Of a stretch of DNA of 64,000 nt, positions 1 to 64,000 are shown piece after piece. The notes beneath the pieces were generated by a model. That model searched no databases. It was not told where the DNA came from and saw only the letters and a list, made by a program, of their open reading frames with translations. The first letter of the stretch is position 1; every line of letters begins with the position of its first letter. The translations under genes were made by a program, and so were the position numbers. The stretch comes from Geothrix oryzisoli (GTDB lineage Bacteria > Acidobacteriota > Holophagae > Holophagales > Holophagaceae). Location: positions 248,001 through 312,000 of the forward strand of contig NZ_JAKZLB010000001.1 in NCBI RefSeq assembly GCF_022808865.1, given 5' to 3'.

Positions 1-1
1 G

Positions 2-337
2 ATGCCCTGGCCCCTGTGGGTGCCCGACAAGCTGGACGTCCCGCGCACGGTGCCCATCGTGCTGCCCTACCTGGCGTCCCACACCGCGGTCTGCACCTTC
101 GAAGTCCCGCGCGGGTACCGCTTCGACCCCCCGAACGAACTGCGCAACCGGAACCCTTTCGGAACGGTGATCTGGACCACCAGGTACGACTCGCAGGCGC
201 GCAAGGTCACGATCCAGCTCAGCACGGAAGTGGCTTCCATCAACCAGGGGTCGGGTTACTGGCCGGCCTTCCGGGAGTTCCTGGGCTGGATCCAGGAGGC
301 CTGCAGCCGCACGGTCGTGCTGACCAGGGAGGGCTGA
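2..337 (+). CDS. C-terminal fragment of a DUF3857/transglutaminase-type secreted protein (cut by left edge)
   Basis: The reading frame is open to the left edge, so only the last 111 or so residues are visible. It stops one base before the ATG of the next gene. The fragment is beta-rich, with a stretch near residues 25-60 of the type seen after the transglutaminase core of DUF3857 proteins. It ends in a helix (FREFLGWIQEAC) that matches in position the terminal helix of its downstream neighbour. It is therefore inferred to be the tail of a paralogue of that neighbour, in the same transcription unit. No catalytic residue lies in the visible part, so the family call rests on position and general resemblance only. 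Confidence 0.5.
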   Translation: MPWPLWVPDKLDVPRTVPIVLPYLASHTAVCTFEVPRGYRFDPPNELRNRNPFGTVIWTTRYDSQARKVTIQLSTEVASINQGSGYWPAFREFLGWIQEACSRTVVLTREG

Positions 338-338
338 C

Positions 339-2315
339 ATGTCCAGGGTCCTCCCGCTGCTGCTCCTCTCCCTGACCTTGTCGGCCCAGGATGCCTTCCG
401 CAAGCTGCCGGATTGGGCGGCCACCGTTGCCCGGGCCGCCCAGGGCGAGACGGCTCCGAATCAGGCCGATGCCTGGGTCCTCCTCGACCGCACTGAGATC
501 GCCTATGTGGGCAGCGGGGAGATCCGCCAGCGCCGGTTCCGCCTGGTGAAGGTGATCTCCGAACGGGGGCAGGGCCATCGGACCTTCACCCTGCGGGGCC
601 TGGGGGGAAAGGCCAGCAAGGTGAAGAAGCTCAAGGGATGGAATCTCCGGCCGGACGGCGAGATGGTGAAGCTGGACCAGGACGAGGTGGTCACCATCCA
701 CGACGCCGGGAGCTCGGAATTCAGCACCGAGACGCTCACCGGAGCCTCGCTGGATCGGGTGGTGCCGGGCAGTCTCCTGGCGTTCGAATCCCTGGAATCG
801 GTGGAAAGCCCGTTGGGACCCGTCGCCCAGGAGTGGATCATGGAGTCCACCCCGGTCCGTCGGTGGGAGCTGGAGGTGGCCAAGAAGGATGGCTGGTTCA
901 CCAACCTCAAGGCGGTGACGATCTCCATGGAGAAGTACCACTTCCAGCCCTGGATCACCAAGGTCGAAGAGGTCCAGGGCTCCCGCCTGGCCCTTTCGGA
1001 TCTTCCGGCCCTGCCCAAGGACGAAGGGGGCCACCCGGACTTGTCCGGGCTCCTGCCCATGGTCCGGGTCTGGTTCCTCGACCCTGAGCTCGCCACCTCC
1101 CGGATGTGGAGCAGCTGGAATGGGCTGGCGACCTGGGCGGAACAGAACTATGTGGCCAAGCAGGTGCCTGCCACCGCCGCCGCGCGCGGATGGTCGGGCG
1201 TCGGCGGATTGAAGGCGCTCCACGCCTGGATGGGGGGGGCCCTCACCTACAAGCAGATCTACCTCACGCCAGAGCGGGGATGGGTTCCCGAGCGCTCCGA
1301 CGAGGTGGGGCGCAAGCGCTATGGCGACTGCAAGGACATGAGCTGCTTCCTCATCGCGGAGGCCTCGGCCATGGGCTTTCCCGGCTTCCCCGCGCTCGCC
1401 TCCATCGGAGGCGCTGAAATCAATCCGGCGGATTCGCCCTATCCTGTGTTCAACCATGTGATCGTGGCCCTCAAGCTGGAGCAGAGCCTTGGGTTCCCGG
1501 CCGAAGTCGTCACCCCGCGGGGCCGCTTCCTGCTGGTGGACCCCACGGACCCGCTGACCCCGCTGGGCCTGCTCAACGAGGCCCACCACGGGCGCCATGT
1601 GATGCTCTGCCTGGGGGACGGTGCCCAGTGGGTGCGGATTCCCGATGCCGCGATCCAGCCCAGCCGGCTTGAGATGGATCTGGAAGGGGAGGCCGCCCGG
1701 GATGGGCGGCTCGTGGCCACCCTCCAGATTGATGAGACCGGGGATGCCTGGGACCTGCGTTCCACCGCCAAGGCGTTGGGGACCAAGGGCGTCCACGACA
1801 GGCTCGTGCGGGATCTGCTGGACCTTCCACCCACCGGGACCGTGGTGGTGCAGGGGCTGGGTGATCCGTTGGACCTCACCAAGCCCTTCCATGTGAAGCT
1901 CCGGGTGGATCACCCCCAGGGTTTCCGCGTGAACGGCTCGGAACGCGAGCTCGTCGGCTGGGGCATTCCCTGGCCCCGGGGCCTGATCCAGAAGGTGGGT
2001 GAGGCCCGACGGTATCCGGTCCAGGCCCGCAGCTTCGGCGAGCGGACCGTGAAGGCGCGGCTGAAGATCCCGGAGAGCGTCGAACCGATCGCCCCCAGCC
2101 GAGCCGGGGAGACGGCCTTCTGCGCCTTCTCCTGGGAGGCGGCAACCGAGCAGGCTGGGTCCAGATCCACCCTCACCTTCCGGTTCCAGCATCGGTGGAA
2201 GGAGGCGAACTTCGGCTTCGACCAGCGGGAAGCGGGCCTCCAGGCCTGGAAGAAGGACCGGAACCTGTTCAAGACCTTCCGGGAAGAGGCCCTCGCGTTC
2301 AAGGTGCTGCAGTAG
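339..2315 (+). CDS. DUF3857 and transglutaminase-like domain protein, secreted
   Basis: A 658-residue protein with a short hydrophobic signal peptide ([16 protein letters not shown]). An N-terminal DUF3857-type beta domain (about 40-230) is followed by a transglutaminase/cysteine-protease-like core. The expected catalytic triad is visible: Cys331 in YGDCKDMS, His373 in FNHVIVAL and Asp401 in LLVDPTD. A C-terminal DUF3858-like beta region completes the protein. The family is common in Bacteroidota and Acidobacteriota envelopes, but no substrate is established; a peptidase or amidase role in the periplasm is inference. The ATG lies one base after the stop of the preceding paralogous fragment, so the two are probably co-transcribed. 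Confidence 0.8.
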
Positions 2316-2385
2316 GCGTCCGGTGCGGGCCGATCCAGCCCTGATCGGCTACACTGGTCTGCCCCGCTTTTTGACCCGAGGTCAC

Positions 2386-3345
2386 ATGAAAGACGCGACT
2401 CCCGAACAGGCCATGGATCTGTCCCAGCTGGAAAAGCCGGTACTCGAGCTGGAGGCCCAGATCCGGGCCATGGAGATGGACCCCTCCCAGTCCAAAGAGC
2501 GGGAAAAGCTGGAGAAGAAACTCGAGAAGCTGAAGGCCGAGCTGTTCACGAACCTCACGGATTGGCAGCGCGCCCAGCTGGCGCGCCACCCCAAGCGCCC
2601 GTACACGCTCGACTACCTGGAGCGGATCTGTGAGCGCTTCGAGGAGCTGCACGGCGACCGCCGCTTCGGCGATGATGCGGCCATCGTGGCGGGCATGGGC
2701 TGGATCGAGGGCAATCCCGTCATGGTCATCGGCCAGCAGAAGGGCCGGGACACCAAGCAGAAGATCCTGCGGAACTTCGGCATGCCGAAGCCCGAGGGCT
2801 ACCGCAAGGCCCTGCGCCTCATGAAGCTGGCCGAGAAGTTCCAGCGCCCTGTCCTCTGCCTAATCGACACGCCGGGCGCCTACCCGGGCGTGGACGCCGA
2901 GGAGCGCGGGCAGGCGGAGGCCATCGCCCGCAACCTGCTGGAGATGGCCAAGCTTGAGGTGCCGGTGGTGGCCGTGGTCCTCGGCGAGGGCGGCAGCGGC
3001 GGGGCCCTGGCCCTGGGCGTGGCCGACCGCGTGCTCATGATGGAGAACGCCATCTACTCCGTGATCTCCCCGGAAGGTTGTGCCTCCATCCTGTGGAAGG
3101 ACGCCAGCCAGGCCCCGAAGGCCGCGGCGGCCCTGAAGCTCACGGCCCCGCACCTGCTGGAGCTGGGCATCATCGACGGCATCGTGAAGGAGCCCCTCGG
3201 CGGAGCCCATTCCAACTTCGATGCTGCGGCTGCCGCCCTGAAGGAGGCCGTCGTGGAGGCCTTCTCGGAGCTGTCCGAGTTGTCGGCGGAGCAGCTGGTG
3301 GAAGAGCGGTACCAGAAGTTCGCCCGCATGGGCAGTGTCGGCTGA
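2386..3345 (+). CDS. accA: Acetyl-CoA carboxylase carboxyltransferase subunit alpha
   Basis: AccA pairs with AccD to transfer the carboxyl group from carboxybiotin to acetyl-CoA, giving malonyl-CoA for fatty acid synthesis in the cytoplasm. The protein shows the crotonase-like fold with the family signatures: an N-terminal helical region with [12 protein letters not shown], then [53 protein letters not shown] and the oxyanion region [12 protein letters not shown]. The ATG at 2386 gives 319 residues, the usual family length, and has a purine-rich CGAGG eight bases upstream. A longer frame from 2323 would add 21 residues without family resemblance. recJ begins one base after the stop, so the two are probably co-transcribed. 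Confidence 0.97.
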
Positions 3346-3346
3346 T

Positions 3347-5014
3347 ATGGACGCCAAGGTGTGGCGCCTCCGCCGGGAGATCCCGGCGGGTCCGGCGCCC
3401 TGGCGGGCCCTGGCGTCGGCCTGGGAGCTGGAGCCCCGCCTGGCGCGGCTGGCCTGGCTGCGCGGCGTGGACCAGCCCGAGGACCTCGCCTGGCGCCTCG
3501 ATCCCTCCTGGGTCCGCAGCACGGACCCTCACCTGCTGCCGGGCGTGGACGCGGCCGTGGCACGCATCCGCCGCGCCGTGGAGGCCCGTGAGCGCATCGT
3601 GGTCTACGGCGACTACGACGTGGACGGTGTCACCGCCACGGCCCTGCTGGTGCGCGCCCTGGAGCGGCTCGGTGCGGAGGTCTCCTTCTTCATCCCCAAC
3701 CGCTTCTCCGACGGCTACGGCCTGCACCTGGACTGCATCCGGGAGCTGAAGGAAGCCCGCAATCCCGGGCTCCTGATCTCCGTGGACTGCGGCGTGCGCA
3801 GCGTGGACGAGGTGAAGGCCAGCGCAGACCTGGGCCTGGACTGGGTGATCACGGACCACCACGCGTTGGGCCCGGACCTGCCACCGGCTTGCGCCGTAGT
3901 GCATCCCCACCTCGACGGCTACGCCAACCCCTTCCTGGCGGGCGTGGGCGTGGCCTTCAAGCTGGCCCAGGCCCTGCTCGGTGCCGTGCCACACCCCACG
4001 GGAGCGGACGCCGCCTTCTTGGACGGGATGCTGAAGCTGGTGGCCATCGGCACCGTGGCGGACGTGATGCCGCTGGTGGCTGAGAACGCGCTGCTGGTGC
4101 GCCGAGGCCTCGATTCCCTGGGCGGAAAGAACGGCCCCGGACTGGCGGCCCTCCTGCGCGCCGCGAAAAAAGAGGGCGCCTTGGGCGGCCAGGACATCGC
4201 CTTCGGTCTGGCCCCCCGGCTCAACGCCGTGGGCCGCATGGGCGGCGCGGAAGACGCGGTGCGCCTGCTGCTGACCCGCGATCCGGCCGAAGCCGAGGTC
4301 CTGATGGCCCGGGTGGAAGCGCTCAACCAGGAGCGCCGCACCATCCAGGAGGAGCTGGCCGCGCGGCTGCCCGCACCCGACGGGGCGGCCTTCGACCTGG
4401 TCCTGGATCCCACCGCCCACAAGGGCGTCATCGGCATCGTGGCCGGCCACCGCATGCGCGCCACGGGGCGTCCCGCCGGCGTCTGCACCGTCATCGACGG
4501 CGTGGCCCACTGCAGCCTGCGGGCGCCGGAGGGCTACGACCTCGGCGGCCTGCTGGCCCTGGCCCAGCCCTTCATCCTGGGTGGGGGCGGGCATCGCGCG
4601 GCGGCGGGGCTCAGCTTCGAGGCCTCCCGGCTCGCCTTCGTCCGCCAGGCGCTGCAGCGCGGCGCCTCTGAGCAGGCCGGCGGTCGCGAGGTTCCGCCCC
4701 TGCTGCTGGATGGCGGACCCGGCGACCTCCCGGAGGACGCGGATCTGGTTCGCCTGGAGCCCTTCGGGCAGGGGTTTGCGCCGCCGCTGGCGCGGCTCGA
4801 AGGCGCCGTGGCGTCCACGGCGGTGTTCGGGGCGGACCACTGGAAGCTCCGCCTGACGGGGACTCCGGATCCCCTCACCTGGTTCGCGGGGCGGGAGCGC
4901 CCCGTCCAGCCGGTCGCGGGCCACCACCTCTGTGTGGCTGCCGCGCCCCAGGGCAGTGCCCGCTGGGGCCGTTCCTGGCTGGTGGATACTCTGCTCGGAG
5001 AGGCGGTGCCATGA
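3347..5014 (+). CDS. recJ: Single-stranded-DNA-specific exonuclease RecJ
   Basis: RecJ degrades single-stranded DNA 5' to 3' in recombination and mismatch repair. The DHH-family motifs are clear: DYDVDG at residues 89-94 and DHH at 170-172. A DHHA1 region follows, with GGGGHRAAAGLSF near residue 410. The C-terminal OB-fold region ends around residue 555. The ATG at 3347 follows the accA stop by one base; a GTG at 3335 inside accA would add four residues and cannot be excluded. The stop overlaps the start of the next gene (ATGA at 5011-5014), which indicates translational coupling to the lipopolysaccharide-export-like gene. Confidence 0.95.
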   Translation: MDAKVWRLRREIPAGPAPWRALASAWELEPRLARLAWLRGVDQPEDLAWRLDPSWVRSTDPHLLPGVDAAVARIRRAVEARERIVVYGDYDVDGVTATALLVRALERLGAEVSFFIPNRFSDGYGLHLDCIRELKEARNPGLLISVDCGVRSVDEVKASADLGLDWVITDHHALGPDLPPACAVVHPHLDGYANPFLAGVGVAFKLAQALLGAVPHPTGADAAFLDGMLKLVAIGTVADVMPLVAENALLVRRGLDSLGGKNGPGLAALLRAAKKEGALGGQDIAFGLAPRLNAVGRMGGAEDAVRLLLTRDPAEAEVLMARVEALNQERRTIQEELAARLPAPDGAAFDLVLDPTAHKGVIGIVAGHRMRATGRPAGVCTVIDGVAHCSLRAPEGYDLGGLLALAQPFILGGGGHRAAAGLSFEASRLAFVRQALQRGASEQAGGREVPPLLLDGGPGDLPEDADLVRLEPFGQGFAPPLARLEGAVASTAVFGADHWKLRLTGTPDPLTWFAGRERPVQPVAGHHLCVAAAPQGSARWGRSWLVDTLLGEAVP

Positions 5015-6759
5015 AGGTTGCGGCCCTGCTCCAGGATCTGCCGCCGGCCCGCCATCCGCTCTGGCGGGGCCTGGGCTGGGGCCTGGTGGCGAGCACCCTG
5101 GGGTTCACGCTGCGCTTCCTGGTCTCCGGTTCCGACGGCATGCCGGGCCGCACTGTGGGGGTCGATCCTCTGTTCGGCACGGGCACCAAGGGCAGTGTGG
5201 GGACGCTCACGGAGCAGCTCGGGTCCAACCGCATGGTCCTGGCCTACCGCACCATCGAAGGGGCGGAAGAGGACCTGCGCCTGGAGACGGTGAAGGGGAG
5301 CCTGGACGAGCCGACCGGCCAGTGGCGCATGCTGTCGCCCAAGGCCCGCCGCCAGGCCGGTGTCTGGACCCTCCAGGGCCCCATGGATCTGGAAGTGGCG
5401 GACCCTGGCACCAAGGTGCTCCTGGGCAAGGGCCGCGTGGAAAACCAGGGCCCGGCCCTCCGCTGGGCCGGGGGGGAATGGGAAGGGCTGGCTCCGCTGC
5501 GCTGGGAGGCCCTGGAAGGCTCCGCCCGGGGCGTCTGGAACCTGCCTACGGGCTGGCGCCGCGAGGCCGACGGCCGGTTTCGTGTGGACCAGGGTCCCGT
5601 GCGCTGGCAGGCCCCGGCGGACGGGACCGCCCCGGCCACCCTCCAGGGCATGGACGCAGAGCGGCTCTGGGCCATGCCGGGCTTCCAGACGGGACACCTG
5701 GAAGGGGTGAAGGCCCGTCTGGCGGAAGGGGCCCTGCAGGCCTCCGTGGCGGACCTGACGCCGGAGACGGTCACTTGGCCCGGGCCCCTCGCCTTCGAGC
5801 GGGCCGATGGGTGGCGGGGCAGCGCGAAGGGCGGGGTGGCGCCGCGTCCCGCACCTGGGGCGAAGTTCCAGCAGGTGGAGTTCCGGACCTTCCAGGCCCA
5901 TCGGGCGGGGCCTGCGGGAGAGGAGCGCCTGTCCACGGACGGAGCCCGGTGGACGCCGGCGGGCCTGCGCCTGGAAGGCAGTGTGGTCTGGGATCAGCCC
6001 CTGGATGGCCAGCGCCTCGTGCTGCGGGCACCACGGGTGCTCATGCGGGAAGGGCCGGGCAGTGACCTGCCCGAATCTCTGCCCGTGGGCCATGCCGTGG
6101 CGGAAGGCCAGGCCCTCCTGACCTGGGGCCGGCGGAACCTGGCCTCGCCCCGCATGCAGGTGGAGCGGGCCACCCGGCGCTGGAAACTCCAGGCCCCGGT
6201 GCTGGGCCGCGGCGAGGATGGCACCTTCAGCGGAGGCGCGGGGCAGGGGGATCCCAGGTCCTGGACCATCGAAGGGCCGGTGCAGGTGAACCTGTTCTCC
6301 GGTGGCAGCCTGCGCGGGGCGAGGCTCGTGTGGGAGGAGGCCCTGTGGACCCTCACCGGCCGTCCCGCGGCCTGGAGCCGCCTGCGTGAGCGGCTGTCCG
6401 GGCCCCGCATTGTCCGGAGGGGCGAGGCGGTGAGCTTCCCGGAAGGGCTCAGCGGCACCCTGGCCGCCGCGGACGGGGATCTGTCCCTGAGGGCAGAACA
6501 AGGGCAGAGCGAAGGGCAGAGGATCCTCCTCACGGGCGGAGTGGAGTGCCAGGGACAGGGATGGCGCCTGGCCGCGGACTCCGTGACCGTCACCGTGGGT
6601 CCGGACCGCACCGCCAAGCTGATCCAGGCCAAGGGCGCGGTCACCTTGCGGGGGCGCCTTGGCGAAGGCCAGGGCGAGGCCCTGGACCTCGAACCGGGCA
6701 CCCAGACGGTCAAGTGGCAAGGCCGTGTGCGCGGCAAGGGCGCCGGTCCGGGATGGTGA
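5011..6759 (+). CDS. LptC/LptA-like lipopolysaccharide transport protein, apparent fusion
   Basis: A 582-residue protein with one N-terminal membrane anchor (about 17-38, LWRGLGWGLVASTLGFTLRF) followed by a long, beta-repetitive periplasmic part. The first part after the anchor fits LptC topology. The last 110 or so residues (ILLTGGVECQGQGWRLAADS, then VTVTVGPDRTAKLIQAKGAV) read like the repeated strands of an LptA/OstA domain. Both families form the periplasmic beta-jellyroll bridge that carries LPS from LptB2FG to LptD. In many Gram-negatives lptC, lptA, lptB, rpoN and hpf are consecutive, and lptB-rpoN-hpf lie downstream here, which supports the call. The fusion reading is inferred from sequence texture and context, not from alignment. 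Confidence 0.72.
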   Translation: MKVAALLQDLPPARHPLWRGLGWGLVASTLGFTLRFLVSGSDGMPGRTVGVDPLFGTGTKGSVGTLTEQLGSNRMVLAYRTIEGAEEDLRLETVKGSLDEPTGQWRMLSPKARRQAGVWTLQGPMDLEVADPGTKVLLGKGRVENQGPALRWAGGEWEGLAPLRWEALEGSARGVWNLPTGWRREADGRFRVDQGPVRWQAPADGTAPATLQGMDAERLWAMPGFQTGHLEGVKARLAEGALQASVADLTPETVTWPGPLAFERADGWRGSAKGGVAPRPAPGAKFQQVEFRTFQAHRAGPAGEERLSTDGARWTPAGLRLEGSVVWDQPLDGQRLVLRAPRVLMREGPGSDLPESLPVGHAVAEGQALLTWGRRNLASPRMQVERATRRWKLQAPVLGRGEDGTFSGGAGQGDPRSWTIEGPVQVNLFSGGSLRGARLVWEEALWTLTGRPAAWSRLRERLSGPRIVRRGEAVSFPEGLSGTLAAADGDLSLRAEQGQSEGQRILLTGGVECQGQGWRLAADSVTVTVGPDRTAKLIQAKGAVTLRGRLGEGQGEALDLEPGTQTVKWQGRVRGKGAGPGW

Positions 6760-6811
6760 AGCTGCGCTCGTTCTAGGGCATCATGGTGCAAACCTCGTAA
6801 CAGGAGGCACC

Positions 6812-9800
6812 ATGCCCCGGTTCAGTTCTCTCTCGCCTCTGGCCCTGCTTCTCGCCGCCCTGCCGGTCCTGGCGGCGCCGCCGGCGAAGGCCAAAGCTGC
6901 GGAGAAGGTGGAATCGCCCTTGGCGGGGCTCCCCCTCCGGAACCTCGGGCCGGCGGTCACCTCGGGCCGGGTCGCCGACATCGCCGTGGACCCCCGCAAA
7001 TCCGATACCTGGTATGTGGGGGTGGCCTCCGGCGGCGTGTGGAAGACCGTGAACGGCGGCACCACCTGGACGCCGCTCTTCGACAAGGAAGGTTCGTTCT
7101 CCATCGGCTGCGTGACGGTGGACCCCCATGACTCGAACACGGTGTGGGTGGGCACCGGTGAAAACAACTCGCAGCGCTCCGTGGCCTACGGCGACGGGGT
7201 GTACCGCAGCCTGGACGGCGGGAGGCACTGGGAGAACCTGGGCCTGAAGACCAGCGAGCACATCGCGAAGATCCTGGTGGATCCCCGGAACAGCCAGGTG
7301 GTCTTCGTGGCCGCCCAGGGCCCCCTCTGGAAAGAGGGTGGCGAGCGCGGTCTCTACAAGACTGTCGATGGCGGCAAGACCTGGAAGGCCGTGCTGACGG
7401 TCGACGCCCACACGGGCGTCACCGACGTGGTGGCCGATCCCCGCAACCCCGATGTGCTGTACGCGGCCACCTACCAGCGTCGCCGCCATGTCTGGGGCAT
7501 GCTGGATGGAGGGCCCGGCAGTGCCATCCACAAGAGCCTGGACGGTGGCCAGACCTGGACGAAACTCACCGAAGGGCTGCCCAAGGAGGACCTGGGCCGC
7601 ATCGGCCTGGCCATCCCCGCGGGCGAGCCCGACACCGTCTACGCCACGATCGAGGCCTCCGGCAAGGCCGGGGGGTTCTTCCGCAGCCAGGATGGCGGCC
7701 GCACCTGGGAGCGCCGGAGCGAGCAGGTCTCCGGCAGCGCCCAGTACTACCAGGAACTCTTCTGCGACCCCAAGGATCCCAAGCGCGTCTATTCCATGGA
7801 CACCTGGATGCAGGTGACCGAGGACGGCGGCAAGACCTGGCGCCGCGTGGGCGAGAAGTACAAGCACGTGGACAACCACGCGCTGTGGATCGATCCCGCC
7901 AACCCGGAGCATCTGCTCTCCGGCTGCGACGGCGGCCTGTACGAAAGCCGGGACCGCGGCGCCACCTGGGCCTTCGCGGCCAACCTGCCGGTCATCCAGT
8001 ACTACCGGGTGGCCGTGGACAACGCGCGTCCCTTCTACAACGTGTACGGCGGCACCCAGGACAACTTCTCCATGGGTGGCCCCAGCCGGACCAGAAATCT
8101 GCACGGTTCCACGAACTTCGACTGGTTCGTGACCCAGGGTGGGGACGGCTTCTACAGCCAGGTGGATCCCGACGACCCGAACACCGTGTATTCGGAAAGC
8201 CAGTACGGCGGCCTGGCCCGCTTCGACCGCCGCACGGGCGAACGGGTGGAGATCCAACCCCAGCCCGCACCGGGGGAGGAGCCCTTCCGCTGGAACTGGG
8301 ATGCCCCGTTGATGCTCAGCCCCCACAACGGCAAGCGCCTCTATTTCGCCGCCCAGAAGCTGTTCCGCAGCGAGGACCGGGGGGACAGCTGGACGGCCGT
8401 GAGCCCCGACTTGACCCGGAAGATCGACCGCAGCCGGCTGAAGATCATGGACAAGGTGTGGGGCGTGGACGCGGTGGCCCGCAATGCCTCGACCAGCTTC
8501 TACGGCAACATCGTGGCCTTCACCGAAAGCCCCAGGATGGAAGGTCTGCTCTATGTGGGCACGGATGACGGCCTCATCCAGATCAGCGAGGACGGCGGCA
8601 AGGCCTGGCGGAAGCTGGACCGCTTCCCGGGCATCCCCGACCTGACTTATGTCTCCTGCCTGGCGGCCAGCCCCCATCAGCCCGGCACGGTGTATGCCGC
8701 CTTCGACAACCACAAGACCGGCGACTTCCGGCCCTACCTGCTGCGCTCCCGGGACCGTGGCCGCACCTGGGAATCCATCGCCGATGGGCTGCCGGAGCGG
8801 GGCAGCATCTACACCCTGCGCGAGGATCCGGCCCGGGAGGGCCTGCTCTACTGCGGCACCGAGTTCGGCCTCTTCTTCAGCCTCGATGCCGGGAAGACAT
8901 GGTCCCGGTTCACCCAGCTGCCCACCATCGCCGTGAAGGATCTGGCCATCCAGAACCGGGAGGGCGATTTGGTGGTGGCCACCTTCGGCCGCGGCTTCTA
9001 CATCCTCGATGACCTGACGGCCCTGCGCGAGGCGCGGGCCGAGGACTTCACGGCCGAGGCCCACCTCTTCGGCCTCCGGCCCGGCCAGGCCTACATCCCC
9101 GCGGTCCCCTTTGGCGGGCCCGGAAAGTCCTTCCAGGGCGACGCCCTCTTCCTGTCGCCCAATCCGCCCTTCGGCGCCGTCTTCACCTACCACGTGAAGG
9201 CCGAGCCGAAGTCGCTGAAGAAGCAGCGTCAGGAGAAGGAGAAAGAGGCCGCCAAGGCTGGCCAGGATCCGGTGATCCCCAGCTGGGACGCCCTCCGGGC
9301 CGAGGATCGCGAGGCGGCCCCGGCGGTGGTGCTGACCATCGCCGCCAGCGATGGGCAAGTGGTGCGCCGCCTCGCTGCGAAACCCGAAAAGGGCCTCCAC
9401 CGCCTGGCCTGGGATCTCCGTCTCCAGGATCCGGCGCCCATCCGCCTGAAGACCTCCGGCGACCGGGATCCCTGGGACTACGGCGACCACGGTGCCCTGA
9501 CGGCGCCGGGGCGCTACCAGGCCACCCTGTCCTTCCAGGTGGATGGCGTGCTAAGGCCCGTGGCCGGCCCCGTCGCCTTCGAGGTGAAGCCCCTGGATGC
9601 CGACCGTCTGACGCCAGCCCAGTGGACCGAATACAGCGCCTTCTGCGCCCGGATGGGCGATGCCCAGCGCCGGGCCGTGGGTGCTTCCGAGCGGCTGGGC
9701 GAGGTCCAGAACCGCCTTGATTTCGTCCGGAAGGCCCTCCTGGAGACGCCTGCTGCCGAGGTCGCTCTGCTGGACCAGGCCAGGAAGCTGCACGCGGAGC

Positions 9801-10081
9801 TGAAGGAACTGCGCATCCTCCTCAGCGGAGACGCCACGGTGGCCAAGTATCAGGAGCCCACGGCTCCGGGCATCCTGGGCCGCATCCGCGCCGTGACCGG
9901 CAGTGTGTGGTCCACCACGCAGCTGCCCACGGCCTCCCAGCGCCAGGACCTCGGCTGGGCCGAGGAGAGCCTGAAGGCCTTCCAGGGACGGTTCGAGGCT
10001 GCCTCGGGCGCGCTCAAGGCCTTGGAGGACGCCCTGGATGCGGCCAAGGCCCCGTACACACCCGGCCGGCTCGTCCGCTAG
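6812..10081 (+). CDS. VPS10/sortilin-type beta-propeller protein, secreted
   Basis: A 1089-residue exported protein with signal peptide MPRFSSLSPLALLLAALPVLA. It carries many BNR/Asp-box-like repeats (SLDGGRHWENL, TVDGGKTWKA, SLDGGQTWTKL, SEDGGKAWRKL, SRDRGRTWES) spread over about residues 30-720. These mark a large VPS10/sortilin-like or glycoside-hydrolase-like propeller. A beta-sandwich region follows, and the last 150 residues are helical. The ATG at 6812 is chosen because CAGGAGG lies just before it and a signal peptide follows directly. Function is unknown; bacterial homologues are annotated as glycosyl hydrolase without proof. It sits between the LptC/A-like gene and lptB, interrupting a usually tight group. 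A paralogue lies at 37500-40220. Confidence 0.85.
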   Translation: MPRFSSLSPLALLLAALPVLAAPPAKAKAAEKVESPLAGLPLRNLGPAVTSGRVADIAVDPRKSDTWYVGVASGGVWKTVNGGTTWTPLFDKEGSFSIGCVTVDPHDSNTVWVGTGENNSQRSVAYGDGVYRSLDGGRHWENLGLKTSEHIAKILVDPRNSQVVFVAAQGPLWKEGGERGLYKTVDGGKTWKAVLTVDAHTGVTDVVADPRNPDVLYAATYQRRRHVWGMLDGGPGSAIHKSLDGGQTWTKLTEGLPKEDLGRIGLAIPAGEPDTVYATIEASGKAGGFFRSQDGGRTWERRSEQVSGSAQYYQELFCDPKDPKRVYSMDTWMQVTEDGGKTWRRVGEKYKHVDNHALWIDPANPEHLLSGCDGGLYESRDRGATWAFAANLPVIQYYRVAVDNARPFYNVYGGTQDNFSMGGPSRTRNLHGSTNFDWFVTQGGDGFYSQVDPDDPNTVYSESQYGGLARFDRRTGERVEIQPQPAPGEEPFRWNWDAPLMLSPHNGKRLYFAAQKLFRSEDRGDSWTAVSPDLTRKIDRSRLKIMDKVWGVDAVARNASTSFYGNIVAFTESPRMEGLLYVGTDDGLIQISEDGGKAWRKLDRFPGIPDLTYVSCLAASPHQPGTVYAAFDNHKTGDFRPYLLRSRDRGRTWESIADGLPERGSIYTLREDPAREGLLYCGTEFGLFFSLDAGKTWSRFTQLPTIAVKDLAIQNREGDLVVATFGRGFYILDDLTALREARAEDFTAEAHLFGLRPGQAYIPAVPFGGPGKSFQGDALFLSPNPPFGAVFTYHVKAEPKSLKKQRQEKEKEAAKAGQDPVIPSWDALRAEDREAAPAVVLTIAASDGQVVRRLAAKPEKGLHRLAWDLRLQDPAPIRLKTSGDRDPWDYGDHGALTAPGRYQATLSFQVDGVLRPVAGPVAFEVKPLDADRLTPAQWTEYSAFCARMGDAQRRAVGASERLGEVQNRLDFVRKALLETPAAEVALLDQARKLHAELKELRILLSGDATVAKYQEPTAPGILGRIRAVTGSVWSTTQLPTASQRQDLGWAEESLKAFQGRFEAASGALKALEDALDAAKAPYTPGRLVR

Positions 10082-10091
10082 CGGCTTTTCG

Positions 10092-10119
10092 GGCCGCGCG
10101 CCGGTGACGGCGCGCGGCC
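10092..10119 (+). terminator. Strong GC hairpin after the VPS10-type gene
   Basis: A perfect 12-bp stem (GGCCGCGCGCCG pairing with CGGCGCGCGGCC) with a GTGA loop starts about ten bases after the stop codon. No T run follows, so it is either a weak intrinsic terminator or a 3'-end stabilising hairpin. It would partly separate lptB from the upstream genes. Confidence 0.5.
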
Positions 10120-10158
10120 ACCGGCGCGATCGGGCGGGCAGTATGTTCTGATAGATCC

Positions 10159-10896
10159 ATGACCGAACCGACCACCTGTCTCGAGGCCGTCAACCTCCAG
10201 AAGCGCTACGGCGACCGCACCGTGGTGCGGGACGTGAGCCTCTGTGTCGGCATGGGCGAGGTGGTGGGGCTGCTGGGACCCAACGGGGCGGGCAAGACCA
10301 CGACCTTCTACATGGTGGTGGGGGTGGAGGCGCCCGACCGGGGGGACATCCGCTGGCTGGGCCAGGATGTGACCGCCCAGCCGATGCATCGACGGGCACG
10401 ACTGGGCATCGGCTACCTGGCCCAGGAATCCAGCGTGTTCCGGGGCTTGACAGTGTGGGAAAATCTCATGGCCCTGGCGGAATTGCAGCCAGTCTCGAAG
10501 GCGGAGCAGAAGGACCGCTGTGAGCAGCTTCTGGCCGACTTCCACCTGGGCAAAGTGCGCGACACCCTCGGCATGAGCCTTTCCGGTGGGGAACGCAGGC
10601 GCTGCGAACTGGCGCGGGCCCTCGTGACCGAACCCCGGATCATGCTCCTGGATGAACCCTTCGCCGGCGTGGATCCCAAATCCGTGCTGGAGATCCAGGG
10701 ACTCATCGCCGACCTCAAGGCGCGAGGCATCGGCGTGCTGATCACCGATCACAACGTCCGCGAGACCTTGCAGATCGCCGACAGGGCCTATATCTTGGCG
10801 GACGGGATGATCATGAAACACGGCCTGCCCAGCGAAATCGCAGAAGATCCGGACATCCGCCGGGTCTACCTGGGCGACCGGTTCAGGTTGGATTGA
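10159..10896 (+). CDS. lptB: LPS export ABC transporter ATP-binding protein LptB
   Basis: LptB is the cytoplasmic ATPase that powers extraction of lipopolysaccharide from the inner membrane with LptFG and passes it to LptC. The 245-residue protein has Walker A GPNGAGKT at 40-47, signature LSGGE at 141-145, Walker B IMLLDEP at 161-167 and the switch histidine in ITDHNV. The sequence after the signature ([15 protein letters not shown]), the FAGVDP segment and the ILADG ending are characteristic of LptB rather than other ABC ATPases. rpoN starts at or just after its stop, the order found in many Gram-negatives. Confidence 0.96.
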
Positions 10897-10898
10897 TC

Positions 10899-12464
10899 GT
10901 GGCTGGCCCCTTCCTCTCCCAGCGCCTGGCCCAGAGCCAGACCCTTGCGCTCACTCCCGCGATGCAGCTGAAGCTCAAGCTGTGGCAGATGAACCTGCAG
11001 GAGCTTTCGCAGACCATCGAGCGCGAGCTGGAGGACAACCCCCTGCTGGAGCTGGCCGACGATGGCGACGAGGTGCCGACGCTCGAGGCCATCGAGGAAG
11101 GGCGCGACTCTGACGTGACCGAGGCGGCCTCCGACCAGGCCGGTGATGGTGTGGAACTGCCCGAGGGGGTGGACACCATGGACCTGGGACCGATGCTGGA
11201 TGCGGCGGGCGAAATGAACCCCGAAAGCGATCTGGAGAAGTTCACGGAAGAAGGCGTGGCCCAGGTCCAGGAGACCGAGTTGGGCGCCGAGAACAGCTGG
11301 GATTCGGATCTGCCCCGGACCAGCAACCTGCCGGAGGAGGACCGGTTCTCCTGGGAGGACCGCCTCAGTGCCTACGAGTCCCTCCAGGACCACCTGGTGG
11401 GCCAGCTCTACGAGACCCTGGAGAACGACGATCCCCGGGCGGCCCTGGTGGAGCGGCTGATCGACCGGCTCGACCCGAAGGGGTTCCTGCGGATGGATCC
11501 TGACCAGCCCTCCGTGGAGGCCACTCCGGCAGCCCTGGCGGCAGACCTGGGCGTCACGGAGGAGGCGCTGCGCGCCGCCCTGGATGTCCTCCAGGAGTTC
11601 GATCCCTCCGGCGTGGGTTGCTTCACGGTGCAGGAGAGCCTGCTGCTCCAGCTCCGGCACGCGGGCGCTGAACCGGACGATCTGGCGGTGCGCATCATCC
11701 AGGACCACTCCGCGCAGGTGGCGCAGCGGGACAGCGCCAAGCTGCGCCGCGCCCTGGGCTGCACCGACGCGGAACTCTGCGTGGCTATGGACCAGCTCAA
11801 GCATCTCAATCCCTCGCCCGGCCGGGCCTTCGATCCCGAAGGCGAGCGGGTGGTGAAGCCCGACGTGGTGGTGCTCAAGGGCGAGGATGGCAATTGGAAG
11901 ATCTACCTCAATGACGAGGGCCTGCCCCGGCTCAAGGTGAACGGCGATTACCAGCGGTTCCTGGCCTCCAGCGACGCCAAGGCCGACAAGGATTTCATCC
12001 GCGAGCGCTTCCGCAGTGCCCGGGACTTCATCCGGGGCGTGGAGGACCGGAACCGCACGGTCCTGCGGGTCTCGGCCCAGATCGTGGAGCTCCAGAAGGA
12101 GTTCCTGGAGCACGGCATCGAGCGCCTGAGGCCCATGGTGCTGCGGGACGTGGCCGAGGCCACCGGCTTCCATGAGAGCACCATCAGCCGCGTGGTGAAG
12201 GCGAAGACCATCCACACGCCCCAAGGGCTCTACGACCTGAACTATTTCTTCTCGGCGCGCCCCAAGGATTCGGACATTTCCGCCACGGTGGTGAAGCACC
12301 GCATCAAGGCGTTCGTGCAGGCCGAGGACCCTGCCAAGCCGCTGTCCGACGAAGCCATCGCCGGCCTGCTCGAGCGGGACGGCATCAAGGTGGCCCGCCG
12401 CACGGTGAACAAGTACCGCGAGGAGCTCAAGATACCTCCTGCCTCCCAGCGCCGGCGCCGCTAA
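10899..12464 (+). CDS. rpoN: RNA polymerase sigma-54 factor
   Basis: Sigma-54 directs RNA polymerase to -24/-12 promoters and needs AAA+ activator proteins to open them. The N-terminal region I is glutamine- and leucine-rich (LALTPAMQLKLKLWQMNLQE) and is followed by an acidic region II. The core-binding region and helix-turn-helix follow, and the RpoN box ARRTVNKYRE lies near the C-terminus. At about 521 residues it is of normal length. GTG 10899 is taken as start; TTG 10893, overlapping the lptB stop, would add two residues. Translational coupling to lptB is likely. One candidate target promoter in this window lies before lpxC. Confidence 0.96.
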   Translation: MAGPFLSQRLAQSQTLALTPAMQLKLKLWQMNLQELSQTIERELEDNPLLELADDGDEVPTLEAIEEGRDSDVTEAASDQAGDGVELPEGVDTMDLGPMLDAAGEMNPESDLEKFTEEGVAQVQETELGAENSWDSDLPRTSNLPEEDRFSWEDRLSAYESLQDHLVGQLYETLENDDPRAALVERLIDRLDPKGFLRMDPDQPSVEATPAALAADLGVTEEALRAALDVLQEFDPSGVGCFTVQESLLLQLRHAGAEPDDLAVRIIQDHSAQVAQRDSAKLRRALGCTDAELCVAMDQLKHLNPSPGRAFDPEGERVVKPDVVVLKGEDGNWKIYLNDEGLPRLKVNGDYQRFLASSDAKADKDFIRERFRSARDFIRGVEDRNRTVLRVSAQIVELQKEFLEHGIERLRPMVLRDVAEATGFHESTISRVVKAKTIHTPQGLYDLNYFFSARPKDSDISATVVKHRIKAFVQAEDPAKPLSDEAIAGLLERDGIKVARRTVNKYREELKIPPASQRRRR

Positions 12465-12536
12465 CCGGGCTGAGGCCCCCTTTCCGGCACCGGATCCATG
12501 ATCCCCGGGCCACCCGGCCCTTTTCAGGAGTGTCCC

Positions 12537-12860
12537 ATGAAGGTCCATTACACCGGCCGCCACGTGGAGCTCACCGAGCCCCTGAAGCAGTTCACCAAGG
12601 AGCGGCTGGACAAGATGGCCACCTACCTGGACGACATCATCGACGTCCACGTGATCCTGGCCGTGGAGAAGCATCGCCACGAGGCCGAGATCACGCTGAA
12701 GACCCGCGCCAGCGCGTTCGTCGCCTCGGCCACCACGGATGACATGTACACCAGCATCACCCAGGCCGTGGAGAAGCTGGACGTGCAGGCCCACAAACAC
12801 CAGGGCAAGCGCAACTCCCGCCCCCATGAAAGCGCCAAGGCCGGCGCCGTCGAAGATTAG
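12537..12860 (+). CDS. hpf: Ribosome hibernation promoting factor, short form
   Basis: HPF binds the 30S subunit near the decoding site and stores ribosomes as inactive particles in slow growth. The 107-residue protein has the family start MKVHYTGRHVELTEPLKQFT, the segment KHRHEAEITLK and the basic helix ITQAVEKLDVQAHKHQGK. It lacks the C-terminal dimerisation domain of long HPF, so it is the short form. AGGAG at 12526-12530 supports the ATG at 12537. It follows rpoN by about 70 bases, as in many Gram-negatives, and is followed at once by a perfect terminator. Confidence 0.95.
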   Translation: MKVHYTGRHVELTEPLKQFTKERLDKMATYLDDIIDVHVILAVEKHRHEAEITLKTRASAFVASATTDDMYTSITQAVEKLDVQAHKHQGKRNSRPHESAKAGAVED

Positions 12861-12880
12861 TCATTCCCTCTTTTCCGATC

Positions 12881-12906
12881 AAAGGCGGCCCATCCGGGCC
12901 GCCTTT
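12881..12906 (+). terminator. Rho-independent terminator after hpf
   Basis: AAAGGCGGCCC and GGGCCGCCTTT form a perfect 11-bp stem around an ATCC loop, with A and T tracts at the outer ends. It lies 20 bases after the hpf stop and closes the lptB-rpoN-hpf unit. The symmetry would let it work in both directions. Confidence 0.85.
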
Positions 12907-12908
12907 GA

Positions 12909-12914
12909 TATCCT
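12909..12914 (+). promoter_or_regulatory. Candidate -10 element (TATCCT) for the zinc-ribbon/mqnC unit
   Basis: TATCCT lies directly after the hpf terminator and about 20 bases before the next ATG. The same hexamer occurs before several other genes in this window. No convincing -35 box is seen, so this is a weak call. Confidence 0.3.
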
Positions 12915-12933
12915 TGAAGGTCCGGAGTCCGCC

Positions 12934-13098
12934 ATGCCCGATCCCACCCATCTCTACGCCCCGAAGACCAGCACCGAGCCGACCCAGATCTGCGAGAAGT
13001 GCCGGAACCCCTACACGCTGGACCACTTCCAGCACGGCGTGGCAGGCCAGGAATGCGTCTGCCGCCGCTGCCTCCAGGTCATGGGGTACCAGGTCTAG
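12934..13098 (+). CDS. Small zinc-ribbon protein, function unknown
   Basis: A 54-residue protein with a CxxC pair at residues 20 and 23 (QICEKCRN) and a second cysteine cluster at 41, 43 and 46 (ECVCRRC), the layout of a small zinc ribbon. GAAGG and GGAG lie upstream of the ATG. Between the hpf terminator and mqnC no other start is plausible, and the mqnC ATG follows its stop by two bases, so the two are probably co-transcribed. It is not recognised as a named family. It might bind nucleic acid or a protein partner, but nothing in the sequence decides this. Confidence 0.65.
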   Translation: MPDPTHLYAPKTSTEPTQICEKCRNPYTLDHFQHGVAGQECVCRRCLQVMGYQV

Positions 13099-13100
13099 GC

Positions 13101-14201
13101 ATGCTGAGGGCCCTTGATACTCCCGAAGCGATCCTGGAGGGTGTCCTCCAGGGCCGCCGCGTCACGGCCGCCGAAGCGCTGCTGCTCCTGGAGCGGGCGG
13201 AACTTCCGGACCTCGCCGTGGCCGCCACCGCCGTGCGGGACCGCCACAACGATCCGCGGCGCGTGAGCTACGTCATCGACCGCAACGTGAACTACACGGA
13301 CATCTGCAACGTCTACTGCACCTTCTGCGCCTTCTACCACAAGCCCGGCGACACCCGCGGCTATGTGCTCACCAAGGAGCAGCTGAAGCAGAAGGCCGAG
13401 GAGACCCAGGCCATCGGTGGCACTGGCTTCCTCCTGCAGGGCGGCGTGAATCCCGATCTGCCCTGGGACTACTACCTGGACCTGGTGCGCTACCTCCACC
13501 ACGACCTGGGCATCTGGGTCCACGGCTTCTCGCCGGTGGAGATCCAGATGATGGCCAAGCTCAGCGGCCAGACGCTCGGCAAGACCATCGCGGACCTGCG
13601 CGAGGCGGGCCTCGGTTCCATTCCCGGCGGCGGCGCGGAGATCCTGGTGGACCGCATCCGCAAGAAGATCGCCCCGCTCAAGGGCGGCCGCGAGAAGTGG
13701 CTGGAAGTGATGGAGGCCGCCCACGAGGAGGGCGTCAAGACCACGGGCACCATGATGTTCGGCATCACGGAAACCATGGCCGAGCGCATCGAGCACCTGG
13801 AAGCCCTGCGCGATCAGCAGGACCGGGCCCTGGCGCGGAACAACGGCGGCGGCTACACGGCCTTCGCCGCCTGGCCCTTCCAGAGCGGCCACACCCCCTG
13901 GGAAGGCAAGGTGCCCAAGCCCACGGATGTCGAGTACCTCCGCACCATCGCCATCGCCCGCATCTTCCTCGACAACTTCGCGCACATCCAGAGCAGCTGG
14001 GTCACCATGGGCCGCAAGACCGGCCAGCTGGCCCTGCACTACGGCTGCGACGACATGGGCAGCCTCATGCTCGAGGAGAACGTCGTCAGCGCCGCCGGCA
14101 CCTGCTACAGCGTGAACAAGGACGAGATGACCCGCATGATCCGCTCCGCCGGCTACGAGCCCTGGCAGCGGGACAACATCTACGGCGAGATCCAGGGCTG
14201 A
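13101..14201 (+). CDS. mqnC: Cyclic dehypoxanthine futalosine synthase (radical SAM), menaquinone synthesis
   Basis: MqnC converts dehypoxanthine futalosine to its cyclic form in the futalosine route to menaquinone. The radical-SAM 4Fe-4S motif CxxxCxxC is at Cys69, Cys73 and Cys76 (CNVYCTFC). The segments LLQGGVNPDLP, WVHGFSPVEI, GLGSIPGGGAEIL and SWVTMGRKTGQLALHYGCDD match the MqnC branch, and the closing EENVVSAAGT region separates it from the related aminofutalosine synthase MqnE. The protein is 366 residues, normal for the family. The presence of this gene means the cell makes menaquinone by the futalosine route, as is common in anaerobic and acidobacterial lineages. Confidence 0.93.
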   Translation: MLRALDTPEAILEGVLQGRRVTAAEALLLLERAELPDLAVAATAVRDRHNDPRRVSYVIDRNVNYTDICNVYCTFCAFYHKPGDTRGYVLTKEQLKQKAEETQAIGGTGFLLQGGVNPDLPWDYYLDLVRYLHHDLGIWVHGFSPVEIQMMAKLSGQTLGKTIADLREAGLGSIPGGGAEILVDRIRKKIAPLKGGREKWLEVMEAAHEEGVKTTGTMMFGITETMAERIEHLEALRDQQDRALARNNGGGYTAFAAWPFQSGHTPWEGKVPKPTDVEYLRTIAIARIFLDNFAHIQSSWVTMGRKTGQLALHYGCDDMGSLMLEENVVSAAGTCYSVNKDEMTRMIRSAGYEPWQRDNIYGEIQG

Positions 14202-14237
14202 CCGGGGTCTTTCCGCCATTGCCTCCGGAGTCCCGCC

Positions 14238-16091
14238 ATGCCCGTCTACCGCTCCCGCACTTCGACCCATGGCCGCAACATGGCTGGCGCGCGCTCCCTC
14301 TGGCGGGCCACCGGCGTCAAGGACGGTGACTTCGGCAAGCCGATCATCGCGGTCGTTAACTCCTTCACGCAGTTCGTGCCGGGGCATGTGCACCTGAAGG
14401 ACCTGGGCCAGCTGGTGGCGCGCGAGATCGAGGCGGCCGGTGGCATCGCCAAGGAGTTCAACACCATCGCCATCGACGACGGCATCGCCATGGGCCACGA
14501 CGGCATGCTCTACTCGCTGCCCTCGCGGGACCTGATCGCCGATTCCGTCGAGTACATGGTCAATGCCCACTGCGCCGACGCGATGGTGTGCATCTCGAAC
14601 TGCGACAAGATCACGCCCGGGATGCTGATGGCCGCGATGCGCGTCAACATCCCGACCATCTTCGTCTCCGGCGGGCCCATGGAGGCGGGCAAGGTGCAGT
14701 GGCAGGGCCAGACCATCGCCGTCGATCTCATCGACGCCATGATCAAGGCCGGCGACAGCAAGGTGTCGGATGCCGAAGTGGACAGCTTCGAACGCTCCGC
14801 CTGCCCCACCTGCGGTTCCTGCTCGGGCATGTTCACCGCCAACTCCATGAACTGCCTCACTGAGGCCCTCGGCCTGTCCCTGCCGGGCAATGGCACCCTC
14901 GTCGCCACGCACGCCGACCGTCGGGGCCTGTTCCTCCAGGCGGGCCGGGGCATCGTCGAACTGTGCCGACGCTGGTACCAGGATGGCGACGCCTCGGCGC
15001 TGCCGCGGGGCATCGCCACCCGCGCCGCCTTCGAGAACGCCATGGCGCTCGACGTGGCCATGGGCGGCTCGACCAACACCGTGCTGCACCTGCTGGCGGC
15101 CGCCCAGGAGGCGGGCGTGGACTTCACCATGGCGGACATCGACCGCGTTTCGCGCCGGGTGCCCTGCCTGGCCAAGGTGGCGCCGGCCACGCAGCAGTAC
15201 CACGTCGAGGATGTGCACCGCGCGGGTGGCGTCCTCGGCATCCTCGCCGAGCTGGATCGCGCGGGCCTGCTGCACCGCGAGTCCGCGACGGTGCATGCGC
15301 CGACACTCGGTCAGGCCATCGAGGCCTGGGATGTGGCCCGGAGCGGCGACCGGACCGTACTCGACTTCTTCCGCGCCGCGCCGGGCGGCGTGCCGACCCA
15401 GGAGGCGTTCTCCCAGGACCGCCGCTTCCCGGAACTCGACCTGGACCGGGAGCACGGCTGCATCCGGGACTCCGCCCACGCCTACACGCGCGAGGGCGGC
15501 CTGGCGGTGCTCTACGGCAACATCGCCCTCAATGGCTGCATCGTCAAGACCGCCGGCGTCGACGAGAGCGTCTGGACGTTCTCGGGGCGCGCCCGGGTCT
15601 TTGAAAGCCAGGAGGAGGCGGTCGGGGGGATCCTCACCGGCCAGGTCGTGGCGGGGGACATCGTCGTCATCCGCTACGAGGGACCGAAGGGCGGGCCGGG
15701 CATGCAGGAGATGCTCTACCCGACCTCGTTCCTGAAGTCCAAGGACCTGGGCAAGGCCTGCGCGCTCCTGACCGACGGCCGCTTCTCAGGCGGGACCTCG
15801 GGCCTGTCCATCGGCCACGTCTCACCGGAGGCCGCCGATGGCGGCGCCATCGGGCTGGTGGAGGACGGCGACACCATCGAGATCGACATCCCCGCCCGCA
15901 GCATCCGCCTGGCGGTGAGCGACGACGAACTGGCGCGCCGGCGCGCTGCCATGGACGCCAAGGGTGATGCGGCCTGGAAGCCGGTCAAGCGGCAGCGTCA
16001 GGTGTCGGCGGCGCTGCAGGCCTACGCGCTGATGGCGACCTCCGCCGATCGCGGCGCCGTGCGCGACGTCAGCCAGATCCGGCGCCGGTAG
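14238..16091 (+). CDS. ilvD: Dihydroxy-acid dehydratase
   Basis: IlvD removes water from 2,3-dihydroxy-isovalerate and its methylvalerate homologue, the third common step to valine and isoleucine. The 617-residue protein starts with the family signature [20 protein letters not shown]. It keeps the iron-sulfur cysteines in [10 protein letters not shown] and [19 protein letters not shown], and ends with [21 protein letters not shown]. The long form resembles the proteobacterial 4Fe-4S type. The gene has its own spacing from mqnC (36 bases) and ends at a hairpin shared with the oncoming his operon. Valine codons look somewhat richer in GTC than in neighbours, which may hint at transfer but is not decisive. 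Confidence 0.96.
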
Positions 16092-16110
16092 TCGGACCGG
16101 GGACCCTCGT

Positions 16111-16139
16111 GACCCTCGGGATGGATCTTCCCGAGGGTC
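16111..16139. terminator. Bidirectional terminator between ilvD and hisG
   Basis: GACCCTCGGG and CCCGAGGGTC form a perfect 10-bp stem with a nine-base loop, exactly between two converging genes and reaching into the hisG stop codon. There is no long T run on either side. It probably serves both transcripts. Confidence 0.65.
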
Positions 16140-16788
16140 AGTCCTGGCCCTTCAGCGCCGCGATGAGGGCTCCGGCCAGGGGGCGGAGGCGTCCGGGCTC
16201 GCTGAGGTAGGCGCCGCGGGCGGCGACGAGGCGGGCGGAGGAGCGGCCGAGGATGGCCGTTTCCACGAGCCCGTGGGCCTTGAGGGTGCCGCCGGTCTGC
16301 ACCAGGTCCACGATGGCGTCGGCCAGGCCGAGGAGCGGCGCCAGTTCCGCGCTGCTGCTGAGGGGCACCAGCTCGGCCGTGAGGCCTTCCCGGGACAGCC
16401 AGGCCTCCGTGGCCTTCGGGAATTTGGTGGCCAGGCGCAGGTGCGGTCTGGCGCGCAGGTCCTCCAGGGTGACCTCGGCCTTGGCGCACAGCGATAGGCG
16501 GCAGGCGCCGAAGCCCAGGTCCGCCAGCTCCAGCAGGTCCATGTCCATCTCGTCGAGGGTGTCCGAGCCCACGATGCCGAGGGAGGCCACGCCGGCGGCC
16601 ACATAGCGGGGCAGGTCGGCACCCTTGAGCAGCAGGGCCGCCACGCCGGGCGTGGCCGTGGGGATCTGCAGCACGCGGGACTTCAGGGCCGCGGGGTCCA
16701 GGGCCAGGGGCGTGTGGGCCAGCTTCGGCACCAGCTCGTCACCGAGGCGGCCCTTGGGGAAGGCGATGAGAAGGGTCGAGTGTGTCAT
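16138..16788 (-). CDS. hisG: ATP phosphoribosyltransferase catalytic subunit, short form
   Basis: HisG joins ATP and PRPP to make phosphoribosyl-ATP, the first and feedback-controlled step of histidine synthesis. The protein is 216 residues and lacks the C-terminal regulatory domain of long HisG, so it belongs to the short form that works in a complex with HisZ. Visible signatures include IAFPKGRLGDELVP, the SLGIVGSDTL loop and the PRPP-binding region DAIVDLVQTGGTLKAHGL. Its start overlaps the end of hisZ by four bases (ATGA), which fits equal production of the two partners. It is the last gene of the his operon. Confidence 0.96.
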   Translation of the reverse strand: MTHSTLLIAFPKGRLGDELVPKLAHTPLALDPAALKSRVLQIPTATPGVAALLLKGADLPRYVAAGVASLGIVGSDTLDEMDMDLLELADLGFGACRLSLCAKAEVTLEDLRARPHLRLATKFPKATEAWLSREGLTAELVPLSSSAELAPLLGLADAIVDLVQTGGTLKAHGLVETAILGRSSARLVAARGAYLSEPGRLRPLAGALIAALKGQD

Positions 16789-17753
16789 CGGGGTTCTTCG
16801 AAGAGGTCGGGCCGAGTGGCGGCGAGGTCGAGGAGACGGGACAGGCGCACGCAGAAGCCCGCGGCCTGCCAGGGCCGGCCCAGGCCCGGGAAGAGGCGGT
16901 CGTAGCGGCCGCCTGCGGCGAGTTCCTGCTGGGCGCCAGGGGCCCACAGGCGCAGGGTGGGGCCGGTATAGAACCCGAGTCCCGCCACATCGGCCAGATC
17001 CACGCGCAGCTCGAGGTTGGGCGGCAAGATGGGGAGCAGGGCCTGGAGGGCCCGGTCCATGTGGCTCCGCTCCTCCTCCAGCAGGGCCGCATAGGGGCTG
17101 GCGGCCAGGGCGCCCAGGGTGCCGGGGCCGTCGAACTCGGAGAGCAGCGCCTCGGCGTGGGCGGTCAGCCGCGCCGCGGAGGGATGCCCGTCCAGGGCCT
17201 CGCGCACGCGGTGCGGTGCACGGCGCGAGAGGGCCGCCACCACGGCGTCCGCCAACTCGCCGAACAGGCCTTCGGCTTCCAGGGGGCGCCGCACCAGGGC
17301 CGCATTGCCCAGGTGGAGGATGGCGCTCTTCAGGCCCAGGAGGCCCGGGACGGCCATGAGCATGCGGGCCAGTTCCACGTCCGCTTCGGCAGCGGGTTCG
17401 CCTTCGGGCTGGAGACGCTCGCAGCCCACCTCGAAACGCTCCACCGCCTCCCAGGGCTGCACGGGCCGTCGGAACACCGCGCCCGCGTAGGCCACGCGGT
17501 CCGGCGGGGCGGGGAAGGTCCGGGCCAGCAGGCCCGCGAGGGCCATGGTGAAGTCCCAGCGCAGGGCCACCAGCTCGTCGCCATCGAAGAAGCGCAGCGC
17601 GCCGTCGGGCACGGCTTCCCGCAGGACGAGGGAGGGGTGCAGCTCACGGTAGCCGTGGGCGGCGAAATGGCCCATGAGGGTGCCTTCCCACTTGCGGAGC
17701 CGGGCGGCGGCGCTGAAAAGCAGGTCGGGGAAGTGGGGCGTGCGGACAGCCAT
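16785..17753 (-). CDS. hisZ: ATP phosphoribosyltransferase regulatory subunit
   Basis: HisZ resembles the catalytic core of histidyl-tRNA synthetase but lacks the tRNA-binding domain. It forms a hetero-octamer with short HisG and carries the histidine feedback site. The 322-residue protein shows class II synthetase-like segments, including LRWDFTMALAGLLART, VAYAGAVFRRP, WEAVERFEVGCERL and the motif 3-like GGRYDRLFPGLGRPWQAAGF. No anticodon-binding domain follows, which excludes a true HisS. Adjacent short hisG confirms the assignment. It follows hisIE directly. Confidence 0.93.
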   Translation of the reverse strand: MAVRTPHFPDLLFSAAARLRKWEGTLMGHFAAHGYRELHPSLVLREAVPDGALRFFDGDELVALRWDFTMALAGLLARTFPAPPDRVAYAGAVFRRPVQPWEAVERFEVGCERLQPEGEPAAEADVELARMLMAVPGLLGLKSAILHLGNAALVRRPLEAEGLFGELADAVVAALSRRAPHRVREALDGHPSAARLTAHAEALLSEFDGPGTLGALAASPYAALLEEERSHMDRALQALLPILPPNLELRVDLADVAGLGFYTGPTLRLWAPGAQQELAAGGRYDRLFPGLGRPWQAAGFCVRLSRLLDLAATRPDLFEEPR

Positions 17754-18403
17754 CAGGCGGGCCCTCCCGTGCGGTCGGCGTGGCGACGGTGGAGCACCTC
17801 CACCACATCCAGGAGGCTGGCCCCGCGCTCCAGGAGGAGCATGTCGAGGTGGAACAGCAGGTCCGCGGCCTCGCCGAGGAACTCCTTGCGGTCGTCGTTC
17901 TTGGCGGCGATCACGACCTCACCGGCCTCCTCCACCACCTTCTTGGCGATGCGGTCCACGCCTTGCGCGAAGAGCTTCTGGGTGTAGCTGCCGTTCAGGT
18001 CCGCCAGCGCCCGGCGGGACTTCAGCAAGGCTTCCAGGCGGCCCAGCCAGGGCAGGGTGGCGGGCCAAGGCTGAGCCGCGCTGGGCCCGCCTTCCGGATC
18101 CGCATCGAAGCAGCTCTCCGTGCCGCGGTGGCAGCTGGGACCTTCGGGATCCGCAAGGATGAGCAGGGCGTCCGCATCGCAGTCCGGGCGGATCTGGACC
18201 ACCCTGAGCCGGTTTCCGCTGCTCTCCCCCTTCACCCAGAGGGACTGGCGGGAGCGGCTCCAGAAGGTGACGAAGCCCGTGTCGAGGGTGCGCTGGAGGG
18301 ATTCCCGGTTGAGCCAGGCCACCATGCGGACTTCGCCGGCGCGGTCCTGCACGATGCCGGGGATGAGACCGGCGGAATCGAAGGTCAGTGCTGCGAGGTC
18401 CAT
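17753..18403 (-). CDS. hisIE: Bifunctional phosphoribosyl-AMP cyclohydrolase / phosphoribosyl-ATP pyrophosphatase
   Basis: The N-terminal HisI domain (about 1-110) opens the purine ring of phosphoribosyl-AMP. It shows MVAWLNRESLQRTL, the metal-site segment DCDADALL, and CHRGTESCF. The C-terminal HisE domain (about 120-215) removes pyrophosphate from phosphoribosyl-ATP and shows LNGSYTQKLFAQG, KKVVEEAGEVVIAAK and an EAADLLFHLDMLL helix. The 216-residue length is normal for the fusion. The ATG at 18403 lies one base after the hisF stop; a longer open frame reaching into hisF has no domain resemblance and is not used. Confidence 0.95.
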   Translation of the reverse strand: MDLAALTFDSAGLIPGIVQDRAGEVRMVAWLNRESLQRTLDTGFVTFWSRSRQSLWVKGESSGNRLRVVQIRPDCDADALLILADPEGPSCHRGTESCFDADPEGGPSAAQPWPATLPWLGRLEALLKSRRALADLNGSYTQKLFAQGVDRIAKKVVEEAGEVVIAAKNDDRKEFLGEAADLLFHLDMLLLERGASLLDVVEVLHRRHADRTGGPA

Positions 18404-18404
18404 G

Positions 18405-19157
18405 TCAGATCCGTATGGAGAGGTCGTTCTGGGCCAGGTAGGCCTTGAGGCGGGGGATGGGCAGGATGCCCTCGTGGAAGAGCGTGGCGGCCAGCACGGC
18501 GTCGGCGCCGTGTTCCAGGGCCTCCAGGAAGTGGACCTCCAGGCCCGCGCCGCCGGAGGCGATGAGCGGGATGGGCAGCTCCGAGGCCAGGTCCAGCAGG
18601 GGCAGGTCGAAGCCGTCGCCGGTGCCGTCCCGGTCCATGGAGGTGAGCAGGATCTCGCCGGCGCCGAGATCGTTGAGCTCCCACAGCCAGTCCACGGCCG
18701 CCCGGGCCGTGGGTTCGGTGCCGCCCTTGAGGTAGACGCGCCAGCCCAGGTCGGGATCACGCTTCACGTCCACGGCCGCCACCACGCACTGGCGCCCGAA
18801 GGCGTCCGCCAGCTCGCAGACCAGGTCCGGCCGCAGGGCGGCGGCGGTGTTCACGGCCACCTTGTCGGCGCCGGCGCGCAGCAGGCTGCGGGCATCGTCG
18901 ACGCTGGAGACCCCGCCACCCACGGTGAAGGGGATGCTCAGCTCCCGGGCCACCTCGCGGACCCAGGCCTCCCGCGTGCCACGGTTCTCCAGGGAGGCCG
19001 CGATGTCGAGGAAGACCAGCTCGTCTGCACCCTCCAGGTCGTAGCGGCGGGCCAGCTCCACGGGATGGCCCAGGTCGCGGAGCTGCTTGAACTGGATGCC
19101 CTTGACGACGCGGCCGTTCTTCACGTCGAGGCATGGGATGATGCGCTTGGCGGGCAT
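18405..19157 (-). CDS. hisF: Imidazole glycerol phosphate synthase cyclase subunit
   Basis: HisF takes ammonia delivered by HisH and converts PRFAR into imidazole glycerol phosphate and AICAR. It is a 250-residue TIM barrel with half-barrel repeats. The catalytic aspartates sit in IIPCLDVKNGRVVKG (near residue 11) and LLTSMDRDGTGDGFD (near residue 172). Phosphate-binding loops are VGGGVSSVDDARSLL and IASGGAGLEVHFLEAL. Its start overlaps the hisA stop by one base, and hisIE follows after one base. Confidence 0.97.
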   Translation of the reverse strand: MPAKRIIPCLDVKNGRVVKGIQFKQLRDLGHPVELARRYDLEGADELVFLDIAASLENRGTREAWVREVARELSIPFTVGGGVSSVDDARSLLRAGADKVAVNTAAALRPDLVCELADAFGRQCVVAAVDVKRDPDLGWRVYLKGGTEPTARAAVDWLWELNDLGAGEILLTSMDRDGTGDGFDLPLLDLASELPIPLIASGGAGLEVHFLEALEHGADAVLAATLFHEGILPIPRLKAYLAQNDLSIRI

Positions 19158-19870
19158 CAGGCGCCTCCTGCCAGGGCGGCGCGGGTGCGCGGATCGTCCA
19201 GGGGGATGAAGCCCTCCATCAGAGCCTTGCCGCTGATGGCGCCCACGACGCCGGGCAGCGTGGCGAGCGGGGTGAGGTCCGCCAGTTCCTTCACGCCGCC
19301 GGAGGCCTGGACCTGGAAGCCCTCGCGGGCCACCCAGGCGACCGCTTCGAGGCCCGGGCCTTCCAGCGTGCCATCGCGGCTCACGTCGGTGACGAGCGCC
19401 CGGTCGAAGCCGAGGGTGAGCAGGGCCTCGAACACGTCCGTGGAAGCGCAGGCGCTATCAGCCTGCCAGCCGCGGGTGACGATGTGCTGGCCCTTGAGGT
19501 CGAGGGCCGCCACGACGCGATCGCCGGGCAGGCCCCGCAGGGCCGAAGGCTGCTCCACGGCGAGGGTTCCGACCACGGCGTCGAACCCCAGGGCCAGCAC
19601 CTCCTCGATGGAAGCGCGGTCCCGCAGGCCGCCGCCCAGCTGGAAGCGTACCTGGGGGAAGCGGGCGGGGAAGGTGGTGAAGGCCCCCTGGCGGGGCTCC
19701 CCGAAGGCGCCGTCCAGATCCACCAGGTGGATGCGGCGGGCGCCGGCGGCGATCAGGTGCTCGACCCAGCCCTCGGGCGTGAAGTCATAGAACGTGGCCT
19801 GCTTCCGGTCGCCATGGCGCAGGCGGACCAGGCGGCCCTGCAGCAGGTCCATGCTCGGGATCAGTTGCAT
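19157..19870 (-). CDS. hisA: ProFAR isomerase
   Basis: HisA catalyses the Amadori rearrangement of ProFAR to PRFAR. The 237-residue TIM barrel starts MQLIPSMDLLQGRLVRL, with the catalytic aspartate near residue 8, and has QLGGGLRDRASIEEVL and a second acidic residue in LVTDVSRDGTLEGP. ASGGVKELADL is the second phosphate-binding loop. The start lies inside the hisH end (10-base overlap), so translation is coupled. The family is paralogous to HisF, which follows it. Confidence 0.96.
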   Translation of the reverse strand: MQLIPSMDLLQGRLVRLRHGDRKQATFYDFTPEGWVEHLIAAGARRIHLVDLDGAFGEPRQGAFTTFPARFPQVRFQLGGGLRDRASIEEVLALGFDAVVGTLAVEQPSALRGLPGDRVVAALDLKGQHIVTRGWQADSACASTDVFEALLTLGFDRALVTDVSRDGTLEGPGLEAVAWVAREGFQVQASGGVKELADLTPLATLPGVVGAISGKALMEGFIPLDDPRTRAALAGGA

Positions 19871-20496
19871 GGCGCCTCCGATGGCATGGGCAGGGCGCCC
19901 ATCCAGGCCAGGGCCGACTGCAGCAGCCCGAGGCCGGCGGGCCCGGATTTCTCAGGGTGGGGCTGGAAGCCCAGGACCTTCCCCCGGGCCTCCACGGCGG
20001 CGAAGGGGCGGCCGTGGTCAGCCAGGTAGACGGTGTCGGCCGAGGGCTCCAGGGCGTAGCTGTGGACGAAGTAGAGCCAGGCGCCGTCGGGATCCGGGAG
20101 GGCGGGGTGGGCGCTGCCCTGGCGCACCTGGCACCAGCCCATGTTGGGGACCTTCACGCCCGGCCCCAGGCGCCGCACGACGCCGGGGATCAGGCTGAGC
20201 CCCGACGCGCGGGGAGCCTCTTCGCTGCCTTCGGCGAGCAGCTGCAGGCCCAGGCAGATGCCCAGCAGGGGCCGTCCTTCGGCCACCAGGGTCGGCAGGC
20301 TGGACCACCAGCCCCGCTCACGGAGGGACCGCTGGGCGGCTTCGAAGTGGCCCACGCCCGGTAGCACGATGGGCCCAGTGGCCGCAGCCTGGTCGGGCGA
20401 TGCGGCCCGCACATAGGCCAGGCCCAGCCGGTCCAGGGCGCCTTCCAGCGAGGCAAGGTTGCCGGCGTCGTAGTCGATGAGGGTGATGGCGCTCAT
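19861..20496 (-). CDS. hisH: Imidazole glycerol phosphate synthase glutamine amidotransferase subunit
   Basis: HisH hydrolyses glutamine and channels ammonia to HisF. It is a class I amidotransferase of 211 residues with the nucleophile Cys81 in LGICLGLQLL, an oxyanion region LPGVGHF, and the His-Glu pair in PHPEKSG near residues 180-182. The order hisB-hisH-hisA-hisF is conserved in many bacteria. Both neighbours overlap it, by four bases with hisB and ten with hisA. Confidence 0.97.
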   Translation of the reverse strand: MSAITLIDYDAGNLASLEGALDRLGLAYVRAASPDQAAATGPIVLPGVGHFEAAQRSLRERGWWSSLPTLVAEGRPLLGICLGLQLLAEGSEEAPRASGLSLIPGVVRRLGPGVKVPNMGWCQVRQGSAHPALPDPDGAWLYFVHSYALEPSADTVYLADHGRPFAAVEARGKVLGFQPHPEKSGPAGLGLLQSALAWMGALPMPSEAPCN

Positions 20497-21080
20497 GCGG
20501 ACAAGGTCCCCTTGGTGGAGGGTACGCCGCCGCCGCCCTCGGCGCGGGCGGCCTGGCGCAGGGCCTTGGCCAGGGCCTTGAAGAGGGCCTCGACCTTGTG
20601 GTGGGTGTTCACGCCGCGGAGGAGGTCCGCGTGGATGGCGAGGCCGCCGCGCATGGCGAGGGCGATGAAGAACTCCCGGACCATCTCCACCTGGAAGCCG
20701 TCACCGAGGACCACCGGCGGAAGGTCCGCGTGGAACTCGCACCAGGGGCGGCCGGAGAGGTCGACCACCACCCGGGCCAGGGCCTCATCCAGGGGCACGT
20801 AGGCGTGGGCGAAGCGGGCGATGCCCGCACGGTCGCCCAGGGCCGTCTTCAGCGCGTCCCCCAGGCAGAGGCCCACATCCTCCACGAGGTGGTGGCTGTC
20901 CACGGGCAGGTCGCCGGTGGCCTCCACCTCCAGGCCGAAGCCGCCGTGCTTCGCGAGTTGCATCAGCATGTGGTCGAAGTAGCCCAGGCCCGTGCGGATG
21001 CTCGCCTCGCCGCCGTCCAGAGAGAGGCTCAGCTTTACCCGGGTCTCGGCGGTGGCGCGGTTCAGGGTGGCGGTTCTCAT
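20493..21080 (-). CDS. hisB: Imidazoleglycerol-phosphate dehydratase, monofunctional
   Basis: HisB removes water from imidazole glycerol phosphate to give imidazole acetol phosphate. The 195-residue protein contains the paired manganese-binding repeats: GYFDHMLMQLAKHGGF, DSHHLVEDVGLCLGDAL and a later MRGGLAIHADLLRGVNTHHKVEALFKA. There is no N-terminal histidinol-phosphatase domain, unlike the E. coli bifunctional HisB, so the phosphatase step must come from elsewhere. The adjacent HisC-HAD fusion is the obvious candidate. AGGAG precedes the ATG, which overlaps the stop of that fusion gene by four bases. Confidence 0.97.
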   Translation of the reverse strand: MRTATLNRATAETRVKLSLSLDGGEASIRTGLGYFDHMLMQLAKHGGFGLEVEATGDLPVDSHHLVEDVGLCLGDALKTALGDRAGIARFAHAYVPLDEALARVVVDLSGRPWCEFHADLPPVVLGDGFQVEMVREFFIALAMRGGLAIHADLLRGVNTHHKVEALFKALAKALRQAARAEGGGGVPSTKGTLSA

Positions 21081-22840
21081 GGCTTCTCCTGATTCAGCAT
21101 CGGCAGCAGGCCGCGCAAGGTCTCGGATTGGATGTCTTCCGCCACCGCGAAGCGGCTGCGGTCGGGTCCCAGGGCCGCGAAGCGCCAGGCCACTTCGGGC
21201 TTCAGCGCCGCGGCGGCCCGCAGGCAGCGGGCATCGTCCACCGTGTCCCCGGCGAAGATGATCTTCTCCGCCCGGAAGGCGTCCGCCAGCTGGAGCAGGC
21301 CCGCCGGTTCAGGTTTGCGCAGGTGGGGCGCCGCATCGCAGACCGCGGGGAGCTGGAAGCCGAGCACCCTCCAGGCCAGGTCCAGCTCCTCGGGCGGCCG
21401 TCCCGTGAGCACCGCCAGCTCCCAGCCCGTGGCCTGGAGGTCGGCCAGGGTGGCGAGGGGGCGCTCGAGACGGATGGTGTCGGCGTAGTGCTTCTGGACG
21501 GAGATCTGGGCCGAAGGCTCCAGGGCCTCCATCCGCGCATCGAGCTCTGGGAAGCCGCGGCCGTCCGCCGCTTCGATCACGGGCCGAAGGTCCACGTCAC
21601 CGTGGGCTTCGGCCAGGGCGAGGGCCCCGGCCGCCAGGCGGAAGTCGTTGTTGTAGCCGCCCAGGCGCTTGAAGGCGCGGTAGGCCTCGTCGGACCAGGG
21701 CAGGGCGGGGCGCAGGTCCGCCAGGGCCCGGGCCACCGCCTCCATGAAGCTGCGGTCCGCGTCGATGAGCACGCCGTCGATGTCCAGGACCAGCAGGCGC
21801 CGGGTCGCGCGCGGCGCCGGAGCGGGCAGCTCGCCGCCCAGGGTCGCGGCCACGCGGGCAGTGTCCGGTTCCGTGCCGATGGTGAGCCGCGCGGCACCGG
21901 TGCCGGGCAGGCGGCGCACCTTGATGCCTTCGGCCTCCAGCGCGTCCGAAGGGTCCGGCGACACATGGATGAAGTTGCCGGCGCTGGGGGCGGCCCGATG
22001 GGTGGGCAGGGCGGCGGCCAGGCGGTCGCGCCGATCTGGCAGGGCCCGCACGGCGGGCTCGAAGGCCGGGGCGAAATCGAGGGCCACGTCCAGGGCCTCC
22101 AGGCTGGCGGCCGGGATGGAGTAGGGCAGCTGCAGGGTGGCCAGCTTGGACACCAGGGCAGGATCGCCCAGGAGGTAGCCCAGGCGCCAGGAGGCGGAGG
22201 CCAGCGCCTTGCTGAAGGTCCGCAGCAGCACCACGTTCGGGTAGCGGTCCACCGCCAGGCGGTGGGTGGCCGGGGCGAATTCTGCGTAGGCCTCGTCCAT
22301 CACCACCAGGGGGGGCACGGGACGGGCCGCGGCCGCGGCCAGCAGCGGCTCCAGTTCCGCTGGCGACACCCAGGCGCCGGTGGGGTTGTTCGGCAGCGTC
22401 AGCCAGACCTGGCGGCAGTCCAGGGCCTGGAACCAGGGCTCCAGCGGAAAGCCTGTGCCCTGGGGCACCTTCCGCACCTGCCCGCCATTTCGCCGCACGA
22501 GCATGGGATAGAGGCTGAAGCCGGGATCCGGGATGGCCACCGTGTCGCCGAAGCTGAGGCCCGCCATGGCCACCAGGTCCAGGAGGGCGCCGCTGGAGGG
22601 GCCCAGCAGCAGACCGCCCTCGGGGGCGCCCACGCGCTTGCGCAGGCGCTCGGTGAGCTCCTCCTGCCGCTCCGGGTAGAGGTGGAAGGGCAGGGTTCGG
22701 AGCCGCGCCAGCAGGGCCTCGCGGGCCTCCGCGGGCCAGTCGGATCCGGCCTCGTTCATGTGCAGCCGCACGCCCGTGGGCGGTTCGGGAGGCCGCCGGT
22801 AGGCGGGCAGGTCGGCGAGATCGGGTCGGAGGAAGGACAT
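21077..22840 (-). CDS. hisC: Histidinol-phosphate aminotransferase fused to a HAD phosphatase
   Basis: Residues 1-335 form a fold-type I aminotransferase with LPNNPTGAW near 149-157, MDEAYAEF near 181 and the PLP lysine Lys211 in RTFSKALASASWRLGYLLG, as in HisC. After a proline-rich linker (about 338-347) comes a complete HAD phosphatase: DIDGVLID at 353-360, VLTGRPP, a KPEP lysine segment and GDTVDDAR. The HAD part resembles a subfamily IA group that has been seen near or fused to histidine enzymes. In this operon HisB has no phosphatase domain, so this half may convert histidinol phosphate to histidinol. ATG 22840 is used; an upstream TTG at 22882 would extend the N-terminus without family resemblance. 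Confidence 0.9.
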   Translation of the reverse strand: MSFLRPDLADLPAYRRPPEPPTGVRLHMNEAGSDWPAEAREALLARLRTLPFHLYPERQEELTERLRKRVGAPEGGLLLGPSSGALLDLVAMAGLSFGDTVAIPDPGFSLYPMLVRRNGGQVRKVPQGTGFPLEPWFQALDCRQVWLTLPNNPTGAWVSPAELEPLLAAAAARPVPPLVVMDEAYAEFAPATHRLAVDRYPNVVLLRTFSKALASASWRLGYLLGDPALVSKLATLQLPYSIPAASLEALDVALDFAPAFEPAVRALPDRRDRLAAALPTHRAAPSAGNFIHVSPDPSDALEAEGIKVRRLPGTGAARLTIGTEPDTARVAATLGGELPAPAPRATRRLLVLDIDGVLIDADRSFMEAVARALADLRPALPWSDEAYRAFKRLGGYNNDFRLAAGALALAEAHGDVDLRPVIEAADGRGFPELDARMEALEPSAQISVQKHYADTIRLERPLATLADLQATGWELAVLTGRPPEELDLAWRVLGFQLPAVCDAAPHLRKPEPAGLLQLADAFRAEKIIFAGDTVDDARCLRAAAALKPEVAWRFAALGPDRSRFAVAEDIQSETLRGLLPMLNQEKP

Positions 22841-22867
22841 GGGCAACTCGGGATGAGGGTAGGAGGA

Positions 22868-23139
22868 AAGAGCGTCCAACAAAACCCCGCGTGGTCACGC
22901 GAGGGGTGCCGGGCGAGCGAGGCGAGGAAGGTGAGTCGTAGCGTAGCGGGTGCTACGCGCGACGCGCCTGACGAAGCATCGCGACGCCCGCCACCCCTCG
23001 CCCGGAGGGATGAAGCCAGGCAGGCGCCCCGCGGCGTCAGGTCCCTTGAACAACGAACCACGTTGCCCTGCGGGCCCTTCCTTGCGGTGCATCCTGCCTG
23101 GTTTCATCGTGGCCTCGTGGGGTTTTGTTGGGCGCTCTT
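22868..23139. repeat. 272-bp structured palindromic element between hisD and hisC
   Basis: Outer arms at 22868-22894 and 23113-23139 pair over 27 positions with three mismatches (core CCAACAAAACCCC against GGGGTTTTGTTGG). Inside are two more arms. Arm A is 22899-23001: a perfect 10-bp GCGAGGGGTG stem continued by CGGGCG/CGCCCG and ending in a 7-bp GCGTAGC hairpin. Arm B is 23009-23023 with 23094-23108, 14 of 15 positions. The whole forms a three-way junction. Two of the three outer mismatches and the arm B mismatch become G-U pairs in + strand RNA, which is antisense to the his operon. No protein is convincing here. It could be a miniature mobile element or a structured RNA. Confidence 0.7.
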
Positions 23140-23169
23140 CACCAGGCTTCCGGGGAGAAGAAGCGGAAC

Positions 23170-23194
23170 GGAGCGCTCGGCGAGGAGGCGCTCC
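23170..23194 (-). terminator. Hairpin directly after hisD
   Basis: One base after the hisD stop, GGAGCGC and GCGCTCC form a 7-bp stem with an 11-base loop. A pyrimidine-rich run (CTTCTTCTCC) follows within ten bases on the - strand. It may reduce read-through from hisD into hisC, but the T content is poor for a classical terminator. Confidence 0.4.
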
Positions 23195-24544
23195 CTAGGG
23201 GTGGTGATGGCCGCGCAGGCCGGCGCTGCGGCCGTGGTGGGTGAGGCCCTCGGCCTCGGCGAGCTGCTCGACCCAGGGGGCCATGGCGGCGGCATCCGCG
23301 GCGGAGAGCCGCAGCAGGCTCTGCCGCTTGAGGAAGGTGGCCACGCCCAGGGGGCTGGTGTAGCGGGCGCTGCGGTCGGTGGGCAGCACGTGGTTGGGCC
23401 CGGCGCCGTAGTCGCCGAAGGCCTCGGCGCTGGCGCTGCCGATGAAGACGGCTCCGGCGGTGGTCAGCGAGGGCAGCCAGGCCTCGGGATCGCGCACGCT
23501 GAGCTCGAGGTGTTCGGGCGCCCAGGCCTGGGCCAAGGCGATGGCCAGGTCGCGCTCGGCGCAGACCAGCCGCCCGTGGGCGCCCAGGCTCTGCTCGAGG
23601 ATCGCCCGGCGGGGCGAGGCGGCCACGCGGGCCTGGAGTTCGGCCTCCACCGCCTTGAGCAGGGCGCGGTCGGCGCTGAGCAGCACGGCGGCGGCATCGG
23701 GATCGTGCTCGGCCTGGGCCATCAGGTCCTCGGCCAGCCAGGCGGGATCGGCGCTGCCGTCGGCCAGGACCAGCAGCTCGGTGGGGCCCGCCAGGGCGTC
23801 GATGCCGCAGGTGCCGATGAGCTGGCGCTTGGCCTCGGCCACGAAGCGGTTGCCCGGGCCGGCGACGAGGTCCACGGCGGGCTCCCCGAAGGCCAGCCAG
23901 GCCAGCGCCTGGGCGCCGCCGAAGGGGTAGAGCTCGGTGAGGCCCAGCTCGGCCGCGCAGGCCAGCACCAGGGGATCCACGCCCCAGGCGCCGGGCAGGG
24001 TGGGCTGGGGCTTGGGAGGGGTGACACCCACGATGCGGCCCACACCGGCCACCTGGGCAGGGATCACGGTCATGGCGAGGGTGGAGGGATAGAAGGCGCG
24101 CCCGCCGGGAATGTAGACGCCCGCGGTCTTCAGGGGGCACCAGCGCTCACCCACCGTGCCGCCGCCGGGGAGGGGCAACTCCAGGTCGCGCAGACAGCCG
24201 CGCTGGCCCTCCGCGAAGCGACGCACGTTGGCGATCATCTCCCGCAGGGCGCCCATGAGCTCGGGCCGGCGCTGGTCCAGGTCCGCGCGGGCGGTCTGGA
24301 GGGCCGCCTCGGGGATGCGCAGGGCTGCGGGATCGAGGGCCACGCCATCCAGGCGCAGAGTCCAGTCCAGCACGGCCTTCAGGCCATCCCGGCGCACGTC
24401 CGCCAGGATGGCCTTGACGGCCTTCCGCGTGTCCTCTTCCATCTCCCCATTCCGCGCCAGCGCGGCCACCCAATCGCTCACTTGCCCGGGCATGTCCGCC
24501 CGGTCAGTCAGGTCATTGAAGGAGATGAAGTAACACCTATGCAC
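23195..24544 (-). CDS. hisD: Histidinol dehydrogenase
   Basis: HisD oxidises histidinol to histidine in two NAD-dependent steps at a zinc site. Visible signatures are AGVYIPGGRAFYPSTLAMTV, the NAD and zinc region VDLVAGPGNRFVAEAKRQL, AGPTELLVLADGSADP, DLMAQAEHDPDAAAVL and the C-terminal GDYGAGPNHVLPT. The GTG at 24544 gives 449 residues and includes SFNDLTD, which aligns by eye with the N-terminus of other HisD proteins; an ATG at 24493 would remove it. No clear ribosome binding site helps. It is first in the his operon but lies 354 bases before hisC, with the structured element between. Confidence 0.95.
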   Translation of the reverse strand: MHRCYFISFNDLTDRADMPGQVSDWVAALARNGEMEEDTRKAVKAILADVRRDGLKAVLDWTLRLDGVALDPAALRIPEAALQTARADLDQRRPELMGALREMIANVRRFAEGQRGCLRDLELPLPGGGTVGERWCPLKTAGVYIPGGRAFYPSTLAMTVIPAQVAGVGRIVGVTPPKPQPTLPGAWGVDPLVLACAAELGLTELYPFGGAQALAWLAFGEPAVDLVAGPGNRFVAEAKRQLIGTCGIDALAGPTELLVLADGSADPAWLAEDLMAQAEHDPDAAAVLLSADRALLKAVEAELQARVAASPRRAILEQSLGAHGRLVCAERDLAIALAQAWAPEHLELSVRDPEAWLPSLTTAGAVFIGSASAEAFGDYGAGPNHVLPTDRSARYTSPLGVATFLKRQSLLRLSAADAAAMAPWVEQLAEAEGLTHHGRSAGLRGHHHP

Positions 24545-24598
24545 CTCTGAGGTGAAGCATCAAGACTGCCAGATTCCTGTGATGGGCTGCAACCAGAA

Positions 24599-24616
24599 AT
24601 CCAACCGGGGTTGGAT
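24599..24616 (-). terminator. Small hairpin at the end of lpxC
   Basis: ATCCAAC and GTTGGAT make a 7-bp stem with a four-base loop directly at the lpxC stop, followed on the - strand by TTTCT. It is a weak intrinsic terminator at best. Only 71 bases separate lpxC from hisD and no his leader peptide or T-box is visible there. Confidence 0.4.
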
Positions 24617-25536
24617 CAGGCCGGCTGGGCGGCGATGCTGAGGTCTGCGGCCTGGAAGAAGAAGTGCACGTTGGCGGGCTCCGTCTCCTCGGTCCACTCC
24701 CAGCAGCTGGGATCCGACAGGATGGCCTGGGCCAGGGCGACATGCATCGCATGACCGGCGGCATGGGCCTCCACGAGGCCCAGCAGGGGCGCACCGAGCA
24801 GGGCCAGATCACCGACCAGGTCCAGCATCTTGTGGCGCACGGCTTCGTCTTCGTAGCGCAGCGACTCGTTCAGGGGTCCGTCGGCGCCGAAGACCACGGC
24901 GTTGTCCAGGCTGCCGCCGAGGGCCAGGCCACGGGCGCGCATCTGGTCGATCTCCTGGGCCAGGCAGAAGGTGCGGGCGGCGCCCAGCTCCCGGCGGTAC
25001 TTCTCCGGGGTGAGGCTCAGTTCGCGGCTCTGGCGGCCCAGGGCGGGGATGGGGAAGTCGATGACATAGCGCAGGCGGAGGCCGTCGTAAGGAAGGGCGC
25101 GGATCCATCGGTCCCCGTTCCGGACTTCGATGGGGCGCGTGATCTTCATGAACCGGCGACGGCCCTCAAGGGCCTTGGTGCCGGCCTGGAGGATGGCATC
25201 GACCCAGGGAGCGGCGCTGCCATCGAGAATCGGCAGCTCCTCGGCATCCACCTCGATGCGCAGGTGTTCGACCTCCAGCCCCGTGAGCGCCGAAAGCAGG
25301 TGTTCGATGGTCTGGAGGCGCACCCCATCCTTCACCAGGGTGGTGGCCAGGACCAGGTCGCCGGCCAGGTCGGCCCGGGCGGGGATTTCAGTCCCCGTAG
25401 GCGTGTGGATGAACACGATCCCGGTGGGTTCGGCCACGGGCATCAGGCGCACCGAGCAGGGGCGGTTGCCGTGCAGGCCGCGGCCCGAGACGGTGATCTC
25501 GTGGCTCAGGGTCTGGGGCGTGGTGCTGCGGGGCAT
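24616..25536 (-). CDS. lpxC: UDP-3-O-acyl-N-acetylglucosamine deacetylase
   Basis: LpxC is the zinc-dependent deacetylase that commits the cell to lipid A synthesis. The 306-residue protein has the first zinc histidine in LQTIEHLLSALTGLEVEHL (His79), the segment ELPILDGSAAPWV, and the second zinc pair in VRHKMLDLVGDLALLG. Near the end, GHAMHVALAQAIL supplies the catalytic histidine region. ATG 25536 is preceded by GAGGA at the right distance; an ATG seven codons upstream has no such site. The gene stands alone between a candidate sigma-54 promoter and hisD, which suggests its own regulation. Confidence 0.95.
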   Translation of the reverse strand: MPRSTTPQTLSHEITVSGRGLHGNRPCSVRLMPVAEPTGIVFIHTPTGTEIPARADLAGDLVLATTLVKDGVRLQTIEHLLSALTGLEVEHLRIEVDAEELPILDGSAAPWVDAILQAGTKALEGRRRFMKITRPIEVRNGDRWIRALPYDGLRLRYVIDFPIPALGRQSRELSLTPEKYRRELGAARTFCLAQEIDQMRARGLALGGSLDNAVVFGADGPLNESLRYEDEAVRHKMLDLVGDLALLGAPLLGLVEAHAAGHAMHVALAQAILSDPSCWEWTEETEPANVHFFFQAADLSIAAQPA

Positions 25537-25558
25537 GGGTCGTCCTCGCAGATTCATA

Positions 25559-25574
25559 AGCTAGATTTGTGCCA
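25559..25574 (-). promoter_or_regulatory. Candidate sigma-54 (-24/-12) promoter of lpxC
   Basis: On the - strand the sequence is TGGCACAAATCTAGCT. It matches TGGCAC exactly at -24, has the five-base spacer, and keeps the key GC with a final T at -12 (TAGCT for TTGCW). Transcription would start about 12 bases before the lpxC ATG, close to the GAGGA site. rpoN itself is in this window. This is a motif match only. Confidence 0.4.
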
Positions 25575-25578
25575 TTGC

Positions 25579-25609
25579 ATAAAATAAATCATTTCATGAT
25601 TTGTTTTAT
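25579..25609. promoter_or_regulatory. AT-rich 31-base palindrome upstream of lpxC
   Basis: Two 14-base arms (ATAAAATAAATCAT and ATGATTTGTTTTAT) flank TTC and match at 13 of 14 positions. The palindrome is very AT-rich in an otherwise GC-rich region and ends five bases upstream of the candidate -24 box. It fits an operator or activator site better than a terminator, because no gene needs termination from that side on the + strand. Confidence 0.5.
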
Positions 25610-25652
25610 GTTTGAGGATGGATATCTGTGGTGGCTCTGCCACAGGCCGTAG

Positions 25653-26357
25653 TCAGCGGGGCTCGGTCCGCTCCCAATCTTCCGGGGTGGTGAGCTTCAG
25701 GTTGGAACTGGGGCTGGGGATCACCTTCACCGCCAGTCCCAGGCGCTCCAGCAGCGCCACATCATCCGTCGCGGCGAACCCGGCCTCGTTGGCGAGGCGG
25801 AAGGCCCGGAGCCAGGTTCCCAGGCGGGCGATCTGGGGGGTCTGGGCCCGGAAGAACTCCTCCCGCGGCTCGGTGCCGAGCACCCGCCCGTCCGCATCCA
25901 CCCGTTTGAGGGTGTCGGTGGATGGCTCACCCAGCAGGACGCCATCGAACCGGTTCAGGGCCTCCAGGGCTTCCCACAGGGGGGCCGCCGGGGGAAAGGG
26001 CCGGACGGCATCGTGGATCATGACCGGGGCGAGGGGCTGGTCCGGCAAGGCCAGAAGGGCCGACCACACGGAGGACTGCCGGGTCTCCCCGCCGGGGACC
26101 ACCCAGCAGGGGGCGCTGAAGGTCCAGGAGCGGGTTTCCTCCAGGTGGGTTTCCGGAACGGCCAACGCGATCCCGGCGAGCTGGGGCATGCCGGGGGCGA
26201 GGAAGGCCTCCACCGTGGCCTGGAGCAGGGGGCGTCCGCCCCAGTCCCGGAACTGCTTGGGCAGGCCGCCCCCCATGCGCAGGCCCCGCCCCCCGGCCGG
26301 GATGACCAGGAAGGGGCGCAAGAGCTCAGCGCTGGCGGGTGATGAAGGGTTCGACAC
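25653..26357 (-). CDS. ispD: 2-C-methyl-D-erythritol 4-phosphate cytidylyltransferase
   Basis: IspD joins CTP and MEP to make CDP-ME in the non-mevalonate isoprenoid pathway. The CTP-binding start is visible as VIPAGGRGLRMGGGLPKQF, followed by GETRQSSVWSAL, MIHDAVRPF, the KRVD segment near residue 150 and AQTPQIARL. The protein is 234 residues. GTG 26357 is the first start and lies inside the end of rlpA (32-base overlap), with AAGGA upstream on the - strand. A TTG at 26321 would shorten it by 12 residues just before the conserved core. ispD is therefore translated in coupling with rlpA. Confidence 0.92.
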   Translation of the reverse strand: MSNPSSPASAELLRPFLVIPAGGRGLRMGGGLPKQFRDWGGRPLLQATVEAFLAPGMPQLAGIALAVPETHLEETRSWTFSAPCWVVPGGETRQSSVWSALLALPDQPLAPVMIHDAVRPFPPAAPLWEALEALNRFDGVLLGEPSTDTLKRVDADGRVLGTEPREEFFRAQTPQIARLGTWLRAFRLANEAGFAATDDVALLERLGLAVKVIPSPSSNLKLTTPEDWERTEPR

Positions 26358-27048
26358 CGCGATCCTTCAGGAGCTTGGCGAGCTGCTGGGCCGCCTGCTC
26401 CGCGTCCTGGCGGCTGGTATAGCTGCCCACTCGGACCCGCTTCACGGCCAGGCCGCCCCGGGTGGTGGCGCTCTGGAGGGTCACCACGCCGAAGGTGTTT
26501 TCAAGTTCGCGCGTAAGTGACTCGATATTCTTGGGATCTGAAAGTGCCGCCACCTGCACCACGAAGGGGTCCAGGCGATCCATCGACGGATCCAGGGCGG
26601 TGGGCAGGCCCATGGCGTCCACGGAACGGAGGCGGATGCGCGTGGTGCCTTGACCCATGAAGCCCAATTCCTCGGCACCGCGCTTGGAAAGATCCAGCAC
26701 GCGCCCCTTCACGAAGGGGCCCCGGTCGTTCACCCGCAGGACGGTGCGCTTGCGGTTCTCGAGGTTCTCGACCTCCACGAAGCTGCCCAGGGGCAGGGTC
26801 CGGTGGGCGCAGGTGAACTGCTCGGGGTCGAAAATCTCCCCGCTGGCCGTAGGCCTGCCGGTGAATCCGTCATCGTTGCCGCCGTACCAGCTGGCCAGAC
26901 CCTCCTCCACATAGGCCTGCCCATCGGCGGGCCGGACGTCGCTGCGCGACCCGGAGGCGGGGGAGGCGTAGGTCGCGGGAGGCCGGGTGCAGTGGAGGGT
27001 GAAGCTGAGGGATACGAGGGTGGCCACCCGGGGCGTGCTCCAGCGCAT
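26326..27048 (-). CDS. rlpA: RlpA-like septal lytic transglycosylase with SPOR domain
   Basis: RlpA cleaves denuded peptidoglycan strands at the septum in several Gram-negatives. The double-psi beta-barrel core is clear (EEGLASWYGGNDDGFTGRPT, AHRTLPLGSFVEVEN, RVNDRGPFVKGRVLDLS). A SPOR domain follows in the last 75 residues (PFVVQVAALSDPKN and VKRVRVGSYTSRQDAEQAAQQL). With the ATG at 27048 the protein begins with a signal-like MRWSTPRVATLVSLSFTLHC, a possible lipoprotein signal although His before Cys is unusual. An upstream ATG at 27171 has a better GGAG site but would place 41 non-signal residues before the hydrophobic stretch. Its end overlaps ispD. Confidence 0.85.
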   Translation of the reverse strand: MRWSTPRVATLVSLSFTLHCTRPPATYASPASGSRSDVRPADGQAYVEEGLASWYGGNDDGFTGRPTASGEIFDPEQFTCAHRTLPLGSFVEVENLENRKRTVLRVNDRGPFVKGRVLDLSKRGAEELGFMGQGTTRIRLRSVDAMGLPTALDPSMDRLDPFVVQVAALSDPKNIESLTRELENTFGVVTLQSATTRGGLAVKRVRVGSYTSRQDAEQAAQQLAKLLKDRGVEPFITRQR

Positions 27049-27227
27049 GAGCCTGAGGAATCCGCCCTTGCCTGGATCCACCGGAGTTGGAGGGTCGAAG
27101 GCGACATGGATCTCGTGGATCCAGAGCGCACAGGTCTTGCTCCAATTGGTGGGATGGAAGGATGACAGCATCGGACTCCACAAAGATCATCGGGCCAAAT
27201 TTAATGGACCCGCTCGTATACATATAA

Positions 27228-27256
27228 AGTATGGCGGAGCCTGCCCCTTTTGTAAA
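27228..27256 (-). promoter_or_regulatory. Candidate sigma-70 promoter of rlpA
   Basis: TTTACA and CATACT on the - strand are separated by 17 bases, in an unusually AT-rich stretch (27185-27300) before rlpA. The -35 box matches 5 of 6 and the -10 box 4 of 6. The rest of this intergenic stretch holds no gene. Confidence 0.45.
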
Positions 27257-27305
27257 GGACCATAAATTGCAATAGGAATATGTGCGCGGAGGACCGTAAT
27301 TATGC

Positions 27306-28949
27306 CTATTGCCGGCGGGGGATGTCGCCCACCCGGAAAGGCTTCGGACGGTTGCCGGCGGCCAGGAAGGGCGCGGGAAGGTGCTTGGCGGCGGCCAAGG
27401 CGGCGGCTTCCGATCCGTAGATCCCGAAGAAGATCTGATAGCAGGTACGCCCATTCCGCATGGTCATGGGCAGGAGGAAGAGGTCCGGGTCCCGGCCCTT
27501 CAGCAGCCCGGCGGCGTTCTGGACCGTGTCGCCCTGGCAGGCGATCTCCAGGCGCAGGGTCCACTTCTCCTGGACGGTGGCGGCCAGGGCAGTGCCCTGG
27601 GCGAGGGTCAGCTTCCATTGCCCCTCGCGGATGGCCTTCAGCCGTTCCGCCTTGGAAGGAACCGCGGGCGGCTTGGCCGCTGGCTTGGCTGCCGGCTTGG
27701 GCGGCGCCGGGACCGGTTCGGCCGGCGCGGGTCGGACGGGGGCTTTCACCTCAACGGGAGAGGTGGGATCCGGGGCGGCCTTGGCTTCGGGCTTGGAGGT
27801 CTGCTCCGTAGTGGGTGGCGCTGGTTTCACCTGGGGGGGCGGATTCTCCGGGGCCGATTGCGTCAGCCTGGGGAGGATGATGGGGTTTCGTTTATACCAT
27901 CGCAGACCACCCCAGAAGCCCAGGGCCACCAGGAGGATCAGGGCCAGGACCAGGGGCCGACGGGAGGAGCTCCTGGGCTCAAGGTGGGGAGGCTCGGGAA
28001 ACTCGGTGCTTCCCGCCGCGGTCTGCTGGATGGGAAGCGGGCGATCCCCCGGCAGGGGCGGCTGGTTGCCGGCCAAATAGGGAGGCTCCTCCACTTCGTC
28101 CTCGGGCCCCAGCTGATCCAGTTCCTCGGAAAGATGGTCCAGGTTGGTGGTGGGGACCTGGCTGGCCTGGATCGCCTCGATCAGTGAGGGGTAGGAGGCC
28201 GGCGGGGGAGGCGGTGGGGGTGGCGGGGCCGCCGGAGGGGCGGGGACCGGCTCGGGGAATTCCAGGACCTGGAGGGGCGGCGGTCCCTGCAGCCGCACCC
28301 GGCCCATCTCCCGCAGGAACAGGATGAAGGCACCCAGACGGAACGGTTCGACCCCGGATTCCTGGCTCAGCTCCAGCATGGTCCGCTGCCCATTCAGCAG
28401 GCCGGGGATACGAAGCAGATCGGGGGGCAGGTTCCATTCGGAGGGCCGCTGGCTTTCCGGCACGACCACCTGGTCCAGGGGGCCCAGCTCCGCCAGCAGG
28501 TGCTCCCGATCCTGCAGGTTCAGCACCCCAGCCAGCAGCATGGCGGGGGTGTCGAAGGGGAGGCGGACCGTGGCGGCATCCAGGGGTTTGGCCTCGAAGA
28601 CGGGTTCCCCGGCGGCGGCTGCCAGGCTGGCCCAGACCACCCGTTCGACCTGGGCCCGGGCCACATCCAGCAGGTCCCGCTGGGTGATGAACCCCATCTC
28701 GATGAGGTTCCGGCCGATGGACATGGTCGGATTGAGGTTGGCCATGGCGTAGTCCAGCTGGACCTGGGTGAGCTTGCCCCGTTCCACCAGGAGGTGGGTG
28801 AGGCGGTCCGGCGCGTGGGTGCTGACGGCGAACACCACACTCCCTTGCTCGAAGTAGATCGTCCGGTTGGGCTCCTGGCCCAGGCGCCAAATACCGGTGG
28901 CCTCCGCCCGGTGCCTCGCGAAGAGGTCCTTGAGCGCGGGCAGGCTCAT
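27306..28949 (-). CDS. DUF4388 (PATAN-like) membrane protein with C-terminal SPOR-like domain
   Basis: A 547-residue protein in four parts. The first (1-225) is a DUF4388-type domain starting [20 protein letters not shown], with [13 protein letters not shown] and repeated LLVERG / LIEMGFI units. Then come a proline-rich stretch (232-252), one membrane helix (332-350) and a Pro/Ala/Lys-rich linker. The last 100 residues resemble a SPOR fold ([22 protein letters not shown]). DUF4388 is known from delta-proteobacterial and acidobacterial signalling proteins. A SPOR end would place it at septal peptidoglycan. Its ATG overlaps the tyrS stop by four bases, and rlpA, another SPOR protein, follows. 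Confidence 0.72.
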
Positions 28950-30145
28950 GAAATCATCCAGCGCTCAAGCTTGAGCTTGCCGACCTTCACGAGGATGGAC
29001 TGCCCGGGGAGCAGCGAGAGCCTGAGGGCGGGATCCGCGGCCTTCTGGCCATCCAGACTCACGGCCCCTTGGCCGATGAGCCGCTCCGCCTCCTTGCGGC
29101 TGGCGGCCAGACCGCGGTCCACCAGCAGGCGGCTGAGGGCGACCTCGCCGTCCGTGGGCGCCACGGCGACTTCCGGGGCCTCCTCCTGGCTCCGCTCGGA
29201 GAACCGGCGCACCCAGCGCTCTTCGGCCTCGCGGCCGGCGGCGGCCCCGTGGAAATCGGCCACGATCTGCCGGGCCAGGGCCTTCTTGGCATCCATCGGG
29301 TGCCCCTGCTTGAGGGCCTCGATCTCGGCGGGCAGCTTGTCCGTCAGCAGCAGGTACCAGTCCCACATGAGGGCATCGCTGGCACTCATGGCCTTGCCGA
29401 ACTGGGTGTCCGGATCCTCCATGAAGCCGATGTAGTTGCCCAGGGACTTGGACATCTTCTCCACGCCGTCCAGGCCCAGCAGCAGCGGCACCGTCAGCAC
29501 CACCTGGGGCTTCTGGCCCGAGGCCTCCTGCAGGATGCGGCCCTGCATGAGGTTGAAGAGCTGATCGTTGCCGCCGAGTTCCACGTCCGCCTGGAGGGCC
29601 ACGGAATCGTAGGCCTGGGTCAGGGGATAGAGCAGCTCATGGAGGGAGATGGGTTCGCGGGCCTCCATGCGCTTGGCGAAATCATTGCGCTCCAGCATCT
29701 GGGCCACGGTGAACCGGGAGGCCAGGCGGATCCACTGCTCGCCGTGGAGGGGTTCCAGCCACTCGCTGTTGAACCGGACCTTCGTCTTTTCCGGGTCGAG
29801 GATCCGGAAGACCTGGGCCTTGTAGGTCTCCGCATTGGCCAGCACCTCCTCGCGGGACAGGGGCGGGCGCGTGGCCTTCTTGCCTGTGGGATCGCCGATG
29901 AGGCCGGTGAAATCGCCGATGAGGAAGGTCACCTCGTGGCCCAGCTTCTGGAACTGGGCCATCTTGCGGATGAGCACGCCGTGGCCCAGGTGCAGGTCCG
30001 GGGCCGTGGGGTCGAAGCCGGCCTTGATCCGCAGGGGCCGCCCCTCCTTGAGTTTCGCCTCCAGCTGGTCCAGCTTGTGGCAAGTCACGGTGCCCTTCGT
30101 GAGCAGGGCTAGAGCATCAGATACGGATCCGGAAGCGGCGGTCAT
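28946..30145 (-). CDS. tyrS: Tyrosyl-tRNA synthetase
   Basis: TyrS charges tRNA-Tyr. Class I motifs are HLGH at 52-55 and KMSKS at 230-234. The tyrosine-site segments [23 protein letters not shown] and [18 protein letters not shown] match the TyrZ-like bacterial branch. An S4 RNA-binding domain ends the protein ([30 protein letters not shown]). At 399 residues the length is normal. No T-box leader is visible in the 45 bases upstream. The stop overlaps the DUF4388 gene start. Confidence 0.96.
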
Positions 30146-30190
30146 GCTTGAATCTTGGCGGAAAACGGGCGTGGGCTCAATGCGGAAGGG

Positions 30191-30742
30191 TCAGCGGACA
30201 TCCACTTCCAGCACGCGCCTGGGGCCTTGGTCCCCGGCGCGGCGGGCGCTTTCGAAGGTGACGTAGACGGCCCGGCCCGACTTCGGGCTCCAGCCCACCT
30301 CCACCTTGCCGCCGAAATCACGGTTGATGCGGAGGCCATGGTGTTCCATCAGATCCGGCGTGAGGTCCGGGACCGGAGTGAGATCCTTCTGCCACTTGGC
30401 AGCGGCTTGGAGAAAGCCGGATTCAGTGGGCCAGGTCTTCGCCAGCTCGGGATTGGCCGTGTAGAGGGCGTGGCAGCCTTCGGGAGTGCGGAGCTGCTCC
30501 ACCACGGCGCGGAAGTCTTCCCAGTCCGGGCGGATCTTCTCCAGGGCGAACCCCATGACCTGGTTCTTGAAGCCTGCGGGGTCCTTCTTGGCCTTGTTCG
30601 CCACGTAGGCGATCCCCCCCACGCAAGTGACCAGAGCCACCAGGAAGGCGATGCCGCAGCCGAGGGCCACCTTGCCCCAGAGCGGCAGGCCCGGCTTGAG
30701 GGGAACGCCATGCCCGCCATTGTCCCAGGATGAATCCGCCAT
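30191..30742 (-). CDS. Hypothetical single-pass membrane protein
   Basis: A 183-residue protein with one membrane helix near residues 24-48 (VALGCGIAFLVALVTCVGGIAYVA), a short cytoplasmic start and a soluble C-terminal part with several tryptophans and no recognised motif. AGGAG just before the ATG overlaps the stop of the PhoH gene, so translation is probably coupled. The ordered acidic/basic pattern and the good start support a real gene. No family is recognised. Confidence 0.7.
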   Translation of the reverse strand: MADSSWDNGGHGVPLKPGLPLWGKVALGCGIAFLVALVTCVGGIAYVANKAKKDPAGFKNQVMGFALEKIRPDWEDFRAVVEQLRTPEGCHALYTANPELAKTWPTESGFLQAAAKWQKDLTPVPDLTPDLMEHHGLRINRDFGGKVEVGWSPKSGRAVYVTFESARRAGDQGPRRVLEVDVR

Positions 30743-30751
30743 GAAGGGCTC

Positions 30752-32083
30752 CTACAACAGGTTGCTCGCCAGTTCCGCCAGCTTGCTGCGCTCCCCCTTC
30801 TGGAGGGTGACGTGGCCGGAGATGTCGAGGTGCTTGAAGTGTTCCGCCAGGAAGCTGAGGCCGTTGGTGCTGGCGTCCACATAGGGGTTGTCGATCTGGT
30901 GGGGGTCGCCCGTGAAGATGACCTTGGTGCCCTCTCCAGCGCGGGTGAGGATGGTCTTGACCTCGTGGGGCGTGAGGTTCTGGGCCTCGTCCACCACCAG
31001 GTACTGCTTGGGGATGCTGCGGCCGCGGATGTAGGTGAGGGGCTCGACGCTGAGGTAGCCCGCCTCCTCCAGTTGGCCCGCGGTCATGGTGGTGCGTTTC
31101 CTAGCTTCGGTGTTCGCGCCCACGATGAACTCGAGGTTGTCGTAGATGGGCTGCATGTAGGGCCGCAGCTTCTCGCCGATATCCCCGGGCAGGTAGCCCA
31201 GATCGCGCCCCATGGGCATGACGGGCCGGCTCACGAGGATCTTGTCGTAGGCCTCGTCGTCCACCACCTGCTGGAGACCGGCGGCGATGGCCAGCAGGGT
31301 CTTGCCCGTGCCGGCTTTGCCCAGCAGCGTGACCACCTGGACGGTGGGATCCAGCAGCAGCTCCAGGGCGAACTGCTGCTCGCGGTTGCGGGGCTTGATG
31401 CCCCAGGGATAGGACTCCATGCGCTTCACGGGCCGCAGCAGCCCCTCGCCCGCCATGAACCGGGCCAGGGCGGTGTGGCTGGGATTGGTCTGGTCCACCA
31501 GGGTGAGGAACTGGTTGGGCTCGAGGTGCAGCTCGGGGTCGGGCTGGAGACCGCCGTCGTAGAGCAGGTCCACCTTGGCGGGATCCACCTCCCAGGACTT
31601 GTGGCCGGTGTAGAGCTCCTCCATCTCCACCCGGTCGGTGGTGTAATCCTCGGCCAGGATGCCGATGGCGTCGGCCTTGATGCGCAGGTTGGTGTCCTTG
31701 GTGACCAGGACCACCTTCTCTTTGCAGGTGGTGAGGAGTTGCTTGGCACAGGCCAGGATCTGGTTGTCGGCCTTGTGCTTGTCCTCGCGCAGGATGCCGA
31801 TGTCCAGGGGGTGATTCTCCACGTCCACCTTGAGGGAGCCGCCGCCCTCCAGGGCCACGCCCCGGCTGAGGCTCCCGCTGGCCCGGAGCTTGTCCAGCAT
31901 GCGCGAGACCGTGCGGGCATTGCGGCCCACTTCGGTCTGGTCCTTCTTGAAGTGGTCCACTTCCTCGATCACCACGATGGGCAGCACCACGTCGTGTTCC
32001 TGGAAGTGGAGGATCGAGTTCGGATCGTGCAGGAGGACATTCGTATCCAGGACGAAGACTTTCTTGCTGGATGGCGGGACCAA
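30752..32083 (-). CDS. PIN domain and PhoH-like ATPase (PhoH2 type)
   Basis: A 443-residue protein. The PIN ribonuclease domain (about 8-140) has acidic residues in VFVLDTNVLLHDP, VIEEVDHFK and VTKDTNLRIKADAI. The PhoH ATPase domain (about 215-443) has Walker [14 protein letters not shown], Walker B YLVVDEAQNLTPHEVKTIL and IFTGDPHQIDNPYVD. This architecture is known as PhoH2 or YlaK and has been linked to RNA unwinding and cleavage. The start is a TTG, supported by GGAGG four bases before it and by direct contact with the conserved PIN start. Confidence 0.92.
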   Translation of the reverse strand: MVPPSSKKVFVLDTNVLLHDPNSILHFQEHDVVLPIVVIEEVDHFKKDQTEVGRNARTVSRMLDKLRASGSLSRGVALEGGGSLKVDVENHPLDIGILREDKHKADNQILACAKQLLTTCKEKVVLVTKDTNLRIKADAIGILAEDYTTDRVEMEELYTGHKSWEVDPAKVDLLYDGGLQPDPELHLEPNQFLTLVDQTNPSHTALARFMAGEGLLRPVKRMESYPWGIKPRNREQQFALELLLDPTVQVVTLLGKAGTGKTLLAIAAGLQQVVDDEAYDKILVSRPVMPMGRDLGYLPGDIGEKLRPYMQPIYDNLEFIVGANTEARKRTTMTAGQLEEAGYLSVEPLTYIRGRSIPKQYLVVDEAQNLTPHEVKTILTRAGEGTKVIFTGDPHQIDNPYVDASTNGLSFLAEHFKHLDISGHVTLQKGERSKLAELASNLL

Positions 32084-32188
32084 GAGACCTCCGGTTCTGC
32101 CCGCACCCTACCACCAAGCTCCCCCGGTTGCACGGCTGGGATTGGGGTTCCCGAAGGTGGGAGAATGACCGCCCCCCTGGAGACCCGC

Positions 32189-34303
32189 ATGAGGATCTTG
32201 ATCATGGCCCTTGCTTTGACCGCAGCCCTGTCCGCCCAGCCCCCCATTCCCTATCCCGCCACCCGCAAGGCCGACGTGGTGGATGATTTCTTCGGGACCA
32301 AGGTGGCGGATCCTTACCGCTGGCTGGAGGACGACAACAGCGCCGAGACCAAGGCCTGGGTGGAGGCCCAGAACAAGGTGACCTTCGCCTACCTGGAGCA
32401 GATCCCGGAGCGGGCGAAGATCCGGGAGCGCATCACCCGGCTGTGGGATTTTGAGAAGTACAGCGCCCCCTTCAAGCGGGGCAAGCGCTACTTCTACTCC
32501 TACAACACGGGCCTCCAGAACCAGTCAGTGCTGTTCGTGACGGAGGATCCCAAGGCCCCGGGCCGGGTGCTCCTCGACCCGAACACCCTGAGCAAGGACG
32601 GCACCGTGGCCCTCAGCGGTGCGAGCTTCACGGAGGACGGCGGTCTCATGGCCTATTCCGTGTCCGTGGCGGGTTCCGACTGGCAGACCTGGCGGGTCCG
32701 CGATGTGGCCACCGGGAAGGACCTGGCCGACGAGATCCGCTGGTCCAAGGCCAGCGGCGCGTCCTGGCGGAAGGATGGCAGCGGCTTCTTCTACAGCCGC
32801 TATGAAACGCCGAAGGAAGGCGGGGCCCTGACCGGTGTGAACAACAACCACATGCTCTATTTCCACAAGCTGGGCACGCCCCAGTCCGAGGATGCGCTCA
32901 TCTACCAGCGCCCCGATCAGCCCGAGTGGTACCTCGGCGGCACCGTGACCGATGACGGCCGCTGGCTGGTCATCACCGGGAGCAAGGGCACCAACCCCGA
33001 GAGCAGCCTGTTCCTCAAGGACCTCTCGAAGCCCGACGGTCCCGTGGAGCCCTTCCTCGACCGCATGGACGCCTCCTACGGCGTGGTGGACAACGAGGGC
33101 GACACCTTCTTCGTGGTCACCAACCAGGGGGCGCCCCGCAACCGCCTGGTGGCCATCCGCAGGGGCCAGGCGGACCCGGCCCAGTGGACCCCGATCATCC
33201 CACAGGCCAAGGGCCGGGACGTGCTGGAAGCCGTATCTCTGGTGGGCGGCCGCTTCGTCGCCACCTGGATGCGGGATGCCCACTCCGTGGTGGAGTTCTA
33301 TGACCTCAAGGGCAAGAAGACCGGCACGCTGGACCTGCCCACCCTGGGCACGGTCACCGGCTTCGGCGGGCGCCGCGAGGACACCGAGACTTTCTACACC
33401 TTCGGCAGCTTCGCCTATCCCGGGACCATCTACCGGCTGGACCTGAAGGCCGCCAAGAGCACCGTCTTCCGCACGCCCAAGGTGGCCTTCAGGCCCGCGG
33501 ACTACGAGGTCGAACAGGTCTTCTATCCCAGCAAGGACGGCACGAAGGTGCCCATGTTCCTGGTGCACAAGAAGGGCCTCAAGCTCGATGGCCAGAACCC
33601 GACCCTGCTCTACGGCTATGGCGGCTTCAACGTGTCGCTGACGCCCGCCTTCTCCGTGTCCCGCATGGTCTGGCTGGAGATGGGCGGGGTGTATGCCATG
33701 CCGAACCTCCGGGGCGGCGGCGAGTACGGCCTGGAGTGGTACGACGCGGGGCGGAAGGCCAAGAAGCAGAACGTCTTCGACGACTTCATCGCCGCCGCGG
33801 AGTGGCTGATCGCCCACAAGATCACCTCCACGCCGAAGCTGGCCATCAATGGCGGCAGCAACGGCGGTCTGCTGGTGGGCGCCTGCCTCACCCAGCGGCC
33901 GGACCTCTTCGGGGCCGCGGTGCCTGAAGTGGGCGTCATGGATATGCTGCGCTTCCACAAGTTCACCCTGGGCTGGGGCTGGAAGAGCGACTACGGCAGC
34001 AGCGAAACGAAGGAGGGCTTCGAGACCCTCATGAAGTACTCGCCCCTGCATACCATCAAGCCCGGCACGAAGTACCCGCCGACGCTGATCACCACCGGTG
34101 ACCACGATGACCGTGTGGTGCCCGCCCACAGCCACAAGTTCACGGCCACGCTCCAGGCCGCCCAGGCGGGCCCGGCACCCATCCTCACCCGCATCGAGAC
34201 CAGCGCGGGGCATGGCGCGGGCAAGCCCACGGCCAAGGCCATCGCCGAGCGGGCCGATGTCCTCGCCTTCCTGGTGAAGAACCTGGGCATGAAGCTGCCC
34301 TGA
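32189..34303 (+). CDS. Prolyl oligopeptidase family S9A, secreted (first of a tandem pair)
   Basis: A 704-residue serine peptidase that would cut short peptides after proline. Signal peptide MRILIMALALTAALSA is followed by the family start PIPYPATRKADVVDDFFGTKVADPYRWLED, a seven-bladed propeller, and an alpha/beta-hydrolase domain. The catalytic Ser557 sits in GGSNGGLL, Asp641 in GDHDDRVVP and His675 in GHGAGKP. The ATG at 32189 has GGAG upstream and starts the signal peptide; an ATG at 32165 would add eight residues. The export signal implies a periplasmic or outer role in peptide use. The next gene is a close paralogue. Confidence 0.94.
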   Translation: MRILIMALALTAALSAQPPIPYPATRKADVVDDFFGTKVADPYRWLEDDNSAETKAWVEAQNKVTFAYLEQIPERAKIRERITRLWDFEKYSAPFKRGKRYFYSYNTGLQNQSVLFVTEDPKAPGRVLLDPNTLSKDGTVALSGASFTEDGGLMAYSVSVAGSDWQTWRVRDVATGKDLADEIRWSKASGASWRKDGSGFFYSRYETPKEGGALTGVNNNHMLYFHKLGTPQSEDALIYQRPDQPEWYLGGTVTDDGRWLVITGSKGTNPESSLFLKDLSKPDGPVEPFLDRMDASYGVVDNEGDTFFVVTNQGAPRNRLVAIRRGQADPAQWTPIIPQAKGRDVLEAVSLVGGRFVATWMRDAHSVVEFYDLKGKKTGTLDLPTLGTVTGFGGRREDTETFYTFGSFAYPGTIYRLDLKAAKSTVFRTPKVAFRPADYEVEQVFYPSKDGTKVPMFLVHKKGLKLDGQNPTLLYGYGGFNVSLTPAFSVSRMVWLEMGGVYAMPNLRGGGEYGLEWYDAGRKAKKQNVFDDFIAAAEWLIAHKITSTPKLAINGGSNGGLLVGACLTQRPDLFGAAVPEVGVMDMLRFHKFTLGWGWKSDYGSSETKEGFETLMKYSPLHTIKPGTKYPPTLITTGDHDDRVVPAHSHKFTATLQAAQAGPAPILTRIETSAGHGAGKPTAKAIAERADVLAFLVKNLGMKLP

Positions 34304-34306
34304 GCC

Positions 34307-34336
34307 TTGTTTTAGCCTTTTCTTACGAGGTATCCT
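34307..34336 (+). promoter_or_regulatory. Weak candidate promoter of the second prolyl oligopeptidase
   Basis: TTGTTT and TATCCT are separated by 18 bases in the T-rich 72-base gap between the two peptidase genes. Each box matches consensus at about four positions. Confidence 0.3.
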
Positions 34337-34375
34337 GAAGGGCATCCCCACCCATGTTCTTCAGGAGGCCCATTG

Positions 34376-36517
<2,142 letters not shown>

Positions 36518-36557
36518 TTGATTCCAGGGCCTTCCCAGGGCAAACTGGGAGGCCAGC

Positions 36558-36633
36558 GCCAACTTAGCTCAGCTGGTAGAGCAGCTGATTCGTAATCAGC
36601 AGGTCGCAGGTTCGAATCCTGTAGTTGGCTCCA
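36558..36633 (+). tRNA. tRNA-Thr, anticodon CGT
   Basis: A full 76-base cloverleaf with encoded CCA. The acceptor stem pairs GCCAACT with AGTTGGC, the D-arm is GCTC...GAGC, the anticodon arm is GCTGA-TTCGTAA-TCAGC with anticodon CGT, and the T-arm is GCAGG-TTCGAAT-CCTGT. Discriminator T and CCA close it. It reads the threonine codon ACG. Confidence 0.97.
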
Positions 36634-36668
36634 GTGAAAAGGCCCCGCTCGCGGGGCCTTTTCACTGG
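36631..36668 (+). terminator. Strong bidirectional terminator overlapping the tRNA-Thr 3' end
   Basis: An 18-bp perfect inverted repeat with a TC loop. Its core is AAAAGGCCCCGC followed by GCGGGGCCTTTT, so both strands have a T run after the GC stem. It begins at the encoded CCA of the tRNA. Confidence 0.9.
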
Positions 36669-36784
36669 AGTGGATCCCTGCGGGGTTCGAACCTGCGAGT
36701 GGACTTCGAGGCGCGACTAGATGTAGCGCCGCAGAAGGCCGGCACACGGCAAAGCCGGGTGCGGTTCGAATCCCGCCGGAGTGG
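36667..36784 (+). repeat. tRNA-like direct repeats (T-arm copies) downstream of tRNA-Thr
   Basis: Two further T-arm-like segments follow the true tRNA: around 36680-36702 (TGCGGGGTTCGAACCTGCG then AGTGG) and 36759-36784 (TGCGGTTCGAATCCCGCCG then GAGTGG). With the tRNA itself, TTCGAA recurs at 36611, 36686 and 36764, a spacing of 75 and 78 bases, about one tRNA length. A D-arm-like GGCGC...GCGCC hairpin lies at 36710-36730. Neither unit has a pairing acceptor stem, so they are not functional tRNAs by eye. They may be decayed tRNA copies or old integration-site duplications. Confidence 0.45.
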
Positions 36785-36891
36785 TAGGCGCCTCTTCCAA
36801 CATCCCAAGCACTAAAAACCTGCGCAATAAAATCCATTTGGGGCGGTCCCTGCCTTCTTGCCCTATATTTCTAGCCGGGAGGGGACCGAAG

Positions 36892-37068
36892 ATGAACCGA
36901 CGGATCAGTCAGACCCCCTTGAACTACGACCGCGAAGCTGGGACCGAGCGCCGCGCGTTGCGTTCCCGGGGGGATCGCCGTCGCCACGGTCGGGCTCTCC
37001 GCATCTTCTTCATTCCCCTGGACATGTTGGTGCATAAGCTGCGCACCCGCACCTTGGTCGTGTTCTGA
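36892..37068 (+). CDS. Small, very basic hypothetical protein
   Basis: A 58-residue frame with GGGAGGGG eight bases before the ATG. The middle is arginine-rich (RRALRSRGDRRRHGRALR) and is followed by a hydrophobic patch (IFFIPLDMLVHKL). The 107 bases between the tRNA-like zone and this ATG are AT-richer than the surroundings and may hold a promoter (TATATT at about 36865). No family is recognised, and such a short frame could be chance, but the ribosome binding site and isolated position favour a gene. Confidence 0.5.
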   Translation: MNRRISQTPLNYDREAGTERRALRSRGDRRRHGRALRIFFIPLDMLVHKLRTRTLVVF

Positions 37069-37081
37069 GGGGCCGGGCCCG

Positions 37082-37480
37082 CTAGGACTTCACCACGCCG
37101 TCGACATAGACCCAGCGGCCGTTTTCCCGTGCGAAGGTGCTCGTCTCGATGTGGAGGGTGCGCCGGCCGTTGGTCTGGAGGCTGGCGTGGAAGGTGACGA
37201 TGCCAGTATCGTCGGCCTTGCCGCCCCCCTCCTTGCTGACGATCTTCAGCCCCACGCAGCTGACGGACTTGCAGTAAGTGGCGAGCTCCTCCCGGTTCTC
37301 CTCGCCGCGCTTGGCTTCAGGGCGGGTGGTGATCAGATACTCCACTTTGCCGAGCGCATAGGCCGAGAAACGGGACCGCATGAGCTGTTCGGCGGCCTCG
37401 GGCTGGGCCGTGCCCGCATGGTACGGGCCGCAGCAGCGGTCATAGGGCTTCTTGGAGGTGCAGGGGCAGGGGCGGGACAT
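37082..37480 (-). CDS. ychJ: YchJ-family SEC-C zinc-motif protein
   Basis: A 132-residue protein with an N-terminal zinc-binding SEC-C-like motif (CPCTSKKPYDRCCGPYHAG) followed by the conserved QLMRSRFSAYALGKVEYLITT and a cystatin/NTF2-like beta domain with VTFHASLQ. This is the UPF0225/YchJ family, whose function is not established; the SEC-C motif suggests contact with proteins or the secretion machinery. It lies just downstream of the second VPS10-type gene on the same strand. Confidence 0.88.
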   Translation of the reverse strand: MSRPCPCTSKKPYDRCCGPYHAGTAQPEAAEQLMRSRFSAYALGKVEYLITTRPEAKRGEENREELATYCKSVSCVGLKIVSKEGGGKADDTGIVTFHASLQTNGRRTLHIETSTFARENGRWVYVDGVVKS

Positions 37481-37499
37481 GGGGCTTCTCCTGGTGCGG

Positions 37500-40220
37500 T
37501 CAGCGGGTTTCGATGCCCTGGGCGATGGTGACCTGGATCTTCTGCTGCACCTTGGCGGCGCCCAGGGTCAGGGTGGCGGTGTAGGTGCCGGGGCGCACGA
37601 ACTTGTCGGGTCCCAGGCCACCGTACTCGGTGAGCAGGGTCTTGGAGGGGCGCAGGTTCCAGGCCACCCGTCCCAGGCCCGGCGTGCGGGGCAGGGGGAA
37701 GGTGGCCACGGGCTGGCCTTCGGCATTGGTGATCGAGAGGCTGGGGGCCTCGTCGCCCAGGTCGCGGATCCAATAGGTGAGCAGCGCGCCCTCGGGCGGG
37801 TTCTCGCCGCGATAGATCCCCTTGCCGGCCGAGTCCTCCCAGCCGGGCAGCAGATAGGCCCCTTCCGCGGGCCGCACGGGGAAGAGCTCCAGCGGCTTGG
37901 CGGCGACCTCGGCGGTGAGGGCCTCGAGGGGGGTGAGGTCGTCCAGCACATACAGGCTGCGCCCGTGGGTGGCGATGACCAGGTCGTGGTCCCGGGGGTG
38001 GACCTGCAGGTCGTCCACGGCCACGGCGGGCAGGCCGCCGAGCTTCACCCAGGTCGCACCCCGGTCCAGGCTCGCGTACAGACCGGCTTCGGTGCCGGCG
38101 TAGAGCAGGTCCGGGTTGAATGGATCCTCCCGGACCACCTTCACGGGCCCATCCGGCGGCAGGCCGGCCGCCAGGCTCTGCCAGGTACGCCCGCCGTCGG
38201 CAGTGCGGTAGACCAGGGGGGCGTAGAGTCCCGCCCGATGAGCGTCCACGGCCAGGTAGGCCACCTTGGGATCGCGCCCGCCGGGTTCGATGCGGCTCAT
38301 CCACTGCCCGCGGGCCGGCGCGGGGACGAAGGTGCTGAGATCCGTCCAGTGGCCGCCGTCATCCTCGGTGATCCAGAGCTTGCCGTCATCGGTGCCGGCC
38401 CACAGCAGCCCAGCCTTCACGGGCGATTCGGCCAGGGTGTACACCACCCCGTAGGTTTCCGCGCCACTGCCCGTGGCCGTCGTCTTCAGCGGATCCCGGG
38501 TCGAGAGGTCGGGGCTGATGGCCTTCCAGGTCTCTCCGCGGTGCGTCAGGCGGAAGACCTGGTTGCCGCCCAGGTAGAGGGCGCCCTTGTCGTGGCGGCT
38601 GCCGAAGAGCGGGGCGTTCCAGTTGAAGCGGAAAGCGGGCTGGCCCTCGGCGGGGTTGGGCCGCAGCGCCTTGAACTCGCCCGTGCGGAGGTTGAAGCGG
38701 TGCAGCATGCCCTCCTGGCTCTCGGCGTAGACCAGGTCGCGGTCCTGGGGATCGAAGGCGCAGGAGAAGCCGTCACCGCCACCGATGTTGGTCCAGTCCG
38801 AGTTGAGGATCCCGTCCTTGGAGCGGGTGCGGCTGGGTCCCACCCAGTTGAGGTTGTCCTGAAGGCCGCCGGCGATGCGGTAGGGCAGGCTGTCATCGAG
38901 GGCAATGCGGTAGAACTGGCCGGCGGGGATGTTGTTCAGGTGGAGCCAGGCCTGGCCTGCTTCGTAGCTCTGGTAGACGCCGCCGTCCGTGCCGAGCAGC
39001 AGCCGGGAGGTGACGGGCGGCAATGCCGGCTCGCCGGGCGCGGGCGGCTCCACCTTCGGGGGATCGGCTTTCGGGAAGGCCAGGGCATGGCAGTCCGAAT
39101 GGACTTTGCCGAAGAGATCCTCCCGGAAGCTGCGGCCCCCGTTATCCGAGACGTGCAGCATGTAGCCCGCCACGTAGACCCGCTGGGGATTCACCGGGTC
39201 GATGCGGATCTGGCTGAAGTAGAAGGGACGGGGGTCCAGCGCGTTCACGCGGGTCCAGCTCTCTCCGCCGTCCTCGGACCGGAACACGCCGCCGGCGCGG
39301 CTCAGGAGCTCGTCGATGCCGACGGTGCCGCCCTGGTCGCTTTGGACCACGGCCATCACGATGCCCGGGTGGCTGCGGGAGACATCCAGGCCGATGCGCC
39401 CGGTCTGCGTGGGCAGACCCTTTTCGAGCTTGCGCCAGGTGGTTCCGCCGTCGATGCTCCGGTAGATGCCGCCGACATCCTGCCCCTCCGAAGCGGCGAT
39501 GCCGTAGCTGAAGGACCAGGGGGTGCGCTGCCGCGCATAGAGGGTGGCGTAGAGGGTGTCCGGGGCCGAGGGGTCCAGGGCCACATCTCCACAGCCCACC
39601 CGGGTGTCCAGCTTCCCGGGGGCCTTCAGGACGGCCTTCCAGGTCTTCCCCGCATCGGTGGTCTTGAAGAGGCCCCGCTCACCGCCGGGGCTCCACAGGT
39701 CACCCATCACGGCCACCCAGGCGGTGGCGGGGTCCTTGGGGTGCACCACGATCCGGGGGATGGCCCTGCTGTTTTCCAGGCCCACACAGGCCCAGGTGGC
39801 GCCGCCGTCGGTGGAACGGTAGACGCCATGGCCCCAGCCCGAGCTGTTGCGGTCGTTGGCCTCGCCCGTTCCGACCCAGAGCACCCTGGGATCAGAGGGG
39901 GCCACGGCCACGGCGCCGATGGAGGCCACGGGCTGCTTGTCGAACAGAGGGGCGAAGGTGGCCCCCGCATTCGCCGTCTTCCAGACCCCGCCCGTGGCGA
40001 GGCCCACGTAGAAGGTGTCGGGATTCACGGGATCCACGGCGAGGTCGGACACCCGGCCACCCATGATGGCGGGTCCGATGCTGCGGGCCTTCAGGGCCAC
40101 GAGGCGCGCGGCATCCACTTGGGGGGCGGGGGCCTTCGGCGGGGGCGCCGCCCGCTTGTCCCTCGGGCTGGCGATCAGCGAGGCGCAAAGCAGGAGGCCG
40201 GACAGCAGGCGGATGGACAT
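37500..40220 (-). CDS. VPS10/sortilin-type beta-propeller protein, secreted (second copy)
   Basis: A 906-residue exported protein with signal peptide MSIRLLSGLLLCASLIAS and many Asp-box-like repeats (STDGGATWACV, TTDAGKTWKAVL, SIDGGTTWRKL, SEDGGESWTRV, TADGGRTWQSL). The opening SIGPAIMGGRVSDLAVDP and GGVWKTANAGATF align by eye with the same region of the 6812-10081 protein, so they are paralogues. This copy lacks the long helical C-terminus. GAGGT precedes the ATG. Bacterial members are labelled glycosyl hydrolase, but a catalytic function is unproven; carbohydrate or protein binding is equally possible. Confidence 0.86.
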   Translation of the reverse strand: MSIRLLSGLLLCASLIASPRDKRAAPPPKAPAPQVDAARLVALKARSIGPAIMGGRVSDLAVDPVNPDTFYVGLATGGVWKTANAGATFAPLFDKQPVASIGAVAVAPSDPRVLWVGTGEANDRNSSGWGHGVYRSTDGGATWACVGLENSRAIPRIVVHPKDPATAWVAVMGDLWSPGGERGLFKTTDAGKTWKAVLKAPGKLDTRVGCGDVALDPSAPDTLYATLYARQRTPWSFSYGIAASEGQDVGGIYRSIDGGTTWRKLEKGLPTQTGRIGLDVSRSHPGIVMAVVQSDQGGTVGIDELLSRAGGVFRSEDGGESWTRVNALDPRPFYFSQIRIDPVNPQRVYVAGYMLHVSDNGGRSFREDLFGKVHSDCHALAFPKADPPKVEPPAPGEPALPPVTSRLLLGTDGGVYQSYEAGQAWLHLNNIPAGQFYRIALDDSLPYRIAGGLQDNLNWVGPSRTRSKDGILNSDWTNIGGGDGFSCAFDPQDRDLVYAESQEGMLHRFNLRTGEFKALRPNPAEGQPAFRFNWNAPLFGSRHDKGALYLGGNQVFRLTHRGETWKAISPDLSTRDPLKTTATGSGAETYGVVYTLAESPVKAGLLWAGTDDGKLWITEDDGGHWTDLSTFVPAPARGQWMSRIEPGGRDPKVAYLAVDAHRAGLYAPLVYRTADGGRTWQSLAAGLPPDGPVKVVREDPFNPDLLYAGTEAGLYASLDRGATWVKLGGLPAVAVDDLQVHPRDHDLVIATHGRSLYVLDDLTPLEALTAEVAAKPLELFPVRPAEGAYLLPGWEDSAGKGIYRGENPPEGALLTYWIRDLGDEAPSLSITNAEGQPVATFPLPRTPGLGRVAWNLRPSKTLLTEYGGLGPDKFVRPGTYTATLTLGAAKVQQKIQVTIAQGIETR

Positions 40221-40285
40221 CGGGACCTCGGCGGGAGATCCGCCAGCTTACCGCAGGATGTGAGGCACCCGCTGATCCAGTGGCG

Positions 40286-41950
40286 TCAGCCCTTCATGGG
40301 GATGTGCAGGCCGATGGCCTCGGCGTGCTCGCGGGCGGATTCGTAGCCCGCGTCGGCGTGGCGGAAGACGCCCATGGCGGGATCGTTCCAGAGCACCCGG
40401 GCGATGCAGCGGTCGGCGCGCTCAGTGCCGTCGGCCACGATGACGACGCCGCTGTGCTGGCTGAAGCCCATGCCCACACCGCCGCCGTGGTGGAAGCTCA
40501 CCCAGGAGGCACCGCCACCCACGGCGGTCATGGCATTCAGCAGCGGCCAGTCAGAGACGGCATCGGAGCCGTCCTTCATGGCTTCGGTCTCGCGGTTGGG
40601 GCTGGCCACGCTGCCGCTGTCCAGGTGGTCGCGGCCGATGACGATGGGGGCCTTGACCTTGCCGGTGCGGACCAGCTCGTTGAACTTGAGGCCCGCCAGG
40701 TGGCGCTCACCGGCGCCGATCCAGCAGATGCGGGCGGGCAGACCCTGGAAGGCGATCTTCTCCTTGGCGGCCTTCAGCCAGCGGATCATGCCCTCGTTCT
40801 GGGGGAACAGCTCCATCATGGCGGCGTCGGTCACTGCGATGTCCTCGGGGTCGCCGGAGAGGGCCGCCCAGCGGAAGGGGCCGATGCCCTTGCAGAAGAG
40901 GGGCCGGATGAAGGCGGGCACGAAGCCGGGGAAGGCGAAGGCGTTCTCGAAGCCCGCGCGCTTGGCCTGGGCCCGGATGTTGTTGCCGTAGTCGAAGGTG
41001 ACGGCTCCGCGGCGCTGGAACTCGACCATGGCCTCGACGTGGGTCCGCATGGAGGCCAGGGCCCGCTGCACGTAGGCCTCGGGCTGCTCCTTCCGCATCA
41101 CCGCAGCCTGCTCGAGGGTGAGGCCGGTCGGGATGTAGCCGTTGTACTCGTCGTGGGCGCTGGTCTGGTCGGTCACGAGGTCGGGCTGGAAGCCGCGCTT
41201 GAGGATCTCGGGCAGGATCTCCGCGGCGTTGCCCAGCAGGCCGATGCTCCGGGCCTCGTGGGCATCCACATACTGCTGCACCAGGGCCAGAGCCGTGTCC
41301 AGGTTGTCGGTCCATTCATCGAGGTAGCGGGTGTCCAGGCGCTTCTGGATGCGGGTCTGGTCCACCTCGACACAGAGGGCTACGCCGCCGTTCATGGTGA
41401 CGGACAGGGGCTGGGCGCCGCCCATGCCGCCGAGGCCCGCCGTGAGGGTCCAGGTGCCGGCCAGCGTTCCGTTGAAATGCTGGCGGGCGGCCTCGGCGAA
41501 GGTCTCGTAGGTGCCCTGCACGATCCCCTGGCTGCCGATGTAGATCCAGCTGCCGGCGGTCATCTGGCCGTACATCATCAGGCCCTTCTGATCCAGCTCG
41601 CGGAAGTGCTCCCATGTGGCCCACTTGGGCACCAGGTTCGAGTTGGCGATGAGGACGCGGGGCGCGTCGGGGTGGGTCTTCACCACGCCCACGGGCTTTC
41701 CGCTCTGCACCAGCAGCGTCTCGTCATCGTTCAGGTGCTTCAGCTCTTTCACGATGGCGTGGAAGCAGTCCCAGTTCCGGGCCGCCTTGCCCAGGCCGCC
41801 ATAGACCACCAGGTCCTCGGGCCGTTCGGCCACCTCGGGATCGAGGTTGTTCATCAGCATGCGCAGCGCCGCCTCCTGGACCCAGCCCTTGCAGTGCAGG
41901 TGGGTGCCACGGGGCGCAGTGACGATGGGGGCTTCGGATGCGGTGGTCAT
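40286..41950 (-). CDS. hutU: Urocanate hydratase
   Basis: HutU adds water to urocanate using tightly bound NAD, the second step of histidine breakdown. The 554-residue protein shows [31 protein letters not shown], the NAD region [30 protein letters not shown] and the conserved [20 protein letters not shown] lies before the ATG. No hutH, hutI or hutG lies nearby, so the rest of the pathway must be elsewhere. It follows the ferredoxin-MBL gene by 51 bases on the same strand and might be read with it. Confidence 0.96.
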
Positions 41951-42001
41951 GGGGGCTCCGACGGAACCCCTTAGTTTCCCACGGCTTCCAATCGACCGCG
42001 A

Positions 42002-42862
42002 TCAAGAACGCCGGAGCACCCTCAGGGCCCGTTCCAGTTCGGCCCGCATGGCGGCCGGGGAAGCCGCGTGATGGATGCTCCCATGCCCCGGCAGCACCCA
42101 GGTGAACTCGAAGGCCAGGAGCCTTTCCAGACTGTCAAGCTGCCGCTCCCAGGAGTGCCAGTTGTAGGTGCGGGAGGCGGAGAGGTGCCCCTGGTCCGGG
42201 TTCCACCACAGGTGATCGCCGGTGAACAGGAAGTCCCGGTAGAGCAGGCAGACGCTCCCGGCCGTGTGGCCCGGGGTGGGGATGAGGAGCAGGTCCTCCG
42301 CCAGCTGGATGGGTGCGTCGCCCGCCACGAGGTGCTCCAGGGCCGTGAAGCCATCGGCCCGGTGCATGATCCGCTCACAGCCGAACCGCGCATGGTAGGC
42401 CACATGATCCGCCACGTCGTCCTGGTGGCTGAGCACCAGCATCGACACGCCGCCCAGGGCCTCCAGGTTCTTCATGAGCGGTTCCGCGGCCCGCGGGGAA
42501 TCCATCAGCACATTGCCCCCAGGGCGGCGGATCAGGTAGCTCCATGCGCCGAAGCTCTTCTCGCTGGTGTAGCCGCAGAAGAAGACATCCTCGGCCAGCG
42601 GATGGGGGAAGGCCCGGGCGGCGGCCGGGAGGCCGGCCTTGTCGTCGGTGCCGATGGAGCCCACGGGGCAGGCCACCAGGGCCATGGCGGCCAGCCGTCT
42701 CGACTCCGGATCGCCAGGCTGGGTGTGGATCTTCGCATGGTCGCCGCCATCCGCGAAGGTCCCCGGGGCGAACTGATAGCAGGTTCCACAGTCGATGCAG
42801 GTCCGGTCCACGAAGAGGGGACCGGGGGCATTGTCGGCGTGGGCATCCGTTCGGCGGGCCAT
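42002..42862 (-). CDS. Ferredoxin domain fused to metallo-beta-lactamase-fold hydrolase
   Basis: A 286-residue protein. Residues 15-75 form a single-cluster ferredoxin domain with Cys22, Cys25, Cys28 (CIDCGTC) and Cys65 in CPVG. Residues 90-286 form a metallo-beta-lactamase fold with the metal motif HQDDVADH at 146-153, a later histidine in PTPGHTAGSV, GDHLWW and LPGHGSIHH. GGAGGG precedes the ATG. Such fusions exist in bacteria and plants but their substrate is unknown; the cluster may pass electrons to or sense conditions for the hydrolase. It closes a run of five redox genes on this strand. Confidence 0.85.
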   Translation of the reverse strand: MARRTDAHADNAPGPLFVDRTCIDCGTCYQFAPGTFADGGDHAKIHTQPGDPESRRLAAMALVACPVGSIGTDDKAGLPAAARAFPHPLAEDVFFCGYTSEKSFGAWSYLIRRPGGNVLMDSPRAAEPLMKNLEALGGVSMLVLSHQDDVADHVAYHARFGCERIMHRADGFTALEHLVAGDAPIQLAEDLLLIPTPGHTAGSVCLLYRDFLFTGDHLWWNPDQGHLSASRTYNWHSWERQLDSLERLLAFEFTWVLPGHGSIHHAASPAAMRAELERALRVLRRS

Positions 42863-42885
42863 GAACCCTCCGTCTCTTGGATGCT

Positions 42886-43875
42886 TCAGCGGTTCACCAT
42901 GTGCATGGCGGACTCCGGGTAGCGCGTCCCGGCGGCGGCCCCGGGCGGGAACAGGCCGCTGAGCTCCTGGAGTTCGCCGGGGCACAGCACCTGCTCCAGG
43001 GCGCCCAGGTTCTCGTCCAGGCGGTCCCGGCGCTTGGTGCCGGGGATGGGAACCACGTCCCCGCCCTGGCCCAGCACCCAGGCCAGGGCGAGCTGGGCGG
43101 GGGCACAGCCGCGGGCGGCCGCCATGTCCCCGAGGCGCGCCACCAGGTCCAGGTTCTTCTGGAAGTTCTCGCCCTGGAAGCGCGGCGAGTTCCGGCGGTA
43201 GTCACCAGGCTCGAAATCCTCGAACGTCTGGATCTGGCCCGTGAGGAAACCCCGGCCCAGGGGGCTGTAGGGTACGAAGCCCACGCCCAGGTCCCGGCAG
43301 GCCTGAAGCAGTCCGTTCTCGGGATCGCGGGTCCAGAGCGAATATTCGGACTGCACGGCACTGATGGGATGCACCTTGAAGGCCCGTCGCAGGGTGGCGG
43401 GACTGACTTCGGAGAGGCCCAGGAACCGGACCTTGCCCGCTTTCACGAGGTCGGCCATGGCGCCCACGGTCTCCTCGATGGGCACGTCCAGGTCCACGCG
43501 GTGCTGGTAGTAGAGGTCGATGGTGTCCACGCCCAGGCGCTTCAGGCTCCCGTCGCAGGCGCTGCGCACATAGTCGGGCCGACCACAGACGCCGCGCAGG
43601 GCCGGGTTGCTGGGATCCCGCAGGATGCCGAACTTGGTGGCGATCACCACACGGTCCCGTACGCCGGCCAGGGCCTTCCCGAGCAGGATCTCGTTGTCAT
43701 GAGGGCCGTACATGTCGGCCGTGTCGAAGAAGCTGATGCCACGATCCACGGCATGGCGGATCGTGGCCGTGGATTCGGCATCATCCCGGTGGCCGTAGAA
43801 GTCCGACATGCCCATGCAGCCGAGGCCGAGGGCGGACACGGTGAGCCCCTGGGTTCCGAGCGTACGGGTCAGCAT
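42886..43875 (-). CDS. Aldo/keto reductase
   Basis: A 329-residue NADPH-dependent reductase of aldehydes or ketones. The family pattern is visible: [12 protein letters not shown] near the start, the catalytic Asp and Tyr in [14 protein letters not shown], the Lys in IATKFGI, the His in LYYQHRVDL and the cofactor segment near the C-terminus ([20 protein letters not shown]). It belongs to the AKR group with general stress or quinone and aldehyde roles. AGGAGG lies before the ATG. Gaps of 31 and 23 bases to its neighbours suggest one transcript. Confidence 0.92.
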
Positions 43876-43906
43876 GGGGACCTCCTGGCTTCAGTATGAA
43901 CTCCGG

Positions 43907-44557
43907 TCACCGGTGCTCGACGACGTCCTTGGCCTCGAACCGGACCTTGGGGGTGGCGGCGTACTTGTCGTCCGCCGCGCGATAGCCCAGGGGGCAGGCG
44001 CTGATGGTGGTGTACCCGGTGCCCTTGAGGCCCAGGATCTCATCGTATTTCGCGGGCTCGATGCCTTCGAAGGGGCAGGCGTCCACACCGAGCAGGGCGG
44101 CGGAAGTCATGAGGTTGCCCAGGGCGATGTAGGTCTGGCGGGCGGCCCATTCCTGAATGACCGCATGGCGAGCGCCCTTGACCAGATCGCCCACCATGTA
44201 GCCCTTGTAGCCGGCCAGGCTGTCGATGGCTACGCCACGCACTTCGGCGATGCGGGCCACAAAGCGGTCCACGTCGGCTTCGGTGATGTCCTGCTTGGCC
44301 GTGAGGACGATCAGATGGCTGCAGTCCTCCACCTGGGACTGGTTCCAGGACGCGGGGCGCAGCTTGGCCTTGAGGGCCGGATCGGTGACGACGATGAACT
44401 TCCAGGGCTGCAGCCCGTAGCTGGAGGGCGTGAGGACGAGGGCCTCCTCGATCACGGACCAGTCGGCAGCGGAGATCTTCTTCGTGGGGTCGAACTTCTT
44501 GGTGGCGTAGCGCCAGTGGAGTTGTTGAAGCAGGCTTTCGCCAGAGATGGTGCTCAT
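43907..44557 (-). CDS. Nitroreductase-family NAD(P)H-dependent flavin oxidoreductase
   Basis: A 216-residue FMN enzyme of the NfsB-like group that reduces nitroaromatics or quinones. The start RYATKKFDPTKKIS and SSYGLQPWKFIVV hold FMN-phosphate contacts. ECx-type flavin contacts follow in ARQTYIALGNLMTSAALLGVDACPFEG, and the tail LGYRAADDKYAATPKVRF is typical. It sits 32 bases after thioredoxin and 31 before the aldo/keto reductase on the same strand. A nitroreductase beside an HxlR regulator is a familiar pairing in Firmicutes (YodB-type control of yodC). Confidence 0.92.
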   Translation of the reverse strand: MSTISGESLLQQLHWRYATKKFDPTKKISAADWSVIEEALVLTPSSYGLQPWKFIVVTDPALKAKLRPASWNQSQVEDCSHLIVLTAKQDITEADVDRFVARIAEVRGVAIDSLAGYKGYMVGDLVKGARHAVIQEWAARQTYIALGNLMTSAALLGVDACPFEGIEPAKYDEILGLKGTGYTTISACPLGYRAADDKYAATPKVRFEAKDVVEHR

Positions 44558-44589
44558 GAGTGCCTCGGAATTCGGATGGAAGACGGGGT

Positions 44590-44910
44590 TCAGATGGCCT
44601 GCTGGATGCGGGTCCGCAGCTGGTCGATGGGCATGGAACCCACGATGCGGTCCAGGGGCTCGCCATCCTTGAAGATCACCAGGGTCGGCATGCTGAGGAC
44701 GTCGTACTGCTCGGACAGCGGGGTGAAATCATCCACGTTCAACTTCGCGAAGCTGATCTTCCCCTTGAACTCCGCAGCCAGGGTCTCGGTGATGGGAGCC
44801 AATTCGCGGCAGGGCGCGCACCAGGGAGCCCAGAAATCCACCACGGTGTAGCCATGGGCCACAGCCTGGGCGAAGGTCTGGTCGGTGAGGTGCGAGATGA
44901 GGTCGGACAT
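44590..44910 (-). CDS. trx: Thioredoxin
   Basis: A 106-residue thioredoxin with the redox-active pair Cys31-Cys34 in FWAPWCAPCREL, the cis-proline in LSMPTLVIFKDGE and a buried Asp in VVDFWA. The active site reads WCAPC instead of the usual WCGPC, which would change the redox potential somewhat. AGGAG lies eight bases before the ATG. It is the second gene of the redox cassette after the WrbA-like flavoprotein, so it may be an induced stress thioredoxin rather than the housekeeping one. Confidence 0.93.
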   Translation of the reverse strand: MSDLISHLTDQTFAQAVAHGYTVVDFWAPWCAPCRELAPITETLAAEFKGKISFAKLNVDDFTPLSEQYDVLSMPTLVIFKDGEPLDRIVGSMPIDQLRTRIQQAI

Positions 44911-44985
44911 TCGGTGGCTCCTGCGAAACCCTTCCAGGTTAACGGATCTGGAAGGGTTTCCGGTCATGACAATCTCAACAGGGCC

Positions 44986-45537
44986 TCAGGCCCCCTTGGC
45001 CCACCGGGTCGTGGCGGAGGCGATGCGTTCGCCCAGCAGCTCGGCGCTCCTGCGGTCGGCCAGGTTGGGCTCGACATCCGGGGCCACCTGGCCCGCCTGG
45101 GCCATGAGGCCGGTGAAACTGCCGAGGCGGTTGATGCCCTCCTCATTGCCAGGCATCTCGGCATTGCCGATCCAGACCATGCCGTGCTGCATGGCGAAGA
45201 TCATCAGGGACTGGAGGGTGTTCAGCTTGTCGCCGCTGGGGCTGCCGCTGATCGTGAAGCCGGCCGCCAGCTTGTCCTTCCACTTCCGCTCGAACCAGGG
45301 CTTGGAGCTGGCATCCATGAAGGTCTTGAAGGGGCCGCTGACGTTGCCCATGTAGGTGGGGCTGCCGAAGACGATGGCATCCGAGGCCTCGAGGTCCCCC
45401 CAATGGGCGTCAATCTCCTCGACGGGAATGAGCAGGGCCTTGACCCCGGGGATGGTCTCGGCGCCGGCCTTCACGCTTTCGGCGACCACCTTGGTGTGGC
45501 CGTAGCCGCTGTGGAACACGATGGAAATCTGGGTCAT
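44986..45537 (-). CDS. WrbA/flavodoxin-like FMN-dependent NAD(P)H:quinone oxidoreductase
   Basis: A 183-residue flavodoxin-fold protein. The FMN-phosphate loop is HSGYGHTKVVAESV, and SPTYMGNVSGPFKTFMD plus FTISGSPSGDKLNTLQSLM are the isoalloxazine loops of the NADPH-dependent FMN reductase/WrbA group, which reduces quinones by two electrons. AGGAG precedes the ATG at 45537. It is the first gene of the cassette and faces the HxlR regulator across 105 bases holding operator-like repeats. Confidence 0.88.
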   Translation of the reverse strand: MTQISIVFHSGYGHTKVVAESVKAGAETIPGVKALLIPVEEIDAHWGDLEASDAIVFGSPTYMGNVSGPFKTFMDASSKPWFERKWKDKLAAGFTISGSPSGDKLNTLQSLMIFAMQHGMVWIGNAEMPGNEEGINRLGSFTGLMAQAGQVAPDVEPNLADRRSAELLGERIASATTRWAKGA

Positions 45538-45590
45538 CCTTGACTCCTTTTCGGGGGCTTGCATTCGTTTCGCCCGTGGTCCAAACTTTA

Positions 45591-45640
45591 GGTGCTTACG
45601 ATCAAAAAGAAAGTAGGCACTATTTTGGAAGGTAGGCACC
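45591..45640. promoter_or_regulatory. Three operator-like half sites between wrbA-like gene and hxlR
   Basis: GTAGGCAC occurs at 45613-45620 and 45632-45639, 19 bases apart, and the inverted form GGTGCTTAC at 45591-45599 (8 of 9 against GGTGCCTAC). The set gives one inverted and one direct pair, each half site about two helical turns from the next. The location next to an HxlR gene and its divergent target fits an autoregulated operator. Confidence 0.6.
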
Positions 45641-45642
45641 CA

Positions 45643-46041
45643 ATGGTTCGTAAAGCCTGCACGCTGGCTCCCAATGTCCTCAGCGCCCAGTGTCCAACCC
45701 GCCAGGCGCTGGATCTCATCGCCGACAAGTGGACGACCCTGCTGATCTACCTGTTGTCGAAAGGGAAGCAGCGCTACGGCGACCTCCACCGCCAGGTGGG
45801 CGGCATCAGCCAGAAGATGCTCACGCAGACCCTGCGCAAGCTGGAGCGGGACGGCCTGGTCACCCGCCACGTCTATCCCGAGGTGCCGCCCCGCACGGAA
45901 TACGAACTGACCAAGCTGGGCCACACGCTCATCGGGCCCCTGGGCGCGCTCTGCGAATGGGCGGGCACGCACTTGTCAGAGCTGGAGCAGGCCCGCAAGC
46001 GCTACGACCACCTGCAGAAGAAGCCCCCTCTCAGCGCCTGA
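45643..46041 (+). CDS. HxlR-family transcriptional regulator
   Basis: A 132-residue MarR-like winged-helix regulator. CPTRQALDLIADKWTTLLIYLL at the start, GKQRYGDLHRQVGGISQKMLTQTLRKLERDGLV (recognition helix and wing) and EYELTKLGHTLIGPL are typical of HxlR. Cys17 sits at the conserved redox-sensing position of YodB and HypR, and Cys6 is an additional candidate. The ATG at 45643 is preferred; a GTG at 45592 would start inside the operator repeats. It is read divergently from the five-gene redox cassette and probably represses it until electrophiles or quinones modify its cysteine. Confidence 0.9.
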   Translation: MVRKACTLAPNVLSAQCPTRQALDLIADKWTTLLIYLLSKGKQRYGDLHRQVGGISQKMLTQTLRKLERDGLVTRHVYPEVPPRTEYELTKLGHTLIGPLGALCEWAGTHLSELEQARKRYDHLQKKPPLSA

Positions 46042-46112
46042 TAGGGTCCGGGGGGACCGCCTGCTCGCGATGTCCCCCTGGGCCCCCGCGCTTCGGCCGG
46101 GCGAGCCCGCCC

Positions 46113-46667
46113 TCAGCGCCTGATGGCGTCCAGGTCCCCAGGCGCGTCCAGGTCGTCGGCACCGGCCGGGAAGGGCAGGGCCGCGGCCCCCTCGCGCAGG
46201 AGGAGGCCCTTGGCGCCGCGGTCCCCGCGCAGCGTCAGCAGTTCCGGGAAGAGGCGCCGTGGCAGCACGGCGGGAATGCCGAGGGTGTCCGCATAGGCGC
46301 AGGCTGCGGGGCGCTCGGGATCGACCGCGGCCAGGGCCAGCAGGCCTCCGAGCAGGGTGGCATCCACGGCGGGCTGGTCCACCGTCAGAAGCAGGGCCGC
46401 TTCCACGGCCGGCCCCAGGGCCGCGACGCCCAGGCGGATGGAGCTGGCCATGCCCTCCTGGGCTTCGGGGTTGAACACCGTCTGGACCTCCAGGCCGGCA
46501 AGGCCGGGGTCCCAGGTCCCGATCACGGCGACCACGGGGCTGCAGCCGGCACCCAGGGCCGCCCGGGCGGCGCGGCGCAGCAGGGTCTCGCCGTCCAGGC
46601 GCAGGAGGGCTTTGGGGCCGCCCATGCGACGCCCCGCCCCCGCCGCCAGGATGACGGCCGCGATCAC
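46113..46667 (-). CDS. mocA: MocA-like molybdenum cofactor cytidylyltransferase
   Basis: A 184-residue nucleotidyltransferase that attaches CMP to molybdopterin, the cofactor form needed by xanthine-dehydrogenase-type enzymes. The signature is VILAAGAGRRMGGPKALLRLDGETLL, followed by NPEAQEGMASSIRLGV and LLLTVDQPAVDATLL. The GTG start overlaps the xdhC stop (GTGA), so both are translated together. Position at the end of a molybdenum hydroxylase operon supports the role. Confidence 0.88.
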   Translation of the reverse strand: MIAAVILAAGAGRRMGGPKALLRLDGETLLRRAARAALGAGCSPVVAVIGTWDPGLAGLEVQTVFNPEAQEGMASSIRLGVAALGPAVEAALLLTVDQPAVDATLLGGLLALAAVDPERPAACAYADTLGIPAVLPRRLFPELLTLRGDRGAKGLLLREGAAALPFPAGADDLDAPGDLDAIRR

Positions 46668-47641
46668 GGGGCGGACACCGGTGTGCGGGCCGCCCGCAGA
46701 GGACCTCCCGCCCGGTCCTGGAAGCTGGCCTGGATCTCCGCCAGCACGGCCAGGGCGATGGTCTCGGGGTCCTCGGCGCCCAGGTCCAGCCCCACGGGGC
46801 TGTGCAGGCGGTCTCCCAAGTGGATGCCTTCCACGGCCAGCTCCGCCACCATCTTCGCGCTCCGGGCCCGGCTGCCCATGAGGCCGAAATACCCGGCCCC
46901 GGATTCTCCCAGCAGGCGCAGAGCCTCAAGGTCCTTCAGGTAGTTGTGGGTCATGAGCACCACCGCGCTGCGGCGGTCCAGCCCCAGCTCAGGCACCCGC
47001 TGGACGGGATGGCCCGAGAGGACGCGGTCCGCCTCGGGGAAGCGCTCCGCCCGGGCGAAGGCGGGCCGGTGGTCCAGCAGGCCCACCTTCCATCCGAGCC
47101 CCTTGGCCAGGTGGACCAGGGGGCGGCTGTCGTCGCTGGCGCCCAGGATCCACAGGGAGATCGGTGGGGGGATGATCTCCAGGATCTCCTCATCGCCTGG
47201 AGCTTCACTCTCCCGCAGGCGGCGGCAGGGGAAGCCGTCTTTCAGCGAGGTCGCCAGGCGCAGGGGGTGGCGATCGCGCAGCACCTCCTCGGACCAGGCC
47301 ACCCAGGCCGGGGGTGCGGCGGGATCCAGCCGCTCCACCAGAATGTCGAGGACGCCCTCGCAGCCGCTGCCGCTGCCCCAGACCAGATCAGCCTCGCCCC
47401 GGAGGTCGTACCGGAGCAGACGCGGAAGGCCATCGGCCAGCACCTCCTTGGCCCTTCCAAGCACCTCGCCTTCGAGGCAGCCGCCGCTGAGGGAACCGCG
47501 GAGCACCTGCTCCCCATCGGTGAGCAGGCGGGAGCCGGGCCGGCGGTAGCTGGAGCCTTCGACGCGTAGCAGTGTGGCCAGGGCCAGACGAGCTTCATGA
47601 CCCCGGAGCAGGCCGAGGATGTCCTGGAGTTCCTTGTGCAT
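46664..47641 (-). CDS. xdhC: XdhC/CoxI-family molybdenum enzyme maturation factor
   Basis: A 325-residue protein that binds the molybdenum cofactor, supports its sulfuration and inserts it into xanthine-dehydrogenase-type enzymes. The N-terminal XdhC domain shows LLRVEGSSYRRPGSRLL and GSLSGGCLEGEV. The C-terminal Rossmann domain shows LWILGASDDSRPLVHLAKGLGW, VVLMTHNYLKDLEALRLL and GYFGLMGSRARSAKM. It lies between the large-subunit gene and mocA. Confidence 0.92.
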   Translation of the reverse strand: MHKELQDILGLLRGHEARLALATLLRVEGSSYRRPGSRLLTDGEQVLRGSLSGGCLEGEVLGRAKEVLADGLPRLLRYDLRGEADLVWGSGSGCEGVLDILVERLDPAAPPAWVAWSEEVLRDRHPLRLATSLKDGFPCRRLRESEAPGDEEILEIIPPPISLWILGASDDSRPLVHLAKGLGWKVGLLDHRPAFARAERFPEADRVLSGHPVQRVPELGLDRRSAVVLMTHNYLKDLEALRLLGESGAGYFGLMGSRARSAKMVAELAVEGIHLGDRLHSPVGLDLGAEDPETIALAVLAEIQASFQDRAGGPLRAARTPVSAP

Positions 47642-47648
47642 GAGGAGA

Positions 47649-49799
47649 TTATGCCTTGCGCAGCGCTGGCGGGAGGAGCGGCAGGCTGCGCAGGCGCTTG
47701 CCGGTGGCGGCGAAGACCGCGTTGGCCACGGCGGGGGCCAGGGGCGGCAGGCCCGGCTCGCCCACGCCGCCGGGCGGCAGATCGCTGGGCACGATATGGA
47801 CCTCCACCTTGGGCATGGACGGGAGCAGGAGGATCGGGTGGTCCGAGAAACTGTCGGCGGTCACGCGGCCATCCTTGAGCGTGATCTCGTCGTAGAGGGC
47901 GGCGCTGAGGCCGAAGGCGATGCCACCCTCCATCTGGGCCTTCACGTTTCCCGGATTGAGCACCATGCCGCAGTCCACCGCGCAGACCACGCGGTGGACA
48001 CGGATGCCGCCGCCGGCCTTGGCCTCCACTTCTGCGACTTGCGCCACGTAGGTACCACAGTCCAGGTAGGCGTGGGCCGCGATGCCCCGGCCCCAGCCCT
48101 TGGGCAGCTTGCGGGTCCGCCACCCGGCCTTGGCCGCGGCCAGCTTGAGCACGGCGCGATAGCGGGCGGGATCGAAGGTGTCCTTGCCCAGCTTCTTCGG
48201 GCCCTTGGGGAGGTTCGCGAGGCGGAAGTCGAGGGGATCCTTTCCAGCCGCGTGGGCCAGCTCGTCCAGGAACGACTCGGTGACGAAGGGGTTGAAGCTC
48301 GCGGGGACGGCACGCCAGAACCAGATGGGCACCGGCGTGTCGCTCTGCCCCCACTCCACGTGCAGGTTCGGGATGGCGTAGGCGAGATCGGCGGCGCCCG
48401 CCAGCTCCGTGGCCTCAGGGGGCCATGGGAAGTGGTTGGATGCGGCGATGGAGGGCCCCACGAACCGGTGCCTCCAGGCCACGGGGCGGCCCTGGGCGTC
48501 CAGGCCCGCCTCCAGCTCGTGGAGCGTCGCCGGGCGATAGCCGTCGTGCTGGAAATCGTCGGGCCGTGTCCACTGCGCCTTCACAGGTGCTCCAACCGCC
48601 TTCGAGCACTCGACAGCATCCGCGATGAAATCCGCCATGGCCCGGCGGCCGAAACCGCCTCCCGCCAGGGTGACCTGGATCTCGATCTGATCGGCCTTCA
48701 GGCCCGTGATCTTCTCGACGGCGGGCAGGGCCATGCCCGGAGCCTGGGTGGGCGCCCAGATCATGCAGCGGCCCGGCTTCACGTCCGCCACGGCCACCAT
48801 GGGCTCCATGGTGGCGTGGGCGAGAAAGGGCGCGTCATAGGTGGCCTTGATCCGCTTGGCTGCCTTGGGCAGGGCCTGGGCGGCATCGCCCTCCTGCCGC
48901 ACCACCTTGCCCGGCGTCTTGAGCCGCGCTTCGAACTGCCGGCGGAGGGCGGCGCTGTCCACCTTGGCGGCCGGTCCCTCATCCCACTGCACCTTCAGCG
49001 CCTCGCGGCCGGCGAAGGCCGCCCAGGTGTCCTCGGCGAACACCGCCACGCCGCTGGACACCTCCAGCACCTGCTTCACGCCGGGCACCTTCAGGGCGGC
49101 CGAGGCGTCGAAGGACTTCACCTTCCCGCCGAACACCGGGCAGCGCTCGATGCTGGCCACCAGCATGCCCGGCAGGTGGAGGTCCGTGGCGAACTGGGCG
49201 CGGCCGGTGACGAGGTCGGGCCCATCCACACGCCGAGCATCCTTGCCGAGGATCCGGAAGTCCTTGGGCGCCTTCAGGGGCGGCTCCGGCGGAGGGGTGA
49301 GCCGGCCCGCCCGGGCCACCAGGTCGCCATAGGCGAGATTCCGCTTCGTGGAGGCATGCCGGATCTGGCCCTCGCGCGCGACGCACTCGGCCTTGGCCAC
49401 GCCCCAGGTGTCGGCAGCCGCCTGGAGGAGCATCTCCCGGGCCTGGGCGCCCACTTTCCGCAGGGCCATGGTCGTGGACAGGGTGGTCTGGCTGCCGCCG
49501 GTGACGCCGAGGTCGCCGAATCTCGGCGCGGTGGAGGCCTGGAGGACCTTCACCTTGGACCAGTCCGCTTCGAGCTCTTCCGCGACGACCATGGACATGC
49601 TGGTGCGGACGCCCTGGCCCATCTCCGTGCGCGTGGCCCAGATGGTGACGGAGCCGTCGGGGTCGATGCGCAGCATGCCGTTGGGCTGGAATGCCGGTTC
49701 AGGGGCCTGGGCCGCAGCCCCCTTCAGTTCCAGGGGCAGGCAGAAGGCCAAGGTGAGGCTGCCGGTGGTCTTGAGGAAATCGCGCCGGGTGGTGCTCAT
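47649..49799 (-). CDS. Molybdenum hydroxylase large subunit (IorB-like), Tat-exported, copy 1
   Basis: A 716-residue molybdopterin-binding subunit. The N-terminus has a twin-arginine signal ([19 protein letters not shown]), so the enzyme acts in the periplasm. Cofactor and active-site segments are [31 protein letters not shown] and the C-terminal [17 protein letters not shown] carrying the catalytic glutamate. The pattern fits the isoquinoline 1-oxidoreductase beta-subunit group, oxidising aldehydes or N-heterocycles. There is no FAD subunit, so electrons probably go from the 2Fe-2S partner to a cytochrome. Its ATG overlaps the stop of the small subunit by four bases. Confidence 0.92.
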
Positions 49800-50269
49800 G
49801 GCGTCACCCCCTTCCGCTGGCCCGCCGCCCGGTGGATGGCCTCCCGGATTCGGAGGTAGGTCCCGCAGCGGCAGACGTTCTCGCCCATGGCCGCATCGAT
49901 GTCGCGATCCGTGGGCTTGGGATGCTTGGCCAGCAGGGCCGCCGCCGTCATGATCTGGCCCGTCTGGCAGTACCCGCACTGGGCGACGTCCGTCTCGATC
50001 CAGGCCCGCTGCAGGGGATGGGCGCCGTGGGGGTCCAGGCCCTCGATGGTGGTGATGCGCTGAGTGCCGACGGCGCTCACCGGCGTCACGCAGGACCGTG
50101 TGGGCGCGCCGGCCAAGTGAACGGTGCAGGCTCCGCAGAGGCCCTGCCCGCACCCGAACTTGGTGCCGGTCAGCTGGAGCCGGTCCCGCAGGACCCACAG
50201 CAGGGGCATGTCCGGGGGGGCTTCGACCGTGTGGGACTGGCCATTGACCGATAGGGTGAACGCCGCCAT
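49796..50269 (-). CDS. 2Fe-2S subunit of molybdenum hydroxylase (IorA-like), copy 1
   Basis: A 157-residue electron-transfer subunit with a plant-type 2Fe-2S cluster ([18 protein letters not shown]) and a second C-terminal cluster domain ([16 protein letters not shown] and [12 protein letters not shown]). GGGAGG before the ATG at 50269 supports the start. It has no export signal and would ride out with the Tat signal of its partner. It pairs with the downstream large subunit. Confidence 0.94.
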
Positions 50270-50341
50270 GGGGCACCTCCCGTTATGGATGGGCCCCATC
50301 ATCCTACGCTCGATGTGAAGACTGGGTGCTGGCTAGAAAAA

Positions 50342-52489
50342 TCAGGCCAATTGTTGATCAAGAGGAAGTTTGCGGATCCGCTTGCCCGTGGCCGCGAAGA
50401 CCGCGTTGAGGACCGCGGGGATGGCGACGGGAACGGGCGGCTCGCCCATGCCGGAGGGCGCCTCCGGGCTGGGGATCACGTGGGTCTCGATGAGGGGCAT
50501 GTCCGCCATCCGGAGCACCGGGAAGTCGTGGTAGCCGGTCTGCACGGTGCTTCCCTTCTCCCAGGTGATCTGACTGAAGAGGGCCGACAGGCCGAAGGCG
50601 ATGCCGCCTTCCACCTGCGCCTCGAGTCCCGCCGGGTTCACGGCCAGGCCGCAGTCCACGGCGCAGGTCACCTTGTGGATCTTGAGCTGGCCCTTCAGGA
50701 CGGAGACCTCGGCCACCTCGGCGGCGTAGGTGCGGCCGTCATAGGCGTGGCAGGCAAGGCCAAGGCCATGGCCCGCGGGCAGCTTCCGGCCCCAGCCGGC
50801 CTTGGCGGCGGCCACCTCCAGCACCTTCTTCAGGCGCCGGATGTCGGCCTCGTCGCGGCCGAACTTGACCTTGCCCCGATCGCTCAGAAGGTCGAGGCGG
50901 AACTGGAGGGGATCCCGGCCCAGGGTGTGGGCCACCTCGTCGAGGAAGCATTCCCGGGCGAAGACATTGGGCACGACCTGGATGCCGCGCCACCAGCCCA
51001 GCGGTGTGGGAGCGTCCACCTCCGCGAAGTCCACGGCGATGGCGGGGATGGCGTAGGGGATGTCGTAGGCGCCGTTGGTTTCCGTGGCCGCCTGGGACGG
51101 TGCCTTCTGCCCGCCGATCCAGGATCGGAGGACGGCCGGGCCCGCGATGCGGTGGGCCCAGGCCGTCAGGGTGCCGGCGGCGTCGAGGCCGGCCCGCAGG
51201 TGGTGCAAGGTGGCCGGGTGATGGAGGTCGTGGCGGAGGTCATCCTCCCGGTCCCACACCACCTGAACGGGCCCGCCACCGGCGGCCTTGGCCACCTGGG
51301 CGGCCTCGGTGCTGAAGTCCGTGCCGAGCCGGCGGCCGAAGCCGCCGCCGATCAGCGGCACCGTCACCTTGAGCTGCTCGGGTTTGAGCCCCAGGGCTGC
51401 GGCGGCCCGCTCGTGGGCCCGGTTCGCGGACTGGCTGCCCACCCACATCTCGGCGCCCGTTGCACTCACCGCGGCCGTCGCGTTCATGGGTTCCACGGTG
51501 GCGTGAGCCTGGTACGGGAAGCTGTATTCCGCCTCGAGGACCTTGGCTGCGGCCTTCAGGGCCTTGCCGGCATCCCCTTCACGCCGGGCGTCGTCGGCGG
51601 GTCCGGTGAGGGCGGTCCGCATCTTCGCCTCGAGTCCCGCAGAGTTGAATGCCCGCGCGGCCCCCTCTTCCCAGGCCGTGGTGGCGGCGAGGGCGTCCCG
51701 GCCCTTGAAGGCGGCCCAGGTGCTGTCGGCGATGACGGCCAGGCCGGTGGGCACCTTCACCACGGCCTTCACGCCCTTCACGGCTTTGGCCTTGGCTTCG
51801 TCCCAGGCCTTCGGCTGCCCTCCGACCACGGCGCAGCGCAGCACGGCGGCAAAGCGCTGGCCGGGCCGGCGCACGTCGAGACCGAAGATCGCCTTGCCCG
51901 TGACGATGGCGGGGCCGTCGAAACGGGGGGTCCGCTTGCCGACCAGGCGGTAGTCCGCAGGCTTCTTGAGGGGCGCCTCCTTGGGTACAGGCTGTTTGGC
52001 GGCGGCTTCCGCCAGAGCGCCATAGCCGAGCTTCCTGCCGTCCGGGCCCAGGACGAAGCCCTGTTCCGTGCGGCACTGCGCGGGGCTCACCTTCCACTGC
52101 GCGGCGGCGGCGGCCTTGAGCATCTCCCGGGCCGTGGCCCCGGCGCGGCGGAGCGCATCCCAGGTGGTGCTTACGCTGGTGCTGCCGCCGGTCTGCATGG
52201 CCTTGAAGTCGGGCCCGGGCTGGGCGTTCACCACCTCGATCTTGGCCCAGTCCAGGTCCAGCTCCTCGGCCAGCGCCAGGGGCAGGGCCGTGCGCACGCC
52301 CTGGCCCATCTCGGCCTTGGGCACGGTGATCCGGGCGGTGCCATCGGGCCGGATGGCCAGGAAGGCATTGGGCTGGAAGGCGGCCGGGGGCATCTCACCG
52401 GGACGGGGCTTGGCCTCCAGATACAGGCCCAGCATCAGGCCTGTCCCGGCGGCGCCGGTGACTTTCAGGAACTCGCGACGGCTGGTCAT
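50342..52489 (-). CDS. Molybdenum hydroxylase large subunit (IorB-like), Tat-exported, copy 2
   Basis: A 715-residue paralogue of the 47649-49799 product with its own Tat signal ([19 protein letters not shown]). Cofactor segments are [29 protein letters not shown] and the C-terminal [21 protein letters not shown]. The segment around the catalytic Glu reads GEPPVPVAI rather than the GEPGLPPLA of copy 1, so substrates may differ. The sequences diverge widely between the two copies, which suggests an old duplication or separate acquisition. The ATG overlaps the small-subunit stop by four bases. Confidence 0.92.
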
Positions 52490-52947
52490 TTCACACCCCC
52501 GGCGGCACGTTTCACGGCTTTGCGGATGCGGGGATAGGTGCCGCAGCGGCAGACATGGTCAGCGAAGGCCTCATCGATGTCGTGGTCCGTGGGATGCGCC
52601 TTGTGCTTCAACAGAGCCGCCGCGCTCATGATCATTCCGGGCTGGCAGTAGCCGCACTGGGCCACATCCTCGGCGATCCAGGCCTTCTGCACCGGGTGGG
52701 AGCCGTCCCTGGACAGGCCCTCGACCGTGACGACGGCATGTCCCGCAGCCTCTTTGAGGCTGGTCTGGCAGGACTTCACAGCCTGGCCATCGAGGTGGAT
52801 GGTGCAGGCACCGCAGACGCCCTGGCCGCAGCCGAACTTGGTACCGGTGAGCCCCAGGGTGTCGCGGAGGACCCAGAGAAGCGGCGTGTCGGCGTCGGCC
52901 TCCACGGTGCGGCCGCGGCCGTTCACGGTGAGCTGGTAGGTGGGCAT
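52486..52947 (-). CDS. 2Fe-2S subunit of molybdenum hydroxylase (IorA-like), copy 2
   Basis: A 153-residue subunit with both 2Fe-2S clusters ([52 protein letters not shown]). GAGGG lies five bases before the ATG at 52947. It heads the six-gene unit iorA2-iorB2-iorA1-iorB1-xdhC-mocA and is read divergently from the PPIase gene, with a 139-base gap that must hold both promoters. Confidence 0.94.
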
Positions 52948-53056
52948 GACGACCCTCGCAAATATCGTGTGACGAGGGTTCCACCCTACGCCTCTCCCGG
53001 CTGCTTCCACAATGCCCGGGCCAGGGGCCAGCGCGCCCAGGAGGGCGCCGAGGCGC

Positions 53057-53062
53057 TATCCT
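53057..53062 (+). promoter_or_regulatory. Candidate -10 element (TATCCT) of the PPIase gene
   Basis: TATCCT lies 25 bases before the ATG at 53087, with GGGAGG and CTGGAG between. The hexamer recurs upstream of other genes in the window. No clear -35 box is seen in the gap to the divergent operon. Confidence 0.3.
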
Positions 53063-53086
53063 GGGAGGACCCCCCTGGAGCTTCTG

Positions 53087-53665
53087 ATGCGACCTCTGAT
53101 CGCCCTCCTTATGTCCTTCGCCGCCGTCGCCCTGGGCGCCGGGACCAAGCCCCAGGTGAAGCTCACGACCTCGATGGGTGTCATCGTGATGGAGTTGGAG
53201 CCCCAGGCGGCTCCGCGGACGGTGGAGAACTTCCTGAAGTATGTGAAGAAGGGGCAGTACAACGGCACCATCTTCCATCGGGTCATCCCCGGCTTCATGA
53301 TCCAGGGCGGCGGGTATGTGGACTACCTCGGGAAGAAGCGCACGGATGGCTCCATCCCCAACGAGGCGGACCGTGCGCTGGCCGCAGGCCTGAGGAACAA
53401 GCGCGGCACGGTGGCCATGGCGCGGACCCCCGACCCCCACAGTGCGGCCGCGGAGTTCTTCATCAATGTGGTCGACAATCCCGCGCTGGACTTCAAGAGC
53501 AAGGCCAATGACAAGACCTGGGGCTACTGCGTGTTCGGCCGGGTCGTGAAAGGCATGGATGTGGTGGACCGCATCAAGGCCGTCAAGACCAGCAACAAGC
53601 GGAGCGACTTCCTCAACCTGCCCGTGAAGGCGGTGATCATCAGGGAAGCGGTGCAGATCCAGTGA
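53087..53665 (+). CDS. Cyclophilin-type peptidyl-prolyl isomerase, periplasmic
   Basis: A 192-residue cyclophilin that speeds proline isomerisation during protein folding. Signal peptide MRPLIALLMSFAAVALGAG places it in the periplasm. The catalytic region shows NGTIFHRVIPGFMIQGGG (the FHRVI arginine), GTVAMARTPDPHSAAAEFFINV and VFGRVVKGMDVVD. GGAG lies seven bases before the ATG at 53087. Its end runs 26 bases into the convergent kinase gene, an overlap that would make complementary 3' ends. Confidence 0.94.
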   Translation: MRPLIALLMSFAAVALGAGTKPQVKLTTSMGVIVMELEPQAAPRTVENFLKYVKKGQYNGTIFHRVIPGFMIQGGGYVDYLGKKRTDGSIPNEADRALAAGLRNKRGTVAMARTPDPHSAAAEFFINVVDNPALDFKSKANDKTWGYCVFGRVVKGMDVVDRIKAVKTSNKRSDFLNLPVKAVIIREAVQIQ

Positions 53666-54350
53666 CGGCCATGGCCTCCGTTGGCGCACCCAGCTTGCGG
53701 AGGCTGCGTTCAAGGCGCTGGCGGTAGCGGGGCCAGAGATCCGTTCCGTTGAGCATGAAGCGGGCCCGGTCCCAATCGAGGATCAGGGCACCGCCCTGGG
53801 GCGGCAGCAGGATGTTGGTGGCGTTCAGGTCGGGCGACCACAGGCCCCAGTCGCAGAGCGAGGTGATGGCCTGGCGGATGTCCGTGGCACGCTCCCTGCT
53901 GAGGTCCCAGCGGCGTGGCCAGGCTTCGCCTTCGGCGAGCCGGGTGAACAGCACCCCCTCCACGCCCAGCCCGTTGGGGCGCCAGGCGTAGCCGAGGGGT
54001 TCCACGGTGGGGAACCCGGCCTCCCAGAGGCCGCGATGGACCGCATGTTCCGCGGCGAAGCGGAGGTGGGTCCGGTAGGTCCGCTCATTGAGGTGGCGCA
54101 GCAACCCGCCTCGGCGATAGGGGCGCAGCACCAGGTCGCCGACCCGGAGGATGCCGCCGCGACCGAAGGCTCCTTCCAGGGGAACGGCCTCACCTGCGAT
54201 GAGCTGACCTCCGGGCGTACAGACCCGCCAGCCCGAGCCGAAGCCCGGCAGGTCGAGGTTCACGCGACAGCCCAGCGGCCGGAGCGGCCTGCCCGGCTCG
54301 TAAGGCCAGGATGCGGGCAGCGGAGGAACGATGTAGGGGTCATGGATCAT
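53640..54350 (-). CDS. Kdo kinase / lipopolysaccharide kinase-like protein (WaaP superfamily)
   Basis: A 236-residue protein-kinase-fold enzyme of the KdkA/WaaP group, which phosphorylates Kdo or heptose in the LPS inner core. Visible signs are a glycine-rich loop region (GRGGILRVGDLVLRPYRRGGLLRHL), the catalytic-loop segment SPDLNATNILL and the metal-binding LDWDRAR. The alternative is an unrelated small-molecule kinase of this fold. LPS genes elsewhere in the window support the call. The gene overlaps the PPIase gene tail to tail by 26 bases. Confidence 0.75.
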   Translation of the reverse strand: MIHDPYIVPPLPASWPYEPGRPLRPLGCRVNLDLPGFGSGWRVCTPGGQLIAGEAVPLEGAFGRGGILRVGDLVLRPYRRGGLLRHLNERTYRTHLRFAAEHAVHRGLWEAGFPTVEPLGYAWRPNGLGVEGVLFTRLAEGEAWPRRWDLSRERATDIRQAITSLCDWGLWSPDLNATNILLPPQGGALILDWDRARFMLNGTDLWPRYRQRLERSLRKLGAPTEAMAVTGSAPLP

Positions 54351-54655
54351 GTGGCTTCCAGCTTGGCGGGTCCGGCCCAGGAAGGCAAAGGCTGTATCCG
54401 GCGCGCTGCCGGAACGAGCCCGGCGACACCTGTCAACTGTCGTTTCGTGAGGGGAACCTGCCACCAAAAATCAGCACGGACCCAAGTGGCTTGCGCTGGA
54501 AGGAATTCTCCCGGATTGCACACCCGCTTCCCACAGCGGATGTGGAAATCCCCCGGCGGTGTTTCGGTAAAGCGGAAAATTTTTTCTCGATTTCTGCACG
54601 CCTACCCAGTGGGGTTTCATCGGCACGCGCGAGCCAGCCTCACTATCCTGGGAGA
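54351..54655. other. Intergenic region of about 305 bases between divergent genes
   Basis: This gap separates the start of the Kdo-kinase-like gene (-) from the DUF2344 gene (+). A frame open through it has no family resemblance and atypical composition. It contains an AT-rich patch near 54575-54596 (AAAATTTTTTCTCG) and TATCCT at 54644-54649. No RNA structure, repeat or regulatory site is recognised with confidence. Confidence 0.5.
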
Positions 54656-55777
54656 GTGGACGCACCCGCTCGTCATTCCTTGATTCCCGCTGAAGCCCTG
54701 GCCCGGCAAGCCCGGCTTGCGGGCCTTCTGGCGGCCATGGAACAGGGAGCCGAAAGCCGCGAACCTGCTTCGCTCCAGAGGCTCCGCCGTGCCCTCGCGG
54801 GGGCGCAGGCGGAGCCTGCCGAGCTCGTTCAGTCGCTGGCCTCGGAGGGGCTTGTGGAGGAGGGGGCCAGCCTGATCCGTGCCGAACGCCGGGCTGCGGA
54901 AGCGACTGTCGCGAAACAGACGGCTGCCCTCCTGGCACCGCTTGCGGCCAAGGCGATGGCCCGGCGCGAGGCGTCCTGGCAGCTGGACAGCCGACGGGCC
55001 ACCGTACGGCTGGGCTATGCGAAAGAGGGGGAGGCCCTGGACCTCGACGAAGGGGATGTGCACGCGATCCTGCTCCAGGCCTTCCGCCTCGAGGGGTTGA
55101 GGCTGGCCCTGGATTTCGGCAAGCGCCCCAGGCCCTTGCTCCGCCTGGAACTGCCGCTGCCCGCAGGAGCCGGGGGTCTGGCGGAATGGGCGGAGGCAGT
55201 GTTCCGGGTGGAGCCGGTCGAGACGCCCGGAGCGGTGATGACCCGGCTGAACGAGCGCCTTCCGGCCGGGCTGCGGATTCAGAGCTGGGATGTCCTGGCG
55301 CCCTACGCCTCACCCCTCGGGGAACTGGCGGAAGCCTCCCATTGGCGCTGGATCTGTCCCGAAGCCCAGGTCCCGGAAGCCGCCCGCCGCACCGCGGCTT
55401 TTCTGGCTTCCGCGGAATGGCTCTGGGAGAAGGGCGGCCGGGTCGAGGGGCGCAAGGAGATCAAGCAGGTGGACCTGCGGCCCCTGGTGACGGAGCTGCG
55501 CTGGGATGGGGCCACCCTCTTCAGCACGACGCGGACAGGGAGCTCCGAACCGGGCAACCCCCTGAAAATCCATGCCGCCATCCTGGGCCTCGAGCCGGCG
55601 GACCTCAGAGGGCTCCTGCGCCTGTCCCTGGACCTGCGGGCCGACCCGCGCCTCGCCCAGGCGGAGCGCTTCGAACCCAAGCTCCGGAACATGTACGAGG
55701 ATGCGGTGCTGCTCAGCGGCGGCTCGAACATCACCCTGGTCGATGAGGATGACGAGGAACCCCTGCGCCTAGGCTGA
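54656..55777 (+). CDS. Stand-alone DUF2344 (radical-SAM-linked) protein
   Basis: A protein of about 373 residues. The central region (VRLGYAKEGEALDLDEGDVH, then LDFGKRPRPLLRLELPLPAG and LNERLPAGLRIQSWDVL) matches the DUF2344 pattern usually fused to or encoded beside a B12/radical-SAM protein. No radical-SAM gene is adjacent. The N-terminal third is alanine/leucine/arginine-rich helix. The GTG start at 54656 is uncertain: TATCCT seven bases before it would make the transcript almost leaderless, while an ATG at 54737 lacks a binding site. The stop overlaps the convergent ftsW stop by nine bases. Confidence 0.7.
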   Translation: MDAPARHSLIPAEALARQARLAGLLAAMEQGAESREPASLQRLRRALAGAQAEPAELVQSLASEGLVEEGASLIRAERRAAEATVAKQTAALLAPLAAKAMARREASWQLDSRRATVRLGYAKEGEALDLDEGDVHAILLQAFRLEGLRLALDFGKRPRPLLRLELPLPAGAGGLAEWAEAVFRVEPVETPGAVMTRLNERLPAGLRIQSWDVLAPYASPLGELAEASHWRWICPEAQVPEAARRTAAFLASAEWLWEKGGRVEGRKEIKQVDLRPLVTELRWDGATLFSTTRTGSSEPGNPLKIHAAILGLEPADLRGLLRLSLDLRADPRLAQAERFEPKLRNMYEDAVLLSGGSNITLVDEDDEEPLRLG

Positions 55778-56887
55778 GCCCGCTTCCTTGCTGATGGCCA
55801 GCAGCAGGCCCAGGCAGATCAGGCTCGCAATGAGGCTGTTGGGGCCGAAGGAGATGAAGGGCAGGGGGATGCCCTTGTTGGGCGCCAGGGACAGCACCAC
55901 GCTCATGTTCATCAGGGCCTGCACCACCAGGAGCAGCACGAAGCCCATGGCGCAGAGCTTGAGATAGGTATCGCTCACGCGGCGGGCGATGCGGTAGCCC
56001 CGCCACAGGATCGCGATGAAGAGCGCGAGGATCGCCACGGTCCCGATCAGGCCGGCCTCCTCGGCGATCACCGCATAGATGAAATCCGTGTGCGCCTCGG
56101 GCAGGAAGAAGAGCTTCTGCTTGCCGCCTCCCAGGCCGACGCCCATGAAGCCGCCGTTGCCCACGGCCACAAGGCTCTGGAGGGCCTGGTGGCCCTTGCC
56201 GAGGGGATCCGCGGCGGGGTTCAGGAAGCTGGTCACCCGGGCCAGGCGGTAGGGCGAGAGCACCACGAAGGCCGTCCCCAGAGCGCCCAGCACGGGAATC
56301 GCCACTGCGAAGATCCATTTGGGCGCGCCGCCGAGGAACACCACCATCAGCGTCACGAAGACGATGAGGAAGGAGGTTCCGAAATCAGGCTCCCGCAGGA
56401 TGAGGGCCAGGGGCACCGACATGAGGCCGGCCAGGCCCAGCAGCTTGGGCAGGGCATCGCGATGGCTGGTCCAGGCTTCGCGGTAGCGCACCATCCACCC
56501 GGCGGCGATGAGGACGGACAGGGGCTTGAACAGCTCCGAGGGCTGGAGGCTCATGGCGCCCAGGCGGATCCAGCGGTGGGCGCCGTTGACCTTGGGCCCG
56601 AACAGGAGGACCGCCGCCAGGAGCACCACCAGGACCCCGTAGGTGATCTGGATGGGGCGCGAGTGGTCCTGGAGGGGCGCCAGATCCACCTGGGAGAGCG
56701 CCAGCATGCAGGCGATGCCGATGGCGCCGCCCAGGAGCTGGCGGGTCAGGAAGGCCGTGGCGGCCGCGTGGTTCTGGGAGGCCTTGATGGCGGAGGCAGA
56801 GTAGATCCACACCATGCCGACGGCGACCAGGGCCAGTGCGAAAAACACCAGCCAGCGATCCACGGGGCGGCGGACATCGGGCGCCAT
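55769..56887 (-). CDS. ftsW: SEDS-family peptidoglycan polymerase FtsW
   Basis: A 372-residue membrane protein with about ten helices that polymerises lipid II at the division site. The SEDS signatures are visible: HRWIRLGAMSLQPSELFKP, REPDFGTSFLIVFV, the catalytic-loop region GGFMGVGLGGGKQKLFFLPEAHTDFIYAVIAEE and the C-terminal LAPNKGIPLPFISFGPNSLI. The KGIPLPF segment favours FtsW over RodA, but the pair cannot be told apart with certainty. It lies nine bases downstream of glmM on the same strand. Confidence 0.88.
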   Translation of the reverse strand: MAPDVRRPVDRWLVFFALALVAVGMVWIYSASAIKASQNHAAATAFLTRQLLGGAIGIACMLALSQVDLAPLQDHSRPIQITYGVLVVLLAAVLLFGPKVNGAHRWIRLGAMSLQPSELFKPLSVLIAAGWMVRYREAWTSHRDALPKLLGLAGLMSVPLALILREPDFGTSFLIVFVTLMVVFLGGAPKWIFAVAIPVLGALGTAFVVLSPYRLARVTSFLNPAADPLGKGHQALQSLVAVGNGGFMGVGLGGGKQKLFFLPEAHTDFIYAVIAEEAGLIGTVAILALFIAILWRGYRIARRVSDTYLKLCAMGFVLLLVVQALMNMSVVLSLAPNKGIPLPFISFGPNSLIASLICLGLLLAISKEAGSA

Positions 56888-56895
56888 GTCTGATC

Positions 56896-58215
56896 CTAGG
56901 CCAGGGCCAGGTCGCGGCGGGCGGCCGCTTCAAGCTCGAGGAGCGCCTGGTCCACCCAGGCAGACTCCTGGGCCTCCACCATGAGGCGGAGCTTGGGTTC
57001 CGTGCCGGACCAGCGGATGACCTGGCGTACCCCATCGCCCCAGCGGGCATCGATGGCGGCCATGGCGGAGACCAGGTCCAGGCAGGCTTCCACGGGCCGG
57101 CGGTCGCGGGCGACCACGTTCACCAGACGCTGGGGCCAGGGCCGGAAGGTCCAGGCCCAGCGCCGGTTGGCTGGCCGGTGCAGGAGGGCACGCAGGATGC
57201 CGAGCGCGGCGGCCATGCCATCACCGCTCGGGCCCACCCGCTTCTGGATGAGATGCCCCGAGGCCTCGGCGGCGAGGTCCCAGCCACGGCGCGCCATCTC
57301 CCTCAGCAGGAACTTGTCGCCCACAGGCGTGCGGACGAAGGGGATGCCCGCCTGAGCCAGGGCCTGAGCCAGGCCGCCGTTGGTCATCACGGTGCCCACG
57401 ACGCCCGGAGGGGCGTCTCCGCAGGCCTGGCGGTCCTGGGCCAGGAGCCACATCATCTGGTCGCCATCCACGAGATCGCCCTGGCCATCCACCAGCAGGC
57501 AGCGATCCCCGTCGCCGTCGAAGGCGATGCCCAGCTGGGCCCCTCGCGCAACCACGGCCGCGGACAGGGCATTGAGGTGGGTGGAGCCCACACCCACGTT
57601 GATGGAGGGGCCATCGGGAGGGACGCCGATCCAGTGGATGCCGGCACCTCGGAAGAGTTCCTGGGCGGTCTCGGCCGTGGCGCCGTGGGCGCAGTCGATC
57701 ACCACGCCGAAATCCGCAGGCAGGTCGATGCCGCCGAGGTGGGCCAGGTAGGGCTGAAGGTCCAGATGGGCGGCCGGTACCGAAATGGTGGTGGGTTCGG
57801 GAAGGGCGTCGAAGGCGGTCTCGATGGCGCGTTCCTGATCCTCTTCCAGCTTCTCGCCCAGTTCGTTGAAGCCCTTGAGGCCGTTATCCTCGGGCGGATT
57901 GTGGCTGGCGGAGATCATGAGGCCCCAGGTCTTCTCGCCCTCGGCGCTCAGCTTGGCGACCGTCCAGGCCACCGCAGGAGTGGGTGCCATGCCGAGGATC
58001 AGCACTTTGAGACCCAGCCCCACGCCCATGATGAAGGCTTCGGACATGGGACCGGAACTGGAGCGCGGATCCCAGCCCATCACGAGCCGCTTCACACCTG
58101 CGGCCCGGGCCACCTGGGCCCAGGCGGCGCCCCAGCGCGAGACCTCCTCGAGGGTGAGGGGAGTGCGGAGGGCCACCCCGCGAATGCCGTCGGTTCCGAA
58201 ATAGCGCAGACTCAT
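56896..58215 (-). CDS. glmM: Phosphoglucosamine mutase
   Basis: GlmM converts glucosamine-6-phosphate to glucosamine-1-phosphate for UDP-GlcNAc. The 439-residue protein has the start RYFGTDGIRGVA, the phosphoserine loop MISASHNPPEDNG, the metal loop AFDGDGDRCLLVD, the sugar loop EASGHLI and the phosphate-binding RWSGTEPKLRLMVE. The order ftsH-folP-glmM is conserved in many bacteria and is present here. Confidence 0.96.
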   Translation of the reverse strand: MSLRYFGTDGIRGVALRTPLTLEEVSRWGAAWAQVARAAGVKRLVMGWDPRSSSGPMSEAFIMGVGLGLKVLILGMAPTPAVAWTVAKLSAEGEKTWGLMISASHNPPEDNGLKGFNELGEKLEEDQERAIETAFDALPEPTTISVPAAHLDLQPYLAHLGGIDLPADFGVVIDCAHGATAETAQELFRGAGIHWIGVPPDGPSINVGVGSTHLNALSAAVVARGAQLGIAFDGDGDRCLLVDGQGDLVDGDQMMWLLAQDRQACGDAPPGVVGTVMTNGGLAQALAQAGIPFVRTPVGDKFLLREMARRGWDLAAEASGHLIQKRVGPSGDGMAAALGILRALLHRPANRRWAWTFRPWPQRLVNVVARDRRPVEACLDLVSAMAAIDARWGDGVRQVIRWSGTEPKLRLMVEAQESAWVDQALLELEAAARRDLALA

Positions 58216-58224
58216 GCCGCCAGA

Positions 58225-59039
58225 TTAACCGATGGCGTGCGTCCTGAAGACCCTGTAGCCCCATTCCAGCGCTTCCGCATGGGCCGCGGCCGTGAGAGCG
58301 TCCCTCCGGCCCGGGGCGAGACCCGGTGTGCCGGCCCGGGTGGCCAGGAACCGCTTGCGGGAGATGCCGATGCAGATGCGGTCTGCCGGCCAGGCCAGGG
58401 CCTCCGGCAGCCGGGGCAGGGCCTCCCAGAGGGCGAGATCCTCCAGGAACGTGGTGCCGAAGCCGAAGCCGGGATCCAGCAGCACCCGGCCATCGGCGAG
58501 GCCGGCGGTGCGCAGTCGGTCCCGCACGGTGAGCAGTTCGCCAAGGGCGGAGTTCGCTTCCTTCGGCGTGGGGTCGTCATAGGTGGGCATGAGGAAGCCC
58601 TCACCCAGCCGGCGGCTGCGCATGGCGATGAGCCCGCAGGAGGAGGTCCCGGCGAGCTCCAGCATGGCCGGCTCGGTGAAGCCATCCACATCGTTGATGA
58701 CGGAGGCGCCGGCTGCGAGACCCTTCGCCGCCACCGCCGCGTGGCGGGTATCCAGGCTGAGCGGAATGTGCGGCAGGGCCTCGGTCAGCGCCGCCAGGAC
58801 CGGCTCGAGGCGGCGCCACTCCGTGGCGGCGTCCACCATGGCGGCCCCGGGGCGGGTGCTCTCGGCGCCGAGGTCCAGCATCCGGGCGCCGGATGCCACC
58901 AGCTGGCGGGCCTGCACCAGCGCCGCCGCAGGTTCCGCGAACTGGCCGCCATCACTGAATGAGTCCGGCGTCAGGTTCAGGATGCCCAGAAAAAGGGGAC
59001 CACCCGTCAGGAGTGGCCCCCAGTCGAAGGTCTTTCCGG

Positions 59040-59043
<4 letters not shown>
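58225..59043 (-). CDS. folP: Dihydropteroate synthase
   Basis: FolP condenses p-aminobenzoate with dihydropterin pyrophosphate; it is the target of sulfonamides. The 272-residue TIM barrel shows [64 protein letters not shown] and GISRKRFL. Its ATG overlaps the ftsH stop by four bases (59040-59043), so translation is coupled. Confidence 0.96.
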
Positions 59044-60971
<1,928 letters not shown>

Positions 60972-60975
60972 AGGG

Positions 60976-61995
60976 TCACTCCTTGGGGCACTTGCCCAGG
61001 TGGCCCTCCAGTGTACTAGGCCCGGGAAGGCAGCTGAACCTTAGATGCAGATACCCGCCATCTGGTTCAGGCTCCAGGTGGAAATTCCCCCACGAAGATG
61101 GTTTGCGGCCACTCGTGAGGCGCCTGGCGAGCCAGGGTGCCAGGTCCCGCAACAGGGCGGCTTCCCGGGGCCAGCCAAGGCGGCGGAAGGCGGATTCCAG
61201 GGTCCAGCGCAGCTCCGGTTCCAGCCAGGATTCACGCCGGAGGCGGATTTTCCCCTCCGCGACGGACCAACGGGTGCCTTCCCATCCGGCGACCAGTGTC
61301 CTGGCCAGGTGTTCGGCCTCCCCCGCCTGGAGGTGAGTCTCGAACAGGTGGCGGTCCAGGCCGGGGGCTTCCCGCCGGAGCGTCTCGAGAATCGGCCGCC
61401 ACCGGTTCCGCGCCGTGAAGGGCTCAGCGTTGCTGGCATCCTCCCGCCAGGGAAGGTTCCGCGACGCCAGGTAGGTGCGCAGGTCCGCCCGGCGGATCTC
61501 TGCCAGGGGCGACCAGCGCAGGCCCTGCCGGGGCGCGAGGGGGTGGAGGCAGCCGAGGCCGCCGCCCCGGGCCAGCCGCAGGAACACCGTCTCCGTGTGA
61601 TCGTCCAGGGTGTGCCCCGTAGCCACGCTGCCGGCGCCGGCCTGCTCGGCCTCCTGCCGGAGCCAGTCCCAGCGCAGCTCCCGGGCCGCCATCTCCAGCC
61701 CCTGGGCGCTGGCTTCGGCATGGGCCCGCACCCCCAGCGACGCCTCCACGAGATCCAGGTCCAGCGCGCGGCAGAGCTGCCGCACGAAGGCCGCATCTTC
61801 CGCGGCCTCCGGCCGCAGGCCGTGGTCCGCATGGGCGACGCTCAGCTCCAGGTCCAGGCTCTTCCGCAGTGCCCAGAGCAGGGCCAGCAGGGCGACGGAA
61901 TCCCCCCCGCCCGAGCAGGCCACCAGCACGCGGCCCGTGACGCCATCGCCCCGGCGCTGGATCTGCGCGAGGAGGTCGGACTCGAAGCGGTTCAT
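60976..61995 (-). CDS. tilS: tRNA(Ile)-lysidine synthase
   Basis: TilS modifies cytidine 34 of tRNA-Ile(CAU) to lysidine so that it reads AUA. The PP-loop SGGGDS is at 28-33, followed by [40 protein letters not shown] and the domain with [10 protein letters not shown]. At 339 residues it is shorter than the E. coli enzyme, with a reduced C-terminal region. The start overlaps the bshB1 stop by four bases, and ftsH follows after a short gap, the usual tilS-ftsH pair. Confidence 0.94.
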
Positions 61996-62711
61996 GCCGG
62001 CGCGTTCAGGCGGCCCACGAGCTCGATCAGGGCCGGGGGGACCGGCCGCTCGCACCACAGGGCCTCGGCCCAGTCGCACATGTGGAGGGAACCCCAATGC
62101 ATGGCCCGGCCCAGGACGCCGCGCCGGAAGGCCGGGTGGGCGATGCGCGTGACGGGCTGGGCAGCATCCTGGTTGAACTGGCTGCCGAAGGCATCGAAGG
62201 CGGCCATGCGCCGCTCCCACACGGCGCTCACATCCACCAGCAAGTCCGGCGGGCCGGGATTCTCGCCACCGACCCAGGCGGTGGCTTCGGGGCGCCAGGG
62301 GGACCCTTCGCAGGGGTAGTTCTTCAGGCCGGCGTAGTAGGCGGCCTCCCGGGCCAGGCGATGGGCACGGCGGTGGTCGGGATGGCGGTCGTCCGGGGCT
62401 GGCACGATCAGCACCCGGGGCCTGAGCCGACGGATCTCGGCCATCAGGCGCAGTCGGTAGGCCTCCTCCTCGGTGAAGCGCCCATCGGGAAAATCGAGGA
62501 CGAGCCGGGGCACGCCCAGGATGCGCGCAGCCGCTTGCGCCTCGGTGCGGCGCGTCTCCGCGGTGCCGCGGGTGCCGAGGTCGCCGCTGGTGAGGTCCAG
62601 GATGCCGGCCTTCATCCCGCGGTCCGAAGCCAGGGCGAGGAGGCCGCCGACATGGACTTCCACATCATCCGGATGCGCTCCGAGGGCGAGGAGGTCGAAG
62701 TCGTGGCTCAT
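61992..62711 (-). CDS. bshB1: PIG-L deacetylase, bacillithiol synthesis BshB1
   Basis: BshB1 removes acetyl from GlcNAc-malate in bacillithiol synthesis. The 239-residue protein shows the zinc motif LGAHPDDVEVHVGG, the segment LTSGDLGTRGTAETRRTEAQAAA, RPRVLIVPAPDDRHPDHRRAH and the C-terminal GSQF. The GTRGT box is typical of BshB1 among LmbE/PIG-L proteins. The direct neighbour is bshC, with the ATG of bshB1 overlapping the bshC stop, which makes the assignment firm. Confidence 0.9.
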   Translation of the reverse strand: MSHDFDLLALGAHPDDVEVHVGGLLALASDRGMKAGILDLTSGDLGTRGTAETRRTEAQAAARILGVPRLVLDFPDGRFTEEEAYRLRLMAEIRRLRPRVLIVPAPDDRHPDHRRAHRLAREAAYYAGLKNYPCEGSPWRPEATAWVGGENPGPPDLLVDVSAVWERRMAAFDAFGSQFNQDAAQPVTRIAHPAFRRGVLGRAMHWGSLHMCDWAEALWCERPVPPALIELVGRLNAPA

Positions 62712-63883
62712 GGTTCCTCCACCAGGATCACGGGGGTGGCACCGTCCATGCGGTCCAGGATGCGGTCGAGCAGGGCGCCGTTGCGGAGCCAGGGAAGGCC
62801 TGGCACCACACGCTCCTGGGGCCGGCCGAAGGGGAAGAGCAGCTGGCGGAGCCGTTCGGGGTCGCTGCCCACCAGCCTGGCCGCCGCCTCCCGGTGCAGG
62901 CGATGGTCCAGCTTGGCCAGCCGTTGCCTGGTGCGGGCCTGCTCCCGCTGGAACCGCAGCTGCAGCGGTTCCGGCCAGGCGGGATCCGGCACCACTGCCT
63001 GGAAGCGGGTGGTGGGCAGCGGGCCGGACCATGCGGCCAGGCGGTCCCAGGCCCCCAGGCGCAACGCATCGAGCTGTCCGGCGGAAACCTGGAATCCCTG
63101 AGGCACGACATAGACGCTGGGCCTCGGCAGGAGCTTCGGTGCGGCGAGCCCCACCTGGTCCCAGAGCGGTTCACAGAGGCGCCAGTAGGCCCGTTCGGAG
63201 GGCCCCAGCACCACGGCGGCGACGGGCAGCAGCAGGGACTGCATCAGGGGCCGGACGGCCGCGCCGGGGCTCAGCCAGCAGCCTGCGGGAAGCGGAGCCC
63301 CCCGGTCCAGACGCCGCCGGAGCCCGGTGCGGGGATCGAGTGAGAACCAGGCCGCCTGTACCCGTGGATCGAGGGGGAGCGGAGCGCCTTCGGCCTCCAG
63401 CCGGTCTGCCTGCCGCATCATGAGCGCTTCGAGATCCAGGCCCCGCCAACGTTCCAGCTCGCCCTGGATGGGCTCCCGGACCGCCGGATCGGTGGGCGAG
63501 AAAGGACGCAGGCCACGCTCCCAGAGCGGCTGGCCCAGGGCCAGGGCATGGCCGCGAAGGGTGGGCTCCTGGGGTTCGGGCAGGGTGCCCCACAGGGTGG
63601 TGGCCTCGGCCTGGTGGCCCGGCAGCCACGGCAGCCAGCCGGTGGCGGTCCCGGCCCGTGCGTCGAACCGGAAGCGATGCGCGGCCAGCCGGCCCGCCCG
63701 CCATCCCACCACGGAGGCCACTTCGGCGCGGTCGTGGTCCTCGTCCGCCAGCCAGTAGACCGCCTCGGCCCCCGTCCGGCGGGCCTCCGCCAGGGCGGCC
63801 AGGGCCTTGGCCACGGAAAGGGCTGGGCTCCAGCCGGCCCCGATCTGCTGTCCCGTGGCGACCACGGGCTTCCGGGCGTTCAT
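62708..63883 (-). CDS. bshC: Bacillithiol synthase BshC, compact form
   Basis: BshC is thought to add cysteine to glucosaminyl-malate. Visible family signatures are ATGQQIGAGWSPALSVAKALAAL, VYWLADEDHDRAEVAS, and later SPGAAVRPLMQSLLLPVAAVVLGPSERAYW. At 391 residues it is much shorter than the usual 500-540: the ATGQQ motif comes at residue 8 instead of about 80, and the C-terminal coiled coil looks reduced. GAGGG lies eight bases before the ATG at 63883. The reading as BshC rests on motifs plus the bshB1 neighbour. Confidence 0.82.
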   Translation of the reverse strand: MNARKPVVATGQQIGAGWSPALSVAKALAALAEARRTGAEAVYWLADEDHDRAEVASVVGWRAGRLAAHRFRFDARAGTATGWLPWLPGHQAEATTLWGTLPEPQEPTLRGHALALGQPLWERGLRPFSPTDPAVREPIQGELERWRGLDLEALMMRQADRLEAEGAPLPLDPRVQAAWFSLDPRTGLRRRLDRGAPLPAGCWLSPGAAVRPLMQSLLLPVAAVVLGPSERAYWRLCEPLWDQVGLAAPKLLPRPSVYVVPQGFQVSAGQLDALRLGAWDRLAAWSGPLPTTRFQAVVPDPAWPEPLQLRFQREQARTRQRLAKLDHRLHREAAARLVGSDPERLRQLLFPFGRPQERVVPGLPWLRNGALLDRILDRMDGATPVILVEEP

Positions 63884-63963
63884 GGCCGGCCCTCGGGGGG
63901 CCAGGCCGTTTGCAAGCCGCGCTGGGGCATCGTACACATGGGCCCAAGCCTACCCGATCTGCC

Positions 63964-64000
63964 ATGCTCGTCGGCATGTGGAGCGTGGAACCCTGGATTC
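63964..64000 (+). CDS. Possible start of a divergent gene (cut by right edge)
   Basis: An ATG at 63964 (and another at 63976) opens a frame to the right edge of the window, divergent from bshC. Only 12 codons are visible (MLVGMWSVEPWI), so no family can be named. Confidence 0.25.
   Translation, partial: MLVGMWSVEPWI

Follow-up and report, generated by a model that had tools for sequence, protein, structure and literature searches.

MITEs are usually viewed as reduced derivatives of a single IS that disappear together with it, and their ends are usually those of one parent IS. Chunjie, a MITE of Geobacter uraniireducens, is 178–235 bp long and lies within an operon (PMC10969869, PMC2229807), and TWA or C|TNA|G is the target for members of the PHIS superfamily, a group with ties to bacterial IS5 (PMC4482050). 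Within the window (the whole 64,000-nucleotide stretch of Geothrix oryzisoli DNA that was analysed), the gap between two genes of the his operon holds an element that resembles Chunjie and the Correia/NEMIS repeats in being short, gene-less, dispersed, intergenic and strongly folding, with inverted ends and a target duplication; Chunjie is also a precedent for insertion into an operon (PMC10969869, PMC2229807). Unlike these elements, its interior is conserved across genera while its ends vary among IS families. The CIR repeats of Caulobacter and Brucella, compared here by description, likewise consist of two long hairpin arms and a linker, but lack the end-to-end inverted repeats of this element (PMC2229807). 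Its ends and its 3-bp TWA duplication are like those of the IS5 family (NF033580 type, DUF4096 + DDE_Tnp_1), from which it differs in having no transposase and only the ends in common. In the open-access subset of the literature that we searched, neither the element family nor any MITE whose core can exchange its ends was described; absence from such a subset is weak evidence.

Very probably, the element is a gene-less MITE moved by an IS5-type transposase, with a conserved core that has been fitted with various IS ends. The features on which this account draws are as follows; the + orientation of the window element is that of the family query.

22870..23137, + strand: whole non-autonomous element, GAG...CTC, 268 bp; bounded by the ends of the copy alignment and by the empty sites of relatives
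22870..22894, + strand: left terminal inverted repeat (TIR) and outer stem, tip GAGCGTCCAACAAAACCCC; from arm complementarity and the family TIR GAG(N4)TAACAAAAC
23113..23137, − strand: right TIR and outer stem; from arm complementarity and the same family TIR
22899..23001, + strand: core arm 1, a nested hairpin; from fold and covariation
23002..23008, + strand: mini-hairpin CCGGAGG at the junction, between the arms; from the fold (2 bp)
23009..23108, + strand: core arm 2, a nested hairpin; from fold and covariation
22885..22904, − strand: predicted terminator-like hairpin followed by TTTTGTT, reading in the direction of his transcription
21077..22840, − strand: open reading frame that we take, from its sequence and established knowledge, to be hisC fused to a HAD-type phosphatase in a single reading frame; downstream neighbour
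23195..24544, − strand: open reading frame, presumably hisD (named from the first-pass annotation and established knowledge); upstream neighbour

The first-pass annotation had described a three-way junction here, and its geometry was reproduced exactly: the outer arms (22868–22894 and 23113–23139) match at 24 of 27 positions, their departures on the + strand read T-G, G-T and T-T, two of which become G-U in + RNA, and 22899–23001 and 23009–23108 each close into a single hairpin, at −75.7 and −53.9 kcal/mol respectively. As a whole, the + strand of 22850–23160 folds at −194 kcal/mol (z = −9.8), a value that none of 100 shuffles equalled, and the opposite strand folds nearly as strongly (z = −8.6). 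Both G-C pairs of the mini-hairpin (helix 8) are invariant in the cross-genus alignment.

The element occupies the gap between hisD and hisC (hisC start 22840). We took this gap from 30 genomes, of which 29 were readable and one was not. It measures 357 bp in the window and 400 bp in G031; in the 27 others, closer relatives included, it lacks the element and spans only about 85 bp (range 75–110 bp), which indicates a clean insertion into a pre-existing gap. The junction of the his copy is atypical, with AAA on the left and TTC on the right and no clean TWA duplication. The G031 copy (L174 496–805) sits at the same base of the his gap, and its arm 2 contains an additional hairpin of 40 bp. It and the window copy are mutual closest relatives, 93% identical over shared positions (tree support 0.685), while the his flanks of the two genomes are only 79–84% identical. 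This shared site might reflect common descent followed by many precise losses, a transfer of the locus with its insert, or a repeated insertion.

Copies were dispersed, as expected of the mobile element with terminal inverted repeats that had been one of the initial proposals; it is this proposal that the dispersed copies, empty sites, target duplications and nearly identical ends of an autonomous IS bear out. The 3.2-Mb genome of origin holds seven full copies plus fragments, and the six copies outside the window are 79–85% identical to the window copy. They lie in or beside intergenic gaps and adjoin unrelated genes, as judged by open reading frames and codon bias only, with some sides ambiguous; the orthologous sites of relatives are again empty. 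Matches were found in 44 of 47 Geothrix (Holophagaceae) genomes and in 7 of 11 genera within Holophagaceae, and named records with a core motif belong to Geothrix species or to MAGs labelled Holophagaceae, Geothrix or Acidobacteria. The plasmids and phages that we searched held no copies; viral contigs gave no match to one core motif and a single exact 17-base match to a second. At L294 (1487–1756 and 1795–2028), one copy adjoins a cluster of three tRNA genes.

Where insertion sites are shared (L285, L286, L004, L009 and L011), elements are 94–97% identical, compared with 93–96% for coding flanks, and are more conserved than some intergenic flanks (82–88%). Longer relatives of 310–466 bp with the same kind of ends (L152, L153, L154, L155, L161 and L167) show that the core itself is modular: in some of them arm 2 has gained a hairpin of 40 bp, in others arm 1 is enlarged and branched. 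The interiors of the short versions (48–206 bp) all differ from one another, which looks more like independent deletions, or sequence lost at hairpins during assembly, than like a mobile short form. Because hairpins break or shorten draft assemblies, MAG copy numbers and short forms are unreliable, and many of the G011 copies (L159, L160 and L162–L165) contain NN. TIRs without a partner turned out to belong to truncated or divergent copies, and one was what is left of the IS5 end described below.

Ends resembling GAG(N4)TAACAAAAC are common to 64 elements of 48 to 466 bp. Their flanking 3-mers agree in 20 of the 64, compared with 9.9 expected by shuffling (p 0.0005), and among the 20 elements with TWA on both flanks the middle base agrees in 19 (T/T in 11, A/A in 8, mixed in 1). 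A palindromic alternative fits only 1 of the 64. Insertion thus directly duplicates three bases, TWA, of a C-TWA-G target, as seen in the family but not cleanly at the his copy. A candidate partner of the same genus was recognised only in an end scan of IS loci that allowed mismatches: L224 1423–2291 (G022) is 869 bp long, has the ends GAACGGCTAACAAAAC and GAGTGCCTAACAATAC, lies between two TTA triplets, and codes for a transposase of the IS5 family in two frames (NF033580, PF13340 and PF01609). These ends are nearly those of the element, the left one being imperfect, and beyond them only short, chance-level matches connect this IS with the MITE. A remnant of the L224 end occurs in G006. Given that a Geothrix IS of the IS5 family carries almost identical ends, the element, which is short, lacks a transposase gene, carries TIRs and occurs as dispersed copies with empty sites in relatives, classifies as a MITE, and its ends and duplication suggest mobilization in trans by an IS5-type transposase. 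The genome of origin yielded no match to PF13340 (DUF4096), PF13359 (DDE_Tnp_4) or PF01609 (DDE_Tnp_1) and no autonomous IS with such ends, so movement may be over here.

Five other genera contain 21 complete copies of the same design, 263–272 bp long, plus two longer ones, with the order outer stem, arm 1, mini-hairpin and arm 2. A three-way-junction core of ~210 bp is common to the genera, but the matched ends differ: in most of these copies the outer stem is a different, nearly perfect inverted repeat. The end types are GAGCCTGTTTCAAAGTG, GAGCCTGTTTCTGAATC, GAGCTTGTCCGTAAATT, GAGCGTGTCTTAAAAA, GGGGCTGGAAAGGCATTATC, GGGGCCTGGGAAGCAATAAA and GAGC(A/C/G)TGTCC..., and for most of them no matching IS was found. 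The last type, in L320, is identical over 15 of 15 bases to GAGCCTGTCCAAGTA, the end of an IS1182-family element (L263 101–1635, 1535 bp, G024; NF033551). The window copy has a different type of end. CTAG flanks both sides of the IS1182 element and of three MITE copies from two other genera that carry its end; because CTAG is palindromic, a duplication is indistinguishable from a longer end.

Ends changed faster than cores. Over all copy pairs, ends differ at 2.2–4.3 of 16 positions, compared with 0.3–1.1 predicted from core divergence (for example, 2.3 against 0.6, and 4.3 against 1.1), although a few copies were delimited a few bases away from their true tips, which inflates some of the extreme examples. 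The two ends within one copy differ at only 0.67 of 16 positions on average. The divergence of ends is thus up to four times that of cores, with both arms changing together. L313 and L319 are sisters in the core tree (support 99), yet each arm shows several differences between their ends. In the core tree, IS1182-ended copies form one group (85) within a clade (93) that also holds an IS5-ended copy, from one of the genomes with IS1182-ended copies, and the end GAGCCTGTTTCTGAA appears on two distant cores.

Pairing was strongly maintained throughout. In the genus alignment (51 copies), both partners vary in 41 of 90 pairs, and pairing holds in 97.7% of cells; across six genera the corresponding values were 61 of 74 and 95.2%, with a covariation score of 0.53 compared with 0.15 when shuffled and at most 0.10 when slid. 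Where a G-C pair decays, G-U still pairs in + RNA and A-C still pairs in − RNA. Counting only pairs present in the folds of both strands, we found G-U and A-C departures at 54 versus 42 within the genus (p = 0.26) and 39 versus 30 across genera (p = 0.34), p values that treat related copies as independent, whereas a small control of 14 tRNAs from the same loci gave 13 versus 0. Departures this symmetric make it improbable that a single RNA strand maintains the pairing. The hint of selection on a + strand RNA that had been read from the G-U pairs of the window copy therefore fails at the level of the family. The initial annotation had also proposed that covarying copies would support an RNA: the covariation is indeed strong, but as a sign of RNA it misleads, because it is strand-symmetric. 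It argues for a structure kept in DNA and against a strand-specific RNA. A candidate contact between complementary loops, AAGGAAGG in arm 1 and CCTTCCTT in arm 2, was rejected because one side changes without a match on the other.

These results bear unequally on the alternatives. That the element is a structured ncRNA gene, acting in cis or trans, spread by transposition and kept for its RNA function, would account for the very strong covariation, for unpaired stretches such as CTTCCTTGC that are conserved across genera, and for conservation at shared sites as high as or higher than that of coding flanks; yet a covarying fold is also expected of a structure kept in DNA, and the strand-specific G-U tolerance seen in tRNA is missing. 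Moreover, both strands fold, no Rfam family reached its gathering score (a sub-threshold mir-702 match was the only hit apart from nearby tRNAs), no sigma-70-like promoter was found for the element and most orthologous his sites lack it, which together make such a gene unlikely. Three possible causes of the pairing remain: the folded DNA has a function, repair is templated by the hairpins or, as regards the outer stem alone, a transposase needs matched ends. A MITE whose pairing is kept solely by such repair (quasi-palindrome correction), with no selection on fold or core, would fit the strand symmetry and the concerted change of both arms, in which intermediate states are few. Arm-to-arm repair leaves the conservation of unpaired positions and of total length (263–272 bp in six genera) unexplained, so it appears that repair alone is insufficient, and we regard this account as doubtful.

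The his locus itself invites a reading in which an attenuator or internal regulator of the operon was recruited from the element. The identical site in two species whose flanks are only 79–84% identical, the sister relationship of the two copies, weakly supported as it is, and the terminator-like hairpin ahead of hisC speak for it, but the 27 genomes without the insert include closer relatives and copies elsewhere adjoin unrelated genes, and we consider this reading very improbable. An operon-internal regulatory RNA, raised at first inspection, likewise finds no support in a gap that is empty in 27 of 29 readable genomes. Most likely the insert is tolerated, although it may slightly alter transcription or the stability of the mRNA; since the predicted terminator-like hairpin faces hisC, a modest polar effect is possible. 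The commonest arms also contain GCCTAAC...GTTAGGC, as an integron attC-like recombination site would, but the end types GTTATGAG and GTTACGAC violate GTTRRRY, the core site varies so that GTTRRRY/RYYYAAC is not found in all members, and insertion involves both arms at once and duplicates the target; we give this possibility almost no credence.

For the MITE that we favour, the findings suggest the following course. An IS5-family DDE transposase, acting in trans, would recognise the ends of the gene-less element and duplicate 3 bp (TWA) of a C-TWA-G target. Across Holophagaceae, the core appears to have been fitted with the ends of several IS5-like types and of at least one IS1182 type. The fold may act in DNA, as a cruciform or a single strand, to bring the two ends together, in which case almost any matched pair of ends could serve. 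An altered end might be copied to the other arm via the hairpin, or be selected to match, and the ends would then follow whichever transposases are on offer. As for the role of core conservation, we give an even chance to the idea that the heritable unit is the DNA fold of the three-way junction, a chassis, rather than the ends, both of which would have been swapped repeatedly and in concert (IS5, IS1182).

The comparison of G-U with A-C departures separates RNA from DNA structure, and the present family is a warning for RNA discovery: overwhelming covariation, usually proof of a conserved RNA, is here strand-symmetric and points to DNA. The role of a MITE interior also becomes testable. A core that keeps its fold while swapping its ends would explain how MITEs persist without a matching transposase, as in the genome studied here, and if the chassis idea is true, the element outlives any one transposase.
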